43,123 nucleotides of DNA from Candidatus Zymogenus saltonus (lineage in GTDB: Bacteria; Desulfobacterota; Zymogenia; Zymogenales; Zymogenaceae). Of this stretch, positions 1 through 43,123 are shown piece after piece. The notes beneath the pieces were generated by a model that saw only the letters and a list, made by a program, of their open reading frames with translations, was not told the origin of the DNA and searched no databases. The first letter of the stretch is position 1. Each line of letters begins with the position of its first letter. A program made the translations under genes and the position numbers. The stretch spans positions 1 to 43,123 of the forward strand of contig JAFGIX010000008.1 of NCBI GenBank assembly GCA_016929395.1, written 5' to 3'.

Positions 1-157
1 ACAAAAAATTATCTGCAGATCCTATATACACTAAACCTTCAACTACTGAGGGAGAAGAAAGTATTTTTTCTCCTGTCTCAAATCGCCGAAAACCGCATCT
101 TATCTCTTGTTCTTTTTCTTGACTTTCTTGGGATATAACCGCCGACCCCAACGTCAA
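1..157 (-). CDS. Partial PQQ/BamB-like beta-propeller repeat protein, cut by the window edge
   Basis: An open frame runs off the left edge on the minus strand. Its last visible residues (LSSPSVVEGLVYIGSADNFL) match the PQQ-like beta-propeller blade pattern of BamB-type and PQQ-repeat proteins. A possible TTG start at 157 overlaps the nadB stop (TTGA) and has a GGAAGG-like ribosome site inside nadB, so it could be translationally coupled. About 52 codons are visible and no signal peptide is seen, so this may instead be a decayed fragment. The blade motif is convincing; the start and intactness are uncertain. Confidence 0.45.
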   Translation of the reverse strand, partial: MTLGSAVISQESQEKEQEIRCGFRRFETGEKILSSPSVVEGLVYIGSADNFL

Positions 158-1773
158 TCCCAGTCCTTCCGCACGAGGATAGTATCCTTCTTGAATTTTT
201 TATCATCCGTCTTCGGATGATCAATATTGTAATGGAGTCCCCTGCTCTCCTTTCTTGACATCGCCGACCTTATTATCAGATAGGCCAAAAGCGCGATGTT
301 TCTCAGCTCGATGAGGTCGGAGGTGATCGTAAAGTTCCAATAATAATCGGTGATCTCCCTGTGGAGGGCATTGGATCTCCTCATGGCCCTCTCGAGCCTT
401 TTGTCGGAGCGGACGATCCCGACGTAATTCCACATGAACCTCCTCACCTCTTCCCAGTTCTGGGTGATGACCACCTCCTCGTCGCTGTCCACGGCGTCCT
501 TCGGGTCCCAGGGGGGCGCCTCGGGCGGCTTTATCTTCAGGGCCTTTATCTCTTCTGCGGCCCTCCTTGCTCCCCTGTCCGCATAAACGACCGCCTCGAG
601 AAGCGAGTTCGACGCCAGCCTGTTGGCGCCGTGAAGGCCGGTCATCGTGACCTCGCCCCCGCAGTAGAGGCCCTCAACGCTGCTCTTTCCGTTTTTGTCC
701 ACGACCACCCCCCCGCACATGTAGTGGGCCGCCGGAACCACCGGTATAGGACTTGTCGTAATGTCTATTCCGAACTGAAGGCACTTCCCGTATATGTTCG
801 GAAAGCGCTCCCTGATGAAGGACGCTTCCCTGTGGGTGATATCCAGGAATACGCAGTCATCCCCCGACCTCTTCAGCTCGCTGTCTATGGAGCGGGCCAC
901 GATATCCCTCGGGGCGAGATCCTTCATTTCGCTGTACTTTTTCATGAACGGCTCGCCATTGGCAAGGCGTAGGATCGCCCCCTCGCCTCTCACCGCTTCC
1001 GAGATAAGAAACGACTTCGCATCGGGATGATAAAGACAGGTGGGGTGAAACTGGACGAACTCCAGGTTTCCCACCTCGGCGCCCGCCCGGTAGGCCATGG
1101 CGATCCCGTCTCCCGAGGCGATGTCCGGATTTGACGTGTAGAGGTAGACCTTTCCCGCCCCTCCCGACGCGAGATAAGTTATCCTGCCCAAAAACGTCGA
1201 TACATTCCCCTCATCCGTATCGAGGACGTAGGCTCCCCAGACCCTTTTCGGTATCACGGGGGCTTTCGACATCGTGCGGTCGGTGATCAGGTTCACCGCA
1301 ATGTGATTTTCAAAAATATCGATATTTTCATTTTCCCTGACCCTCTCAATCAGGGCCCGCTCTATCTCGGCCCCCGTCAGGTCTTTCGCGTGGACTATCC
1401 TCCGCTGGGAGTGCCCCCCCTCCATCCCCAGGTCGAATGCGGGAGCGCCGTCACCATCTGTCATAGAGAAGTTGGCCCCCAGCTCGACCAGCTCCCTTAT
1501 CATGTCGGGGCCGCCCTTCACCACCATCTCCACAACATCCGCGTGACATATCCCCGCGCCGCACTTCAAGGTATCTTTTATGTGATATTCAAAAGAGTCG
1601 AGCTTGTTCATCACCGACGCGATTCCCCCCTGAGCGTAGTTCGTGTTTGACTCCTTGTCTTCCTTCTTGGTGATGACTGCAACTCTCCCCGACTCCGAGG
1701 CCTTAAGCGCAAAGCTGAGGCCCGCTATCCCGCTTCCGACTACAAGGTAATCGTAAAAGTAAGTTTCTTCCAT
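154..1773 (-). CDS. nadB: L-aspartate oxidase
   Basis: NadB oxidises L-aspartate to iminoaspartate with FAD, the first step of de novo NAD synthesis. In anaerobes fumarate can serve as electron acceptor. The 539-residue protein is normal for the family. The N-terminus carries the FAD-binding GSGIAG at residues 13-18. An EGGHSQRRIVHAKD block near residue 118 and a TGLHGANRLASNSLLE block near residue 380 are characteristic of NadB within the succinate dehydrogenase/fumarate reductase flavoprotein family. The helical C-terminal domain is present. nadA and nadC are not in the window. The ribosome site before ATG 1773 is weak (GGAAAGTGG). Confidence 0.95.
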   Translation of the reverse strand: MEETYFYDYLVVGSGIAGLSFALKASESGRVAVITKKEDKESNTNYAQGGIASVMNKLDSFEYHIKDTLKCGAGICHADVVEMVVKGGPDMIRELVELGANFSMTDGDGAPAFDLGMEGGHSQRRIVHAKDLTGAEIERALIERVRENENIDIFENHIAVNLITDRTMSKAPVIPKRVWGAYVLDTDEGNVSTFLGRITYLASGGAGKVYLYTSNPDIASGDGIAMAYRAGAEVGNLEFVQFHPTCLYHPDAKSFLISEAVRGEGAILRLANGEPFMKKYSEMKDLAPRDIVARSIDSELKRSGDDCVFLDITHREASFIRERFPNIYGKCLQFGIDITTSPIPVVPAAHYMCGGVVVDKNGKSSVEGLYCGGEVTMTGLHGANRLASNSLLEAVVYADRGARRAAEEIKALKIKPPEAPPWDPKDAVDSDEEVVITQNWEEVRRFMWNYVGIVRSDKRLERAMRRSNALHREITDYYWNFTITSDLIELRNIALLAYLIIRSAMSRKESRGLHYNIDHPKTDDKKFKKDTILVRKDWD

Positions 1774-1856
1774 AAATCCACTTTCCGTTGAATTGATCTC
1801 ATATTAATTACATATCAACTTTTTAAGACATATTATCTCCGGAGTCAAGGGTAGAT

Positions 1857-1885
1857 TTGACATTTAGACATTTTTACTATATATT
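1857..1885 (+). promoter_or_regulatory. Candidate sigma70 promoter upstream of the lytic transglycosylase
   Basis: TTGACA (1857-1862), a 17-base spacer and TATATT (1880-1885) lie in the AT-rich gap between the divergent nadB and transglycosylase genes. The predicted start near 1892 gives a leader of about 168 bases. A second possible -10, TATAAT at 2035-2040, lies much closer to the gene but has no good -35. No clear promoter for nadB was found in the gap 1774-2059. Confidence 0.4.
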
Positions 1886-2059
1886 GAACCTAAGAGTCAA
1901 AAACTTTTACTAAGAAAATTGAATAAAAGGTTAAAATGTCGTTTTTCCGATTAAATAATTCTAAATTTTCCTTGTAATTTACCACTTCTTATATTAAACT
2001 ATGCATAATTTTAAGGGTATTTACTTATTTGATATATAATTTTATATAAAAGCGAGAAA

Positions 2060-2701
2060 ATGGAAGATTCAAGTAAATCAGGAGCCTCAATCCCTGTGCA
2101 AATTCCACTTTCATTGCTGACACTCCTAATTTTTATTTTCATCTTAGCAATTCCGGAAACCCACGCCGATTACTACAAAAAGGTCGAGCCCGATGGGACA
2201 ATAGTCTTCACGAACATCCCCACCACCAGCGGCTACACAATGATATTCGACGAGTACGAAGAGGAATATGTAACCTACGAAGAATATTACTACAGCACCA
2301 GTACCTACGACGGCATAATAAAGGATGCGTCGGTGCTCTACGGGATTGATCCTTCCCTTATCAAGGCGGTTATAAAGACCGAGTCCAACTTCGATCCGAA
2401 GGCCGTATCCAAGAAAGGAGCGTGCGGCCTTATGCAGTTGATACCTTCCACAGCCAAGCGTTTCGGAGTTTACGACATCTTCGATCCGAGATCGAATATT
2501 TACGGCGGAACCAAATACCTTAATTACCTTATGGATTTTTTCAAGGGAGACCTGACTTTGGTTCTGGCCGCCTACAACGCCGGTGAAAACGCCGTGGTTA
2601 AATACAACAATCAGATTCCCCCCTATAAAGAGACAAAAAATTACATCAAGAAAGTTTTGAAGTTCTTGGATTATTACAGCGACAGGCCGCTGGACCTGTA
2701 G
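2060..2701 (+). CDS. Lytic transglycosylase (SLT domain) with DUF4124-like N-terminus
   Basis: This is predicted to cleave the MurNAc-GlcNAc bond of peptidoglycan with formation of 1,6-anhydromuramyl ends. A hydrophobic export or anchor segment spans residues 15-32. A DUF4124-like stretch follows (YYKKVEPDGTIVFTNIP, residues 38-54), then the Slt70-type catalytic domain from about residue 85. The catalytic Glu is E108 in KTESNFDP, followed by the family blocks GLMQLIPSTAKRFG and AAYNAGENAV. At 213 residues it is a compact form. The next gene follows after 36 bases in the same direction, so the two are probably co-transcribed. Confidence 0.9.
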   Translation: MEDSSKSGASIPVQIPLSLLTLLIFIFILAIPETHADYYKKVEPDGTIVFTNIPTTSGYTMIFDEYEEEYVTYEEYYYSTSTYDGIIKDASVLYGIDPSLIKAVIKTESNFDPKAVSKKGACGLMQLIPSTAKRFGVYDIFDPRSNIYGGTKYLNYLMDFFKGDLTLVLAAYNAGENAVVKYNNQIPPYKETKNYIKKVLKFLDYYSDRPLDL

Positions 2702-2737
2702 CATACTCATTATTACATTTTTTTCGAGAGGGTCTTT

Positions 2738-4099
2738 TTGTCTCCAGACAATAGAAGGATTTCAACCGAGGAAGAATTTCTGAAGTTGTTCAAGGAGGGA
2801 CGCGAGCTCTTTGACGACGGGAAGGTCGAAGAAGCGAAGCGGACCCTTGAAGACGCCTACAGGCTTTCACCAAGCAGCGAAGGGGTTGAAAACCTGCTGG
2901 GGATGATCTACTTCAGTATTGGAGACTTCCCTAAGGCCGAGACCATCTATAAAAAGCTCCTGAAGAGAAATCCAAACAACCTGACTCTCAGGGTCAATCT
3001 GGGATTGATATATTTCAAGACTGAAAAATATTTCAACGCCATACGTGAGCTGAACGAGGCGTTAAATATCAAGCCCAACTACGACAAGGCCCATAATTAC
3101 CTCGGCCTCGTATACGCAGAGCTGGGTAAATATAAAACCGCCCGGGAGGAGTTTTTAAGGGCGGGGTCGAGAAGCATGGCGAGAAAGATGGAGAGCATCA
3201 TCGCGGGCGTCGTACAGCCGGATTTCTACAAAAAGAAGCAACAGAAAGAGAAGGAGAATCAAGATCAATCCAATCACGAGATTCAAATAGGCGACCTGAC
3301 CCTTGATCCCGAGCTCAAGGAAATGCTCAGTGATTTTGAAAAGGGCGACAAGATCTCGGAGTCAAAGGATAAGAGCAAGGTGGAGCATATTCGTCTTGAC
3401 CTGGACAAAGACGGTCTGGTTGAGGCAAAGTCGTCCGACGAAAAGAGGCCCGCGAAAGAAGGGAAAACCGAAACCCAAAGAGAAAAGAAGGCTGAAAAAG
3501 AGGATGCCGCCGGAAGAAGCGAATTCGCAATCACCGACAACAATAACCTCGAGATTATCTTTTCAGGCCACACCTTTGCGAGAAGCGGAGGCATAGTGGC
3601 GGCCGAGGGCAATCTTGACTTTGAAACCACTAAGAAGAGCCACAAGGGCAAGCAGTCCAAAGATGACCTGGGGGGAGAGGGAAACCCGATCATGAAGATA
3701 AAAGGGAATGGCAAGGTGCTTATCTCACCGGGCGACAGGCGAATTACCATCTTTACGATCGACTCCGAAGAGGTCTTCTACGTCAATGAATCTTCAATAC
3801 TCGCCTTCCAGTCCGGTATTTCCTGGGAAAACGGCTCGATAAAGCTCTTAAAGGACGATGTCCTGGATATTTTACAGATAAAGGGGAAGGGAGACTTCGC
3901 CGTTTTATCCAGGACAAATCCGGTCGTAAAGGAGATTGTGGAAGGGTCACCCTTCAAGGTAAAGATAGGGACCTTTATTGGCTGGCAGGGTAAGATCATC
4001 CCGAAGGTAGTCAATATCTCCCAAAAAAAAGACGAGAGCAAAGCGGTCGATATACCGTTTATAGAATTTGCCGGAAAGGGAAAAGTAATCATTGAATAG
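2738..4099 (+). CDS. TPR-repeat protein with AIM24-like C-terminal domain
   Basis: Three to four tetratricopeptide repeats occupy roughly residues 12-150 (for example LGMIYFSIGDFPKAETIYKK and LGLVYAELGKYKTAREEF) and suggest a protein-binding scaffold. A long charged Lys/Glu-rich linker spans about residues 160-265. The last 185 residues are beta-rich and resemble AIM24/TIGR00266 domains (KGNGKVLISPGDRRITIF). The start is TTG with AGAGGG five bases upstream; no ATG lies near the beginning. There is no signal peptide or membrane segment, so it is probably cytoplasmic. The TPR call is firm, the AIM24 call is by pattern only, and the cellular role is unknown. Confidence 0.75.
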   Translation: MSPDNRRISTEEEFLKLFKEGRELFDDGKVEEAKRTLEDAYRLSPSSEGVENLLGMIYFSIGDFPKAETIYKKLLKRNPNNLTLRVNLGLIYFKTEKYFNAIRELNEALNIKPNYDKAHNYLGLVYAELGKYKTAREEFLRAGSRSMARKMESIIAGVVQPDFYKKKQQKEKENQDQSNHEIQIGDLTLDPELKEMLSDFEKGDKISESKDKSKVEHIRLDLDKDGLVEAKSSDEKRPAKEGKTETQREKKAEKEDAAGRSEFAITDNNNLEIIFSGHTFARSGGIVAAEGNLDFETTKKSHKGKQSKDDLGGEGNPIMKIKGNGKVLISPGDRRITIFTIDSEEVFYVNESSILAFQSGISWENGSIKLLKDDVLDILQIKGKGDFAVLSRTNPVVKEIVEGSPFKVKIGTFIGWQGKIIPKVVNISQKKDESKAVDIPFIEFAGKGKVIIE

Positions 4100-4103
4100 A
4101 CCG

Positions 4104-4307
4104 CTAAACAAATAATCCAATCTTTAATATACCAAACATCCTGACGAAATTCAGGCCATCGATAATCCCTGCCATTATGGCGATGCTCACATAAAAGACC
4201 CCCTTTATAAAATTCCTTACCGCTCTCCTCTTCCTCATCTCAATACTTATCGACATCGTGGACGGCTGTATCACATAAAAGTACGACCTTATTATAAATC
4301 TCGGCAA
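4104..4307 (-). CDS. Possible small membrane protein, unrecognised
   Basis: A 67-codon frame converges on the TPR gene, leaving four bases between the two stops. It has a basic stretch (EMRKRRAVRNFIKG) followed by hydrophobic segments (VFYVSIAIMAGIIDGL and FGILKIGLFV), which would fit a small inner-membrane protein. The start is uncertain: TTG at 4307, or an internal ATG about 17 codons later. No clear ribosome site or family is recognised. It may be spurious. Confidence 0.3.
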   Translation of the reverse strand: MPRFIIRSYFYVIQPSTMSISIEMRKRRAVRNFIKGVFYVSIAIMAGIIDGLNFVRMFGILKIGLFV

Positions 4308-4642
4308 ATCTGTAGATCACCCGGCCGAAAGGCTCCCCGTCTTAACGGCCCCCATTACTTATTTACGCCGGTCCCGCAGGGCCGGGTATCGGCGTGGATT
4401 GTCGCCTGTATAGTCCTGAGGGAGACCGGCGCCGCGAGCCTTAGGGCAAAGACTTTTTAGTGCGGCCCTTATTCCTTTTTGTCTCCCACATTTTTGTCGT
4501 AACTGATGAATCAAGATGGGGGCGATTCGCCGCACCATCAAACCTCTCGCTCCTACAGCTTCCCTAATGCAGTAAGTTTTTCTATAGTTTTTAGATAGTT
4601 TTTTATTTACTTTAAGAACCTAATCGTATAGAATAGGGCGTT
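4308..4642. other. Gene-free gap with a GC-rich, structured block
   Basis: No gene is recognised here. Bases 4320-4550 are clearly more GC-rich than the flanking AT-rich gaps and contain short hairpins, the best being at 4368-4385 (CCGGTCC paired with GGGCCGG around a CGCA loop). No known riboswitch, 6S, SRP or tmRNA signature could be confirmed. The last 80 bases are AT-rich and hold the lptF promoter candidate. Confidence 0.4.
4606..4634 (+). promoter_or_regulatory. Candidate promoter for lptFG
   Basis: TTTACT (4606-4611), a 17-base spacer and TAGAAT (4629-4634) sit immediately before lptF, whose ATG begins at 4643. The predicted transcript start falls about two bases before the ATG, so the mRNA would have almost no leader. 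The -35 is imperfect, so this is a moderate call. Confidence 0.35.
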
Positions 4643-5890
4643 ATGCAGAAAATTATCTCAAGACATTTCATGCTTGAAATCCTCGCCAATTTCTCAATTG
4701 GCCTTGTAATATTCAGCTTCATCATAGTCATGGGAAGGATATTCCAGCTGACCGAGATGATGGTAAGTCAGGGAATGAGCTTTCTCAACGTCGTGATCCT
4801 CATCGCCCTTATGCTTCCCAACTTCCTCGTATTCACAATCCCAATGTCCCTGGTCTTATCCATTATCCTCACCTTCGGCAGGGCTTCGAGGGACTATGAG
4901 ATTATTGCGTTTAAGGCTTCCGGAATCAGCGTCTACCAGCTTATCCGCCCCGTGATTCTCTTTACCATGCTGACCCTTACGGTAACATTTTACCTCACCA
5001 TTTACGTGGCCCCGCGAAACAACTTCAACCTCCATAAATTCGTCGTCAGAATAATAGGCTCCCAGGTCAACGTGGCCCTCCATGAAAAGGTCTTCAACGA
5101 CATGAGGGGAATAATCATATACGTTGACAGGATACCGTCCAATTCCGATAGATTATACGGAATTCTCGTTTACGACGAGACCAATGTGGATGTGGCGGTT
5201 ACCATTATTGCCCAGGAGGGTTACATTCGGGGCGATGAGTCCAATTCCTTTCTCACCATCAGCTTGATTAACGGGACTATCATACTTTCGAGAAAGAACA
5301 TGGACTCCGATCAGACATCCGTCTTCAGCAGATATGATCTAAACATCAACATATTCGGCGACGAAAACAACAATGAGAAGATCCTAAAAAGGGACTACGA
5401 GATGACCCTGAGCGAGCTGTACGCCGACATCGATTGGCTGAGGAATGACCTTGTCGGGCACGAAAAAGAGTATCTTGAAAATCCCGGTGATCCGGAAGCG
5501 AAGTTTAATTACGATTCCACGATATCATCGATAAGGAAGAGACAGGTCGAGATTTCAAAGCGTTTTGCCTTTCCCTTCGCCTGCATTGTCTTTATGCTTA
5601 TAGGCATCCCTCTGGGTATACAGACAAACCCCCGGGGGAAGTCGGGGGGAATGTTTCTCGCCATAATTGTCATCTTTATCTACTATATTTTTATGCTCAT
5701 AGGAGAGCTTTTGGGCAAAAACGGCTTGATCCCCCCCATATATTCGATGTGGATAGGTAACGCAATCATGGGAGGGGCGGGGCTGTATATTTTTATCAAG
5801 ACCGGACGGGAATCCCCCGTATTGATAATCACGCTCTACAACAATATTCTGGCTTTTATAAACAAGATATTTCAAAGATTCAACAAATGA
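4643..5890 (+). CDS. lptF: LPS export ABC transporter permease LptF (YjgP/YjgQ family)
   Basis: LptF forms the inner-membrane LptB2FG transporter that extracts lipopolysaccharide and pushes it to the periplasmic bridge. The 415-residue protein shows the family layout: three membrane helices in the first 120 residues, a periplasmic beta-jellyroll domain at roughly 125-300, and three C-terminal helices (for example FPFACIVFMLIGIPLGIQ). It is somewhat longer than the usual 360-370 residues because of insertion in the periplasmic and coupling region. Its stop overlaps the lptG start (ATGA), a classic coupled pair. Which paralogue is F and which is G rests mainly on gene order. Confidence 0.9.
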   Translation: MQKIISRHFMLEILANFSIGLVIFSFIIVMGRIFQLTEMMVSQGMSFLNVVILIALMLPNFLVFTIPMSLVLSIILTFGRASRDYEIIAFKASGISVYQLIRPVILFTMLTLTVTFYLTIYVAPRNNFNLHKFVVRIIGSQVNVALHEKVFNDMRGIIIYVDRIPSNSDRLYGILVYDETNVDVAVTIIAQEGYIRGDESNSFLTISLINGTIILSRKNMDSDQTSVFSRYDLNINIFGDENNNEKILKRDYEMTLSELYADIDWLRNDLVGHEKEYLENPGDPEAKFNYDSTISSIRKRQVEISKRFAFPFACIVFMLIGIPLGIQTNPRGKSGGMFLAIIVIFIYYIFMLIGELLGKNGLIPPIYSMWIGNAIMGGAGLYIFIKTGRESPVLIITLYNNILAFINKIFQRFNK

Positions 5891-6975
5891 GAATTATACA
5901 GAAGTATATTTTAAAGCAGTTCTTCGTAATAATGTTTTTCGCGATATCCGCGTCAATCGTTCTGTTTCTTATCGTAGATGTCTTTGAAAATACGGGGCTA
6001 CTCCTCGATCATCCATCCTCATTTTCAACCATACTGCTATACTTTGCCAGCAAGATACCCTTTATGCTCTTTATGAGCCTCCCCATAACGGTTATGCTGG
6101 CAACCCTGATATCCCTGGGACTTATGGGCAAAAACCTCGAGCTTATCGCCCTGAGGACATGCGGGGTGAGCCACATAGCCGTCATTACCCCGATTCTTGT
6201 TGTGGCCTTCATAATAAGCATAATAGCCTTTTTCGGAAACGAGTATATCGTCCCAAAGGCAAACCGACTTACCGATTATATGGAGATCGTCAAGATAAAG
6301 AGGAAGGAACAAGAGATCAAGCCGGAATACAAGCTCGACAAGATATGGGTCAAAAAGGGGAACGTAATCTACTACATCGACCGATTCCTGCCCAAGGAAA
6401 AAAAGATCGAGGGTATAACGATATATCACTTCGATGAGAATTTCACACTGACCAAGACGATTATGGCTGTAGACGCAGAGTGGACAAAAAAAGGCTGGGA
6501 ATTACACACGGTCGACGAAAAGGACTTCACCGGCCCGACATTGTTGGACGTCAAGAAATATGATGTGAAGTATTACGAAATTGAAGAGCGACCCGAGGAC
6601 TTCAAGATAGTCTTTGAACAACAGACCGAAAAGATGTCATTCCGCCAGCTTTCCCGCTACATAGATCGTCTTAACGACGACGGATACGACACCACTCGAT
6701 ACAGGGTTGATCTTCACTCTAAGGTGTCCTATCCCCTTGTGAACTTCATCATGGCCCTCATCGCCACCCCCTTTGCCCTTATGATCGGGAGGCGCGGGGG
6801 AATCGCCTCCGCAACGGTAATCGCATTTACCTTCTCATTCTTTTACTGGGTGGTCCACAGCATCTGCGTATCCCTGGGGCATGGGGGAACCCTTCCGCCC
6901 TTCATCGCCGCCTGGACCGCAAACATACTCTTCCTCTTCGCCAGCGTCTACATGTTCCTGACAGTGAGAACTTGA
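5887..6975 (+). CDS. lptG: LPS export ABC transporter permease LptG (YjgP/YjgQ family)
   Basis: This is the second permease of the LptB2FG complex. The 362 residues are normal for LptG and have the same 3+3 helix layout around a periplasmic domain. The N-terminus (MRIIQKYILKQFFVIMFFAI) and the end of the second helix block (FNLNFIMALIATPFALMIGRR-like, around residue 290) are typical of the family. The ATG overlaps the lptF stop by four bases, implying translational coupling. lptA, lptB and lptC are not in the window. Confidence 0.9.
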   Translation: MRIIQKYILKQFFVIMFFAISASIVLFLIVDVFENTGLLLDHPSSFSTILLYFASKIPFMLFMSLPITVMLATLISLGLMGKNLELIALRTCGVSHIAVITPILVVAFIISIIAFFGNEYIVPKANRLTDYMEIVKIKRKEQEIKPEYKLDKIWVKKGNVIYYIDRFLPKEKKIEGITIYHFDENFTLTKTIMAVDAEWTKKGWELHTVDEKDFTGPTLLDVKKYDVKYYEIEERPEDFKIVFEQQTEKMSFRQLSRYIDRLNDDGYDTTRYRVDLHSKVSYPLVNFIMALIATPFALMIGRRGGIASATVIAFTFSFFYWVVHSICVSLGHGGTLPPFIAAWTANILFLFASVYMFLTVRT

Positions 6976-7257
6976 CGGGAGGAAGCGATAGATTGGACAC
7001 ATAAACGACCGGTCTTATAAGATTTACAAATCGAAGATCAAGACGCCGCAGTTGCATCGATTCAACCCCCTCTCTATTTTTGCGTTGACAGGCGGCCCCT
7101 GACAATTGGATTCTCATCTACAGAAAAACTATTCCAAAAATCAGCAAGTTTTTAGGACCTCTCCGAGTGATCTAATTTCAAACAATAATTTTTGCACTCT
7201 ACACTTATACTCCACACTTAGATATTTAAATGGGCTCAAATATAAAGGACGAGAACA

Positions 7258-8232
7258 GTGGAAATAGCCGACGGTATCTACACCTACAGAGACAGGCCGG
7301 GCGAGAAGATAAGGCCCGGGGCGGGCTCCGCCTCGGTGACGATCGTCTCCGGTGACGCCCTCCTCATGATAGACAGCGGTGTCGTCTCTGGCGGCGCCCT
7401 TGAAGAGCTCGAGGCGGCGATCGAGAGGGACGGCCTGAAATTGAGCGATGTGGGGCAAGTAACATACACCCACTCCCACTGGGATCACATAAACTCGGCC
7501 GGGCTTTTAAAATCGAAGAGCGGGGCCAAGATCTTCGCCTCCGCCGCCGCCAAGAGATACATCGAGAATCCCAAAGACAATTTCGATGGCTTTCTCCCCG
7601 ACTTCGGCCCGTTGACCAAAGAGGTCTTCCCATATCCGATCTTGCTTGCTCGCATTCTCACCCGGTACGCATGGGGGAAGCAGCCGAGGATAAAGGTTGA
7701 CGGCGTGGTCTCCGGCGGCGACTGTATCTGTGCCGACACAATCGGCAGGGAGGTAAGGGCGGTCTCCCTTCCGGGCCACACGGACGGCCACACCGGATAT
7801 TTCATCCCGGATGCCGGCCTCCTCGTCGCCGGGGATCTGATTGACTTCGAGAACTCCCAGGGGATGGACCTCAACAATCCCCGCTCCAGCTACGCCTCGG
7901 CCGTGGAATCGTTGAAGAGTGCCCTTTCGCTTGAGCCGGAGATATTGATCCCCGGACACGGCGAGCCGACGGTGGGAAGAAAAAAGGCGAGAGAGGTACT
8001 CGAAAGGGCGCTTTCGGGCGGCCTCAAATACCCGGAGATCATAAAGAATGCATTGGCCGGCGGGCCGTTGAGGCTCAAGGAGATCATGGCGGCCATCTTT
8101 CCGGACGTGCCCTTTTCGATGGAGGCGATGACCCTGATGCTGATCCTGACCGTGCTCTTAGACATGGAAAAAGGAGGCATGGTCAATCGATTAATTAAAT
8201 CGGGTAGGTCCGCCTGGGAGAGGGCCGATTGA
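7258..8232 (+). CDS. Metallo-beta-lactamase-fold hydrolase
   Basis: The metal-binding signature is intact: THSHWDH gives H72, H74, D76 and H77. It is followed by GHTDGHTGY (third metal His), AGDLID (bridging Asp) and PGHGEP (last His). The C-terminal about 80 residues are helical, as in LACTB2-type and related thioester or ester hydrolases. The start is GTG with AAAGGA eight bases upstream. The substrate cannot be told from sequence; family members cleave thioesters, lactones or phosphodiesters. It stands alone, with the convergent decayed gene beyond it. Confidence 0.85.
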   Translation: MEIADGIYTYRDRPGEKIRPGAGSASVTIVSGDALLMIDSGVVSGGALEELEAAIERDGLKLSDVGQVTYTHSHWDHINSAGLLKSKSGAKIFASAAAKRYIENPKDNFDGFLPDFGPLTKEVFPYPILLARILTRYAWGKQPRIKVDGVVSGGDCICADTIGREVRAVSLPGHTDGHTGYFIPDAGLLVAGDLIDFENSQGMDLNNPRSSYASAVESLKSALSLEPEILIPGHGEPTVGRKKAREVLERALSGGLKYPEIIKNALAGGPLRLKEIMAAIFPDVPFSMEAMTLMLILTVLLDMEKGGMVNRLIKSGRSAWERAD

Positions 8233-8272
8233 TAAAAAGGTTTTAACGGTTTTCTATTGCGACTTCTTCAGA

Positions 8273-9129
8273 TCATTTTTTCTTCAACCTGCCGTTATAA
8301 AGATAGATTTTCCCTACACCATATCCAAAATTTTTAAAGTTTATTAACTTTCCGCTGAATTCTACGCTGTCTCCCCTGCCGATCTTAATGATCTCTTCAT
8401 CATCCATCGCCAGTCCTATTATCACCTCTTTCCCAATTTTGTCCAGTTGAATTTCCGCCCCATATTTATCGCCTCCATAATTGTCTTTAAAAATATTCCC
8501 CAAACTCAATCCATCTCTTTTAAATTATTAACGGCCTCTTCTCCATATACCTTGATACTACAATTATTCTCAATATTTTTTTCGGTTTATATTTCGGAAA
8601 GGGTCAACAAAGACTCCATCAGCCTATTTGCATAGACTCCCCCCTTCGTGGACTACGGAATTTCAGCCGGAACTCTCTTTTCCTCATCGGAGTATGGGGC
8701 TTCGGAAACTTCGCTTTCCTTCTTCTCCGAAAGGCCCGATTTGGATTTATCACCCGCAATATCACCCTAAATACCGACAGATTCCGACACCTTTATATCG
8801 GACTCGGAGTCGGCCTCGTAAACAATAACGCCGGATATTAATCCCAAGATGTAAAAAAATGCCGCCGTAACCAGCAGTACGGAGCATACCAGAATCGGAC
8901 TCCTTTTTCTGCCTCCTTCATTGGGCTTCGATATATTCGTCCCGTAGCTCCCCCCGGGTGGATTTGAGATCAGGTTTTCGCCCGTCCCGCTCTCCGGTTT
9001 TGCAGATCGATTCTTCTTTACGAAAAACTCCGTCTTGCAACGGAGACATGTCACCTTCCTGCCGCTATCGGGAATTCGCTCGTCTCTAATATTTCCCTTG
9101 AATCCGCAGTTTGGATATACAACTTCCAT
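8273..9129 (-). pseudogene. Decayed zinc-ribbon membrane protein gene
   Basis: The first part (120 codons, 9129-8767) reads as an MJ0042-like zinc ribbon plus one membrane helix (PILVCSVLLVTAAFFYILGL). After the TAG at 8767 the same frame continues as plausible protein, interrupted by TAG at 8653-8655 and TAA at 8587-8589. A one-base frameshift near 8509-8511 then moves it into a further 78-codon frame ending at 8273 (beta-rich, OB-like, KIGRGDSVEFSGKLINF). The first zinc ligand is also lost: VVYPNCG instead of the usual VVCPNCG. Several independent lesions in one continuous coding-like stretch point to a pseudogene. The alternative is two short real proteins. Confidence 0.6.
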
Positions 9130-9234
9130 ATTCTACCCCCCGAAATGAATCAATACTATTTCTTATATGTGTCTCATACTATATTCTATTATTAATCTTG
9201 TAAAGAATATTTCCCCTCCCCTAAAAAATAATCC

Positions 9235-9753
9235 TTACCACCCGTTCCTGTGGACCTTCCCCCCTTCGTAGCGATTCAAGGGCGGCTTCTCCTCCGCGGG
9301 ATAACCCAGTGCGATGAGGGAGAGGGGCATCACGCCCTCCGGCAAACCCAGGAGCTTCTTCAGGCCTTCGACCCTCTCCTCGACAGGGTGGATCCCCAGC
9401 CACACCGCCCCCAGGCCCAAGGCGTTTGCCGCAATGAGGATATTCTGGGTCGCCGCGCCGCACTCCTGGGGCCAGTAACCGGCCCTAGTCTCCTTCCTTA
9501 GATCGGAGCATACGCAGACGGCGAGGGGCGCACCTAAAAGCATCTTTGAATGAGGGTGAAAGCCCGGTATCTCGTTAAGGATCTTCCGATTGTCTATCAC
9601 CACAAATTCCCACGTCCTTTGATCCGCCGCAGTCGGGGCCGACATTGCGGCGGTCAGTAGCTCCTTCACAGTCTCCTCGGAGACCGGTCTGCCGGTATAT
9701 TTCCGAATGCTCCTCCTTGTCAATATCGCATCCATTGCATCCATTGCGTCCAT
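9235..9753 (-). CDS. Nitroreductase family FMN oxidoreductase
   Basis: This is a one-domain nitroreductase-fold flavoprotein of about 172 residues. Family blocks are RRSIRKYTGRPVSEE (FMN phosphate contact), MSAPTAADQRTWEFVVID, and AATQNILIAANALGLGAVWLG. Members reduce nitro compounds, quinones or flavins with NAD(P)H; the substrate here is unknown. The start is ambiguous because a nine-base unit (ATGGAYGCR) is repeated three times, giving in-frame ATGs at 9753, 9744 and 9735. GGAGG lies 11 bases before the first. A TTG at 9771 is possible but overlaps the ribosome site. Confidence 0.88.
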   Translation of the reverse strand: MDAMDAMDAILTRRSIRKYTGRPVSEETVKELLTAAMSAPTAADQRTWEFVVIDNRKILNEIPGFHPHSKMLLGAPLAVCVCSDLRKETRAGYWPQECGAATQNILIAANALGLGAVWLGIHPVEERVEGLKKLLGLPEGVMPLSLIALGYPAEEKPPLNRYEGGKVHRNGW

Positions 9754-9849
9754 CGTGATTTCAACCTCCAATGTTTTTTATCCAATCGTCCCGCGCAAAC
9801 CTCTCCCCCTGATGACCGACCTGTCATCAATTAACCCGATTAATCAATT

Positions 9850-12525
9850 CTAAGGCCTGACGATGGCCGTGATCTTCCCGCTGAAATCGATATATTTTTC
9901 GGCAACCCTCTTTACGTCCTCCTCCGTCACGGCGAGGATCTTCTTCGGATACTCGGCAAAGAAATCGTATCCCAGCCCGTAAAGCTCGTTGGTCGCCATT
10001 GTCATCGCCATATCCATGTTCTCCTGTAGGCCGATCTCGTAGTTACCCGCAACGTAGTTCTTGGCCCTCTCAAGCTCCTTGGCCGTAACTCCCCCCTCCC
10101 TTATCTTTATAAGCTCATCCTCGATCCCCTTGATCGCCTCCTTGAGATTTTCCAGTTTGGTAGCCATATAGACCCCGAAAAATCCGGTATCCACCCCCCC
10201 CAGGTTCACTGCGGTGACAGAGTAGGCAAGCCCCCTCTTCTCCCGAAGCTCGATAAATAGCCTCCCCCCGTGCCCGGAGAGTATCGCCGTAAGAACCTCG
10301 AGGGTATACTGGTCATCGCTTTTGAGATCGGCTCCCAAAAATCCCATGACGATATGGGCCTGCTCCTTTCCCCTTACCCTCGTAACAGCCCTCTTCGGTG
10401 AACTTGGCTTTTCTGGACGCTCGATTTCAAGGGGCGTCGCCTCGGTCTTGGGGAAATCCTCGAACAGCCCCTCCACCCTCTTCAGGACATCCTCCGCATT
10501 CACATCCCCCACCACCGCTATAACCATCTCAGACGCTAAGGCGTGGTCCCTGTAATACGTAACAAGATCGTCTCTGGTGAACTTCTCTATATTTTCCTTC
10601 GTTCCGGTACTCGGCATCGAGTAGGGGTGATCTCCATAGAGTCTCTTCCTGAAGAGCCTTATGACGGTCAGGACAAGATTGTCCGCCTCGGCGTCTTTTG
10701 CGGCCAATGCCTTCTCCCTTACCTTCTCGAGCTCGTCCGAGTCGAACGTCGGATTTAAGATAACGTCCGAAAATATCTCCCATCCCTCATCTTCGTGCTC
10801 CTTCAAGAACTGGGTCCTGACTCCGAAGCTGTTATTACCGGAAAAACCATTGATGCTTCCCGCTATCGAATCAATCTTGTCGGTCAGGGCTTTGGCCGTA
10901 AGATCTTCAGTGCCGCGGGTCAGCATATATGACAATATTTCATTTATCCCGTTGTTTTCTTCGCTCTCGTACCTCACGCCGCCCGGGAAAATCGCAACGG
11001 TCGAGATTATAGGAAGCTCCGGCTCCTCTTTTATCACGAGGGTTATTCCGTTATTTAGCTTTGCCTTAAAGCCGGCCTCCCCATGTATCAACTCCGCCCC
11101 GGAGGAAACCGCCTCTTCCTTTCCTCCCTCATTAAAGCCCAGATGGACGGCCTCTTTGACACCCTTTTCGGTTACGCTCTCGGCAACATCCTCCGGGAGA
11201 AGATACGTAACCGTGAGATTCTTCTCGTTGAAATACTTTTTTGCAACCCTCCTTATATCGGCGTCATTAACACCCTCGATATTTTTGAGATAGCTTTCTT
11301 CAAATTTCACATCTCCCACAACCGTCTCGAAGTAGCCGAGTGTCCCGCAGAGACCCTTAAACGTCTCCTTCTCGTAAATGAAGTCCGTCTTGATGCTGGT
11401 CTTGGCGTTTCTCAGCTCTTCCTCCGTAACCTTTCCCGTCTTCAGAGCTATGACCTCCCCTAATATCGTCGACACGGCATTACTCATATTTTTTTGGTCG
11501 AGATTTGCGCTTATCAGATACAGCCCTGCCCTCTTCGGCGTGTAGGAAAAGGCGTCTATTGAATAGACGAGCTTCTCCTTGTCCACAAGACGGTGGTAAA
11601 GACGAGAGCCCCTCCCCTCACCCAGTATAAGGGCGGATACATCGAGGGCATACAGGTCTTCGTGGTCTATCGGGGGAATGTTGAAGCTGATCTTGAGGTA
11701 CCCCATGTTGACGTTATCGTAAAGCCCGTCGACCGAAAGGCCGTTGTTTATCGGGTATCTCACGGACGGCGCGGGCCTGACAATCTCTCTCTTTCGCTTG
11801 GAATCGAAGTACTTTTCGATCATCGGCTTTACCAGCGCAGGCTCGAAATCACCCACCAAGACGAGGATCATGTTCGAGGGGACGTAAAACGTCTTGCAAT
11901 ATTCGTTTATCTCATCCCTCGTGTATTGTTTCACCTTTTCCATGGTCCCGATGATCGGTTTTCCGTAGGGGTGCCCCGGAAAAGACTTTTCAAACATGAA
12001 TTTCGTTATCCTCCTGCTTGGGGAATCCATGTTCATCCTTATCTCCTCCAAGATCACCTTTCTCTCGTTCTCCACCTCGATCTCGGGTATTGTCGCATTT
12101 AGAACGGAATCTCCCACGACCCTTATCATATCCTCCACAAAACGGCTTGCCACGTTGGCCGTGTACACCGTGGAGTCAAAAGAAGTATACGCATTTGCGT
12201 ATCCCCCGGACGCCTCGATTATCGCCGCCCCTTCCCCAGGTTTAAGCTTTTCGGTTCCCTTGAAGCTTAGATGCTCAAGGAAGTGGGATATCCCTCCCTC
12301 GTCCTCCAGCTCGTTGAAGCTCCCCACGGAAATCCAGACGTTCATGGCAACGGCCGGAGTGGAGCCATCGGGATAAAGGAGCACCACCATCCCGTTCGGA
12401 AGCCTGTAGCGTTCAAGCCCCTTGGAAGATGCGCTTCCAGTTAAGACCGCAATGAAAATCAGCGTTATAAATAAAATAGCTAAAAGCCGTTTAGCGAAAA
12501 CCAGATTGTGTCTTTTCATTTTCAT
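9850..12525 (-). CDS. M16 family zinc metallopeptidase, two-lobed form, exported
   Basis: The start ATG at 12525 is fixed by a strong AAGGAGGA site; upstream codons in frame are not needed. A signal peptide covers residues 1-34 (basic start, LLAILFITLIFIAVLTG). The inverted zinc motif HFLEH is at residues 81-85, with the third ligand in ENERKVILEE about 75 residues on. The N-terminal half is therefore an active M16 unit. The C-terminal half (from about 500) repeats the fold without the HxxEH motif, as in pitrilysin-like and other paired M16 proteins. At 891 residues it is a fused pair. It is likely a periplasmic peptidase and is divergent from tatA. Confidence 0.9.
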   Translation of the reverse strand: MKMKRHNLVFAKRLLAILFITLIFIAVLTGSASSKGLERYRLPNGMVVLLYPDGSTPAVAMNVWISVGSFNELEDEGGISHFLEHLSFKGTEKLKPGEGAAIIEASGGYANAYTSFDSTVYTANVASRFVEDMIRVVGDSVLNATIPEIEVENERKVILEEIRMNMDSPSRRITKFMFEKSFPGHPYGKPIIGTMEKVKQYTRDEINEYCKTFYVPSNMILVLVGDFEPALVKPMIEKYFDSKRKREIVRPAPSVRYPINNGLSVDGLYDNVNMGYLKISFNIPPIDHEDLYALDVSALILGEGRGSRLYHRLVDKEKLVYSIDAFSYTPKRAGLYLISANLDQKNMSNAVSTILGEVIALKTGKVTEEELRNAKTSIKTDFIYEKETFKGLCGTLGYFETVVGDVKFEESYLKNIEGVNDADIRRVAKKYFNEKNLTVTYLLPEDVAESVTEKGVKEAVHLGFNEGGKEEAVSSGAELIHGEAGFKAKLNNGITLVIKEEPELPIISTVAIFPGGVRYESEENNGINEILSYMLTRGTEDLTAKALTDKIDSIAGSINGFSGNNSFGVRTQFLKEHEDEGWEIFSDVILNPTFDSDELEKVREKALAAKDAEADNLVLTVIRLFRKRLYGDHPYSMPSTGTKENIEKFTRDDLVTYYRDHALASEMVIAVVGDVNAEDVLKRVEGLFEDFPKTEATPLEIERPEKPSSPKRAVTRVRGKEQAHIVMGFLGADLKSDDQYTLEVLTAILSGHGGRLFIELREKRGLAYSVTAVNLGGVDTGFFGVYMATKLENLKEAIKGIEDELIKIREGGVTAKELERAKNYVAGNYEIGLQENMDMAMTMATNELYGLGYDFFAEYPKKILAVTEEDVKRVAEKYIDFSGKITAIVRP

Positions 12526-12609
12526 ACCTTTCCTCCTTATATACATAATATCCCCTTTTAGGCCAAGGAGCAATTAAAAAATTCCCTCCTATATTCCTTA
12601 TATAAAACC

Positions 12610-12638
12610 TTGACACACAACGAAAAAACTCGTATGAT
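12610..12638 (+). promoter_or_regulatory. Near-consensus sigma70 promoter, likely leaderless tatA transcript
   Basis: TTGACA (12610-12615), exactly 17 bases, then TATGAT (12633-12638). The A of the tatA ATG (12645) is seven bases after the -10, where transcription would normally begin. There is no ribosome site before the ATG, which agrees with a leaderless mRNA. Confidence 0.65.
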
Positions 12639-12644
12639 TAAAGT

Positions 12645-12953
12645 ATGTTTGGAATTGGTACACCAGAGCTTATTTTAATACTCGTGGTCGCACTCCTGAT
12701 CCTTGGGCCGAAGAAACTCCCCGAGGTGGCAAGGGCCATAGGGAAGGGGTTCGGAGAGTTGAGAAAGGCCACGGACGGGATAAGGAACAGCGTAAACGTA
12801 AACAGGGCCTTTCACGACTTCATGAGCGAGGATGACAATAATCCCCCGAATTCGAGTCAGCCGGGGGGCGGCGGGAACGGACATAAGGGAGATCCTTACG
12901 GCGATTCCGAGGGGGACAGCGGGGGAGACGATTGTGCCGAGGGCAAGAAATAG
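12645..12953 (+). CDS. tatA: Twin-arginine translocase subunit TatA/TatB
   Basis: This is a membrane pore or adaptor subunit of the Tat pathway, which exports folded proteins. The N-terminus MFGIGTPELILILVVALL is a typical short Tat helix (residues 7-22), followed by GPKKLPEVARAIGKGFGELRKA, the conserved amphipathic helix. The tail is acidic and Gly-rich (PGGGGNGHKGD). The 102 residues fit TatA or TatB; the GPKKLPEVARAIGKG form fits both and no second copy is present. tatC lies 478 bases downstream on the same strand. No ribosome site precedes the ATG (see the promoter). Confidence 0.9.
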   Translation: MFGIGTPELILILVVALLILGPKKLPEVARAIGKGFGELRKATDGIRNSVNVNRAFHDFMSEDDNNPPNSSQPGGGGNGHKGDPYGDSEGDSGGDDCAEGKK

Positions 12954-13431
12954 GTACGGCATCGGTGGAGGGAGGGGATGAAGTGGGGAGGCTATCGGGA
13001 TAACCAGAGGGAGATAGAGAGGGGATTACCGGAGGAGGATGGTCGGGGGGGAGAGCGTCACGTTGATTCCGATGGGGTTGAATGGAGGGACGGTTTGATG
13101 CCAACAAGGGATGGTTGTTAAAAACTTAAGAGGCGTAAAGCCCCCGGGCCTCATATTTAGTTAAATTAGCAAATTTGATGGGACTGTAACTCAATCCCTA
13201 TTTTTTTAACAGCTTAACACTTATAACAAGCAGCGAAAAAATCGGCGGTGGTAGGGAGAAGGCTTATTTTTGAGTCCGGTTTATCTTGAGAGGAAAAGTA
13301 ATACAGAAATGTTTTTAGGGAAGTCCTAAAAGGTTTCAACACCATACCACTGTATCGATATTGAGATATTTGCCGATATCGCAATATCGATATTTACTAT
13401 AGAGCGATATTTACTGTTAAGGAAAATAGGC
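12954..13431 (+). other. Gap between tatA and tatC: purine-rich block and operator-like element
   Basis: Bases 12960-13110 are strongly G/A-rich. The tatA frame stays open for another 55 codons after its TAG, ending at TAA 13119-13121. The residues are low-complexity (many R, G, E) and match nothing recognised, so this is probably chance from base composition. Bases 13351-13416 hold the GATAT-rich element described separately. No gene is called here. Confidence 0.4.
13353..13414 (+). promoter_or_regulatory. GATAT-rich inverted and direct repeats before tatC
   Basis: An 11-base perfect inverted repeat, TATCGATATTG (13353-13363) and CAATATCGATA (13382-13392), flanks an 18-base centre that itself has GATAT units. 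A direct repeat CGATATTTACT occurs at 13388-13398 and 13404-13414. Five GATAT copies lie within about 60 bases, ending 17 bases before the tatC start codon. The arrangement resembles a multi-site operator or a folded leader. Confidence 0.45.
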
Positions 13432-14271
13432 TTGGAAGAGAAAGATAAAAACATAAACAACGGCGAAGAGGCAAAAAAAGGACAGAACGAGAATGAAATG
13501 GAAGGCTCAACAATGAGCATTATCGAACACCTCGAAGAGCTCAGAACGAGGCTGATAAAGATTCTGATCGCGTCGGCCCTTGGATTTGCCGTATGCTACT
13601 GGATGTCCGAGTGGCTCTTTTCCCTCCTTATGAAGCCCCTCCTCGACGCCCTTCCGGGAAAAACGCTGATCTTCACCGGCGTGACCGAGGGTTTTTTCAC
13701 CTATCTCAAGGTCGGGATAATAGCCGGCATCTTCCTCGCCGCCCCCTACATCATATACCAGATATGGGCCTTCGTGGCGCCCGGCCTCTTCAAGAGAGAG
13801 AAAAAAATCCTAATCCCTATATCGATCATCTCCGCCGTCTTTTTCGTCGGCGGCGCCCTCTTCGGTTATTTCGTCGTCTTTCCCTTCGGGTTTCAGTTTC
13901 TCATCGGTAAATTCTCGTCGGATGTCATACAGGCGATGCCCTCCATAAAGGAGTACCTCTCCCTCGCCACGAAGATGCTCATAGCGTTCGGGGTGATCTT
14001 CGAGCTTCCCCTGGTTATCTTCGTCCTTGCACGCATCGGTATCGTCGACCACAAGTTTCTTAGAAAATATCGAAAATACGCCATCCTTGGAGCATTCATA
14101 GTAGGGGCAATACTGACTCCCCCCGACGTCATAACCCAGCTGATGATGGCCGGGCCGCTGATAGTCCTATACGAGATAAGCATCTGGGTGGCCTACTTCT
14201 TCGGCAAGAAAAAGAAAGTGTTGGATGACGACGAGGAAGAGAAAGATGACAAGGCGATAGAGCCGAAATAG
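13432..14271 (+). CDS. tatC: Twin-arginine translocase subunit TatC
   Basis: TatC recognises twin-arginine signal peptides and nucleates the Tat translocon. The 279 residues include the six-helix family core starting at about residue 28 (STMSIIEHLEELRTRLIK, the conserved cytoplasmic start). The conserved periplasmic and helix blocks are also present (FVAPGLFKREKKI, FGVIFELPLVIFVLARIGIV, ALTPPDVITQ-like). A charged 25-residue N-terminal extension and a Lys/Asp/Glu-rich tail are added. The TTG start has AAGGA eight bases upstream. ATGs at 13498 and 13513 are alternatives that would give a more usual N-terminus. Confidence 0.92.
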   Translation: MEEKDKNINNGEEAKKGQNENEMEGSTMSIIEHLEELRTRLIKILIASALGFAVCYWMSEWLFSLLMKPLLDALPGKTLIFTGVTEGFFTYLKVGIIAGIFLAAPYIIYQIWAFVAPGLFKREKKILIPISIISAVFFVGGALFGYFVVFPFGFQFLIGKFSSDVIQAMPSIKEYLSLATKMLIAFGVIFELPLVIFVLARIGIVDHKFLRKYRKYAILGAFIVGAILTPPDVITQLMMAGPLIVLYEISIWVAYFFGKKKKVLDDDEEEKDDKAIEPK

Positions 14272-14311
14272 AGGCCCGCCCGATAGAACCTTAATATCAT
14301 TTAGAAATCCT

Positions 14312-15088
14312 ATGACCTCGAAAAGCGGAAAAACGTACTTCATTACGGACAGCCATCTCACAAGTCCTGACGATGAGAATTACTCCGCCCTCCTCTTCTT
14401 TCTCGACGTATTAAAAGCCGAGAGAGAGGCGACACCCGGCCCCCTAATCCTTGTCATCCTCGGGGATCTGTTCGATTTTTGGGTCGGATACAGAAGCCTC
14501 GTCCCGAAAAGATACGAGAAGGTCATAGACCGCCTCTTCGATCTCTCCCGAAACGGCGTAGACATCCGCTACACAGAGGGGAACCACGACTTCTTCATGG
14601 GACCGATATTCACCGACCGTATCGGTGCCTCCGTTTACTCCAGGCCGTGGGACATGGAGACGCAGGGCTTGAGGATCTACATCGCCCACGGAGACCAGGT
14701 GAACAGAAAGGACTACGGCTACAGGCTCTTGAGATGTTTCTTGAGAAACCCCCTTTTCCGCATTATCAGGAGGTGTACTCCGAACTTCGTCATAGAGATG
14801 ATCGCAAAGAAGATGAGCCGGGCGAGCCGGGCCTACACCGAAAGGAAGGAAGACGACCATGAGGAGATCGCATGGGAGTTCGCCAACGTCCGCTTCAGGG
14901 AGGGGTACGACGCCGTCGTCATCGGCCATTTTCACGAGCGGAAGCTGAAAAGGACCGACTTAAGCGGCAGGGAGCGCCTCTACGTCAACGTCGGCCTCTG
15001 GATGGACGGGGATTACGACTACGTCATCCTCGAGGGAGGTAAGTTCAAGCCGATGAAGTTCGATTACAGACCCGTCCGGAAAAAATAA
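14312..15088 (+). CDS. LpxH-like UDP-2,3-diacylglucosamine diphosphatase / metallophosphoesterase
   Basis: This is a calcineurin-type phosphoesterase with all metal motifs: DSHLT (D-x-H) near residue 9, GDLFDFW near 50, GNHDFF near 90, AHGDQ near 127 and GHFHER near 209. The order and the W/F after GDLFD fit the LpxH group, which hydrolyses UDP-2,3-diacylglucosamine to lipid X in lipid A synthesis. LptFG in the same window agrees with LPS production. LpxH of E. coli has GNRD where this has GNHD, so a related pyrophosphatase remains possible. It follows tatC by 40 bases and lacks a clear ribosome site. Confidence 0.75.
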   Translation: MTSKSGKTYFITDSHLTSPDDENYSALLFFLDVLKAEREATPGPLILVILGDLFDFWVGYRSLVPKRYEKVIDRLFDLSRNGVDIRYTEGNHDFFMGPIFTDRIGASVYSRPWDMETQGLRIYIAHGDQVNRKDYGYRLLRCFLRNPLFRIIRRCTPNFVIEMIAKKMSRASRAYTERKEDDHEEIAWEFANVRFREGYDAVVIGHFHERKLKRTDLSGRERLYVNVGLWMDGDYDYVILEGGKFKPMKFDYRPVRKK

Positions 15089-15108
15089 GCAGGACAAGGT
15101 CCACCACT

Positions 15109-15969
15109 TCAATCCCCCGCGTGCTTCCCTATCAATCTAACCCCGTTTTCGTAAAAGACCTTATCGTAGAACTCCCGCGACAGGCTGAGTCCCCTGAGGC
15201 ACTCTATCTCGTCCTCCCTCGGAAAGATCAGGTTCGGGAAATCCGAACCGTAGACTATTCGATCCTTGTACTTTTCAAGGCGGTCTCCCCAGAAGCCCTT
15301 AAGATCGGCGAACACATCCTCGAGGCCGAAGAGGGGCGCCATCTTCGGGATGAACGTGAACGAGGTGTCCAGATAGATATTCTCGTGATTATCCAGTAGT
15401 CCAAAAAACTCCGTGTACTCCATCCCGCCCATGTGGGCCACGTTGCAGGGGAGGTCGGGGCGGCGGTCGAGAAGCTTTTCAAAATTGTCGTAGCCGACGA
15501 ACCTGTTTCCCGCCGGGCCGTTCCCCACGTGGAAGAGTATCCGCTTGCCTCTCTCCATCACGAGGTCGTAGAGGGGGAAGAACCGCTCGTCCGCCGGATA
15601 GTGTTCCTGTACCAGAAGCTGGAGCTTGAACCCGAGCATCTTTGGGTGTTTGAGGGCGTCTTTTGCGATCTTCATCGCTTCATCGTCCAGCGGCGAGAAC
15701 GCCCCGAAGCAGTAGAGGTCGTCTATCTCGTCCAGTATCTTTTTGTTCCAGTCGTTGAGGCCCTTCGCCACGCCTGCCCTGTGGGCGTAGTTGGAGTAGA
15801 CGATGGGGCCGACGCCTCTCTCCCGGAGGTGGGAGACGGATTCTTTACAATAGAGCTGGTAGATGACGTCCCACTTGTAGACTTCCGAGAAGTGGCGCCA
15901 GACGGCGTCGAACATCCTGTCGGGAAAGAGGTGGACGTGAAAATCGACGATTTTATCGGGGAGGGTCAT
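15109..15969 (-). CDS. Amidohydrolase family 2 (ACMSD-like) metal hydrolase
   Basis: This is a TIM-barrel amidohydrolase of 286 residues. Visible metal motifs are DFHVHLFPD near residue 9 (H-x-H), an internal His in FHVGNG near 142, NVAHMGG near 176, and YGSDFPNL near 240 (the catalytic Asp). The pattern is that of amidohydrolase_2/ACMSD-type decarboxylases and hydrolases. The substrate is unknown. It converges with the LpxH-like gene, 20 bases apart. The upstream neighbour on the same strand is the AT-rich SIR2 gene, 25 bases away. No strong ribosome site is seen. Confidence 0.8.
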   Translation of the reverse strand: MTLPDKIVDFHVHLFPDRMFDAVWRHFSEVYKWDVIYQLYCKESVSHLRERGVGPIVYSNYAHRAGVAKGLNDWNKKILDEIDDLYCFGAFSPLDDEAMKIAKDALKHPKMLGFKLQLLVQEHYPADERFFPLYDLVMERGKRILFHVGNGPAGNRFVGYDNFEKLLDRRPDLPCNVAHMGGMEYTEFFGLLDNHENIYLDTSFTFIPKMAPLFGLEDVFADLKGFWGDRLEKYKDRIVYGSDFPNLIFPREDEIECLRGLSLSREFYDKVFYENGVRLIGKHAGD

Positions 15970-15994
15970 GGGGGCACTCTTTTAGACAATATAT

Positions 15995-16924
15995 TCATGG
16001 CGATCGTATAAGCCATTTACGAATATCTACTTCAGATTCTGGCGGAGGTGGCATAGTCTCAATAGAAGCACCTGTGAACACTTCATTAGCAGTATCAATA
16101 TTCGGCATTATATCTATTATTAATACATTTTTAACCGCTTTACTGTGGATTCTAAGGTGTTCCAAAAACTCAGTATCATATGTATTAAAAGCAAATCCAA
16201 AGACGACTAATCGTGATGCACCATTGAGGAGTCTCGCGCTCAACTGCCATTGCCCCTTAAGTTCCTGCGGCATTATCTTGTTCTGAACTGGGGCAAGAAC
16301 TAGCGCATTTCCCGTTAAACCACGACGACCGTCTGTGTAATGAATGTCCGATTGCCACGAGATACTTCCATGGATTTTTGCTAACGGTAATTTACCAGTC
16401 AGAGTCACCGAATTAGATACAGGATAGGCACCACGGCCAGTAAGTATTTCTCCGGGGACTCCATAGTTAAATCCACGAGATCCCAATGCGTACTCTACCA
16501 GCATATCGTAATTAGTCGTGATGATGCCCTGGAGATACATGCCGAAAGTATTAGTAAGCAAATTCTGTGCTTTTTTTACACCTGGCCTCTCGAATCTGCG
16601 ATTTTCATCAATCATGAAAACATGCCGGCGCCACCTCCCGGCATGTCTTTCTTTCCAAATGTATGGTTCCGACAAGCGTCGGACAATATACCAGACTACC
16701 AATTTTGCAGTTTTTTTGCTCTGGTGCATTGCAAAGTCAATGAACGCTTCAACTGGCTTGTTAGGATTCAAATAATCCCATGAAGCCTTGATATCTCTCA
16801 CAAAGTGGAGCCTATTCTCCTCCTGAACTCCATCCGGTTCGATCGCAAAATCAAATAGACTATTCGCCAATGGTAAGTTCGCAGCCCACTTGGAGAAACC
16901 TGCACCAAGTATCAGTATTGCCAT
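15995..16924 (-). CDS. SIR2-like NAD-binding protein, possible defence effector
   Basis: The 309-residue protein carries the SIR2-fold signatures in order: GAGFS at residues 7-11 (NAD loop), TTNYD at 136-140, and KIHGS at 183-187 with the catalytic-type His185. A late VVFGFAF block also resembles the family. The zinc-binding Cys of true sirtuin deacetylases are absent, so it belongs to the SIR2_2-type domains. Several characterised members degrade NAD in anti-phage systems. No partner (helicase, APAZ, SLOG or TIR) is next to it. Its base composition is clearly more AT-rich than its neighbours, suggesting acquisition. The function as defence is inference. Confidence 0.7.
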   Translation of the reverse strand: MAILILGAGFSKWAANLPLANSLFDFAIEPDGVQEENRLHFVRDIKASWDYLNPNKPVEAFIDFAMHQSKKTAKLVVWYIVRRLSEPYIWKERHAGRWRRHVFMIDENRRFERPGVKKAQNLLTNTFGMYLQGIITTNYDMLVEYALGSRGFNYGVPGEILTGRGAYPVSNSVTLTGKLPLAKIHGSISWQSDIHYTDGRRGLTGNALVLAPVQNKIMPQELKGQWQLSARLLNGASRLVVFGFAFNTYDTEFLEHLRIHSKAVKNVLIIDIMPNIDTANEVFTGASIETMPPPPESEVDIRKWLIRSP

Positions 16925-17150
16925 CCGCTATCTCAGTTTTTGTGCAATTATACAATCCTTTAGTTTTTTGATATTTGTTTTATCTCTAAACCATTTCTAT
17001 TACATTTTTTTGCCCTATTTTCCATTATGGTTTTATCGATATCAGATTAAACTAAATCACAACACCAGATTGCTATGCTTTTTTGTTTTGTTCTGAGAAA
17101 AGCTAACGATCGAAATGACACTACTTTTTTAAATCTTAAGCAACCCTTTC

Positions 17151-18305
17151 TTATGCCCCCCCCATCCCCTTTATCAGCTCCCTTGCGATGATGAGCTTCT
17201 GGATCTGGGTGGTGCCGGCGCCGAACTCGATCCCCTTCATGTCGCGGTACATCCTCTCCACCGGGAACTCGCTGATGAAGCCGTAGCCGCCCAGGATCTG
17301 GGTCGCCCTGTCGACCACCCTCATCCCCACCTGGGAGCAGAAGAGCTTCGCGTAGGAGGCTTCGAGGCGGACCCTTTTCCCCTGGTCGGCCAGCGTCGCC
17401 GCCCAGTATGACAACAGCCTCGCCGCCTGGAGCTCGGTGGCCATGTCGGCCAGCATCTCCTGGATCATCTGGAAGTTGATTATCGCGGTGCCGAACTGTA
17501 CGCGCTCCGAGGCGTACTTCAGCGCCACGTCGAAGGCCCCCTGGGCCACGCCGATGGGAGTAATCGAGTAGATGATCCTCTCCCTGTCGAGGCCGTTCAT
17601 GAGGACCTTAATCCCCCCGTTCTCGTTTCCGAGGACGTTTTCGGCCGGGACCTCCATATCCTCGAAGATAAGCTCACCGGTCGGCGAGCCCTTGACCCCC
17701 ATCTTCTTCAACGTTTTTCCTGTGGAAAAGCCGGGGAAGTCCTTCTCCACGATGAAGGTCGTTATACCCTTGTGGCCGGCGTTCGGGTCGGTCTTGGCGT
17801 AGACCACCGCCACGTCGCAGAGCGGTCCGTTTGTTATAAACATCTTGGTGCCGTTGAGGATGTATTTGTCGCCCTTCTTGACGGCCCTCGTGCGCATCGA
17901 CAGGGCGTCCGACCCGGCCTCCGGCTCGGTGATGGCGATTGCGCCCACCTTCTTTCCGCCGATGAGGTCGGGGAGGTATTTCTTCCTCTGCTCCTCGTTT
18001 CCGTTCCTGTAGAGGTTTTCGGTGCAGAGTATGGCGTGGGAGCCGAAGGTATTCGCCGTGGCGGCGCATCCCCTGCTTATCTCCTCCATCACCAGAACGG
18101 CCGACATGAGATCTGCCCCGATTCCGCCGTGCTCCTCCGGGATCGATATCCCGAAGAGGCCGAGCTCCGCCATTGATTTGAAGTTCTCCTCGGGGAATTT
18201 CCCGTCCTCGTCGATCTCCGGCGCCCGGGGGATTACCTCCTTGTCCACGAACTTGGCGACCGTATCCTTCAGCATCTTCTGCTCGGATGTAAACTCAAAA
18301 TCCAT
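17151..18305 (-). CDS. Acyl-CoA dehydrogenase, isovaleryl/long-chain type active site
   Basis: This FAD enzyme makes trans-2-enoyl-CoA from acyl-CoA and passes electrons to ETF. Family blocks are AITEPEAGSDALSM (about 125), KMFITNGP, ERVQFG and the C-terminal GAGTTQIQKLIIAREL. The short-chain type base Glu in the last block is missing. Instead LDRERI near residue 240 carries a Glu at the position used by isovaleryl-CoA and long-chain dehydrogenases. The ribosome site AAGGAG is seven bases upstream. It lies about 40 bases downstream of the MaoC gene in the same direction, probably one operon. Confidence 0.92.
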   Translation of the reverse strand: MDFEFTSEQKMLKDTVAKFVDKEVIPRAPEIDEDGKFPEENFKSMAELGLFGISIPEEHGGIGADLMSAVLVMEEISRGCAATANTFGSHAILCTENLYRNGNEEQRKKYLPDLIGGKKVGAIAITEPEAGSDALSMRTRAVKKGDKYILNGTKMFITNGPLCDVAVVYAKTDPNAGHKGITTFIVEKDFPGFSTGKTLKKMGVKGSPTGELIFEDMEVPAENVLGNENGGIKVLMNGLDRERIIYSITPIGVAQGAFDVALKYASERVQFGTAIINFQMIQEMLADMATELQAARLLSYWAATLADQGKRVRLEASYAKLFCSQVGMRVVDRATQILGGYGFISEFPVERMYRDMKGIEFGAGTTQIQKLIIARELIKGMGGA

Positions 18306-18342
18306 TACACAACTCCTTGGAACAAATAGCTTTTAATGCCCT

Positions 18343-18795
18343 CTACTTTTTTCTGCCGACCAAGATCTTCGGCGAAAAGATTATGCAGTCCTCGTCCCTC
18401 TGATTCTTTATCTTTGCCTCGTAGGCGATGGTTCCCGTGTTCTCGTCCCTCTCCTTCATCTCCGCCACGGTGGCCTCGCACCTTATGGTGTCGCCTATCT
18501 TGATTGGGCCGGTGAAGCGAATCTTGTCCATGCCGTAGAATGCGATGAACTTCTTCGGCGTAAATACGTAGGGGCCGAGACGAAAGACGAGGGCCGATCC
18601 GATAGAGAGGCCGAGCATCCCGTGGGCTATCCTCTCTCCGAAGATTGTCTTCGCCGCGTACTCGACGTTTGTGTGAATAGGGTGCCAATCCCCCGTCAGA
18701 CCTGCGAAGTTGACGATATCGGCCTCCGTCATGGTCCTCCCTGGAGTAACGAAGGTCTCTCCCACCTGATAGTCCTCAAAAAAAACTTTTTCCAT
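18343..18795 (-). CDS. MaoC-like enoyl-CoA hydratase
   Basis: This is a hot-dog fold hydratase of about 150 residues. The hydratase-2 motif is visible in TGDWHPIHTN and FGERIAHGML, with the Asp and His typical of (R)-specific enoyl-CoA hydratases. It would add water to the double bond made by the adjacent dehydrogenase. The start chosen is ATG 18795 with AGAGGA upstream; an in-frame ATG five codons earlier overlaps that site. No classical enoyl-CoA hydratase (crotonase) is in the window. Confidence 0.85.
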   Translation of the reverse strand: MEKVFFEDYQVGETFVTPGRTMTEADIVNFAGLTGDWHPIHTNVEYAAKTIFGERIAHGMLGLSIGSALVFRLGPYVFTPKKFIAFYGMDKIRFTGPIKIGDTIRCEATVAEMKERDENTGTIAYEAKIKNQRDEDCIIFSPKILVGRKK

Positions 18796-18810
18796 TAATC
18801 CTCTCTTCAT

Positions 18811-19264
18811 CTGAAATTGAATATTTGTTTAAACAACAACCGACTGTAATCAAAAACTTTTTTAACAATATCTTGGACCGCCGCCGCCACTTTTTCAAAC
18901 CAAAACCCCGAACCGAAAGCAAAATGGAAAAGTTCAAGTTAAACACCTTTCGGCCCCGATAAAAATGGGGAGGAGCGATACCGATAAGTTGCAGTGGCGG
19001 ATTTTTAATCCGCCACTGCCTTGTAAGCTATTTCAACAACTATCTTGACAACCGGTTACATTACTTCTGCCTTGACAATCGAGCGAGCGGAAGGAACAGG
19101 CCTTCCAGGATGAATTTTGAAGACAGCCTGTGCCGAAATCGGGCAGGACCTATTATCTTCATCAATTTCCCCGTAATCAAAGCCCTGCTGCCTACCTAAT
19201 CTTTCAACATTATCCGATACCCTTCCCCTCTTTATCAAAACAGGTGATATTTAATATCTTCTCC
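18811..19264. other. Gap between acyl-CoA ligase and MaoC genes
   Basis: This gap of about 450 bases is between two minus-strand genes. It holds the perfect 13-base palindrome at 18991-19019 and an AT-rich stretch just before the MaoC gene that may contain its promoter. A 60-codon frame at 19056-19238 has no ribosome site or family resemblance and is not called. Confidence 0.4.
18991..19019. repeat. Perfect 13-base inverted repeat (hairpin)
   Basis: GCAGTGGCGGATT (18991-19003) and AATCCGCCACTGC (19007-19019) pair perfectly around a three-base loop. There is no T-run on either strand, so it is not a standard intrinsic terminator. It may be an mRNA stabiliser, a dispersed palindrome or a protein site. 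Confidence 0.6.
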
Positions 19265-20953
19265 CTACTTCCTCAGCACCTTCTTGTCGAGCTTTCCGAC
19301 AGGGGTCAGGGGAAGCTGGTCCATGAACTCGACGGTCTTCGGGACCTCGTAGGGGGCGAGCTTCTTCTTGGCGAAATCGAGAATATCCTTCTTCAGCGCC
19401 TCTTTGTCACCACTGTATCCGGGCGTAAGCTGGACGAATGCCTTTACGAGCTCGGAACCGGGCCTCTCCGGGTTTTCTACTCCCACTATGCCGACCATGT
19501 CTATTGCGGGATGTTCGCACAGGACGTCTTCCACCTTGACCGAGAATACCTTGTAGCCGCCGACTATTAACATATCCTTCGTCCTGTCGACGATACGCAT
19601 ATAGCCTTCATTGTCCATGATGGCGACATCTCCCGTGTGCATGTACCCGTCCTTGTCGACGGAGTTTTTAGTCTCTTCCGGCTTGTTGTAATAGCCCACC
19701 ATGACCTGCGGGCCCTTTGCGCATATCTCACCCGCCTCTCCCAGTTTCACTTCCTTTCCCGTTGCAGGGTCCAGAAGCTTGATATCCGTGTTAGGAAGGG
19801 GGAGCCCTATAGAGCCCAGCTTCTTCTTTCCCCTAAATGGATTCATCGTGGTCAAGGGCGACGTCTCCGACATCCCGTAGACCTCAAGCAGTTTGCCCTT
19901 TCCAACGATCTTCTCAAGCTCCTTTTGGGACTCCTCCGGGAACGGCGATGCCGCGGATATACACACCTCGAGTTTTGAGTGGTCAAGCTGTTTGAACTTC
20001 GGAGTCGTAATCAGCAGCTGATAGAGCGATGGCACATTAACGAGGGCGGTCGGCTTGTATTTCTCAATCTCTTTACAAATATGCTCTGTATCCCTCGGAT
20101 TCGGGATAAGTACCTGGGTCCAGCCGAGGTATATACAGTTTTTGTTGAAGAAGAGGCCGGCGATGTGAAAGAAGGGGAATCCCGAGAGGGCCAATCCCTT
20201 TCCCGGCTCCCAGCCAAGCCACGCCTGCACAACAAGGAGGTTTGAAACGACATTTCTGTGGGTCAACATCGCTCCCTTCGGCGGGCCCGTTGTCCCCCCT
20301 GTGTACTGGATATAGGCGATGTCGTCCGGCTTTACCTTTACCTTTGGATCGCCGTCCGAGTACTTGCTGGTCTTGACGACATCCTCGATCTTCATAACGT
20401 TTTTGCCCTTAACGGGAGTAACCTTGCCGGAAGGGATCTTTTTCAGGAGCTTGCCGAGAAAGCTCTTTATCGAGGGAAGAAATCCCCCGACGCTCGCCGC
20501 AACGACGACCTTGAGGTCCGGGAGCTTGTCGGCTATCTCCAAAAACCTATGCTGAAAGATTGCGTCGAGGGTAACAAGACACCTGGCCTTGGAGTCCTTG
20601 AGCTGATACTGCATCCCATCCGCCATTAGAAGCGGCGATACGCCCGTTATGGTACAGCCGGCTTTCAGTGATCCCAGCCAAGCGATGAGATACTCGGGGA
20701 TGTTTGGGAGGTTTATGCCAACCACATCCCCCTTTTTGAGGCCGTTTTCAATGAGCATATTCGCAAAGCGATTTGCATAGCGGTCAAGCTCCGAAAACGT
20801 CACCTCGACGCCCATAAAGCCAAAGGCCGCCTTATCAGGGAACTTTTCAAATGTCGGCCTGATTGCATCGACGTAGCTTTTCTCCCATAACTTCGGATCC
20901 AAGTCTTTAATTCCCTTGTCCCATGAATCTTTCCAAAACTGTTTTTTTGCCAT
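19265..20953 (-). CDS. AMP-forming acyl-CoA synthetase (FadD-like)
   Basis: This activates a carboxylic acid to acyl-AMP and then acyl-CoA. The P-loop YTGGTTGPPKGAML is near residue 205. YGMSETSP (about 348), HTGDVAIMDNEGYMRIVDR (about 425) and the C-terminal catalytic Lys in PLTPVGKLDKKVLRK are all present. The 562 residues are usual for long- or medium-chain ligases; the substrate is not predictable. The spacing of GAGGAG to ATG is 11 bases. A good promoter lies at 21068-21095 and the gene is separated from the upstream DUF35 gene by a terminator, so it probably has its own transcript. Confidence 0.92.
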   Translation of the reverse strand: MAKKQFWKDSWDKGIKDLDPKLWEKSYVDAIRPTFEKFPDKAAFGFMGVEVTFSELDRYANRFANMLIENGLKKGDVVGINLPNIPEYLIAWLGSLKAGCTITGVSPLLMADGMQYQLKDSKARCLVTLDAIFQHRFLEIADKLPDLKVVVAASVGGFLPSIKSFLGKLLKKIPSGKVTPVKGKNVMKIEDVVKTSKYSDGDPKVKVKPDDIAYIQYTGGTTGPPKGAMLTHRNVVSNLLVVQAWLGWEPGKGLALSGFPFFHIAGLFFNKNCIYLGWTQVLIPNPRDTEHICKEIEKYKPTALVNVPSLYQLLITTPKFKQLDHSKLEVCISAASPFPEESQKELEKIVGKGKLLEVYGMSETSPLTTMNPFRGKKKLGSIGLPLPNTDIKLLDPATGKEVKLGEAGEICAKGPQVMVGYYNKPEETKNSVDKDGYMHTGDVAIMDNEGYMRIVDRTKDMLIVGGYKVFSVKVEDVLCEHPAIDMVGIVGVENPERPGSELVKAFVQLTPGYSGDKEALKKDILDFAKKKLAPYEVPKTVEFMDQLPLTPVGKLDKKVLRK

Positions 20954-21067
20954 TTCTAAAATAACTCCTCTAATTAATTAATAATGGACAGCCAGCCAAT
21001 GATTCATCCGTCCCGACATAAAAAACTATTACGTATAGATGTAATATTTTCGGGACTTCCAGTTGAT

Positions 21068-21095
21068 ATTCTACTTAACTTGGCCTTTTTGTCAA
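21068..21095 (-). promoter_or_regulatory. Sigma70-type promoter for the acyl-CoA ligase
   Basis: Read on the minus strand: TTGACA (21095-21090), 16 bases, TAGAAT (21073-21068). The predicted start near 21061 leaves a leader of about 108 bases before the ligase ATG at 20953. Confidence 0.55.
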
Positions 21096-21123
21096 TGATA
21101 TTATATATTTCTTGGAATAATAC

Positions 21124-21186
21124 TATTAAAATATAAAAAGGTGTTTGATGGATAAAGGGCTCCTCCTGTTACCACCAAACACCTTT
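21124..21186 (-). terminator. Rho-independent-type terminator after the thiolase/DUF35 operon
   Basis: An 11-base perfect stem (caaacaccttt at 21176-21186 with aaaggtgtttg at 21137-21147), extended inward with one mismatch, is followed on the minus strand by a T-rich run. It lies about 75 bases after the DUF35 gene stop. Confidence 0.6.
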
Positions 21187-21259
21187 CAAATCCGCTTTAC
21201 AACTTAAAAGCGATAACCTTTTAAAGTTCGAGACCCGCGCCCCTGACGTTCAAACATTA

Positions 21260-21736
21260 TCAGTCAATAAGAACGAAATGTTTTATGTCCAACATCGTTC
21301 CCGAGCGCTTCTCCTCGAAAACCGCTTTGACCCTGGCCCCGACCTTCACCTTCTCCGGATCGGTGCTGTCGATATAGTAGGGCAAATAAGTATCAGCGCC
21401 GTCGAGCTTGATGAAGGCGTATCCGTATGGAACCGGCTCCTGGTGACCGGTGCTCGGGTCAATAAATCCGAACTGGATTATCGCGCAGACACCGATCTCC
21501 CCTTCGGTGGACACGGGAACGAACTCGTCCATTTCCACATAGCATCTTCCGCAGATTTTCCTCGGCGGCACGTAAACCCGCCCGCACTTCGAGCACTTTA
21601 TTCCAATGAATCTTTGATTATCCCTTATCTCCGCCAGAAACTTCGAGCCGTACTTTCCCACGCTCCAGTTAAAGGGCTGAAAGGCCTCCCCTGAATTAAC
21701 GGTGAGAAGCTCCTGTTGTTCACTATTCTGTGTCAT
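21260..21736 (-). CDS. DUF35 zinc-ribbon/OB-fold protein, thiolase partner (copy 2)
   Basis: This 158-residue protein has a rubredoxin-like zinc ribbon (C48-x2-C51 ... C62-x2-C65) followed by an OB-fold domain (IVQFGFIDP-like to LDIKHFVLID). DUF35 proteins bind thiolase-fold enzymes and CoA substrates, as in archaeal HMG-CoA synthase complexes, Ltp2-type steroid aldolases and BbsAB. It immediately follows the thiolase-fold gene 21789-22985 and is the natural partner of that protein. AGGGGA lies five bases before the ATG. Confidence 0.88.
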   Translation of the reverse strand: MTQNSEQQELLTVNSGEAFQPFNWSVGKYGSKFLAEIRDNQRFIGIKCSKCGRVYVPPRKICGRCYVEMDEFVPVSTEGEIGVCAIIQFGFIDPSTGHQEPVPYGYAFIKLDGADTYLPYYIDSTDPEKVKVGARVKAVFEEKRSGTMLDIKHFVLID

Positions 21737-21788
21737 TTTGATCCCCTAAAATCTATCCTCGTTTAGGCAATGAAAATCTCACCGCCGA

Positions 21789-22985
21789 TTATGACGGCTT
21801 CTTCTTCCCCAAAAGCATTACATCCGCCCAGTTACATCCGCCGAAACCGGTGGTGAAGGCATAGTTCACGTCTCCGCCCTTGACCTGTCTGTCTTTCGCC
21901 TTGCCCATGACCTGAAGGGCCCCTTCCCCAACCCTAAGCAGTGCTGTTGCTCCAATCGGATTTGAGCTCATAACCCCTCCCGATGGATTTACGGGAAGCT
22001 CGCCGTCCATATCGGTTACGCCGTCCCAAACGAGCTTTGGTCCCTCGCCGGGACCGCAGAAGCCGATCGACTCCATCCACTTAAGGCCCGCATAGGAGTA
22101 AGGAAGATAGAGCTCACAGACGTCTATCTCCTTTAGGGGCTCTTTTATCCCGGCATCCTTAAAGACCGCCTTTGAGGCGCCCTCGAGCGTGTCGTTGTTG
22201 TCCCAGTCGATGTCACCCAGCAGGGAGTAGTTATGACGGTTGTGGGTGGATACCACCCAGGCCGGCCTCGGGGCGATCTTTTCCGCTATATCTTCGGATG
22301 CGAAAATTACGGCTGCGGCGCCGTCCGTCCTGGGGCACATGTCGCTCATCCTCAATGGATAGGCAAGCATCTGGTTCTCCTCGGAGGAGACCAGGAGATC
22401 GACTATCTGCTCTATCTCCATACTCTTCATCCACTCCTGATGGAGGTGAGAATACGGATTGTTCAGGGCGTGAAGTCTCTCCCTGACGGCGACCCTCGCG
22501 CCGTCCCTTTCGGTGACGTTGTAGTTATGCATATACTTGCTGGCCTCGACGGCGAGCCCAGCTATGGCCCCTCCGAACCTCGGACGCTCCCAGACGGGAT
22601 TGAAGGCCGTGACTATGGCGCCGGTCGTATCCGACTCTGAATTCTTCTCCCACCCTATAGCTAGGACCCTGTCGAAAATCCCGGATGCCACGTGGTAGTA
22701 CCCCGCCATGGCTACCGTGCTTCCCGTGGTGCCTCCCGTTGTCAGCTTGAAGATTGGCTTCATCACTCCGCCCGATCCCTCGACGCTCCAAGAGTCGACG
22801 TAGTTCACCCCCTCGAAGTGATCCATGTTTCCAATGACGATCGCGTCAATATCCTTGATTGTCAGCCCGGCGTCTTCCAGGGCCGTTCTGACAGCCTCGT
22901 TAATGAGTTCCGGTCCGTTGACGTCCTTCCTTGAGCTTCTCTGATATGTTTGGCCGAAGCCTACTATGGCTACTCGTTTTCCCAT
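21789..22985 (-). CDS. Thiolase-fold protein lacking the nucleophilic Cys (copy 2)
   Basis: The 398-residue protein has the SCP2-type thiolase layout: VAIVGFGQTYQRSS start, NPSGGVMSSNPIGATALLR, and FTTGFGGCNWADVMLLG at the end. The usual CASG nucleophile block is GTTG here (residues 85-88), so the acyl-accepting Cys is Gly. The His of the GHP block is Asn (SSNPIG). Ordinary thiolysis is therefore unlikely. Ltp2-like proteins that act with a DUF35 partner and also lack the Cys do retro-aldol cleavage, the best-known parallel. A strong GGAGG site precedes the ATG. Confidence 0.85.
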   Translation of the reverse strand: MGKRVAIVGFGQTYQRSSRKDVNGPELINEAVRTALEDAGLTIKDIDAIVIGNMDHFEGVNYVDSWSVEGSGGVMKPIFKLTTGGTTGSTVAMAGYYHVASGIFDRVLAIGWEKNSESDTTGAIVTAFNPVWERPRFGGAIAGLAVEASKYMHNYNVTERDGARVAVRERLHALNNPYSHLHQEWMKSMEIEQIVDLLVSSEENQMLAYPLRMSDMCPRTDGAAAVIFASEDIAEKIAPRPAWVVSTHNRHNYSLLGDIDWDNNDTLEGASKAVFKDAGIKEPLKEIDVCELYLPYSYAGLKWMESIGFCGPGEGPKLVWDGVTDMDGELPVNPSGGVMSSNPIGATALLRVGEGALQVMGKAKDRQVKGGDVNYAFTTGFGGCNWADVMLLGKKKPS

Positions 22986-22996
22986 GTTTTCCTCCC

Positions 22997-24133
22997 TTAC
23001 GTGCCCACGACAAAAACACAGTGGGCTTGTCCGCAGGGACCGTTTATCCCTTGGGCCAAAGCGGTCTTTGCCCCCTTGATCTGCCTCTTGTCAGCTTCAC
23101 CCCTTACCTGAAGCGTTGCCTCGATAAGCCTCGCGAGACCCGCAACGAGCACCGGGTGTGCGCTGATTACTCCGCCCGAGGGATTTACCGGCAGACTTCC
23201 GTCAATCCCTGTCTCCCCCGATTTTATCAGCTCGGCCCCCTTACCTTCTTTGGCAAGTCCTATCCCTTCATACCACATAAGTTCCATATAGGAATATGCG
23301 TCGTAGAGCTCACAAACATCGAGCTCCTTCAAGGGATCTTTAATCCCCGCCATCTTAAACGCCTTTTGACTCGCATCCTTAAGCGCCCTCGGTTTTGCCA
23401 GATCTCTGTATCCCAGCGTGTAGGAATCTGAGGTGTGTCCCACCCCATTTATCCACACCGGGTCTTTCTTGAATCTTTTAAGACCCTTTTCGTTCGCCAG
23501 TACTACGGCGGCGGCGCCGTCGCTTATCGGGGAACAATCGAGGACCTTAAGGGGATCGGCCAACCTCTTTGACTTCATCACGTCGTCCACGGTTATGTCC
23601 ATAGGAAGCTGTGCGAAGGGATTGTTCTTTGCGTTCTTATGATTCTTTACGGAAACAAGGGCCAAATCCTCTTCCTTCGCCCCGCTCATCTCCATGTACA
23701 TACGGGCCTGAAGGGCGGCGGACGATGTGGCGTCGATTCCGAGAGACCTCTGATAAATGGGATCGAACATCGCGTTCGTTATGAGGTTCATTATGCTCTC
23801 CGAGCCCTTCATGTGGGAGACAACCAGGGTCGTGTTGAAAGAGCCTGAAAGGATTCTCATCATCCCGTAAAGGGCTCCGAAGGTACCGTCACCCTCCACT
23901 GTCGATATATCCTTTCCCCAGCTCCCAGCGGCGTCTTGAATAGCCATGGAGGATATGGTGCGTCCGTCCCAGAAATCGTTGGAGACGGTGATGATGTTGT
24001 CAATATCCCCGATCTCTCCGCCGGCGTCCTTCAACGCCTTGGTGGCCGCCTCGAAGACCAACTCGTCAAACGTCTCTATCTTGCTTCTCTCGTATGTCGT
24101 CTGGCCCACCCCGACGATTGCTATCTTTTCCAT
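22997..24133 (-). CDS. Thiolase-fold protein lacking the nucleophilic Cys (copy 1)
   Basis: This is a relative of the next gene, which starts 11 bases after it. The 378 residues begin MEKIAIVGVGQTTYERSK and end with an INGPCGQAHCVFVVG block. The nucleophile block is GTFG (residues 83-86), again Gly for Cys. The later His is kept (NPSGGVISAHPVLVAG), unlike copy 2. Transcript order is DUF35, this protein, copy 2, DUF35: two modules in mirror order. Heteromeric assembly or two separate cleavage steps are both possible. Confidence 0.85.
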   Translation of the reverse strand: MEKIAIVGVGQTTYERSKIETFDELVFEAATKALKDAGGEIGDIDNIITVSNDFWDGRTISSMAIQDAAGSWGKDISTVEGDGTFGALYGMMRILSGSFNTTLVVSHMKGSESIMNLITNAMFDPIYQRSLGIDATSSAALQARMYMEMSGAKEEDLALVSVKNHKNAKNNPFAQLPMDITVDDVMKSKRLADPLKVLDCSPISDGAAAVVLANEKGLKRFKKDPVWINGVGHTSDSYTLGYRDLAKPRALKDASQKAFKMAGIKDPLKELDVCELYDAYSYMELMWYEGIGLAKEGKGAELIKSGETGIDGSLPVNPSGGVISAHPVLVAGLARLIEATLQVRGEADKRQIKGAKTALAQGINGPCGQAHCVFVVGT

Positions 24134-24175
24134 ATCAACATTCCTTTTAACCTTTTAGGTAATCCATACGGCAAC

Positions 24176-24634
24176 CTATGCCGGAGCAAAGTGTTTGATG
24201 TCTAAAATCGTTCCCTCCCGCTTGTCGGCGAATACGGCCTTTACCTTCATCCCGACCTTAAGGTCTTCCCTCTTCACATTGCCGATCATATGCAATATGG
24301 AACCGCTTGCGCCATCAAGCTTAACCAGGCCGTAGATAATGGGCGCCTTTACCGGCTGCATCGCGTGGGAGTAGTCAACCACCGTAAAAGACTCCAGGGT
24401 TCCCGTGTCTTTGACCTTTACCCACTCATTGGTCAGGGCAAAACACTCACCGCAGTTCTTGACGGGTGGCACATATACCTTTGAGCATTTCGGGCATTTC
24501 GTTCCCCAGAACTCCTTATTGTCCCTCAATCCGGTGAGAAACCTGCTCCCGACCTCCCCCACATACCACTTGTACGGCACCTTTATTCGTCCCGAATAGA
24601 CGATGTTTTCAACTGATTCTTTCCAATCTGCCAT
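24176..24634 (-). CDS. DUF35 zinc-ribbon/OB-fold protein, thiolase partner (copy 1)
   Basis: The 152-residue protein has zinc ligands C47, C50, C61 and C64 (GTKCPKCSKVYVPP and NCGECFA) and a C-terminal OB domain ending LDIKHFAPA. It is clearly homologous to the DUF35 gene at the other end of the two thiolase-fold genes. It starts 77 bases after the BKACE stop, with GGGAG before the ATG, and precedes thiolase-fold copy 1 by 42 bases. Its predicted role is to shape the CoA-substrate channel of that partner. Confidence 0.88.
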   Translation of the reverse strand: MADWKESVENIVYSGRIKVPYKWYVGEVGSRFLTGLRDNKEFWGTKCPKCSKVYVPPVKNCGECFALTNEWVKVKDTGTLESFTVVDYSHAMQPVKAPIIYGLVKLDGASGSILHMIGNVKREDLKVGMKVKAVFADKREGTILDIKHFAPA

Positions 24635-24658
24635 AAATGACTCCCTATCGGTTCTTGG

Positions 24659-24689
24659 CGGGGACGGCCTTTTTCAAGGCCGATCCCCG
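24659..24689. repeat. Intercistronic hairpin between BKACE and DUF35 genes
   Basis: CGGGGACGGCCTT pairs with AAGGCCGATCCCCG with one bulged A. No T-run follows on the minus strand, so it may protect or process the mRNA rather than end it. Confidence 0.45.
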
Positions 24690-24711
24690 TTATTGAAATC
24701 CGATTATCTAA

Positions 24712-25683
24712 TTAGCTTTTCGGTTTTGCGGGAAGCCCCAGCATCTCCCTCGCCTGGGCTACCGTGGCAACCTCCCTGTTCATCTCCTCGGCAATCCTCT
24801 TTATTCTCGTAACTAACTGTGCGTTGTTTTCGAGCTTCTCGCCCTTCCTGTAATAGAGGTTGTCCTCCATCCCCACGCGGACGTGACCGCCAAGGATGAT
24901 GCCCATTACGTTCATCGGAATCTGGAAGGGCCCGACGCCTATGAGTGCGAACATCGACTGAGGCGGAAGCTCGTTGACCAAAGAAATCACGTTTGCGGGA
25001 GTCGGGTAGCTCGAAGTCTGAAATCCCATGACGTACTGAACCATATACGGAGGATCGACGTTCCCCTCACGGATGAGGTCCTGGAGTACCCAGTACTGCC
25101 CTGGATGATAGAGTTCTATCTCCGGCCTAATGCCCTTCTCCTTCATGGTCTTGGCATAGAGATTGACGTCTGAATAGCTTGCCGGTATAACCGCGTCAAA
25201 CATCATCGCACCCCTCGGATGTGCAATCGGGGCCTTACGCTCCTTGATGGGGACCTTCAGCATGAACGGCCCGAGGTTAAGGCTCGCCATATCGGGGGCC
25301 GGATCGGCGAACAGGCAGCACATCCTCTCTTCCGTCGAAAGCCACGGACCGCCGCCGGTGGTGTTGTTGATGATGATGTCGGGACAGCGCTCACGGATAA
25401 GCTTATTGACAACGGAGTAGTGTTCGGGATTCTTGGTGGTCAGGGCGAGATTCTCGGGATCCCTCGCATGGAGATGCACCGAGACTGCGCCAGCCTTGTA
25501 GGCCTCGTAGACCTGGTCGGCCTGCTCCTCGGCGCTCTCAGGTAGGTTAATGTTAGATTCTTTACCCTGAACCCCACCTGTAACCGCGCACGTAATGATC
25601 ATCGGGGGAAAAGCGCTCCTAATTACCCGGTCCATCCAGAGGTAAGGATTGCGATAGTCCCAAATATAATCTTCGGGTTTCAT
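24712..25683 (-). CDS. Beta-keto acid cleavage enzyme (BKACE, DUF849/Kce family)
   Basis: BKACE enzymes condense a beta-keto acid with acetyl-CoA and release acetoacetate plus a new acyl-CoA (Kce acts in lysine fermentation). Visible motifs are TCAVTGG near residue 31, SVHLHARDP with the zinc ligands H70 and H72, NNTTGGG, and GMEDNLYY with the Glu that completes the zinc site. The protein has about 25 extra N-terminal residues relative to many members. A strong AGGAGG site precedes the ATG. As the first gene of the thiolase/DUF35 transcript it suggests a route using CoA transfer between keto acids. Confidence 0.9.
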   Translation of the reverse strand: MKPEDYIWDYRNPYLWMDRVIRSAFPPMIITCAVTGGVQGKESNINLPESAEEQADQVYEAYKAGAVSVHLHARDPENLALTTKNPEHYSVVNKLIRERCPDIIINNTTGGGPWLSTEERMCCLFADPAPDMASLNLGPFMLKVPIKERKAPIAHPRGAMMFDAVIPASYSDVNLYAKTMKEKGIRPEIELYHPGQYWVLQDLIREGNVDPPYMVQYVMGFQTSSYPTPANVISLVNELPPQSMFALIGVGPFQIPMNVMGIILGGHVRVGMEDNLYYRKGEKLENNAQLVTRIKRIAEEMNREVATVAQAREMLGLPAKPKS

Positions 25684-26200
25684 TTAGACCTCCTTTTTAA
25701 TAGATCCTTTTGATAGATATTTCACTTTACTTTAGAAATTGAATTGCTCTTCTATTTTAGATATATAAGAAAGATAAACCAAGAAGATATAAACCGCAGC
25801 CTCAGACCTGACAACATGAAGCTTAAATTAATACTTTAAGTCGCTGTATTTTTATATCTTATCTGAAAATAAATTTCAATCAAAAAATCAAATAAAAGAG
25901 ATAAAATGAAAATATTTTTAGTATTTCTTTAAAACAATCTCGTTTATTCCAACGGGCAAATCTTCCCCCTAATGCCGAAAAACGACCTGCTCCCATCCTT
26001 CCCCCCCCACGCACAAACAACCTTGCATCACCACAAGCTGATCGAAACGAATAAGACTCTTCCGCCGTTTCGAGGGGCAAAAACCGCTCACTCTTTGTTT
26101 ACACAACCGACCTCCCAACGCACAAACCACCTTACACCATCTGGGCTTGATTCCACCAACAGTCCCATCTTCCCCTAAACATATTATATATTGTGACCCC
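25684..26200. other. Gene-free gap between oxidoreductase and BKACE genes
   Basis: No gene is recognised. The first 240 bases are AT-rich and likely carry the BKACE operon promoter. Bases 25970-26160 are C/A-rich and contain degenerate copies of the CCCAACGCACA-type sequence seen in the repeat clusters further right. Confidence 0.4.
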
Positions 26201-27568
26201 CTACTCGTCCAGCGCCTTGATAAGCGGCGCTATCATGTTGTCGTTCATGCCGGCCTGAAACTTCTTCCTGAATCCCTTGATCTTCAGAAGCGGCGGCAAT
26301 ATCCTTCCCATAATCCGCATCTTCCGCTGGCCGTGTGGAAAGTCGAAGAGGTTGTGTTCGACGTAATACTTGTGGTTTTCGAGAAAGATGAAGCGCGTGG
26401 CGAAGTTGAGGTCCCTCAATATCTTGTGACCCCCCACCCCGAGGAAGGTCGGCGGTCTGCTATAGCCTGTCTCGAGGTTCGTTATCACCCTGTCCGCAAG
26501 GTCGCCGAGGAGGGCGGTCACCCTTGAAGAATCCTTATCCTCGTCCGTCACGAAGGCGTTGATATTGAGCCCGAAGGTCTCGCCGAAGCATAGAAATAGC
26601 TGTTTCAGGTTCGGTATCTGTGAAAGCGGCCCGGATATGATAAATCCCCCCTGCTTGCCCACCAGCGTGGGCCTGTGGGCGTTGACGAAAAACCTATCGA
26701 AGAAAAGCTTCCACCGGCTCGACAGATACTTGTCCACTATCGTCCCGGCATAGATTATAGCGTCGGCGGGGAGCATCTTATCTCTGTAGATACGGTTCAT
26801 ATCGTCGTTGTATGCGCATATCCCGTCGTAGGTGCACCTGAGGCAGTTGGTGCACCCCCCGAGGAGCTTTACCTCGTTCAGGTTTACCACCTCAACCTCG
26901 CTTTCCGTCGACTTGATGAATGTGTCTGTCATCCTGCCGAGATTGACATCCCCTTTTTTTTGGTCGGTAATCAACAGTATCCTGTAATCCTTTCCCTTGG
27001 GGCTTTCTTTGACCTTGGACGGCGAATATTTCGGGACGTTGTGCTTCATGGGTGGATACCCCTTTGGTGTGGGTATCTTATTCTTGACGTGGTTGAAGAA
27101 ATCCTCGGCGAAGAGGAGGAGGTTCTTTCTCGTCTTCGGTTCCACGAGTTGGTTGAACATCACCGAAAAAGGGGTGATGAAGCTCATGTCCAGGTCTTCC
27201 GATATTGCGTGGATGTAGTTTAGGGAGGTGTGGTCAAAGAAGTGCATCGACGTGGTTATGGCGGTGGCGTACTTCCCCTTGAAGGCGGCGGTCGCCTTCT
27301 TCTCGAAGCAAAGCTCGATAAACCTCTTCATCCTCGATGGGACGAGGAAGTAGTGAATCGGATAAACCCAGAATATGGCGTCCGTCTTCTTGATACTATC
27401 GATTACCTCCTTGAAAAACTCCGGCTTCGTGTCCAGCTGATCCGATTCGTAGCCGATATTGAAGACGGTGTACTCATTTTCGGGGAAGTGCTTCATTATG
27501 TAGTTCATGTACTGCATCGTGTTGCTCTTTTGGCCCTTCGGGCTTCCACCCAGTACCGTAATCTTCAT
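26201..27568 (-). CDS. Two-domain flavodoxin-like FMN oxidoreductase
   Basis: Two NAD(P)H-dependent FMN reductase (flavodoxin-like) domains sit in one chain. The first begins MKITVLGGSPKG at the N-terminus and has WVYPIHYFLVPSRMKRFIE near residue 90. The second begins near 205 (YRILLITDQKKG) and carries a Cys-rich GGCTNCLRCTYDGICAY stretch near 245, as in iron-sulfur flavoprotein-like enzymes. The start is ATG 27568 with GAGG seven bases before; a GTG four codons earlier overlaps that site. It probably moves electrons from or to low-potential carriers. Substrate unknown. Confidence 0.8.
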   Translation of the reverse strand: MKITVLGGSPKGQKSNTMQYMNYIMKHFPENEYTVFNIGYESDQLDTKPEFFKEVIDSIKKTDAIFWVYPIHYFLVPSRMKRFIELCFEKKATAAFKGKYATAITTSMHFFDHTSLNYIHAISEDLDMSFITPFSVMFNQLVEPKTRKNLLLFAEDFFNHVKNKIPTPKGYPPMKHNVPKYSPSKVKESPKGKDYRILLITDQKKGDVNLGRMTDTFIKSTESEVEVVNLNEVKLLGGCTNCLRCTYDGICAYNDDMNRIYRDKMLPADAIIYAGTIVDKYLSSRWKLFFDRFFVNAHRPTLVGKQGGFIISGPLSQIPNLKQLFLCFGETFGLNINAFVTDEDKDSSRVTALLGDLADRVITNLETGYSRPPTFLGVGGHKILRDLNFATRFIFLENHKYYVEHNLFDFPHGQRKMRIMGRILPPLLKIKGFRKKFQAGMNDNMIAPLIKALDE

Positions 27569-27732
27569 GATTTTCCTCACATTATTTACAATTATCTCAT
27601 TCCATACGAGCTTGGTTGGGGTTTGAGCTCGCTCCCAAGGGACTATTTTACATTTCGCTTATATTATTGTCAAACAATATGGAAAAAAAGAATCTTGCAA
27701 AAAAGTGAAAAAAATGAATTGCCATTCACTTT

Positions 27733-27761
27733 GAAATGTGCTATTTTATGCACAAATTTCA
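27733..27761. promoter_or_regulatory. Operator-like palindrome before the thiolase gene
   Basis: GAAATGTGC and GCACAAATTTC form a near-perfect inverted repeat around TATTTTAT, about 65 bases before the thiolase ATG. The symmetry suits a dimeric repressor such as a TetR-type regulator, but no regulator gene is in the window. Confidence 0.35.
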
Positions 27762-27823
27762 GTATTTTTTTAAGGAAATGGAAACGTATTTAACTTGTTA
27801 CAACCTGAATAAGGAGTTGCTCT

Positions 27824-29002
27824 ATGAAGGAATGTGTAATTATCGATGGAGTTAGATCTCCAAACGCCCGTGCGCACCTCGAAAAGGGGTGGCTTAGAAA
27901 GATAACGCCTGACGTTATGTTGACAAACATCTACGACGCCCTCTTTAAGAGAAATCCGAAGGTAAAGCCGGAAGAGATTGAGGCCGTCTTTTGCGGCACC
28001 GCCAACCAGGCGGGCAAACAAAACGACATCGCCCGTGCAGCGTGGCTTGCCGGGGGTTATCCCGAATCGGTCGCCACAAACGGCATCGGCCAGCAGTGCC
28101 CTTCCGGCATGGCCGCCACCGAGCACGCCGCCCGCGCCATCATGCTGGGCGAGGGAGACACCTACATTGCATCGGGCGTCGAGGACATGGCCCATGTGCC
28201 GATGATGTTCGCTATGGAGATCCCCCCGAGAATTGCCCAGAGGTACGACTTCAACGACCTCCCAATGGGCGCCACGGCGGAGAAGGTGGCAGCACAATAC
28301 AAGGTCGATCGCGTTGATATGGAGACGATGGCCTTTTGGAGCCACAAGAAGGCCTTCGAGGCCACCGAGGCCGGCAAGTTCAAGAACGAGATCGTGCCGA
28401 TGGAGGGGGAAGAGGAGGACGGAACCAAGTTCATGGTCGACAGGGATCAGTGGATAAGAGAGACGATCTCTATGGAGAAGATGGCCACGATGCAGTCCCC
28501 GTTTAAGGAGAACGGCGTGGTCACCGCCGCCACATCCTCCCCCCTTACCGCAGGCGCCTGCGCCCTTCTTCTGATGGAGAGGGGAAAGGCGGACAAGCTG
28601 GGACTCAACTACAGCTTAAAGTACGTAGCCGGGGCCATGGCGGGCTGCGATCCGACCGTAATGGGAATAGGGCCGATCTTTGCCGTGAAAAAGCTCCTCG
28701 ACCGTGTGGGAATGACTGTAAAGGACATCGGCGTCTGGGAGATCAACGAGGCGTTTGCGAGCCAGTCGCTGGCGTGTCTCAGGGATCTGGGGATCGCGGA
28801 AAACGCCCCCTTTGACAACGTCAACATCTGGGGAGGCGCAATCGCGCTGGGTCACCCCCTCGGAGAGTCAGGGGCAAGAATTATCGTTACCCTTAACAAC
28901 ATAATGAAGACCGACATGAAGCACGTCAAGTACGGCGTGGCCACCCTCTGCGGCGGCTTCGGAAACGCAAACGCCTCCCTCTGGGAGAACGTCAAGGCTT
29001 AA
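27824..29002 (+). CDS. Acetyl-CoA acyltransferase (thiolase), canonical active site
   Basis: This thiolase has all catalytic elements: nucleophile Cys92 in QQCPSGMAATEHA, NEAFASQ, the GHPLGESGAR His, and the second Cys in TLCGGFGNANAS. It can cleave 3-ketoacyl-CoA to acetyl-CoA and a shortened acyl-CoA, or run in reverse. The 392 residues are normal. AAGGAG lies seven bases before the ATG. It is on the opposite strand to the acyl-CoA cluster and ends with a clear terminator, so it is a single-gene unit. It contrasts with the two Cys-less thiolase-fold proteins nearby. Confidence 0.93.
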   Translation: MKECVIIDGVRSPNARAHLEKGWLRKITPDVMLTNIYDALFKRNPKVKPEEIEAVFCGTANQAGKQNDIARAAWLAGGYPESVATNGIGQQCPSGMAATEHAARAIMLGEGDTYIASGVEDMAHVPMMFAMEIPPRIAQRYDFNDLPMGATAEKVAAQYKVDRVDMETMAFWSHKKAFEATEAGKFKNEIVPMEGEEEDGTKFMVDRDQWIRETISMEKMATMQSPFKENGVVTAATSSPLTAGACALLLMERGKADKLGLNYSLKYVAGAMAGCDPTVMGIGPIFAVKKLLDRVGMTVKDIGVWEINEAFASQSLACLRDLGIAENAPFDNVNIWGGAIALGHPLGESGARIIVTLNNIMKTDMKHVKYGVATLCGGFGNANASLWENVKA

Positions 29003-29339
29003 ATGGGGTTCGCGAAAGGAAAAAGCAAGAAGTGAGAAGTCAGTTGGAAACTAAATACTGAAGAGCTTCGAGCTAAAAGGAAACAGGGCCGGTTCTGCAT
29101 TAGATCAGAATCGGCCCCTTTTTTAATGGTTACGGGATATAAAGAGATCGGCCTTTTTTTAATATGCGACCATCACTTTTTATTTCCGCTGGGGAGATCA
29201 ATAGGCTTTTAAGACTCTTTCAAATAACTGCCCAAGATAAATTCAAAAATTCGTCCCAAAAAAAATCAAGCAGCTATATCGTCCCTTTTCATGGAAATCG
29301 GTCATTTAACAACCTGTTTTACCACTTCATGCCCTCCGC
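29003..29339. other. Gap after thiolase
   Basis: No gene. It contains the thiolase terminator at 29086-29124 and then AT-rich sequence up to the converging SGNH hydrolase stop. Confidence 0.4.
29086..29124 (+). terminator. Rho-independent terminator of the thiolase gene
   Basis: A 12-base stem (GGGCCGGTTCTG with CAGAATCGGCCC, one G-T pair) and an eight-base loop are followed by six T. Confidence 0.75.
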
Positions 29340-30212
29340 CTAATTATTCAGCACAAAATCCCCTATCATATCGGAGACCATTTCGGCGCCCACGCCGTTC
29401 AGGTGCACGAGATCGCTTAAGAGGAGGAGGCCGTTCGCAGCAGAGATCTCGTTGTAGCTCCTGCCCAGAACATAGCTCTTCAAAATGGCCACATACATAA
29501 CGAAGGTGAATTGACCCTTGCTCTCGTAGGAAACGCCCGGCTCATTCCCTTTCTCCTTTAAATATTCGATCATCTTTTCGTTCAAGGGGAGGTAGGTCAA
29601 TCCATTCTCCGCGGCAATCTCCTTGATTATCCCGCTGTACTCCACGCTCCTCAAACAGGGGACGGCTTCGAGGTCTTCGCCGACCGGGGGAATCGAGAGG
29701 ATGGCTATCTTGGCGTCGGTATTTTCTTTAAGCCGTTTCACAAGCTCCGTCAGGCTCTCCCGAAAAAACTCCTCCGTCGGCTTCTGGGGGAGATTCTTTT
29801 CTTTTATACAATCCTCCGCCTGCTTTTCGCCCAGGGAGCCGAGAACGTCGTTTGTCCCTACAAATATTGATATATAGTCGGGATCGCAGGCGACTATCTC
29901 GTCTTTCCTCACGAGGACGTTGTAGGCGAGATCTCCGTTTATCCCGGCGTTAACCACGTCAAAGCCCTTGTCGGAGAGACCGGATGCCAGATCGTCCACG
30001 TAGTTGTGGCTAATCCTCCCGTGGGTGATGCTGTCTCCAACACAGACAAGGACCTTGTTCTCGGAATTTGCCTTGATCTCTGCAAGGTAATGGGCCGGGG
30101 AGTTGTCCGGCTCCATGTTCGCCTTCGGCTCGATTATCAGATACAAGGCCGTATAGAGCAATACCAGCGCAACGATCAGGGCGCCTACGCCCAAGAGTAT
30201 CTTCTTGATCAT
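29340..30212 (-). CDS. SGNH/GDSL-type hydrolase, membrane-anchored or exported
   Basis: A single N-terminal hydrophobic segment (residues 4-28) acts as signal anchor or signal peptide. The SGNH blocks follow: VCVGDSITHG near residue 57 (catalytic Ser), GINGD near 93, FVGTNDVLG near 120, and DLVHLNGVG near 267 (catalytic Asp/His). The enzyme likely hydrolyses an ester or carbohydrate acetyl group outside the cytoplasm. AAAGG precedes the ATG by nine bases. It sits 92 bases downstream of the dehydratase gene in the same direction. Confidence 0.85.
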   Translation of the reverse strand: MIKKILLGVGALIVALVLLYTALYLIIEPKANMEPDNSPAHYLAEIKANSENKVLVCVGDSITHGRISHNYVDDLASGLSDKGFDVVNAGINGDLAYNVLVRKDEIVACDPDYISIFVGTNDVLGSLGEKQAEDCIKEKNLPQKPTEEFFRESLTELVKRLKENTDAKIAILSIPPVGEDLEAVPCLRSVEYSGIIKEIAAENGLTYLPLNEKMIEYLKEKGNEPGVSYESKGQFTFVMYVAILKSYVLGRSYNEISAANGLLLLSDLVHLNGVGAEMVSDMIGDFVLNN

Positions 30213-30304
30213 CTCACTTTACCTTTCATTCTTTATGAAAATATACCACAACAAGTCGTCACAAACGGAACTGGTAAGTCGTGTTTGTGACCTCCTTGAC
30301 AATC

Positions 30305-32008
30305 CTACAGGAAGTCGAGGTCGCACCCGAGGTGCGCCTGCTGGACGTGATCCACGAAGAGCTTCTTCCAACCCCTCTCCGGCGGCTTGGGGGGGGTAAA
30401 TCTCTCCCTCCTCCTCTTCAGCTCGTCTTCGCTCACCTCGAGGTTTATTATCCTCTTCCCCACGTCAAGCTCGATCATGTCTCCGTCTTCGACCAGGGCT
30501 ATCGGCCCGCCGACCGCAGTCTCCGGCGACACGTGGAGGACAACCGCCCCGTAGGATGTCCCGCTCATCCTCCCGTCGGAAACCCTGACCATATCCTTTA
30601 CACCCTTCTTGGAAAGGTATTTCGGGATCGGGAGCGAGCCCGCCTCCGGCATCCCAAACGAACCTACCGGGCCGGCGTTTTTTAAGACCATGACGTGATC
30701 CGGGGTGATCTTGAGATCAGGGTCGTCGATCCTTTTCTGGGCGTCCTCCGGCGAGTCGAAGACTACGGCCGGCCCCCTGTGCCGTAATAGCTTCGGGTCC
30801 GCCGCGGCCGCCTTTATCACCGCGCCGTCAGGGGCGAGGGAGCCGGTAAGGACGCTTATTGCCCCGAAATCCTTGTTCATATAGAGCGGGTTGTCGAGCC
30901 TTCTGATCGTATCCTGCCAGGGGCCCGGCCCCTCGACCTTTTTCAAGATATCGCCGAGACTCCTCCCCGTTATCGTCTTCGCATTAAGGTCGAGGTGAGG
31001 CTCAAGGGCCTTGAGGAGCGCAGGCAGTCCCCCGGCGTGGTAGAAGTCCTCCATGTAGCCCTTACCCGCCGGCTTGCAGTCCACGAGGACGGGGACCCTT
31101 CTTGATATTTCGTCGAAGTCCGAGAGCGCCAGGTCTATCCCGGCCCTGCGCGCAACGGCCGTCAGGTGGATGACCGCGTTGGTCGAGCCGGAGAGGGCCA
31201 TCAGCACGGTAACCGAATTCAAAAAAGACCCCTTGGTCAAAATGTCCTTGGGCCTTACCTTTTTCCCGATCATCTCGACCGCGGCGCGTCCCGAGGCGAC
31301 GCAGTTTTTCAGCCTCTCTCCAGAGGCGTGGGGGGGAGCCGCACCCCCGGGGAGCATCAGCCCCAGCGTCTCCGCCATGCAGGCCATTGTGGAAGCCGTC
31401 CCCATCACCATGCATGTCCCGCCGGTGAAGACAAGGGAGCCCTCCACCTCCTCGATCTCTTTTTTGTCTAGTTCCCCAGCGCGATACCTCGCCCACATCC
31501 TCCTGCAGTCGGTGCAGGCCCCGAGACGCTCGCCCCTCCAGTAGCCGGTCATCATCGACCCGGCAACGACCACGACCGCCGGCATATTCGCCGATATCGC
31601 GGCCATCATCTGGGCTGGGACGGTCTTGTCGCACCCTCCGATGAGGACCACGGCGTCCATCGGCTGGGCCGTGATCATCTCCTCGGTCTCCATCGCCAGG
31701 AGATTCCTGTACAGCATCGTGGTGGGGTGGGTCAGTATCTCGTTCAGCGATATGGTCGGAAAGGCAAACGGGATGCCTCCCGTTTCGAGAACGCCCCGCT
31801 TCACGGCGCTCACCATCTCCGGCATCTGCCTGTGGCACGTGTTGTAGTCGGAGGTGGTGTCGACAATCCCGACGACCGGACGGGAGAGATCCTCCTTGTC
31901 GTATCCGGCGGAGGAGAGAAAGGCCCTTCGCATATATTTGCTGAACTCCTCGTCGGCGTAGCTGGTGAGGTTTCTATTTATCCCCTTTGTTTTTTTCTCT
32001 TTTGACAT
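30305..32008 (-). CDS. IlvD/Edd family dehydratase, sugar-acid type
   Basis: This is an iron-sulfur dehydratase of 567 residues. Cluster ligands are visible at Cys58 (NTCHRQ), Cys126 (GGCDKTVPA) and Cys199 (GGTCMVMGTAS). The insertion GYWRGERLGACTDCRRMW is typical of the L-arabinonate/D-xylonate/galactonate dehydratase branch rather than IlvD of branched-chain amino acid synthesis. It would turn an aldonic acid into a 2-keto-3-deoxy acid. A terminator separates it from the upstream aldehyde dehydrogenase gene. No clear ribosome site precedes the ATG. Confidence 0.85.
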   Translation of the reverse strand: MSKEKKTKGINRNLTSYADEEFSKYMRRAFLSSAGYDKEDLSRPVVGIVDTTSDYNTCHRQMPEMVSAVKRGVLETGGIPFAFPTISLNEILTHPTTMLYRNLLAMETEEMITAQPMDAVVLIGGCDKTVPAQMMAAISANMPAVVVVAGSMMTGYWRGERLGACTDCRRMWARYRAGELDKKEIEEVEGSLVFTGGTCMVMGTASTMACMAETLGLMLPGGAAPPHASGERLKNCVASGRAAVEMIGKKVRPKDILTKGSFLNSVTVLMALSGSTNAVIHLTAVARRAGIDLALSDFDEISRRVPVLVDCKPAGKGYMEDFYHAGGLPALLKALEPHLDLNAKTITGRSLGDILKKVEGPGPWQDTIRRLDNPLYMNKDFGAISVLTGSLAPDGAVIKAAAADPKLLRHRGPAVVFDSPEDAQKRIDDPDLKITPDHVMVLKNAGPVGSFGMPEAGSLPIPKYLSKKGVKDMVRVSDGRMSGTSYGAVVLHVSPETAVGGPIALVEDGDMIELDVGKRIINLEVSEDELKRRRERFTPPKPPERGWKKLFVDHVQQAHLGCDLDFL

Positions 32009-32042
32009 TTTTTGAGCTTGTAAGATTTTTTAAGGTTCAATC

Positions 32043-32077
32043 AAAAAAACGGGGTTTGTTTTTATCTGAAACCCCGT
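32043..32077 (-). terminator. Rho-independent terminator between aldehyde dehydrogenase and dehydratase genes
   Basis: The stem is ACGGGGTTT (32049-32057) with AAACCCCGT (32069-32077). Read on the minus strand it is followed by a run of T. It separates the dehydratase from the IolD-like/aldehyde dehydrogenase transcript. Confidence 0.65.
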
Positions 32078-32125
32078 ATCGGCACACCAAGTTGCGGCAA
32101 TCCTAAAAAAGGTTTTTTGCGGCCT

Positions 32126-32199
32126 TTACAGTTTGGTCTCTTACAGTTTGATATTTTACAGCTTGACCTCTTGCAGTTTGATTTTTACAGCTTAATATT
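32126..32199. repeat. Five-copy imperfect 15-base tandem repeat over the aldehyde dehydrogenase stop codon
   Basis: Units such as TTACAGTTTGGTCTC, TTACAGTTTGATATT and TTACAGCTTGACCTC follow one another; the fourth is 14 bases. The last unit (32185-32199) encodes the final residues and stop of the aldehyde dehydrogenase, so the gene end appears to have been copied downstream. Confidence 0.65.
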
Positions 32200-33621
32200 G
32201 AGATATTTCGTCACGGTGTAGGCCTCCACTCCCTCCGATCCCCCCTCCCTTCCGAACCCGGATTTCTTTATCCCGCCGAAGGGTATCTCAGGAGCGGATA
32301 GAAGGAGCGTGTTTACGCCCACCATCCCGGACTCGATTCCTTCTGCTGCGAGAAACATCGTCTTCGTATTTTTCGTGAAAATATAAGCCGCCAGGCCGAA
32401 CTCGGTCGCGTTCGCCTTTGTCAGAGCATCCCCGATATCCGAGAACGTGGAGATCGGAGCCGCCGGGCAAAACGGCTCCTCGGTCATGATAGCCATCGAG
32501 TCGTCTACGCCTGTGATAACCGTCGGCTCGTAGTAGAAGCCCCTGACAAAACCCTCCGGCCTCTTACCTCCGCATCTGACCGTCGCCCCCTTATCCACTG
32601 CGTCCGCGACAATACCTTCGGTCGCATCAAGGCGCCTCTTGTTGGCCAGCGGCCCCACCTCGGTTTTCGGGTCGCGCCCGTCCCCGACCGTGAGGGATTT
32701 CGTCACCTCGACGAATTTATCTATAAATTTATCCGCGACCGACTCCTGGACGAAAAAGCGGCTTGCGGCGATGCAGACCTGGCCGTTGTTCCTGTATTTC
32801 GTCCTGGCGCAGAGCTCCGCCGCCTGGTCTATATCGGCGTCCTCGAAGACGAGTACCGGGGAGTGCCCCCCCAGCTCCATCGTTACCACCTTGATCCCGT
32901 CGGCGCTGAGCCTCAGTATCTCCTGGCCGATTGGCACGGAGCCTGTGAGGGTTACCTTTCTGATCACGTCCGACTTTATCAGGTGCTCGCTTATCATAGA
33001 GGACTTTCCGGTGACCATGTTCAATACGCCCGCCGGGATCCCCGCCTCGTGAACCGCCTCCGCTATACAGAGGGTCGTCCTCGGCGCCTCGACGGCGGGC
33101 TTTACGATGATCGAGCAGCCGCAGGCTATCGCCGGGGCGATTTTCCTCGCCGAAAGCAACGCCGGGAAATTCCAGGGCGAAAATGCCGCGACGGGACCGA
33201 TCGGCTCTCTTATGACAATGATCCTGTGCTCCCTGGAATGGCCGTCGATGACTCGGCCGTAGATCCGCCTCGCCTCGTCGGCGTACCAGTCGAACTGCTC
33301 CGCGGCGGCCCCTATCTCGGCCTTAGCCTCGGCGGTCGGCTTTCCCTGCTCCTCTGTCAGGGTTGCTGCTATCTCGTCGACCCTCCTTTTTATAATATCG
33401 GAGACCGCTCTGATCTTGGCGCTCCTCGTCCAGACGTCAACCTCCCTCCACGACCGCCAAGCCCTCTCGGTCGATTCAAGGGCGCGGTCGAGGTCGTCCC
33501 TTGTGGCAACGGGAACGGTGTCGACCTTCTCCTCGTCCGCAGGATTTATAATATCTATCTTCGCCCCGTCGGAGGCCGGAACCCACTGGCCGTCTATGTA
33601 CATCAGGTTTGGAACGGTCAT
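32185..33621 (-). CDS. NAD(P)-dependent aldehyde dehydrogenase (succinate-semialdehyde type)
   Basis: The 478-residue protein has the family blocks FSPWNFPALLSARKIAPAI (near 140), the catalytic Glu in MELGGHSP (near 248), and the nucleophile Cys in NNGQVCIAASRFF (near 285). The C-terminal PFGGIKKSGFGREGG is also present. It is closest by pattern to succinate-semialdehyde or ketoglutarate-semialdehyde dehydrogenases. With the IlvD-type dehydratase and the IolD-like gene it fits oxidation of sugar acids or cyclitols. GAGGA precedes the ATG by nine bases, and the IolD-like stop is 25 bases upstream. Confidence 0.92.
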   Translation of the reverse strand: MTVPNLMYIDGQWVPASDGAKIDIINPADEEKVDTVPVATRDDLDRALESTERAWRSWREVDVWTRSAKIRAVSDIIKRRVDEIAATLTEEQGKPTAEAKAEIGAAAEQFDWYADEARRIYGRVIDGHSREHRIIVIREPIGPVAAFSPWNFPALLSARKIAPAIACGCSIIVKPAVEAPRTTLCIAEAVHEAGIPAGVLNMVTGKSSMISEHLIKSDVIRKVTLTGSVPIGQEILRLSADGIKVVTMELGGHSPVLVFEDADIDQAAELCARTKYRNNGQVCIAASRFFVQESVADKFIDKFVEVTKSLTVGDGRDPKTEVGPLANKRRLDATEGIVADAVDKGATVRCGGKRPEGFVRGFYYEPTVITGVDDSMAIMTEEPFCPAAPISTFSDIGDALTKANATEFGLAAYIFTKNTKTMFLAAEGIESGMVGVNTLLLSAPEIPFGGIKKSGFGREGGSEGVEAYTVTKYLNIKL

Positions 33622-33646
33622 CGATAAATATCCTCTTTCTTAAGAT

Positions 33647-35536
33647 TTACAGGCCAATCTTGTGTCTCAACGCCTGGGTGTCCACGCACCAGTTCCCCAC
33701 GTTCCAACGCCCGAAGACACCCATTCCCCCCAGGGGATCCCTTCCGCTGTAGACCGGGAGGTGAATCAGCGACAGCCCGTCATATGACCTCGCCTCCTTT
33801 AATGCCTTAATCAGCGACTCGACACTCCTCCCGCCGTCTATCCCCTTGACCCCTTTTATCGCATTAGCCCAGGCTACGTAATCCACCTCCACCGGATCGC
33901 TGGTGGCGTATTCGACGCCGTACTGGTCGTACTGGAGACCGGTGATCGCCGACATCCTCCTGTTGTCGAGTACGAGGATGCACCCCTTCGCCCCGTGATG
34001 CACGCCGTCGATCAATATCTGAGAGTTCATGGTGAAAGAGCCGTCACCTGAGAGGGCGAGGCCGTAGAACGGCTTTGATGTCAGCGCGGTTGACAGAAGT
34101 GCGGAGGCCGCAAAGCCCATGTAGCTCGCTCCCGTCTCCGTAAACGTCCTTCCCAGCCTGTCGTCCTCGACGACTTGAAAGCCGTTGGCCTGAACATCCC
34201 CGGCGTCAAAGAAGGTTATGATATCGTTTTCCCTCGCCCAGTCGGTGGCGGCCTTTATCGACGCCGGCTGGGTCAAGACCTCCCCCTTCCACGTCTCATC
34301 GTAGAGGACGGGGGTTTTATAGCGCTCATTCCTGAAGTCGTCCCACTCCTTTCTCTTTATCGAGCACTCCTCGAGCCACCTCGAGTTCCTGTTCTTTTTT
34401 AAAGATTTAGATTTCTTAAGCTCTTCGTTGAGCCTCCTCAAGGTGTCCGCGGTATCCCCGATAAGCCCCACGGTCTTTCTGAGGTGCATGGCGGCCTGAA
34501 CGTCGCCGTTGATGTTGATGACCCCTTTTACGTTCTGGTAGCCGGTCCTCGAGCAGTCGGACTGGCAGACGAACCTCGTCCCCAGCGCCAGGAGCAGGTC
34601 TGCCTCCTCCATGGCGTAGTTGCCGGAGATAGACCCCTTCGATCCCCCCACCGTCATGTTCCTCTCGTGGTCAAAGGGGATCACGCCGGAAACGAGAGGG
34701 CTGGTTACGGCGACCGAGTCGGTAAGGTCGAGAAATTCTATAAGCTCCTTACCCGCCATTCTCGCGCCTCCCCCAACCTTTACCACGATCCTCTCCGATC
34801 TTTCGATCAGTTCCATCGCCGTCTTGTAGCTGCCGTCGTCGGCGGCCGGCCCCAGCCTCGGCGGCGCATTTACCGGCAGCGCATCGAGGTTGTAACCTTC
34901 AAGGAGACAGGGCTGTGTGTTCATTGGAAGGAGGAGAAAAAACGGCCCCGCCCGATAGGGGTGCTCCACCGCGTTGAGCCCCCTTCTTAAGGCCGAAGCA
35001 ACCGCCCCCGGAGTGTGGAGCATGTAAGAATCTCCCATCGACGAGAAGAGACGCAAAAACTTGTCCTGGTCGTACCCGGGTATCTCCTGCATGTTGGGAC
35101 CCTCATCCTCCGTCGTTATATCCCCCAGGAGAAACCAGACCCCCAGGCCGTCGCTCAGGGGCACCAGCGAGCCGGAGAGGGCGTGCATCGCCCCCGGGCC
35201 GATGGAGGTTATCACGGCGGCCTTCTCCCCCGTCACCCACCTTAGGGCGGAGGCGGCGTGAGCGGCCTCCGTCTCGTGGCGGACGGCGTAGGTCTTAACG
35301 ATCCCCTTCCCTTCGTATACCCTCAAGACCTCCCCTATCTCCGTGGAACCGTGGCCGAAAATAGCTAGGAACTTCGTCACTCCCTGCCGGATGAGGCCCA
35401 ATATAATCGCCTCCGACAGGGTTACATCGGCGTATTGGGGTAGAGTCCCCGACCCCAACGCCTCGTCGAAACCTCCCGCCTTGGCTATCGCCTTTGCCCT
35501 CCCGGTCCTTTCTGCCGTCAATTTAATTTGTTTCAC
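33647..35536 (-). CDS. IolD-like thiamine diphosphate-dependent hydrolase
   Basis: This is a three-domain TPP enzyme of about 629 residues, the size of IolD. The catalytic Glu is in AVRHETEAAHAASA. AIFGHGSTEIGEVL resembles the IolD FGHGN block. The TPP/Mg site GDGSFTMNSQ...LVLDNRRM is intact. IolD opens the trihydroxycyclohexanedione ring in inositol breakdown. No other iol gene is present, so a related acetolactate-synthase-like ligase or lyase cannot be excluded. GTG 35536 is preferred over GTG 35542 because AAAGG then lies seven bases away. Confidence 0.7.
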   Translation of the reverse strand: MKQIKLTAERTGRAKAIAKAGGFDEALGSGTLPQYADVTLSEAIILGLIRQGVTKFLAIFGHGSTEIGEVLRVYEGKGIVKTYAVRHETEAAHAASALRWVTGEKAAVITSIGPGAMHALSGSLVPLSDGLGVWFLLGDITTEDEGPNMQEIPGYDQDKFLRLFSSMGDSYMLHTPGAVASALRRGLNAVEHPYRAGPFFLLLPMNTQPCLLEGYNLDALPVNAPPRLGPAADDGSYKTAMELIERSERIVVKVGGGARMAGKELIEFLDLTDSVAVTSPLVSGVIPFDHERNMTVGGSKGSISGNYAMEEADLLLALGTRFVCQSDCSRTGYQNVKGVININGDVQAAMHLRKTVGLIGDTADTLRRLNEELKKSKSLKKNRNSRWLEECSIKRKEWDDFRNERYKTPVLYDETWKGEVLTQPASIKAATDWARENDIITFFDAGDVQANGFQVVEDDRLGRTFTETGASYMGFAASALLSTALTSKPFYGLALSGDGSFTMNSQILIDGVHHGAKGCILVLDNRRMSAITGLQYDQYGVEYATSDPVEVDYVAWANAIKGVKGIDGGRSVESLIKALKEARSYDGLSLIHLPVYSGRDPLGGMGVFGRWNVGNWCVDTQALRHKIGL

Positions 35537-35934
35537 TCTCACACCTTTCTTTCACAATACTGTTATCGATCTTTATATCTTTTCAACTATTATCATATCG
35601 TCCATATAATATCAACATTGCCATACAAAGGCAATATTACTGAACAATAGGATTAAAAAAATTGTTTAAATGTCTAATATTGCGCTTTCCAAAAACAATT
35701 GAATTTCGGGAACAGGATCCGCTATAACTCATCTTATGCCCCCTGAAGGAAGTCCGCTTAAAACAAAGCGTCAGCTCATCTCGAGGGGGCGCTCATCCGG
35801 CTAAAAGGGAATGACAACACCTGCGAACGCGGCCAAACCGACGTCTTCGAAGCCGAGCACCAAGGCCTCTCCATAGCATCGCTCCTTAAAATCATGGACT
35901 TAAATCACCTTCCCCGGCAGTCTAAAGCTCCCTC
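35537..35934. other. Gap between ABM and IolD-like genes
   Basis: No gene is recognised. The first 190 bases are AT-rich and probably hold the IolD-like operon promoter. Bases 35740-35900 are more GC-rich with short open frames on both strands that resemble no family, possibly a gene remnant. Confidence 0.35.
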
Positions 35935-36231
35935 CTATTTATCAAGGGCCGCCAGCTCGTCGTACATCCCGACCTCCGGGGCGCCGTCGAGGATCGATGC
36001 CAGAGAAGCGGAGAGCTCCTTGAAGTGGGGTGTCGATGTGTGGTGCACGAAGGCGTCCATGTCCACGTACTTCTCGCTGATCAGAAACTCCTTTGGATCG
36101 CTTTGTGATCGACTTATGGTGTAAAGGAGAGTCCCCTCCTCTTCATTCACCTTTGAGACCATATCGACCAGCGCATCCTTCAACTTCTCTTCGCTCCCCT
36201 CCTTCGCCCTCATCTTTGCCACAACGATCAT
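35935..36231 (-). CDS. Antibiotic biosynthesis monooxygenase (ABM/YgiN-like) domain protein
   Basis: This is a 98-residue single ferredoxin-like ABM domain: MIVVAKMRAKEGSEEKLKDAL at the start, EGTLLYTISRSQSDPKEFLI in the middle, and YVDMDAFVHHTSTPHFKEL. Members such as YgiN act on quinols or other aromatics, often as dimers without cofactor. AAGGAG lies before the ATG. It stands alone, and its role is unknown beyond the fold. Confidence 0.85.
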   Translation of the reverse strand: MIVVAKMRAKEGSEEKLKDALVDMVSKVNEEEGTLLYTISRSQSDPKEFLISEKYVDMDAFVHHTSTPHFKELSASLASILDGAPEVGMYDELAALDK

Positions 36232-36931
36232 CTTATTACTCCTTTAGGTCTTTTTGGGAGAACTCCACTTTTCTTAAAATAGTTATATGTTTCCCATTAC
36301 CTTCCTTCTATATATGTTATTCCCTGTACCTTTTATTCTGTCATTCCCAACATAACCTTGTCATTCCCAACTTGATTGGGAATCCAGAAAGATATTTTTT
36401 ACTGGATTCCCGCTTTCGCGGGAATGACAATTATTGCTAACCCTCTGGATTTGCGAACGCTCCACCCACAAACAGGAGCTTATCAGGACCACCCAACACA
36501 CAGACCAACCCTATCTTGAACTCAACCTCCAATCCAAAAGCAGGGTTTTGTCATGACCGCCCACAGTTTCCGCAGGAATGACAGATTGTGTCCATCCCTC
36601 TGGATTCCCGCTTTCGCGGGAATGACATGTTTTGCCTATCCCTCCGAATCCATCTTCTCAATTAAATGACATTCAATAGTCTTGCCGGATTCCTGAATGC
36701 CCCACTCACAATCAGAAACTTTTAGGTGACACGAAATACCCAGATACCCAGACACCCAACACACAGACCAACCCCATCTTAAACGTAATCTCCAGCCCAA
36801 AAGCAGGTATTTGTGGGGGCCACCTGCCGTTGCCACGCAATACCTACCCACTCCCCACTACCCAACCCCCCTAAATAACCGCCAACATCGATCAATGACA
36901 ACCACCAACCGCTTCGACATCCCCCGACCCC
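36232..36931. repeat. Repeat-filled intergenic region (left cluster)
   Basis: No gene. It contains element A (TCATTCCCAACTTGATTGGG core) at 36361-36387 and element B (GGATTCCCGCTTTCGCGGGA core) at 36402-36429 and 36600-36627. A and B together form an outer inverted repeat. Element C-like stretches (CCCAACACACAGACCAACCC) lie at 36461-36512 and 36701-36776. The same elements recur at 42411-42970. Confidence 0.75.
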
Positions 36932-38164
36932 CTAAAGCTCCTTTCTCCTGTAGGCCTGGGACGAAGGAACGATCATTATCCTGGCCACCGCCTGCATCAT
37001 CGGGTCGTCGCTCTTCTTGCACGACTCCTTGAGCATAAGGAGCATTTTACCCGCCTTCGTCTCCCCCCAGAACCAGTCTTCGAGGACCTTCCCCGAGGGC
37101 GACTCCTGCCCGGGCTGGGCGGTGATCGACTCGTAGTAGAACGCCTTGAGGTCGTCGGTCGCAAAGTTCAGGATAAGGGAGAGCGGCATATCGCCCCTCG
37201 GATTTTGGGGCGCCCCTCCGTCGAAGAATGCGCCTATAAAGTCGACGATCCTGTCGAGGTCGATCCCGCTTATCCCGACGGTCGTCCGCCCCCTTTTATC
37301 GAGGGCCATATCGTACCAGGGGCGCAGGGAATTCATCTCAGCTTTGACGGAATTGAGCATCTTCTCTGTATCGGTAAGCTCCCCCTCCTCTTTGGCGAAG
37401 TTCACCGGGCAGACGAGGTTCGTTATCGTCTCCTCCGACGTGGGATCCTCCTCGTCAAAGTCCACGAGGATCGGCCCCTCCTTCGCTTCGAGGAGCTTGA
37501 GGACCGAGGTTAAAACCTTCATCTGAAACTCCCTGTTGTTGGGGGCGCCGATGGGACGGCCCAGCTCGAACGGCACCCAGAGCGCCCGGGGCGGCTTCAT
37601 CTTCTCGGTGTGCTCCCTGACAAGACTTATCATGGTCGTGGGGATACCCTCCTCCTCGAAAAAGTGTGCAAGCCCGCCCACGGCGCGCGTGCAGAGCGGT
37701 CAGACCGGAAGCAGGAATATCGCATCAACGTTATCCTTTTTTAAAACCGCCGCGAGCTCCCTTGCGGAAGGCTCCATCTGGGACGGGTCCATCGCCCCCA
37801 TGAACGAGTAGTGGTAATCGGCGACGGAGCCTATCCGCCCCTCGGCCGCCAGCTCCTTGAGCCGCTCTATGGGAAACATGACGTTTACGTCCTGTTGAAA
37901 ACCCGAGTGGTCGAAGTTGGTGGAGGCGTGGGTCGTGACGAGGTCTCTCGCCTCGACATCGCCGGGGATTATCCTGTAGATGTCCCCCGGATCGAAGGTG
38001 AAGGGGCGGTCGTCCCTCTTGTGAATGCCCCCGGTGGTGATTATCGCCACGCGCCTCTCCGAGAGGGGCGGCCCCTCTACCCAAGGATTTGTGTCGTAGG
38101 TCGGGCACGGGACGCTCAACATATACTCCCGCTCCTTTTCGTTCATCCTGTCCAGCCTCGCCAT
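36932..38164 (-). CDS. GrdB-family selenoprotein B-like protein with in-frame UGA selenocysteine
   Basis: Two frames that a standard code would separate are in the same phase, with only UGA (37700-37702) and six codons between them. Read through, they give 410 residues with Sec at 155 in LLPV-U-PLCTRAVGGLAHFF, a UxxC redox motif. The upstream part (TTGGIHKRDDRPF, IPGDVEARDL, NFDHSGFQQDVNVMFPIERL, SVADYHYSFMG) and the downstream part (KPPRALWVPFELGRP, GRTTVGISG, WFWGETKAGKML) both match the glycine/sarcosine/betaine reductase selenoprotein B family; relatives as I recall them often carry CPxC here. AAGGAG lies six bases before ATG 38164. No grdA, grdC, prd or sel gene is nearby, so the substrate is unknown. 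Confidence 0.85.
37667..37693 (-). promoter_or_regulatory. SECIS-like hairpin directly after the selenocysteine UGA
   Basis: Starting six bases after the UGA, UGCACGCGCGCC can pair with GGCGGGCUUGCA (10 of 12 positions) around a GUG loop. Position, stem length and a loop beginning with G-U agree with bacterial SECIS elements, which lie just inside the coding region and bind SelB. Confidence 0.65.
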
Positions 38165-38374
38165 TTTTTTCTCCTTGAACCTACCCGAAAAATGTCAGAT
38201 TTTTTATTTTCAATGTCACACAATAACGCAACTTGGCCAATAATTCAAGAAATAATGCAAATCATAAATATTTTGTAAAAAGTATTGATTAATAATTCGA
38301 TATGTATGAGAATGGTCGACAAAAATAGTTGACAAAAAAGGGGCAAGAACCGAAACAGAAAGGGAGGTATTGCG

Positions 38375-39199
38375 ATGAAAGACTTTAACGGCAAAACCGC
38401 CTACGTGGTCGGCGGCTCGAGCGGGATCGGGCTCTCCACGGCGAAGCTTCTGGCAAGCCTGGGGGCGCATGTAATCATCTTCGCAAGGGGAAAGAAGAGG
38501 CTGGACGACGCCGTGGCGGAGATCAAGGGAAGCACGCTTTCCAAAACGCAAAAGGTCGCCTCCTTCTCCATGGACGTCTCCGACAACAAGGCGGTCAACA
38601 CCATCATGAACGGGTGCGTTGAGGAGTTCGGTCCCCCCGACCTTTTAATCAACTCCGCCGGCCGGGCGCGTCCCCACTACTTCGGCGATATCACCTTTGA
38701 TATGTTCGACGAGACGATGAAGATGAACGCCTACGGCGTCTGGAACACAATATCGGCCCTCGTCCCCCACATGAAGGTGAGGGGGGGCGGATACATCGCC
38801 AACGTCTCATCGATGGCGGGCTTTCTGGGCGTCTTCGGCTACACCGACTACGCGGCGTCCAAGTTCGCGGTTACCGGGCTTTCCGAGGCGCTGAGGAGCG
38901 AGATGAAGCCCTTCGGCATAACCGTGTCGATCCTCTGCCCGCCGGACACCCAGACACCCGGGTTCAACGTGGAAAACCTCACCAAGCCTGTGGAGACAAA
39001 GGTCCTCTCCGAAAACGCCAAGGTGATGACGTCGGACGCCGTTGCTAAGGGATTCATCAAGGGGATCAGAAAGGGAAGGTTCATGATAATCCCCGGATTC
39101 GACGGCAACCTCACCTACCTGGCAAAGCGGCTCGTCCCGGGGGTCGTGGAGATGGTCATGAATTCCACCATTAAGAAGGTGCAGAAGAGGATGAAATGA
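38375..39199 (+). CDS. Short-chain dehydrogenase resembling 3-ketosphinganine reductase
   Basis: This classical SDR of 274 residues has the cofactor loop GGSSGIG at 13-19, NSAG near 93, catalytic Ser 145/146, Tyr159 and Lys163 (YAASK). The stretch CPPDTQTPGFNVENLTKPVE is very close to the signature of eukaryotic-type 3-ketodihydrosphingosine reductase (KDSR), which reduces the keto group after serine palmitoyltransferase. The C-terminus is basic and amphipathic. GGGAGG precedes the ATG. It is divergent from the selenoprotein gene and overlaps the next gene by four bases. No palmitoyltransferase gene is here, so another ketone substrate is possible. Confidence 0.85.
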   Translation: MKDFNGKTAYVVGGSSGIGLSTAKLLASLGAHVIIFARGKKRLDDAVAEIKGSTLSKTQKVASFSMDVSDNKAVNTIMNGCVEEFGPPDLLINSAGRARPHYFGDITFDMFDETMKMNAYGVWNTISALVPHMKVRGGGYIANVSSMAGFLGVFGYTDYAASKFAVTGLSEALRSEMKPFGITVSILCPPDTQTPGFNVENLTKPVETKVLSENAKVMTSDAVAKGFIKGIRKGRFMIIPGFDGNLTYLAKRLVPGVVEMVMNSTIKKVQKRMK

Positions 39200-39798
39200 G
39201 GGTGGGATTGATCTGCGAGAGTTTTCCCTGCGCCGACATGAGACACGACCGCTGCATCGCTCCCGAACTTGACCTTAATCCGGAAGACGTCTCGGTCGCC
39301 ATGATCTCCGAGGCGGCGCCGCCTGACCGCGGCGACTACTACTACGCCGACGGCGATCCCCTCTTTCAAAAAACCACGGTCTCCGCCTTCAACGACGCGG
39401 GGGTGAACGTCTCGTCAATCGCGGATATACTAAAGCTGGGGGTATATCTCACTACCGCCGTGAAATGCGCAAAGACTGACTACGGGATAAAGGCGGCTAC
39501 TATCAAGGAGTGCTCCCATCTTTTAGAGAGGGAGCTTGATACCTTCCCGAACTTAAAGGTCTTGATGCTGATGGGGGATGTCGCCATAAATGCGGTAAAC
39601 TGCATCGCGAAGAGGCGGGGCGAGAAGAGGGTGATTCCGGCCGGCTCCACGTACAAGATCAGGGGCGGGGAATATTACTTCAGGGGTATCAGGGCCTTCC
39701 CGTCATACCTGCAGGCGGGGCCCAGCTTCTTCATAGAGAAGAGCAAGAGGAGGATGATCGCGGAGGACATCGCCGCGGCGATGGAGCTTGTGAAGTGA
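39196..39798 (+). CDS. Uracil-DNA glycosylase superfamily-like protein
   Basis: The 200-residue protein has the UDG-like alpha/beta blocks: VAMISEAAPP (motif A region), YLTTAVKCAKTDYGIK, VLMLMGDVAINAVN, and a late FPSYLQAGPSFFIEKSKRRM. Several Cys (7, 12, 19 and later) could bind a cluster, as in family 4/5 UDGs, but this is not certain. The ATGA overlap with the SDR gene implies coupled translation of two proteins with no obvious functional link. Activity on DNA is not shown by the sequence. Confidence 0.6.
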   Translation: MRVGLICESFPCADMRHDRCIAPELDLNPEDVSVAMISEAAPPDRGDYYYADGDPLFQKTTVSAFNDAGVNVSSIADILKLGVYLTTAVKCAKTDYGIKAATIKECSHLLERELDTFPNLKVLMLMGDVAINAVNCIAKRRGEKRVIPAGSTYKIRGGEYYFRGIRAFPSYLQAGPSFFIEKSKRRMIAEDIAAAMELVK

Positions 39799-39883
39799 AT
39801 CAATTAAATATCACGATTTAATAGATGAGACACCTAGATGGTTGTTGTCGGGTCAGACTTATGCCGGAGACAGATATAAGGTT

Positions 39884-40285
39884 CTATCTCTTGATCAAAT
39901 CATAAAAACCGATATTGAAAAACATTTCCAAGAAAATCCCGCCGGCACAAAAAGAAAACAGGCATGTGCGGACAAATATATCGACGGCATAAAAAACGAG
40001 TAGACGTAGGTGGATGAATTCGTCTAACCCTGGGATATATGTTTCAAAGGCCTGTATGTTAAATGAAAAAAAGCCCGGCTTGAAAACTCCAAATATTAAC
40101 CCGCCGAGTCCTGAACATATAAAACCGAATAGCAATAGCTTTGCAAAGGTTTCAAGCAGCTCACGACAATTTGAAAAATTGAATTTACCGTTGATCAGTA
40201 AGATTAAGCCGCCAATAATTAGTGCCAAAATTCCGCCGACAATGGCATCAACAAATGGATTATAAATAGAATCGAGCACGGTCAT
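39884..40285 (-). CDS. Small multi-pass membrane protein, unrecognised
   Basis: The 133-residue protein has three to four hydrophobic segments: about 12-32 (VGGILALIIGGLILLI), 47-71 (LLLFGFICSGLGGLIFGVF), and 95-122 (LLVFYAVDIFVRTCLFSFCAGGIFLEMFF). It is AT-rich compared with its neighbours and has no clear ribosome site. No family is recognised. It is alone on the minus strand between two plus-strand genes. Confidence 0.6.
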   Translation of the reverse strand: MTVLDSIYNPFVDAIVGGILALIIGGLILLINGKFNFSNCRELLETFAKLLLFGFICSGLGGLIFGVFKPGFFSFNIQAFETYIPGLDEFIHLRLLVFYAVDIFVRTCLFSFCAGGIFLEMFFNIGFYDLIKR

Positions 40286-40477
40286 CTTATAAGGGCTTTT
40301 TCATGAAATTTGATATATTATACCAGAAAATGCTTTGTCTGTAACAGGTTTCCTGATACATTAAAAAGGGGACACATTGAGCCACACAAAGGGTGAAATT
40401 AACAGGGTCCTTTGGGTTTCTATTTGAACTCAGTTTGAACTGAAATCTTAAAAGAATTACCGTGAAAGCAGAAGCCC

Positions 40478-41377
40478 ATGCTCGAAAAAATCACAGAAAA
40501 TATCCACTTGGTAAAGGGGAAGAACAAGGGCTTTTTCCCCTTCTCCAACTCAATCCTGATTACGCCGGGGGTCGGGGACGCTACCCTGATAGACACCGGC
40601 AGCGGGATTGAAATACTCCGGGAACTGAAAAAGAAATTCAAGATAGTCGGCGTCATCAACTCCCACACGCACCCCGATCACTCGGCGGGAAACTGGCTCT
40701 TCGACGGCGACGGTGTCTCCATTACCGTGCCTAAAGAGGGATTTGAGACGGCGGGGAATATCGTTAAGCTCTCGGAGCGGCTGGCCGAGCCGGGGGAGCT
40801 GGCGAAGTACTGGCGGGAGTGGGTGAGTGCCGCCATGAACTTCAAGGACAGGCGTCCGGACGGTTGGTTTAACGCCGAATCGACCATCGAGATCGGCAAT
40901 ATTGTCCTAAAGCCGATCTACACCCCCGGACACACAATAGACCACTACTGCCTCTACGAGCCGAAAAACAAAATCCTCTTTGCCTTCGACTACGACCTGA
41001 CCCGCTTCGGCCCCTGGTACGGCCACAGAGAGTCGGACATCGTTGAGTTCAAGGACTCGATCAAGAGAATCATGGAGCTCGATATCGAGGTGTTTGTCTC
41101 TGGCCACAAGGGAATTATTAGAGACAACATTAAAGGGCGCCTCGAAGAGTTCCTTAAGAAATTCGACCTCAACGAAAAGAATATCCTGGCGCTCCTTGCC
41201 GAGGGGCCAAAGACTGTCGAGGAGCTGGTCGAGCTGGCGCCCATATACGGCTCTTTCCCCTACGCCGAGCCGCTCCTCAGATACTGGGAGGGAAACATGA
41301 TAGGGATGCACCTCGACCAGCTGATCGAGGGAGGCCGTGTCACAAAAAGAAACGACGGCCTCTACTCGGCGTCGTAG
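40478..41377 (+). CDS. Metallo-beta-lactamase-fold hydrolase
   Basis: The metal motif is intact: NSHTHPDHSAGNW gives H63, H65, D67 and H68. TPGHTIDHYC, FAFDYDLTRF (bridging Asp) and SGHKGI follow. The last about 70 residues form a helical domain (LAEGPKTVEELVELAPI), reminiscent of the LACTB2-type tail. It is distantly similar in layout to the MBL protein at 7258. The substrate is unknown. The ribosome site before the ATG is weak. Confidence 0.85.
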   Translation: MLEKITENIHLVKGKNKGFFPFSNSILITPGVGDATLIDTGSGIEILRELKKKFKIVGVINSHTHPDHSAGNWLFDGDGVSITVPKEGFETAGNIVKLSERLAEPGELAKYWREWVSAAMNFKDRRPDGWFNAESTIEIGNIVLKPIYTPGHTIDHYCLYEPKNKILFAFDYDLTRFGPWYGHRESDIVEFKDSIKRIMELDIEVFVSGHKGIIRDNIKGRLEEFLKKFDLNEKNILALLAEGPKTVEELVELAPIYGSFPYAEPLLRYWEGNMIGMHLDQLIEGGRVTKRNDGLYSAS

Positions 41378-41492
41378 CGGGAGTAATATTGCCTCCTGCC
41401 GTCCCGTCCTCCATAAAATTTCACGACATAAGCCTATTAATCACGGCCCGGTGCAGGGTCAAACGACCCGTGCGAAAGACGAGATAGTCTTC

Positions 41493-42290
41493 CTACTTTT
41501 CAACCTTTTCCAGATCGGTCTTCTTCCCCCCACTCAGATCCGTCTCAAAAAAATCCCCCCCATCCGGAAGCGCCATGAAAAACCCGCTCGTGCAGTCTAT
41601 CCCGGCGATCGTCTCTCCCAGCGTGCAGTCGAGGACGTGCCCGCCGACCGTCCCGTCCTTCGAGATGAAATGAAAGTGATAACCGGGGACGTTAACCCCC
41701 TTTGCGTAGTCAGGGCACCAGAACCCGACGACCGTCCCCTCAATGTCGTCGTACTCGTAGATCGCCTGATCCTTCACCACCTCGACCAGCTTCCTGTAGG
41801 GCCTCTCCTGCCTTGGCACGCTCCTTACCTTCATGTATTTGAACGTCCCCTCGACCTTCACGGCGTAGAAGATGTTCTTTGTTGGCATGGCGTCATCGAC
41901 GGCCGTCTTCAGCCGCTCGAAATCGTCCCCAGTGGCTGTCTTTACCGTCTTGTCGGCGTCGAAGAACGTGACCACGGCAAAGGGGGTCTTCATGGTGCCG
42001 GCCGCGGGATAGGCCTTTCCGTCCACCTTGATCTGATAAAATTTCCCGTAGAGCCCGATCATCTCGCCGTCAAGGGCGTTGAACGTCCCGATGGCGAAGT
42101 CGCCGTGCTTTTTAAGCTCGTCGAAGGTGACCTCGCCGTCGTAGACCCCCTCCATAAGGGCGTCGATGGTCGATATTTGATATATGACCTCCCTCTCCTC
42201 CGAATCCAGACGGCACCCCGAAGGCAAAAGTGCAGACAGCATGACGGCGCAAAATATGGGCAGCGCAAATTGTGATAAGGCTTTTCTCAT
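41493..42290 (-). CDS. Acetolactate decarboxylase, exported form
   Basis: AlsD/BudA converts 2-acetolactate to acetoin. Family blocks are strong: LMEGVYDGEVTFDELKKHGD, TFNALDGEMIGLYGKFYQI, EGTVVGFWCPDY and PGYHFHFISKDGTVGGHVLD, whose three His form the zinc site. The start is ATG 42290 with GGAGGG three to four bases upstream. It is preceded by a signal peptide (residues 1-26, ending LLPSGC) that suggests export, perhaps as a lipoprotein, though Pro at -3 is not a standard lipobox. Usual AlsD is cytoplasmic. No acetolactate synthase is adjacent; the only TPP enzyme is the IolD-like one. Confidence 0.88.
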   Translation of the reverse strand: MRKALSQFALPIFCAVMLSALLPSGCRLDSEEREVIYQISTIDALMEGVYDGEVTFDELKKHGDFAIGTFNALDGEMIGLYGKFYQIKVDGKAYPAAGTMKTPFAVVTFFDADKTVKTATGDDFERLKTAVDDAMPTKNIFYAVKVEGTFKYMKVRSVPRQERPYRKLVEVVKDQAIYEYDDIEGTVVGFWCPDYAKGVNVPGYHFHFISKDGTVGGHVLDCTLGETIAGIDCTSGFFMALPDGGDFFETDLSGGKKTDLEKVEK

Positions 42291-43123
42291 TTTCCCTCCA
42301 ATCAATTCTAAAAGTCTTACAGTATCAGTATTATAAACCAGTTTGCAGGCTGTTGAAATATAAAACGGGATATTTTGAAAGTTTATGCCTTAAAGAGGTC
42401 ATATTCACGTCCCACCCACAAGCGGGGGCTTGTCAGTGGAACCCGGCACACAGACCACCCCTCTGGATTCCCGCTTTCGCGGGAATGACATTTATTATTC
42501 TGTCATTCCCAGCTTGATTGGGAATCCAGAAAAATATCAATACGGATTCCCGCTTCCGTGGGAATAACATATACTTTTTTTAAGAAATGGGCGGCAGGAG
42601 GAAATTGCGGGAATAGTGCAATCACTCATCCATAAGCGGAAACTTATCAGCGAAGCCCGGCACACAGACCACCCCTCTAGATTCCCGCTTTCGCGGGAAT
42701 GACATTTACTATTCTGTCATTCCCAGCCCATGGTGTTCCCCTAACATCAAGGATAATTGAATCTCCCACTGACAAGCCGGAGCTTGTCAGTGCCACCCAA
42801 CGCACAGAGCACTCCCACTCCACCACCACGTCATTCACGACACCATAAAAAATCCATATTCTGTCATTCCCAACTTGATTGGGAATCCAGATTGATATTG
42901 GGTAACGAAACGATCGCGTGTTTCCTGCATTGACACGATTGCTTCGTCGCTTAAGTCCCTCGCAATGACGGTATTAATAGAACAATAACTATTGACACAC
43001 AATTTCTATTTCCGTAAAATGTTTTCAATATGATTAAAGTGAAAAAGTTACGATCTTACCTTACAGTTTAGTCGTTTAAAGAGAAGATATTTTATCATAG
43101 AAGAGCCATCCCCGAACTTTAAT
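42291..43123. repeat. Repeat-filled intergenic region (right cluster)
   Basis: No gene. Element C copies lie at 42411-42461, 42623-42676 and 42764-42815. Element B copies are at 42463-42490 and 42677-42704, with a weaker one at 42542-42569. Element A copies are at 42503-42529 and 42864-42890, with a truncated one at 42717-42740. A fourth motif (ATTGCTTCGTCGCTT...CTCGCAATGACG) lies at 42937-42970. Order C-B-A is repeated twice almost intact. The last 150 bases are AT-rich with nothing recognised. Confidence 0.75.

What the first reader, a model, noticed from the sequence alone, without database searches (positions are those of the whole stretch)
36932..38164. Selenoprotein: GrdB-family protein with UxxC motif and a SECIS-like hairpin
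Two adjacent frames are in phase across a single UGA. Residues on both sides match one family, and the UGA falls on the redox position of a UxxC motif where I recall relatives carrying Cys. A 27-base hairpin with a GUG loop begins six bases after the UGA. Automatic callers would report two truncated proteins. The protein is not beside any glycine, betaine or proline reductase gene, so it may be an uncharacterised selenoenzyme of this family, divergent from a ketone-reducing SDR.
Basis: partly seen in the sequence, partly recalled or inferred. Interest (0 to 1): 0.85.

Follow-up and report, generated by a model that had tools for sequence, protein, structure and literature searches.

The report
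Selenoprotein related to proline reductase
A gene that ordinary software would report as two broken halves is one gene for a selenium-containing enzyme, in which the "stop" signal UGA is read as selenocysteine; it belongs to a longer, undescribed branch of a known family (proline/glycine reductases), and what it acts on is not known.

Summary
On the minus strand (38164..36932) a 410-codon frame is interrupted only by UGA at codon 155, in LLPV-U-PLC-TRAVGG, followed by a 27-nt GUG-loop hairpin. The genome has tRNA-Sec(UCA), selA, selB and a Sec-containing selD. Full-length relatives at 33-78% identity, in Desulfobacterota and Pseudomonadota, keep the UGA (17 of 17 aligned). Over 69 distinct UGA-containing relatives the hairpin covaries strongly (91% of pairs formed; 94 double-change cells against a shuffle maximum of 38), including synonymous third bases that track their partner. 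Cys-containing relatives lose the hairpin core. So UGA is very probably decoded as selenocysteine. The first 230 residues match PrdB/GrdB (PF07355; TIGR04483), but PrdB's cut-off is not met. Residues 262-410 form an all-helical domain with no match in Pfam, NCBIfam, PDB or the viral fold library. The long proteins form one clade (100/99), separate from true PrdB. The genome lacks PF09338, the pyruvoyl-subunit family that PrdB/GrdB work with (positive controls rang), and no operon partner is conserved. Best reading: a stand-alone Sec-x-x-Cys reductase or reductive lyase, substrate unknown. It is a new long variant of a selenoprotein family known since 1995-2005, not a new kind.

The parts
36932..38164 (-). 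Selenoprotein gene, 410 codons plus TAA, read through one UGA
   Evidence: one frame apart from UGA155; 33-78% identical homologues over the full length
37699..37701 (-). In-frame UGA, codon 155, read as selenocysteine (UxxC, redox partner Cys158)
   Evidence: UGA at the same codon in all full-length relatives
37666..37692 (-). SECIS hairpin, 27 nt, apical loop GUG; the loop starts 18 nt after the UGA
   Evidence: -15.9 kcal/mol; covariation over 69 distinct sequences; lost in Cys relatives
37475..38134 (-). PrdB/GrdB-like domain (residues 11-230)
   Evidence: TIGR04483 33-226, E = 4.5e-36; PF07355 11-151, E = 2e-10; alpha/beta fold in the AlphaFold model
36935..37381 (-). C-terminal all-helical domain (about residues 262-410), no known family
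   Evidence: Model pLDDT mostly 84-94; no Pfam/NCBIfam/PDB/BFVD match; conserved DLKA(F/Y)YxEA and WFWxET motifs
38165..38178 (-). Ribosome-binding site AAGGAG before the ATG
   Evidence...GGTTCAAGGAGAAAAAAATGGCG
38375..39199 (+). Divergent short-chain dehydrogenase gene (neighbour; also beside the gene in the sister genome L020)
   Evidence: PF00106 E = 1.2e-48; L020 3-281 minus strand

Best explanation
The gene encodes a 410-residue selenoprotein. SelB with Sec-tRNA(UCA) reads UGA155 as selenocysteine because of the hairpin just downstream; this is shown by comparative evidence, not by experiment. The product is a PrdB/GrdB-like alpha/beta domain carrying a Sec155-x-x-Cys158 pair, joined to a C-terminal helical domain peculiar to this clade (shown by sequence and model). 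Most likely it acts without the pyruvoyl subunit that PrdB and GrdB need: the selenolate attacks a carbon or heteroatom bearing a leaving group in a small substrate, Cys158 resolves the Se adduct as a selenenylsulfide, and a cellular thiol system or ferredoxin re-reduces it. The helical domain would act as lid or substrate-binding part in place of the partner subunit. This catalytic part is inferred, and I give it about 0.4. The confidence below is for the Sec-decoded, long PrdB/GrdB-type enzyme.
For: tRNA-Sec with UCA anticodon, selA, selB and selD all above cut-off in the same assembly (99.6% complete), and selD itself has UGA in the right place. UGA at the same codon in every full-length relative, across Desulfobacterota and Pseudomonadota. 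Hairpin in fixed register with compensatory changes: 91.3% of cells paired against 72% (maximum 76%) in column shuffles and 23-44% when slid; 94 double-change cells against a shuffle maximum of 38; Asn codon third base C faces G in 11 of 11 and T faces A in 22 of 22. The published bacterial SECIS rules (G in the loop's first two positions, 16-37 nt spacing, MFE at most -7.5; PMC13188914) are all met. Cys homologues keep only 2-4 of 6 core pairs, while 57 of 69 Sec forms keep 6 of 6. PF09338 absent from the genome with positive controls ringing. Long clade support 100/99.
Against: No expression, selenium-labelling or activity data. The catalytic proposal rests on analogy with PrdB/GrdB and with FarB. 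No conserved neighbour hints at a substrate. A partner subunit of another family, encoded elsewhere, is not excluded. The hairpin's energy by itself is not significant.
Confidence: 0.9

Rival explanations
1. A true D-proline reductase PrdB subunit or glycine/betaine reductase GrdB subunit that works with a pyruvoyl partner (PrdA/GrdE) encoded elsewhere in the genome.
For: Best family match is PrdB (TIGR04483, 124 bits) and the UxxC position is the same.
Against: Score far below the PrdB cut-off (124.5 against 300) and GrdB cut-offs; PF09338 (GrdE and PrdA precursors) absent from the 99.6% complete assembly while it rings in three PrdB-bearing records; PF04723 (GrdA) not found (no positive control); tree separates the long clade from PrdB, each 100%; extra C-terminal domain.
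Confidence: 0.05
2. Nonsense mutation, assembly error or pseudogene: UGA is an ordinary stop, giving a dead 154-residue fragment.
For: Mechanical callers give two ORFs. Decayed orthologues exist in a few genomes (L027 with an extra TAA, L040/L075 frameshifted).
Against: UGA at the same codon in all intact full-length relatives from many independent genomes; strong purifying selection on both sides; covarying hairpin; full Sec machinery.
Confidence: 0.01
3. UGA is a programmed stop or regulatory switch: the 154-residue product is functional and read-through is a minor, selenium-dependent event.
For: In-frame UGA with SECIS always gives some termination (established knowledge).
Against: UGA falls on the catalytic position of UxxC; residues 156-230 of the same domain, Cys158 included, are among the most conserved; Cys relatives need no stop.
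Confidence: 0.03

Closest known systems
PrdB, D-proline reductase selenoprotein subunit (TIGR04483), e.g. L126, L127 in prd operons and L125
   Same: Same domain over about 195-230 residues at about 31-37% identity; Sec (or Cys) in UxxC at the same place; conserved H79 and D85 region and MFP-D/E-RL-EL segment
   Different: PrdB is 238-242 aa without the C-terminal domain; in L126 and L127 it sits beside PrdA, while no PF09338 protein exists here; separate 100% clade; score below the PrdB cut-off
GrdB/GrdF/GrdH, selenoprotein B of glycine, sarcosine and betaine reductase (PF07355, TIGR01917/01918)
   Same: Same superfamily and UxxC motif
   Different: Domain order differs: GrdB has about 196 residues before the shared domain and little after, here the shared domain comes first with about 180 residues after; only profile positions 197-422 of 431 match
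PrdB selenoproteins of marine metagenomes and Deltaproteobacteria (PMC1088965, PMC2398784, PMC1794560) and the short UGA relatives found here (about 260-330 aa)
   Same: Sec in UxxC, PF07355, covarying SECIS hairpin in the same register
   Different: No C-terminal helical domain; outside the long clade; motif mostly PG/PA-U-xxC-N/H instead of PV-U-PxC-TRAVG
FarB, GrdB-like protein proposed for fluoroacetate C-F cleavage (PMC10838667)
   Same: Works-like precedent: selenolate of a GrdB-type protein attacking a carbon with a leaving group, partner without pyruvoyl group
   Different: Has a FarE partner and an operon; no such partner here

Membership tests
Bacterial selenoproteins | In-frame UGA conserved across homologues and aligned with Cys/Sec | tested here: met
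   UGA in all full-length relatives; distant short relatives have Cys
Bacterial selenoproteins | SECIS hairpin just downstream: G in loop positions 1-2, spacing 16-37 nt, MFE at most -7.5 | tested here: met
   Loop GUG, spacing 18 nt, -15.9 kcal/mol, covariation (rules from PMC13188914)
Bacterial selenoproteins | selA, selB, selC, selD in the genome | tested here: met
   selD itself with UGA
Bacterial selenoproteins | Selenium in the purified protein | not testable with these tools
   Needs 75Se labelling or mass spectrometry
GRDB superfamily PF07355 | Score above Pfam gathering cut-off | tested here: met
   40.8 bits against 22; all 17 members of A2 match at E up to 0.1
PrdB equivalog TIGR04483 | Score above curated cut-off of 300 bits | tested here: not met
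   124.5 bits
PrdB equivalog TIGR04483 | PrdA pyruvoyl partner in the genome | tested here: not met
   PF09338: none in G000; rings in W01, W02, W03
GrdB TIGR01917 / GrdF / GrdH | Score above curated cut-off | tested here: not met
   44.7, 49.8 and 62.1 bits against 602, 800 and 775
GrdB TIGR01917 / GrdF / GrdH | GrdA (PF04723) in the genome | tested here: inconclusive
   Not found, but no positive control rang

The most novel reading that the evidence does not exclude
A stand-alone class of selenoenzymes in which a PrdB-type Sec domain is fused to an undescribed helical domain that replaces the pyruvoyl subunit, catalysing a reductive cleavage not yet known for this superfamily, and spread by transfer among Desulfobacterota and Pseudomonadota.
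Probability: 0.35. Interest if true: 0.6.

Novelty: new variant of a known kind. Interest (0 to 1): 0.42.

Why it matters
Gene callers split this protein in two, so an intact selenoenzyme clade in several lineages is easily missed. It lacks the pyruvoyl partner on which PrdB and GrdB chemistry depends, so it tests whether the Sec-x-x-Cys fold can work alone. The full-length proteins aligned here all use selenocysteine, none cysteine, which suggests a reaction that needs the selenolate.

Tried and rejected
C-terminal domain: Pfam, NCBIfam, PDB sequence search, Foldseek against PDB and BFVD all gave nothing significant (best PDB E for the domain alone 2.2). Conserved operon: all-against-all comparison of 17 neighbourhoods gave no shared partner (CLC channel twice, MEDS regulator twice, disulphide reductase-like proteins in 4 at varying distance, SDR and metallo-beta-lactamase in 3, not adjacent). 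Single-sequence folding as evidence for SECIS: rejected, z = -0.61. Rfam on the gene: one match, a chance microRNA far below its gathering score. Literature: no paper in the held library on a long GrdB/PrdB protein; the 2026 inventory's GrdB and PrdB passages and the part of Table 1 that I read list only GrdB and PrdB.

Full report
Observation. The gene lies on the minus strand, 38164 to 36932. Table 11 gives two in-phase ORFs (154 aa ATG; 249 aa GTG); with UGA read through there is one 410-codon frame ending in TAA, with UGA at codon 155 in DAIFLLPV-U-PLC-TRAVGGLAHFFE. A good ribosome-binding site, AAGGAG, precedes the ATG.

Homology on both sides. P0001 matches PF07355 (2.2e-10, residues 11-151) and TIGR04483 PrdB (4.5e-36, residues 33-226), but not at the PrdB, GrdB, GrdF or GrdH cut-offs. 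Related genomes encode full-length versions at 78% (another Candidatus Zymogenus genome, L020), about 50% (Pseudomonadota MAGs L021, L022) and 33-62%. In all of them the codon is UGA. A profile search of 395 genomes of the phylum found relatives in 100; nearly all short relatives (about 260-330 aa) also have UGA in UxxC, one has GGA (L047), and several from Pseudomonadota have TGC/TGT. Between the two Zymogenus genomes dN is about 0.15 and dS is saturated on both sides of the UGA.

Sec machinery. tRNA-Sec with anticodon UCA, selB, selA and selD are present; selD carries its own UGA in KAAG-U-AAKTAP.

SECIS. The hairpin is 27 nt and starts six bases after the UGA with loop GUG. It meets the published bacterial SECIS constraints. 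Folding energy alone is not unusual against shuffles, so I tested it comparatively. With 69 distinct UGA relatives placed in the codon frame without gaps, the eight pairs 14-32 to 21-25 (T of UGA = 1) are formed in 91.3% of cells against 72% (maximum 76%) in 1000 column shuffles and 23-44% when slid by 1-3 bases; cells with both sides changed number 94 against a shuffle maximum of 38. Pair 18-28 is formed in 72 of 72 unfiltered rows with five pair types, 19-27 in 72 of 72 with five types. Synonymous third bases follow their partners: the Asn codon ends in C facing G (11 of 11) or T facing A (22 of 22). These counts are of sequences, not independent events. Negative control: 12 Cys relatives outside the prd operon keep 2-4 of 6 core pairs; 57 of 69 Sec forms keep all six.

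Architecture. AlphaFold gives a confident model (pLDDT 87, pTM 0.88): an alpha/beta domain with U155 at the start of a helix after a strand, and an all-helical domain from about residue 262. The helical domain modelled alone is similar and has no significant match in PDB or BFVD and no Pfam or NCBIfam family. PrdB lacks it, and GrdB has its extra residues on the other side of the shared domain (profile positions 197-422 of 431). A maximum-likelihood tree on the shared columns puts the long proteins in one clade (100/99), which also holds two partial orthologues, and the three PrdBs in another (100/100); the four Cys forms in the tree are one clade too.

Context. In the genus the gene is flanked by a divergent SDR and, on the other side, an ABM-domain protein and a TPP enzyme. 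Elsewhere the neighbours change; no partner is conserved. The genome has a single member of this family and no PF09338 protein, while the same search rings in three records with PrdB. GrdA was not found either, but without a positive control. Hence it is unlikely to be a subunit of classical proline or glycine reductase.

Mechanism. By analogy with PrdB/GrdB (review PMC13188914) and FarB (PMC10838667), the selenolate at 155 is the nucleophile or reductant and Cys158 the resolving thiol. That it acts without a pyruvoyl partner is inferred from the absence of PF09338; that the helical domain takes the partner's place is a guess consistent with its restriction to the long clade. Substrate: unknown.

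Known or new. PrdB/GrdB selenoproteins are long known, including in Deltaproteobacteria and marine metagenomes. The 2026 inventory names only GrdB and PrdB for this superfamily in the passages read. I found no description of the long form in the held library; unheld literature may have one. I therefore file it as a new variant of a known kind.

Noticed in passing
L017 (own genome C1:10871-11806): SelD of this genome is itself a selenoprotein: UGA in KAAG-U-AAKTAP.
   Followed up: partly
L047 (G358:C12): A short relative has GGA in place of UGA but keeps all eight SECIS pairs: recent loss of Sec or a base-call error.
   Followed up: partly
L027 (G028:C120) and L040/L075 (G330:C1): Long orthologues that look decayed: an extra in-frame TAA before the UGA in one, frameshifts in the other.
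   Followed up: no
window 36359-36429, 36600-36628, 42463-42899; L020 1840-1878 and 3510-3553: A dispersed palindromic repeat of about 40 bases (ctggattcccgctttcgcgggaatgaca), shared with the sister genome.
   Followed up: no
L020 2308-3444: A 4Fe-4S double-cluster plus HEAT-repeat protein sits between the ABM gene and the TPP enzyme in the sister genome; it is missing at the same place in the window.
   Followed up: no
L076 8001-8771; L080, L082, L084, L137-L145: Pseudomonadota short relatives with Cys share the motif VPN-C-P-x-C; in Roseomonas the gene is next to selO.
   Followed up: partly
L125 6010-6723 and record W01 258999-260039: A PrdB of Peptoclostridium acidaminophilum appears alone in the PLSDB gene table, but the PF09338 search finds an unlisted PrdA-like frame (594 aa) just upstream.
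   Followed up: no
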